A stretch of 9,914 nucleotides of DNA from the NCBI GenBank assembly GCA_001803565.1, contig MHDQ01000027.1, positions 1-9,914 on the forward strand, in the 5' to 3' direction. The notes under the pieces were generated by a model. It saw only the letters and a program-made list of their open reading frames with translations. It was not told the origin of the DNA and did no database searches. Below, piece after piece: positions 1 through 9,914 of this stretch (positions are counted from its first letter, which is position 1; each line of letters opens with the position of its first letter). This DNA comes from Nitrospinae bacterium RIFCSPLOWO2_12_FULL_45_22 (lineage in GTDB: Bacteria > 2-12-FULL-45-22). The position numbers and the translations under genes were made by a program.

Positions 1-2
1 TT

Positions 3-269
3 GCTGAGTATAGGGTCCCTACTGCGCTGGACTTGCCACAAATTCATACTTTATTAATTGAGCAACCTTCTGACTGGGGGCCATTTGGCGTGAAGGGAGT
101 GGGTGAGCCCCCTACCATACCTACCGCGGCGGCTATCGCTAATGCCATTTATAACGCTACTGGGGTAAGGGTACATCATCTCCCCATAACTCCTGAAGCG
201 CTCTATCAGGCCATTAAATCTTCTCGCCAAAATAAAACCACAAAGACGCAAGTGAGCAGTAAGCAGTGA
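3..269 (+). CDS. Xanthine dehydrogenase/CoxL-type molybdenum hydroxylase large subunit, C-terminal end (5' truncated by window)
   Basis: The frame is open from base 3 and gives 88 C-terminal residues. The visible part carries the motif GPFGVKGVGEPP (residues 26-37 of the fragment). In the xanthine dehydrogenase/aldehyde oxidase/CO dehydrogenase family this motif holds the active-site glutamate next to the molybdenum cofactor; here it is Glu35, codon 105-107. It is followed by the family's usual alanine-rich helix (TAAAIANAI) and the closing GVRVHHLPITPEAL segment. The family hydroxylates purines, aldehydes or aromatic CoA esters, or oxidises CO, using a molybdopterin subunit with FAD and 2Fe-2S partners. 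The substrate cannot be told from this fragment. The last dozen or so residues (from about QNKTTK on) are not family-like and are encoded by an intergenic repeat. The stop TGA at 267-269 lies inside that repeat's hairpin. Confidence 0.9.
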   Translation, partial: AEYRVPTALDLPQIHTLLIEQPSDWGPFGVKGVGEPPTIPTAAAIANAIYNATGVRVHHLPITPEALYQAIKSSRQNKTTKTQVSSKQ

Positions 270-302
270 GCAGTTACTGCTTACCCCTCACGGCTCACTC
301 CT
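236..302. repeat. Intergenic palindromic repeat, copy 1
   Basis: It begins with ACCACAAAGACGCAAG and runs into nested inverted repeats. The inner arms are GTAAGCAGT (259-267) and ACTGCTTAC (276-284), a perfect 9 bp stem with an 8 nt loop. The outer arms are AGTGAGC (251-257) and GCTCACT (293-299). The 17-mer CCTCACGGCTCACTCCT (286-302) recurs exactly at 1877-1893. The stop codon of the upstream molybdenum hydroxylase sits at the edge of the inner stem. It could act as an mRNA 3'-end stabiliser or weak terminator, but no T-run follows. Confidence 0.7.
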
Positions 303-322
303 CATGGTATGTTACTTTGACC

Positions 323-351
323 TTGTATCATGGGCTGGAATAGGGTAAAAT
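323..351 (+). promoter_or_regulatory. Weak candidate sigma70 promoter for the ArsA-family operon
   Basis: TTGTAT (323-328), a 17 nt spacer and TAAAAT (346-351) lie 37 bp before the GTG start. The -10 matches consensus at five of six positions, but the -35 only at the TTG. The 119 bp between the upstream stop and this start otherwise holds only the repeat. This is a by-eye call. Confidence 0.25.
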
Positions 352-376
352 TCAGATAGAGTAAGGCAAAGGGAAG

Positions 377-382
377 AGGAGG
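377..382 (+). promoter_or_regulatory. Ribosome binding site supporting the GTG start of the ArsA-family ATPase
   Basis: A perfect AGGAGG lies 6 nt before the GTG at 389. This supports that start, which places the P-loop at residues 8-15 as expected for the family. Confidence 0.85.
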
Positions 383-388
383 AGAGTC

Positions 389-1594
389 GTGAGGATTATT
401 TTATATACCGGAAAAGGAGGAGTGGGAAAGACAAGTATTTCGGCGGCAACCGCGGTACGGGCTGCCCAGCTTGGCTATAAGACTATTGTGCTCAGTACAG
501 ATGCGGCCCATAGTCTGGCAGATTCTCTAGACCAGGAAATAGGTTATAATCCAACACAGATGGCCGAGAATCTCTGGGCGCAGGAGATAGATGTCAATAT
601 CGAGCTAAAGAACAATTATTATGTGATCCAGAAATTTATCTCGGACTATTTACGTAGACAGGGCTTTGACCCGATAGTAGCCGAGGAGTTTGCAGTCTTT
701 CCTGGGATGGAGGAGCTCTTCAGCCTGCTTAAGGTGAGGGAGTACTCCGCGTCCGGGGAATATGATGTCATCATCATAGATTGTGCCCCCACAGCCAGCA
801 CAGTACGGATGCTTAGCTTCCCGGATGCTATTCGCTGGTATATGACCAAATTCTTCCATATCGAGCGGAAAATCCTCAAGACTATCCGGCCTATTGCGGA
901 ACGGATTACTAAGATGCCCTTGCCGAGTGATGCGGTATACTTTTCTGTAGAAGACCTATACTTAAAAATCCAGGAGATGAATGATATATTAACTGATGGC
1001 TCGGTTACTACTATCCGATTAGTAATTAACCCCGAGAAGATGGTGATCAAAGAATCACAAAGGGCATATACCTACCTGAACCTGTTTGGCTTCAAGGTGG
1101 ATTCGGTTATCGCTAATCGCATCTTACCAAAAGACCTCGAGGATTCATATTTTAAGAAATGGTTAAAGATACAGGATAAGCACCTGGAGACTGCCGAAGA
1201 ATGCTTTAACCCCTTACCCATCTTGCGGGGCAAATTGTTTGATGAAGAGATGGTGGGTCAGGCCCTCCTGAACCGTATGGCTGAGGATATATTTAAAGAT
1301 ATTGATCCCACCGGGGTTCTTTGTGAAGATAAATCTATGGAGATTATCCCTTCTGGAGGGAAATACACCTTGCGGATACGCTGCCCGGCCTTGAAAAAAG
1401 AGCAATTGGGTGTGTGGGTTAAGAGTGATGAATTGATCATCAGGGCCGGCTCTTATAAGCGTAGCTTTATCTTACCCAGGACTTTAGCCCTCGTGCCCTT
1501 AACGGAAGCCAATTTTGTGGATGGAAGATTGGAGATAATTTTTGGAGGTGATAAGGATGAGCGGAAAAAAGGGGCTGTTCAGCCCTCCTTATAA
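389..1594 (+). CDS. ArsA/Get3 (TRC40)-family ATPase with C-terminal HSP20-like domain
   Basis: The 401-residue cytosolic ATPase belongs to the SIMIBI class. Visible motifs are the deviant Walker A GKGGVGKT (8-15), switch I DAAHSLADSL (38-47; usual form DPAHS), FPGMEELFSLL (104-114), switch II DCAPTASTVRML (131-142; usual form DTAPTGHT), and INPEKMVIKESQR (213-225) with NRILP (243-247), which match the adenine-loop region. Residues about 316-386 form a compact beta-rich segment resembling the ArsA_HSP20 domain found on many bacterial ArsA homologues. There is no CxxC zinc pair like that of eukaryotic Get3. No cysteine-triad arsenite site is evident, and no arsB, arsR or arsD lies nearby, so an arsenite pump role is unlikely. 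Family knowledge suggests ATP-driven handling of hydrophobic client proteins; the client is unknown. The gene overlaps the next one by 38 nt. Confidence 0.88.
   Translation: MRIILYTGKGGVGKTSISAATAVRAAQLGYKTIVLSTDAAHSLADSLDQEIGYNPTQMAENLWAQEIDVNIELKNNYYVIQKFISDYLRRQGFDPIVAEEFAVFPGMEELFSLLKVREYSASGEYDVIIIDCAPTASTVRMLSFPDAIRWYMTKFFHIERKILKTIRPIAERITKMPLPSDAVYFSVEDLYLKIQEMNDILTDGSVTTIRLVINPEKMVIKESQRAYTYLNLFGFKVDSVIANRILPKDLEDSYFKKWLKIQDKHLETAEECFNPLPILRGKLFDEEMVGQALLNRMAEDIFKDIDPTGVLCEDKSMEIIPSGGKYTLRIRCPALKKEQLGVWVKSDELIIRAGSYKRSFILPRTLALVPLTEANFVDGRLEIIFGGDKDERKKGAVQPSL
1544..1550 (+). promoter_or_regulatory. Ribosome binding site inside the ArsA-family gene that fixes the start of the small downstream gene
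   Basis: GGAGGTG ends 6 nt before the ATG at 1557, still within the ArsA-type coding region. It argues for the ATG over the in-frame TTG at 1542 and for coupled translation of the two genes. Confidence 0.75.
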
Positions 1595-1775
1595 TTTACT
1601 TGAGGTTTTAGGCCAGTTTTCTGAGACAAAAGAGCATCTCCTGCGGGCTGGTGGAGAGATATTTCAAGCCTTGCGCTCAGCCCTGGATACTATCATAGAT
1701 ATAAGCCAGGGTGAGAAACAGGATGATGGCTCATCAAAACCTGAAGAAGAAATCAAGCAGGTCGAAATTAAATAA
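1557..1775 (+). CDS. Small protein of unknown function, coupled to the ArsA-family ATPase
   Basis: This 72-residue protein starts inside the end of the ArsA-type gene (38 nt overlap), behind a strong internal ribosome binding site. It begins MSGKKGLFSPPYNLLEVLGQ. The middle (about 27-55) is predicted by eye to be amphipathic helix: LLRAGGEIFQALRSALDTII. The C-terminal quarter is acidic and hydrophilic, rich in Glu, Lys and Asp, and probably disordered. There is no signal peptide and no transmembrane segment, since the helix has charges on one face. I do not recognise a named family. The overlap and good ribosome binding site make it very likely expressed, and co-translation suggests it works with the ATPase, perhaps as an adaptor or co-chaperone. 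That role is inference. Confidence 0.72.
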   Translation: MSGKKGLFSPPYNLLEVLGQFSETKEHLLRAGGEIFQALRSALDTIIDISQGEKQDDGSSKPEEEIKQVEIK

Positions 1776-1819
1776 CCGAAAATAGCTTCACCTAAATCAG
1801 CGTATCATTTCAAATATGC

Positions 1820-1894
1820 ACCGCAGAAGACGCAAAGATATGTGAATGGTAAGGAGGTGAGTGGTCAGCCTTAACTCCTCACGGCTCACTCCTT
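1820..1894. repeat. Intergenic palindromic repeat, copy 2
   Basis: It starts with ACCGCAGAAGACGCAAAG (1820-1837), close to the start of copy 1. AAGGAGGTGAG (1851-1861) pairs with CTCACTCCTT (1885-1894) with a one-base bulge. It contains the 17-mer CCTCACGGCTCACTCCT (1877-1893) shared with copy 1, and GTCAGCC followed by TTAACTCCTCAC (1864-1882) shared with copy 3. It fills most of the 147 bp between the small ArsA-linked gene and the flavodoxin gene. No convincing promoter was found there. Confidence 0.7.
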
Positions 1895-1922
1895 CCTAAT
1901 TCTTTTGCGAAAGGGGGCGATG

Positions 1923-2417
1923 ATGGCAAAAGTACTGATAGTCTATTATGGTGGGAAACTTAGCGCGGTACGGAGGATGGCGATAAAGATTGCCGAAGGG
2001 GTACGAGAAGAAGGGGTCGAGGCGGTCTTGAAAAGTTTAGAAGAGGCCAAAGTGGATGATCTGTTAGCCGCTGATGGAATAGTTATTGGCGCCCCTTCTT
2101 ATTATGGCGGGGTACCGGGCGAGATGAAGAGCTTTTTAGACCAGGCCACAAAACTACAGGGCAAGCTGGATGGTAAGGTAGGGGCAGCTTTTAGCTCCTC
2201 ACAATATCTGGGTGGCGGTAATGAAACTACCCTCCTGGCTATTATTACCACTCTCTTATTTCATGGCGTGGTTATTCAAGGAGATTCTGGGGGATATCAC
2301 TTCGGCCCTATTACTCTCAACCCCACTGGCCGAGAAGATGATATAGTAGAAAGCGATGAGCACCAATGCAGGCGCCTGGGACAGCGAGTAGCCCGCCTGG
2401 TAAAAAAGCTAGGATAA
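1923..2417 (+). CDS. Flavodoxin-fold protein (WrbA/flavodoxin-like), atypical phosphate loop
   Basis: The 164-residue protein starts MAKVLIVYYGG. I chose the second of two adjacent ATGs (1920, 1923) because the weak ribosome site AAGGGGG at 1911-1917 is 5 nt away; an upstream TTG at 1905 is less likely. The fold shows beta strand 1 (3-9), the loop GAPSYYGGVPGEMKSFLDQ (57-74) that normally contacts the FMN isoalloxazine, and GAAFSSSQYLGGGNETTLL (88-105), the third flavin loop typical of the WrbA-like branch. A conserved helix (about 147-163) ends the protein. The first loop, where flavodoxins have a T/S-rich phosphate-binding motif such as SxTGNT, reads YYGGKLSAVRRM (8-19) here, so phosphate contacts may differ. 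The likely role is FMN-dependent electron transfer or quinone reduction in the cytosol. The gene stands alone between two repeat-filled gaps. Confidence 0.85.
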   Translation: MAKVLIVYYGGKLSAVRRMAIKIAEGVREEGVEAVLKSLEEAKVDDLLAADGIVIGAPSYYGGVPGEMKSFLDQATKLQGKLDGKVGAAFSSSQYLGGGNETTLLAIITTLLFHGVVIQGDSGGYHFGPITLNPTGREDDIVESDEHQCRRLGQRVARLVKKLG

Positions 2418-2480
2418 GGTTCCCCACCCTTTTAGCCAGAGTAGAAGTCAGCTCGAGAGCATAGGAATTTTCATTTTAAT

Positions 2481-2530
2481 AATGCGGTTTTGTGGTAGTC
2501 GCAGGCTTTAGCCTGCGTCGCAAAGGCATT
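2481..2530. repeat. Imperfect palindrome with GCAGGC/GCCTGC core (REP/MITE-like hairpin)
   Basis: CGCAGGCT (2500-2507) and AGCCTGCG (2510-2517) are exact reverse complements; realistically this is a 7 bp GC-rich stem with a TTTA loop. The palindrome continues outward: AATGC near 2481 faces GCATT at 2526-2530, and TTTG near 2489-2492 faces CAAA at 2521-2524. No T-run follows directly, so a mobile or extragenic palindrome is likelier than a classical terminator. It lies in the 216 bp gap between the flavodoxin and aspartase-type genes. Confidence 0.65.
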
Positions 2531-2554
2531 AAAGAAAGCAAAATTCAGTAAGAA

Positions 2555-2580
2555 GTCAGCCGTTAACTCCTCACTCCTTA
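2555..2580. repeat. Intergenic repeat, copy 3 (short form)
   Basis: GTCAGCC (2555-2561) and TTAACTCCTCAC (2563-2574) match the right half of copy 2 (1864-1882), but the GGCTCAC part is absent and TCCTTA follows at once. It looks like a shortened copy. A related AGTAGAAGTCAGC also occurs near 2440-2452. Confidence 0.55.
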
Positions 2581-2633
2581 TGAGAGATGGATATATTTGC
2601 GTACCTCAGTTATTTGCAGGACAACAATATTAA

Positions 2634-4052
2634 ATGAGGCTAGAGAGGGATAGTTTAGGAGAGAAAGAAGTTCCCGAAGAAGCCTACTATGGTATCCAGA
2701 CTGCCAGGGCTCTGGAGAATTTTCCTATCAGTGGTATCAACCCCCATCCCTTATTTGTCAAAGCCACAGTCTTGATAAAAAAGGCCGCAGCAGAAGCCAA
2801 TATGACTTTGGGGGTATTAGACCCCTTGCTCGGTAAAGCAATTGTCTGGGCTGCGGATGAGGTTCTGGCCGGGAGATTACAGGATCAATTTGTAGTTGAT
2901 GTATTTCAGGCTGGAGCTGGTACTTCCCACAACATGAATGTTAACGAAGTGCTGGCTAACCGTGCCAATGAGCTCCTGGGAGGTAAGCGAGGAGAGTATC
3001 ACCCAGTTCATCCCAATGATCATGTCAATATGGCCCAATCTACTAACGATGTTTTCCCTACGGCTATGCGCCTCGCAGCCATCTTCCTTTCTCAGGGACT
3101 AATATCTACCCTGGAATCCCTGAAAAAATCTCTGGATAAGAAGTCTCAACAGTTCGGCCGGGTCATAAAATCTGGTCGGACCCATCTTCAGGATGCCGTG
3201 CCTATTACCCTGGGGCAAGAATTTGGGGCTTACGTAGTTACCATTGATAAGGCCACTGCCCTGATCCAGGGAGCAGTTGAATCCCTGAAAGAGCTGGGTA
3301 TAGGTGGTACGGCGGTAGGTACGGGACTGAATGCCCACCCCGCCTACCGGGACGAGGTAGTGCAAAGATTGGGTCAGTATACGAGCTGGAATTTACGCAG
3401 CAACCCCTCCTTAATAGAAGCGATGCAGAGTATGGCCCCTTTTGTCTATCTCTCTAACAACCTCAAATTATTGGCTCTGGAGCTTATCCGTATAGCCAAT
3501 GACTTAAGGCTCCTCAGCTCTGGACCCCGGACCGGTTTAGCAGAGATAAGGCTCCCAGCCGTGCAGCCCGGTTCATCTATCATGCCGGGTAAGGTAAATC
3601 CAGTTATAGCTGAAGTTTTAAATATGGTAGCTTTCCAGGTAGTTGGTAATGACTTCACTATTGCCCTGGCCAGTCAGGCAGGACAGCTAGAATTGAACGT
3701 CATGATGCCCGTTATTATCCATAATCTTTTGTCCTCCATGGAGATTTTGAAAAATGGGGTAAGGGCTTTCCAGGAGCGTTGCATAGAGGGGATAGAAGCG
3801 AACGAAGATCGCTGTAAAGCATATATGGAAAAGAGTTTGGGTTTAGCTACTGTCCTGAATCCCTATATAGGCTATGAGAGGGCTGCCCAGGTAGCAAAAA
3901 AAGCCTTTGCCACTGCCAGGTCTATAAGGGATATTATATTGGAAGAGGGCCTGTTGACCCCGGAAGAACTGGATAAAATCTTTAGTACCACAGGAGAAAC
4001 CGATATTGGATCACAAGAGAAAGGAATCCGCCCGCCTACTACCACCTCTTAG
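2634..4052 (+). CDS. aspA: Aspartase/fumarase-superfamily lyase, probably aspartate ammonia-lyase
   Basis: The 472-residue protein has full family length. In order: the substrate-loop motif GAGTSHNMNVNEVLANR (94-110), HPNDHVNMAQSTND (126-139), GRTHLQDAVPITLGQEF (181-197) with His184, and the signature loop GSSIMPGKVNPVIAEV (313-328) with the catalytic serine (Ser314/315). The VNPVIAEV and GKRGEYHPVHPNDHVN segments and the N-terminal DSLGEKEVPEEAYYGIQT resemble Bacillus-type aspartases more than FumC, which has NPTQCEA after the loop. Aspartases deaminate L-aspartate to fumarate and ammonia. One oddity is LNVMMPV (355-361), where aspartases usually have LNVMEPV. Fumarase activity cannot be excluded. 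A poor ribosome site (AGGA, 12 nt away) precedes the ATG. The end overlaps the next gene by 47 nt. Confidence 0.85.
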   Translation: MRLERDSLGEKEVPEEAYYGIQTARALENFPISGINPHPLFVKATVLIKKAAAEANMTLGVLDPLLGKAIVWAADEVLAGRLQDQFVVDVFQAGAGTSHNMNVNEVLANRANELLGGKRGEYHPVHPNDHVNMAQSTNDVFPTAMRLAAIFLSQGLISTLESLKKSLDKKSQQFGRVIKSGRTHLQDAVPITLGQEFGAYVVTIDKATALIQGAVESLKELGIGGTAVGTGLNAHPAYRDEVVQRLGQYTSWNLRSNPSLIEAMQSMAPFVYLSNNLKLLALELIRIANDLRLLSSGPRTGLAEIRLPAVQPGSSIMPGKVNPVIAEVLNMVAFQVVGNDFTIALASQAGQLELNVMMPVIIHNLLSSMEILKNGVRAFQERCIEGIEANEDRCKAYMEKSLGLATVLNPYIGYERAAQVAKKAFATARSIRDIILEEGLLTPEELDKIFSTTGETDIGSQEKGIRPPTTTS

Positions 4053-4467
4053 CCGGAAGCTGATAGGGATAGAATTTGGCCTGGGGCCTTTTTATATTGA
4101 CAAACAGAAGGTAATAGGGCTGGCTGAAATACTGGGAGACCCTAACCTGAGCCATATAGCCAGCGGAATTGATGCTGTCCCCCCTTATTATCTGGTTACC
4201 TTACTTAGTGACAAAGACCCTATAGGTGACCGGCCAGATATACTTTTTGCTGGCTTACACGGAGAATTCTTTGCCCCGATCAAAATAGGGGATACCATCA
4301 CGGGCAAAGGGGAAATATCTGATGTCTTTGAGAAGAAAGGTAGATCAGGTAAAATGATTTTTGTAGTAGCAGAATTGCTATATAATAATCAGCAAGGGGA
4401 AAGAGTAGCAAAACTGCAATTATCCTGGGTAAGGCGGGATAAATATGAGCAGGGGATAGATCAATGA
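4006..4467 (+). CDS. MaoC-like hot-dog dehydratase, N-half subunit (carries the Asp/His pair)
   Basis: The 153-residue protein uses a TTG start at 4006, 8 nt after AGGAGA (3992-3997); no ATG or GTG is available before the conserved region. Residues about 17-66 match the N-terminal MaoC/FAS1-dehydratase half: SRKLIGIEFGLGPF, then LAEILGDPNLSH (39-50) and APPYYLV-like DAVPPYYLV (56-64). Asp45, Asn47 and His50 have the spacing of the hydratase catalytic motif (D-x-N-x-x-H). Residues about 84-143 give the hot-dog strands (LHGEFF, IGDTITGKGEISDVFEKKGR, QLSWVRR). Such proteins hydrate or dehydrate enoyl-CoA or hydroxyacyl-CoA. The gene overlaps the lyase gene by 47 nt and the next gene by 4 nt (ATGA), so the two halves are almost certainly made together as a heteromer. 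Confidence 0.83.
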   Translation: MDHKRKESARLLPPLSRKLIGIEFGLGPFYIDKQKVIGLAEILGDPNLSHIASGIDAVPPYYLVTLLSDKDPIGDRPDILFAGLHGEFFAPIKIGDTITGKGEISDVFEKKGRSGKMIFVVAELLYNNQQGERVAKLQLSWVRRDKYEQGIDQ

Positions 4468-4895
4468 CAAAAAAAGGGGCCCTGGAAAAGATAGAGATTG
4501 GTGCGCCATTACCACCGCTCATAAAAGAACCTACCACTAAACAAGTGGAGGGCTTCTGTAAGGCAGCAAACCTGGGCCTCAACTTTTTCCTGGATAGCGA
4601 GACAGCCAGGAAAAAGGGATTGCCCGGGCCGATTGTCCCGGGTGACATATCCTTTTGCTTCATTGTGCAAACCCTTACCCATGCCTTCCCAAATGCTATC
4701 CTTAAAGAAATAAAAGTAAATTTCCGCCATATTGTCCGGCATGGTGACCGCTTGACTTGCCAGGGGATTGTTACCGAGAAGGGTGAGGATGAAGAAGGCC
4801 CTTATATTGAGTGCGACCTATTTATTGAGAATCAACGGAAAGAGCGAACTCTGGCTGGTAAGGCCAAGCTCAAAATCGTGAGGGGTAAGGAGTGA
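4464..4895 (+). CDS. MaoC-like hot-dog dehydratase, C-half subunit (catalytic pair apparently missing)
   Basis: The 143-residue protein starts at an ATG overlapping the previous stop (ATGA), with AGGGG at 4451-4455 as ribosome site. LPGPIVPGDISFCFIVQTL (53-71) is the classic helix-capping motif of the MaoC C-terminal half; KEIKVNFRHIVRHGDRLTC (81-99) and the final strands complete the hot-dog fold. Where family members have GDxNPxHxD, this protein reads ANLGLNFFLDSETARKKG (35-52): the expected Asp is Gly38 and no His follows Asn40. The intact D/H spacing is in the upstream subunit instead. I infer that this subunit is structural or substrate-binding in a heterodimer resembling HadAB-type dehydratases. 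The last codons and TGA stop lie within an intergenic repeat. Confidence 0.85.
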   Translation: MTKKGALEKIEIGAPLPPLIKEPTTKQVEGFCKAANLGLNFFLDSETARKKGLPGPIVPGDISFCFIVQTLTHAFPNAILKEIKVNFRHIVRHGDRLTCQGIVTEKGEDEEGPYIECDLFIENQRKERTLAGKAKLKIVRGKE

Positions 4896-4939
4896 GGGGG
4901 TGAGGCATAAAAATTTTCTCCTTACTCCTCATGCCTTAC
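4885..4939. repeat. Intergenic palindromic repeat, copy 4
   Basis: GTAAGGAG (4885-4892) and CTCCTTAC (4918-4925) are exact reverse complements. Inside and beyond them, GTGAGGCAT (4900-4908) and ATGCCTTAC (4931-4939) pair over 9 positions with one G-T wobble, so two alternative stems compete. It is built from the same word set as the other copies. The stop TGA of the upstream MaoC gene (4893-4895) lies within it. The rest of the 113 bp gap up to the HAD gene holds no convincing promoter; TTGACT at 4964 lacks a good -10. Confidence 0.6.
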
Positions 4940-4996
4940 GATTGATAACTGCCGGCTGATAGCTTGACTCTTCGTGCCGTGGTCGTACGGTAGGTG

Positions 4997-5002
4997 AAAG
5001 GA
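4997..5002 (+). promoter_or_regulatory. Ribosome binding site deciding the start of the HAD nucleotidase gene
   Basis: AAAGGA ends 6 nt before the ATG at 5009. It favours that start over the in-frame GTG at 4994, which the site itself overlaps. Confidence 0.65.
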
Positions 5003-5008
5003 AATGAT

Positions 5009-5677
5009 ATGACAGAGAATAAAGGTTTAGATTGGAACAGCATTGAGTTTGTCCTGCTGGATATGGATGGTACCCTATTAGACAAGGGCTTTGATGATTA
5101 TTTTTGGGAGACTTATGTCCCAAAATTCTATGCTGAAAAATATGATATCTCCCGGGAAGATGCCCATAAGGTATTAATGGAGAAATATAAATCTCAGGAA
5201 GGGACTTTGAATTGGTTTGATTTAGACTACTGGTCAGAAGCATTGGGGCTAGACATTGTTCAACTCAAGGAGCAGATAAGCTCCTTGATAAGAATACACC
5301 CCGATGTGCCGGACTTTTTGGAATTTTTAAAAAAGGGGAATAGGAAGGGCTTTTTAGTGACCAATGCCCACCCCAAAACCATAAAACTAAAGCTAAACAA
5401 GACCGGACTCGGCCCATATTTTACTGCGGTTCTGTCGGCCTTTGATGTGGGGGTTCCCAAGCACTCAGGAAGGTTTTGGGAAAAGGCTGGAGAGCGCCTT
5501 GGTTTTATAAGAGATAAAGCCCTATTCATAGATGATGAGGAAGTGGCCTTAGAAGCTGCCAGCAAATATGGGATAAGATATCTATTGCATAAAGTAAATC
5601 CAGGCTTTAGAGAGGTATCTAGCTCTAACAAGTTTATCCAGATAGCCTTTTTCAAAGAGCTCCTGCTATTATCCTAA
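5009..5677 (+). CDS. yrfG: HAD-superfamily GMP/IMP nucleotidase (YrfG-like)
   Basis: The 222-residue cytosolic phosphatase starts at the ATG with a well-placed AAAGGA. Its HAD motifs are motif I LLDMDGTLLD (16-25; nucleophile Asp18, acid/base Asp20), motif II LVTNAHP (116-122; Thr118), motif III Lys151 in VPKHSGRFW, and motif IV LFIDDEE (172-178; Asp175, Asp176). The cap region FDDYFWETYVP (28-38) and LNWFDLDYWSEALGLDI (67-83) follow the E. coli YrfG pattern closely, as does GIRYLL (188-193). YrfG-type enzymes dephosphorylate purine nucleoside monophosphates, mainly GMP and IMP. A PHP-domain gene follows after 42 bp on the same strand, so the two are likely co-transcribed. The C-terminal tail (200-222) is not conserved with YrfG. 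Confidence 0.87.
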   Translation: MTENKGLDWNSIEFVLLDMDGTLLDKGFDDYFWETYVPKFYAEKYDISREDAHKVLMEKYKSQEGTLNWFDLDYWSEALGLDIVQLKEQISSLIRIHPDVPDFLEFLKKGNRKGFLVTNAHPKTIKLKLNKTGLGPYFTAVLSAFDVGVPKHSGRFWEKAGERLGFIRDKALFIDDEEVALEAASKYGIRYLLHKVNPGFREVSSSNKFIQIAFFKELLLLS

Positions 5678-5719
5678 GCCGGAAAATTTAACCAGGATAA
5701 ACATTCAGTAAACTTGAAA

Positions 5720-6361
5720 ATGATGTTAATTGATCTGCATATCCACACCAGCCCTTTATCGCCTTGCAGTGCCCTGGATGCCGATGAAGCAATAGAAACA
5801 GCTAAGGGGCTGGGTCTGGATGGTATATGCTTTGTAGAGCATGATGCCATCTGGCCTAAAGGCGAGATTAAAGCCTTTGCTCAAAGGCATAAATTTTTGA
5901 TCCTGAGGGGTATGGAGGTAAATACCAATTATGGCCACATAATGGTCTTTGGTCTGGAGGAATATAGAGAAGATATGTATTCCTTCGATAGGCTTCTAAC
6001 TTACATCCAGAGTGTTAATGGGGCTACCATTATCGCCCATCCGTTCCGAGATCCGCAATATCTCCGCGGTGGTTATGGTATTATGCATTGGGGCCTTAAG
6101 CCCGAAGATGCCAGCCAACGCCCCGTCTTTCACCTGGTAGATGCAGTAGAGGTATTTAATGGGCATAATAGCCCCGGGGAGAATGGTTTAGCCTTAGAAG
6201 TGGCCCGACACCTGGGTTTAGCTATTACCGGTGGTAGTGATGCCCATACCAAGGAAGAGATAGGGGCCTATGTCACCCTCATTAAAAATAAAATAGGCGA
6301 TGAGGAAGATTTGATTAGGGAGATAAAGCTGGGCAAAACAGAAGCCCAGAGACTATTTTGA
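5720..6361 (+). CDS. PHP-domain metal-dependent phosphoesterase
   Basis: The 213-residue protein begins MMLIDLHIHTSPLSPCS. Metal-ligand motifs of the PHP family are all visible: DLHIHT (5-10), VEHD (39-42), GMEVN (64-68) with Glu66, His73, AHP (106-108), VEVFNGHN (143-150) and the closing GSDAH (172-176). Together they form the trinuclear metal site of a stand-alone PHP phosphoesterase. Known relatives hydrolyse nucleotide 3',5'-bisphosphates, RNA ends or histidinol phosphate; length and motifs fit the general PHP group rather than HisK or the DNA polymerase domain. The substrate is not predictable. Two adjacent ATGs (5720, 5723) are possible starts; neither has a clear ribosome site, and the only AGGA is 23 nt before the first. 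It follows the nucleotidase by 42 bp and precedes the zinc-finger/SUMF1 gene by 31 bp. Confidence 0.85.
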   Translation: MMLIDLHIHTSPLSPCSALDADEAIETAKGLGLDGICFVEHDAIWPKGEIKAFAQRHKFLILRGMEVNTNYGHIMVFGLEEYREDMYSFDRLLTYIQSVNGATIIAHPFRDPQYLRGGYGIMHWGLKPEDASQRPVFHLVDAVEVFNGHNSPGENGLALEVARHLGLAITGGSDAHTKEEIGAYVTLIKNKIGDEEDLIREIKLGKTEAQRLF

Positions 6362-6392
6362 TAACATAGGAATTTTCTAAATATCCGGGTCT

Positions 6393-7484
6393 ATGCTAGG
6401 AAAGAGCGGGGATAAATTTTGTTGCTATTGTGGAGAGACCAAGGGGGGTAGATTTTGTCAGGTATGCGGTACACCGCTGCTTAGAACCTGCCCCCAGTGC
6501 CAGGAATGGGTGCCGGTAGGGGCTAATTATTGTTATTTTTGCAGAGATGGTAAGCATCCTGATCATAGCCATAAGAAAGACCTGGTAAAAATCTTTAAGG
6601 GATTCAGGATTAATCATACCCTGCTAAAGATCAAATCTGAATTAGAGTTGATAAATGGCAGGTCTTTCCCCGAGATCTATTGTCCTATATGTGGCCAGAT
6701 GCAACTAAGTTTTGAAGATACCTTCAGATGCTCCTTATGTTGGGGGCTATATATCTGCAAAAGGCATAAGGTGGGTGAGGATTTCTTATGCGAATTATGC
6801 GCTAGCTCCCCAAAAGATGCTCACGAGGCCTGGGGAAAAAGGAAAAATTATGACTTCACCCATCATCCTTCAGGAGCTATAGGGAACAAAGCAATAGGGA
6901 CTTTTCAAAAAGATATAGTATTGGTACCAGCCGGGGAGTTCTTGATGGGTGATGAACGCCAGTCAGTAGGGCTTGATTCTTTTTATATTGATAGGTATCC
7001 AGTAACCAATGCCCAGTTCCGCCTCTTTGACCCAGGCTATACCTACCCCGCAGGCCGTGATAACTACCCGGCTACTACCCGGCTTACCTGGTACAGAGCC
7101 AATGCTTATGCCCGGTGGGTAGGTAAGCGACTCCCGTCTGAGGAAGAGTGGGAAAAAGCAGCCCGGGGTACCGATGGCCGTTTATACCCCTGGGGAAACC
7201 AATTCGATCCCAGTCGGTGCAATACTAAAGAATCGGGTATATTAGGCTTCACGCCGGTAGACCAATACCCCACTGGTCAAAGCCCCTATGGGTGTTTTGA
7301 TATGGCGGGTAATGTGCTGGAATGGACTGCTTCCTGGTTTGATGAACAGAGAAATTTCATGGTAGTAAAAGGCGGTTCCTGGGATGATTTTGACTATGTA
7401 GCCCGCTGCGCCAGTCATATGGGCTACGAACACTTTTATCCCATGACTATGATCATAGGGTTTCGTTGTGTAAAGGATGCTTAA
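6393..7484 (+). CDS. Multi-zinc-finger protein with C-terminal SUMF1/FGE-like domain
   Basis: The 363-residue protein has three parts. A double zinc ribbon occupies 10-50 with CxxC pairs at C10/C13, C22/C25, C33/C36 and C47/C50. A second zinc module (97-136) has pairs C97/C100, C113/C116, C122/H125 and C133/C136, giving eight possible ligands. From about 174 to 363 lies a SUMF1/FGE-sulfatase (C-type-lectin-like) domain: LVPAGEFLMGD (177-187), FYIDRYPVTNAQF (197-209), GKRLPSEEEWEKAARG (244-259), YPWGN (265-269), GCFDMAGNVLEWT (300-312), VKGGSW (325-330) and IGFR (355-358). The region after GGSW lacks the paired active-site cysteines and CNR motif of true formylglycine-generating enzymes, so sulfatase activation is doubtful. 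No signal peptide is seen. No clear ribosome site precedes the ATG. The stop is 2 nt before the VWA start, so they are probably partners. Confidence 0.85.
   Translation: MLGKSGDKFCCYCGETKGGRFCQVCGTPLLRTCPQCQEWVPVGANYCYFCRDGKHPDHSHKKDLVKIFKGFRINHTLLKIKSELELINGRSFPEIYCPICGQMQLSFEDTFRCSLCWGLYICKRHKVGEDFLCELCASSPKDAHEAWGKRKNYDFTHHPSGAIGNKAIGTFQKDIVLVPAGEFLMGDERQSVGLDSFYIDRYPVTNAQFRLFDPGYTYPAGRDNYPATTRLTWYRANAYARWVGKRLPSEEEWEKAARGTDGRLYPWGNQFDPSRCNTKESGILGFTPVDQYPTGQSPYGCFDMAGNVLEWTASWFDEQRNFMVVKGGSWDDFDYVARCASHMGYEHFYPMTMIIGFRCVKDA
7472..7477 (+). promoter_or_regulatory. Ribosome binding site that fixes the VWA gene start
   Basis: AAAGGA lies inside the last codons of the SUMF1-like gene, 9 nt before the GTG at 7487. 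It supports the GTG over the in-frame TTG at 7466. Confidence 0.65.
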
Positions 7485-7486
7485 AG

Positions 7487-9313
7487 GTGATCAAGTATCG
7501 CTATTCCAAATGGGATGATCAGCAAGGGGAGCTTTTTTTAGATATTGACCACTTAATGGATAGCCTGACTGATCCATTCCTGGAAGAAGGGGACCTAAAT
7601 AGGCTCTTACAGCAACTATGGCAAAAGGGTTACCGGGATCAGGAAAACCGTCAATATCCCGGTTTGCTGGATTTGCTCCAACAACTTCAGCGGAAAAGGC
7701 AGGATTTATTGGAAAAATATGACATTAATTCTCTCTATCAAAATATTAGGGAGGCACTGGAGAACCTGACCAAAGAAAAAAGGGAACAGTTAAGACAATT
7801 GCTAAGAGGATTAAACGAGATGCTAAGGGAGAGGATAGCGGGAGCTAAACCTGATTTTTCGGGGTTCATGGAAAGATATGGTGCCCGGCTCCCGGAGGAA
7901 TACCAGGATATGAGCCTGGACGACCTGATAGAGAGATTGCAAAGGGAGGCGGCCCAAATAGAGGCCCTGATGGATATGCTGCCCAGCGAGCTAAAAGATG
8001 CCCTGGAGCAGATACTGCGACAAGCCTATGCCAGCCTGGATCAGGCCACTAGAGAAGAAATAACTGAGTTTGCCCGGAATATGCAAAAACTATCCACTTT
8101 ACAGCACTATCCATTCTGGGGTGAAGAGCCCCTGGACATCGGGCAGGCACTTATTTTAAAGGAGCAATTAGACCGGATAGAGGTATTAGAGCGAACTATA
8201 AAAGAGATCCGGGATCGGAGAAAGACGCTGGACGATCTTGATCCTGAACTGGTAAGAAAAACGCTGGGGGAAGAAAGCTATCGTTATTTAGAGAACCTAA
8301 AAACGATAACCAAAAAGCTAGAAGACGCTGGCTATATATGCCGTGAGGGACAAGGGTTTAAGATGACCCCTCAGGGAATAAGAAAGATTGGTCAGAAGGC
8401 ATTACGGGATATCTTTTCTCAACTCAAAAAAGATCAGTTTGGTTCCCACCCTACGGCTCTTTCAGGTATATTAGGGGGATGGAGGATTGAAGAGACCAAG
8501 AGATACGAATATGGCGACCCACTTGATATCTATCTCCCTGATACCTTGAAAAATTCCCTGATTAGAGAAAGGGGGATGAGCCTGCCTATACGCCTTAAGG
8601 CAGAAGATTTTGAGATTTATAAGCGAGAGTACCAGACCCAAAATGCCCTGGTATTAATGTTGGATATGAGTGGTTCTATGGATAGATACCGTAAGTTCAG
8701 TGCCGCCAAAAAGGTAGCATTGGCTATAGAGCGTTTGGTTAAGGATCACTTCCCCAAGGATAATTTTAAAATAGTGGGATTTTATACCCGGGCAAGGGAG
8801 ATAAAGATAGAAGATTTGCCCTATGTCCACCCTAAGCCTTTTGGATTTACATCTTTTATGTTGTTAGATTATTTTGGTTCCTCCTGGGGTCCCTTATCCG
8901 TAGAAATCAACTCCAGGGAGGCAGCTTCTCGCCAGATCCCGGAGGCTTTTACCAATATCCAGGAAGGGTTAAAACTCTCCCGGCAAATACTCTCTAAGCT
9001 GAAGGGGTGTAATAAACAGATTATTATGGTTACTGATGGAGAGCCCACTGCCCACCTGGAAGGTAACAATATTTACCTCCAGTATCCCCCCAGTAAAAGG
9101 ACTATCCAGGAGACCTTAAAAGAAGTAAAGAGATGCACTCAAGCCGGCATCATCATCAATACTTTTATGCTGAGTAAAGATCCATTCCTGGAAAATTTTG
9201 TCGATCGCCTTACCCGCATAAATAAAGGTAGGGCATTCTATACCACTCCAGAAAAGATCGGAGAGTATATCGTGGTAGATTATCTCTGCCGCAAACGTAA
9301 AAAGATATTCTAA
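7487..9313 (+). CDS. VWA-domain protein with coiled-coil and winged-helix-like regions
   Basis: The 608-residue protein starts at a GTG, giving an N-terminus KYRYSKWDDQQ that resembles known bacterial VWA proteins beginning RYxYSRWDGxQ. Residues about 60-245 are charged, Leu/Glu/Lys/Arg-rich helices, probably coiled coil. About 263-310 looks like a winged helix (KKLEDAGYICREGQGFKMTP). From about 386 to 600 lies a von Willebrand A domain with a complete MIDAS: DMSGSM (393-398: Asp393, Ser395, Ser397), Thr489 in FTNIQ, and Asp517 in MVTDGEP. There are no transmembrane segments or signal peptide, so it is cytosolic. In known systems such proteins bind metal and act with MoxR or Mg-chelatase-type AAA+ ATPases; none is in this window. 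It follows the zinc-finger/SUMF1 gene by 2 bp. A TTG start at 7466 is possible but lacks support. Confidence 0.86.
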   Translation: MIKYRYSKWDDQQGELFLDIDHLMDSLTDPFLEEGDLNRLLQQLWQKGYRDQENRQYPGLLDLLQQLQRKRQDLLEKYDINSLYQNIREALENLTKEKREQLRQLLRGLNEMLRERIAGAKPDFSGFMERYGARLPEEYQDMSLDDLIERLQREAAQIEALMDMLPSELKDALEQILRQAYASLDQATREEITEFARNMQKLSTLQHYPFWGEEPLDIGQALILKEQLDRIEVLERTIKEIRDRRKTLDDLDPELVRKTLGEESYRYLENLKTITKKLEDAGYICREGQGFKMTPQGIRKIGQKALRDIFSQLKKDQFGSHPTALSGILGGWRIEETKRYEYGDPLDIYLPDTLKNSLIRERGMSLPIRLKAEDFEIYKREYQTQNALVLMLDMSGSMDRYRKFSAAKKVALAIERLVKDHFPKDNFKIVGFYTRAREIKIEDLPYVHPKPFGFTSFMLLDYFGSSWGPLSVEINSREAASRQIPEAFTNIQEGLKLSRQILSKLKGCNKQIIMVTDGEPTAHLEGNNIYLQYPPSKRTIQETLKEVKRCTQAGIIINTFMLSKDPFLENFVDRLTRINKGRAFYTTPEKIGEYIVVDYLCRKRKKIF

Positions 9314-9345
9314 TACTCCCTGTCCCCTCCCGTTACCCTAGAGGA

Positions 9346-9369
9346 TTTTTTTAGCTACCCTTAAAAAAA
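9346..9369. terminator. Possible weak A/T-stem hairpin after the VWA gene
   Basis: TTTTTTTA (9346-9353) and TAAAAAAA (9362-9369) are exact reverse complements around an 8 nt loop, 32 bp after the VWA stop. The T7 run could serve as a U-tract, but no GC-rich stem precedes it. The A7 run may instead be an UP-like element of the next promoter. Confidence 0.25.
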
Positions 9370-9403
9370 CTCTTGACAAAGAAGCTTTCAAGAGGTATAT
9401 AGT
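9363..9403 (+). promoter_or_regulatory. Sigma70-type promoter for the HU gene, with upstream A-tract
   Basis: A perfect TTGACA (9373-9378) is followed by TATATA (9396-9401, 17 nt spacer) or TATAGT (9398-9403, 19 nt spacer, five of six matches). An A7 tract (9363-9369) just upstream of the -35 resembles a proximal UP element. The -35 lies within an imperfect palindrome, CTTGACAAAG/CTTTCAAG, that could be an operator. The implied leader before HU is about 40 nt. This is the strongest promoter-like sequence in the window. Confidence 0.7.
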
Positions 9404-9447
9404 ACCGTAATCATTAACCCATATATTACCGAAAGGAGGGGTAAGGG

Positions 9448-9720
9448 ATGAATAAGGCGGAGATAGTGGCCAAAATGGCCAAGGAGGCAAAAATTAGTAA
9501 GGGGGCGGCAGACAAGGCATTATCATCTTTTGTCGATGGTGTGAGCAAGTCCCTTAAGAAGGGACAGAATGTAACCCTGGTGGGCTTTGGTACTTTCGCC
9601 ATCGGTAAGCGAAAAGCCAGGAGGGGACGCAATCCTCAAACAGGCAAAGAAATAAAAATCCCCGCCAAACGAGTAGCCAAGTTTAAACCAGGCAAGGCAT
9701 TGAAAGAAGCGGTCAAATAA
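9448..9720 (+). CDS. hup: HU-family histone-like DNA-binding protein
   Basis: The 90-residue protein has the standard HU length. It begins MNKAEIVAKMAKEAKISK, with the N-terminal helical dimerisation half (1-45), then the core VTLVGFGTFAIGKR (42-55). The beta-arm motif ARRGRNPQTGKEIKI (57-71) carries the DNA-intercalating proline (Pro63), and the end is AKFKPGKALKEAVK. It is a basic, dimeric nucleoid protein that bends DNA with little sequence preference. AGGAGG (9434-9439) lies 8 nt before the ATG, and a strong promoter precedes it, so it is probably a separate, highly expressed transcription unit rather than part of the VWA operon. IHF subunits are excluded mainly by length and by the HU-type arm. 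A GC-rich hairpin follows 15 bp after the stop. Confidence 0.96.
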   Translation: MNKAEIVAKMAKEAKISKGAADKALSSFVDGVSKSLKKGQNVTLVGFGTFAIGKRKARRGRNPQTGKEIKIPAKRVAKFKPGKALKEAVK

Positions 9721-9735
9721 CTCCCCTCTCAGGCC

Positions 9736-9769
9736 AGGGTAGCTCCCCGGGATAAGAGGGGGCTACCCT
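9736..9769. terminator. GC-rich hairpin between HU and the convergent agmatinase-family gene
   Basis: AGGGTAGCTCCC (9736-9747) pairs with GGGGGCTACCCT (9758-9769): 8 perfect base pairs, one G-T wobble, then three further G-C pairs, with a loop of about 10 nt. It lies between two convergent stops (9720 and 9781) and could stop transcription from both sides. No T-run follows on either strand, so it is not a textbook intrinsic terminator. Confidence 0.55.
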
Positions 9770-9780
9770 AGCACCTCTAC

Positions 9781-9914
9781 TTAGCTCTTCCTCTTAGATA
9801 TATAACCAATAAGTTTATAGACGAGCTTTGCTGCCAGAAAATCTGGATGAATAAGCCCCGGGATAGGAGATAACTCTACGAGGTCAAAACCAACAATCTG
9901 TTTAGCTTGGGCTA
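9781..9914 (-). CDS. speB: Agmatinase/arginase-family (ureohydrolase) C-terminal end, truncated by the window
   Basis: Reading the - strand from base 9912 down to the TAA (complement of 9781-9783) gives 43 residues, beginning AQAKQIVGFDLVELSPIPG and ending in a basic KRKS tail. IVGFDLVELSP is the conserved segment near the end of agmatinase and arginase family enzymes (usual form VVGFDVVELSP). The following LAAKLVYKLIGYI matches the final family helix. These enzymes use a binuclear manganese site to release urea from agmatine, or from related guanidino compounds. The metal-binding aspartates lie upstream, outside the window, so substrate choice is open; agmatinase is likelier than arginase for this C-terminal pattern. 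It is convergent with HU and separated from it by a 60 bp gap holding the hairpin. Confidence 0.8.
   Translation of the reverse strand, partial: AQAKQIVGFDLVELSPIPGLIHPDFLAAKLVYKLIGYISKRKS

Follow-up and report, generated by a model that had tools for sequence, protein, structure and literature searches.

PHP metallohydrolase, zinc/SUMF1-fold and VWA genes form a lineage-restricted three-gene unit without an adjacent AAA+ ATPase gene

The locus analysed here raises the question whether neighbouring genes for a zinc/SUMF1-fold protein and a VWA protein belong together and, if so, which ATPase they might serve. The original prediction treated them as a two-gene unit and pointed out that VWA proteins of this kind usually work with a MoxR-type AAA+ ATPase, of which it saw none nearby. 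Indeed, no AAA+ gene is present in the window, by which we mean the whole stretch of DNA analysed, an entire contig of 9,914 bp. The features concerned are:

5714–6361, plus strand: PHP metallohydrolase gene of CehA/McbA type (PF13263, PF02811, NF038032), upstream of the SUMF gene
6393–7484, plus strand: zinc/SUMF1-fold gene (SUMF), ATG 6393 to TAA 7484, 363 aa
6420–6542, plus strand: two zinc ribbons, C10/C13/C22/C25 and C33/C36/C47/C50, seen in the sequence; DZR match weak (E 1.4e-4)
6681–6800, plus strand: eight-ligand zinc module C97–C136 (C97-x2-C-x12-C-x2-C-x5-C-x2-H-x7-C-x2-C136)
6909–7475, plus strand: SUMF1/FGE-fold domain without the FGE cysteine pair (PF03781, E 3.7e-41; fold match to FGE structures)
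7472–7477, plus strand: AAAGGA ribosome site of the VWA gene, 9 nt ahead of its GTG
7487–9313, plus strand: VWA adaptor gene, GTG 7487 to TAA 9313, 608 aa
7544–8212, plus strand: N-terminal helical bundle, residues 20–242 (AlphaFold model)
8270–8422, plus strand: winged-helix-like segment, residues 262–312 (AlphaFold model; aligns with a ChlD-like protein)
8477–8635, plus strand: strand-helix-strand segment ahead of the VWA core, residues 331–383 (AlphaFold model; profile match to an AAA+-VWA protein)
8663–9037, plus strand: MIDAS D393-x-S-x-S397, T489, D517 (sequence, comparison of relatives)
8825–8938, plus strand: long-loop insert of 33–35 aa between the MIDAS motifs, common only to L042, L045 and L077

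The predicted coupling of the SUMF and VWA genes is real, with a gap of 2 bp between the SUMF TAA ending at 7484 and the GTG at 7487 and with the ribosome site of the second gene placed inside the first. The unit, however, comprises three genes, the PHP gene at 5714–6361 having been overlooked; from comparison with homologues, its start is probably ATG 5723. The same PHP-SUMF-VWA order is found in G001, the only other genome of the phylum of the window's genome (G000) that was examined; the two assemblies are 68% and 85% complete, respectively. G001 is from the same order as G000 but from a different family, and its contig was deposited as a groundwater 'Nitrospinota' MAG. Of the genes in the 20 kb that surround the trio in G001, only PHP, SUMF and VWA match the window (52%, 52% and 57% identity), and the unit has therefore been kept while its flanks changed. 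The originally predicted pair itself, VWA and SUMF, recurs there (57% and 52% identity), tightly spaced in both genomes (2 and 19 bp), with no window gene outside the trio nearby, so that the pairing is not accidental. G000 also holds a second PHP-SUMF pair (L052, C207; 50% and 42% identity) without VWA, and the PHP-SUMF arrangement is hence kept in three loci (window, G001, G000:C207). Co-occurrence across phyla was not borne out: among the best 80 of at least 534 confirmed loci of the VWA family, a SUMF or PHP gene lies beside VWA only in G001, and neither these 80 loci nor a search of 386 genomes with the zinc N-terminus yielded a third genome with the full trio. PHP-SUMF-VWA is thus a real, conserved, lineage-restricted three-gene unit of known families. 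Elsewhere in the window, 389–1594 encodes a Get3/ArsA-type ATPase with a C-terminal HSP20-like domain, and a C-terminal piece at the contig edge (3–269) resembles, by eye, a xanthine-dehydrogenase-type molybdenum subunit; RNA features looked for in the window were not found.

The PHP protein of the window reaches 90.3 bits against the CehA/McbA model NF038032 (cut-off 80) and the C207 copy 95.8 bits; the G001 homologue, at 74.7 bits, lies slightly below the cut-off. The metal-ligand motifs HxH, EH, E, H and DxH are present and invariant in the three copies compared. The window protein therefore resembles CehA/McbA PHP metallohydrolases in passing the family cut-off but differs from them in its genomic partners.

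The zinc/SUMF1 protein contains three zinc modules rather than the two originally counted, namely two ribbons and the eight-ligand module, followed by the expected SUMF1 domain at residues 173–361. No Pfam model reaches its cut-off on the eight-ligand module, which also stands ahead of SUMF1 domains in G356 and in two proteins of G246 and thus travels with SUMF1 domains across unrelated genomes. A search of 386 genomes for the full zinc N-terminus yielded none besides G000 and G001, and a PDB sequence search with it matched only ribosomal L32 ribbons (E 0.006). One of the G246 proteins (G246:C18, L176:5273-11929; 1398 aa) carries further C-terminal regions behind the module and the SUMF1 domain and is encoded next to a co-oriented VIT-VWA gene, a second zinc-SUMF1/VWA neighbourhood whose VWA is unrelated. 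As regards the SUMF1 domain itself, support for the FGE fold is modest since the predicted model that matches FGE structures has a pLDDT of 66. The closest PDB sequence match of the protein is SUMF2, the human FGE paralogue, which is catalytically inactive. An active formylglycine-generating enzyme was rejected because the copper-binding cysteine pair (C336/C341 of human FGE) is missing: in GGSWDDFDYVARC no cysteine lies between GGS and RC. Hence, the window protein shares with SUMF1/FGE the fold and PF03781 but differs in the missing active-site cysteine pair and in the three added zinc modules.

The VWA protein has the predicted VWA domain with an intact metal site (PF13519, E 1.4e-8), in which the MIDAS is complete; across 45 relatives D393, S395, T489 and D517 are invariant and S397 nearly so. 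The proposed winged-helix-like segment is supported by the AlphaFold model (helix 262–280, two short strands, helix 295–312), whereas the proposed long coiled coil is not: in its place the model (pLDDT 84) has ten helices of 11–25 residues each. A profile of the VWA family aligns with an AAA+-VWA (ChlD-like) protein of G000 over the winged helix (wHTH), the pre-VWA segment and the VWA (probability 99.3, E 4.7e-20), and TIGR02442 matches at residues 344–439. A PDB sequence search with the protein gave no match, and the best PDB fold match of its model is NorD in the NorQD complex, although the E-values of other VWA domains are not much worse. In the NorQD complex, a finger of the VWA domain goes into the ATPase pore (PMC9976466, PMC13036017). 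Residues 331–383, as modelled, may represent such a pore finger; the matches given by VIA-align fall on the VWA cores of many proteins and are thus uninformative on this point. The protein resembles the NorQ-NorD and CbbQ-CbbO systems in its VWA with MIDAS, helical N-terminal domain, pre-VWA segment and best fold match, but the window operon lacks an ATPase, adds PHP and zinc/SUMF1 partners, and its VWA comes from another sequence family. CoxE was rejected as a near relative, the profile comparison giving no match.

The family to which the VWA protein belongs, Rv0958-Rv0959-like where a ChlI-like AAA+ gene is adjacent, is widespread and AAA+-linked. Of the best 80 loci, 35 have a ChlI-like AAA+ gene directly upstream of VWA and seven have it at another place in the locus; it is absent from 31 with at least 3 kb of upstream DNA, and the remaining seven did not permit a judgement. 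Where a short-loop VWA is unlinked, 16 of 17 genomes encode the ChlI-like AAA+ in trans, in exactly one copy each (E about 1e-200). The window VWA, L042, L045 and L077 make up a long-loop clade of four members (SH-aLRT 92, open fork), in which the MIDAS motifs are spaced by 96–98 residues versus 63 (one 68) in the other relatives measured. The canonical ChlI-like AAA+ was not found in three of the four long-loop genomes (G000, G001 and G386), a search of G000 giving remote matches only, so that the usual ATPase of the family is missing from the assembly of the window's genome as well as from the window; its presence in trans was rejected for the G000 and G001 assemblies. The long-loop group has therefore parted from the usual motor of its family, with the completeness of G000 (85%) and G001 (68%) as the main caveat. 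G033, the fourth long-loop genome, does have the canonical ATPase, on a contig that breaks off within the beginning of another VWA; a sequence on C162 that probably continues this other VWA is short-loop. Compared with ChlI/ChlD-type pairs of a VWA and an adjacent ChlI-like AAA+, the window VWA is of the same family by sequence but carries the 33–35-aa insert and has no such ATPase gene at its locus or in the G000 assembly. No conserved neighbour was found for the ATPase-unlinked VWAs of Chloroflexota or for L077/L045, and the literature searched held nothing on the function of Rv0959/COG4867. G001 carries a second, short-loop family VWA split into two frames of 128 and 500 aa (G001:C16, L043:9800-11688), possibly by a frameshift or an assembly error, and a divergent ChlI-like AAA+ (513 aa) with a short VWA (364 aa) on a distant family branch (G001:C31, L044:7059-10142).

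A CbbQ/NorQ-type ATPase is encoded in all four long-loop genomes, on contig C34 in G000, and the copies of G001, G386 and G033 are 66–73% identical to that of G000. The CbbQ genes of G000 and G001 have no VWA neighbour. Two distant genomes, both long-loop, possess tight operons in which a PHP gene precedes CbbQ and a NorD-like VWA:

L242:7374-11195 and L243:1915-6818: PHP-CbbQ-NorD-like operons of G386 ('Tectomicrobia') and G033

The PHP proteins of both operons are homologues of the window PHP (44% identity in G033). In short-loop genomes, three CbbQ loci are CbbQ-NorD without PHP, so that PHP stands beside CbbQ-NorD in 2/2 long-loop versus 0/3 short-loop loci, the counts being small. Since the PHP family occurs in the operons of G386 and G033, CbbQ is the best ATPase candidate for the window VWA and may be its partner. 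This family of hydrolases is thus brought together with an AAA+/VWA chaperone by two different gene arrangements, with SUMF-VWA and with CbbQ-NorD.

The reading we prefer, at a probability of roughly 37%, is that an AAA+/VWA chaperone remodels or metal-loads the PHP hydrolase with the help of the zinc/SUMF1 protein, the ATPase being encoded elsewhere. The VWA protein would use its pre-VWA finger segment to dock into an AAA+ ATPase ring, for which the CbbQ/NorQ-type protein of C34 is the best candidate, and would hold its client through the MIDAS; ATP hydrolysis would remodel or metal-load the PHP metallohydrolase, and the zinc/SUMF1 protein would sit between hydrolase and adaptor as a subunit for recognition or as a scaffold. 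MoxR/VWA pairs insert metals into or remodel metalloenzymes (PMC9976466, PMC13036017). We favour the chaperone reading because the trio is kept in G001 despite changed flanks and G000 holds a PHP-SUMF paralogue pair, because the VWA protein aligns with an AAA+-VWA protein, finds its best fold match in NorD and has relatives that pair with AAA+ ATPases, and because the same PHP family occurs in PHP-CbbQ-NorD operons and the CbbQ of G000 and G001 is without a VWA neighbour. It is weakened by the wide occurrence of CbbQ (9/12 genomes), which has its own NorD-like partner in five other genomes, by the location of the long-loop VWA of G386 and G033 apart from PHP-CbbQ-NorD, and by the restriction of the trio to two genomes; moreover, no PHP enzyme is known to depend on a chaperone. 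That PHP, zinc/SUMF1 protein and VWA make up an unnamed metallohydrolase-maturation or sensing module, whose long-loop VWA switched from a ChlI-like to an in-trans CbbQ-type ATPase, is somewhat doubtful. If true, a PHP metallohydrolase would join the short list of MoxR/VWA chaperone clients, a VWA adaptor would be shown to change its ATPase partner and a SUMF1-fold domain without enzyme chemistry would gain a job.

The confinement of the trio to two genomes of one order, the relatives of the VWA that stand alone elsewhere and the PHP-SUMF copy without VWA would also fit a lineage-specific operon of convenience, in which the three genes are co-expressed and their functions separate. We consider this doubtful, as the SUMF-VWA spacing stayed tight although all flanks changed, PHP-SUMF is found in three loci, and two distant genomes likewise have PHP in an operon with an AAA+/VWA pair. 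The failure to find the canonical ATPase in G000, G001 and G386, and an insert beside the MIDAS that is unique to the long-loop clade, would agree with a VWA that is independent of an AAA+ ring and binds the zinc/SUMF1 protein via MIDAS and insert, the latter protein recruiting PHP; such an ATPase-free binding complex is unlikely given that the protein still has the pre-VWA segment that is typical of VWAs with AAA+ partners and MoxR-type ATPases are encoded in trans. A role as sensor or effector has been suggested for vWA and FGS (SUMF1-fold) proteins of MoxR-vWA ternary systems (PMC7159879, PMC10907252), and the trio could accordingly be imagined as a conflict (defence) module in which SUMF1 senses an invader, VWA relays the signal and PHP is the effector nuclease. 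Like the systems with FGS effectors (PMC7159879), the window combines VWA and SUMF1-fold domains within a single locus, but here they belong to separate genes, and neither a MoxR ATPase nor a third component (VMAP/iSTAND/FtsH), a peptidase or a retroelement gene is present among its genes. With housekeeping neighbours, no match of SUMF among defence models and marginal matches of VWA and PHP (E 0.001–0.005), a role in defence is quite improbable.

G000 encodes a further AAA+/VWA set at another locus (G000:C157:8000-18000, L004, 786-9871), consisting of a MoxR/ChlI-type AAA+ (346 aa), a CooC-like P-loop ATPase and an AAA+-winged-helix-VWA protein (761 aa). The set adjoins a gene that resembles, by eye, CO dehydrogenase/acetyl-CoA synthase and might be a metal-insertion set for that enzyme.
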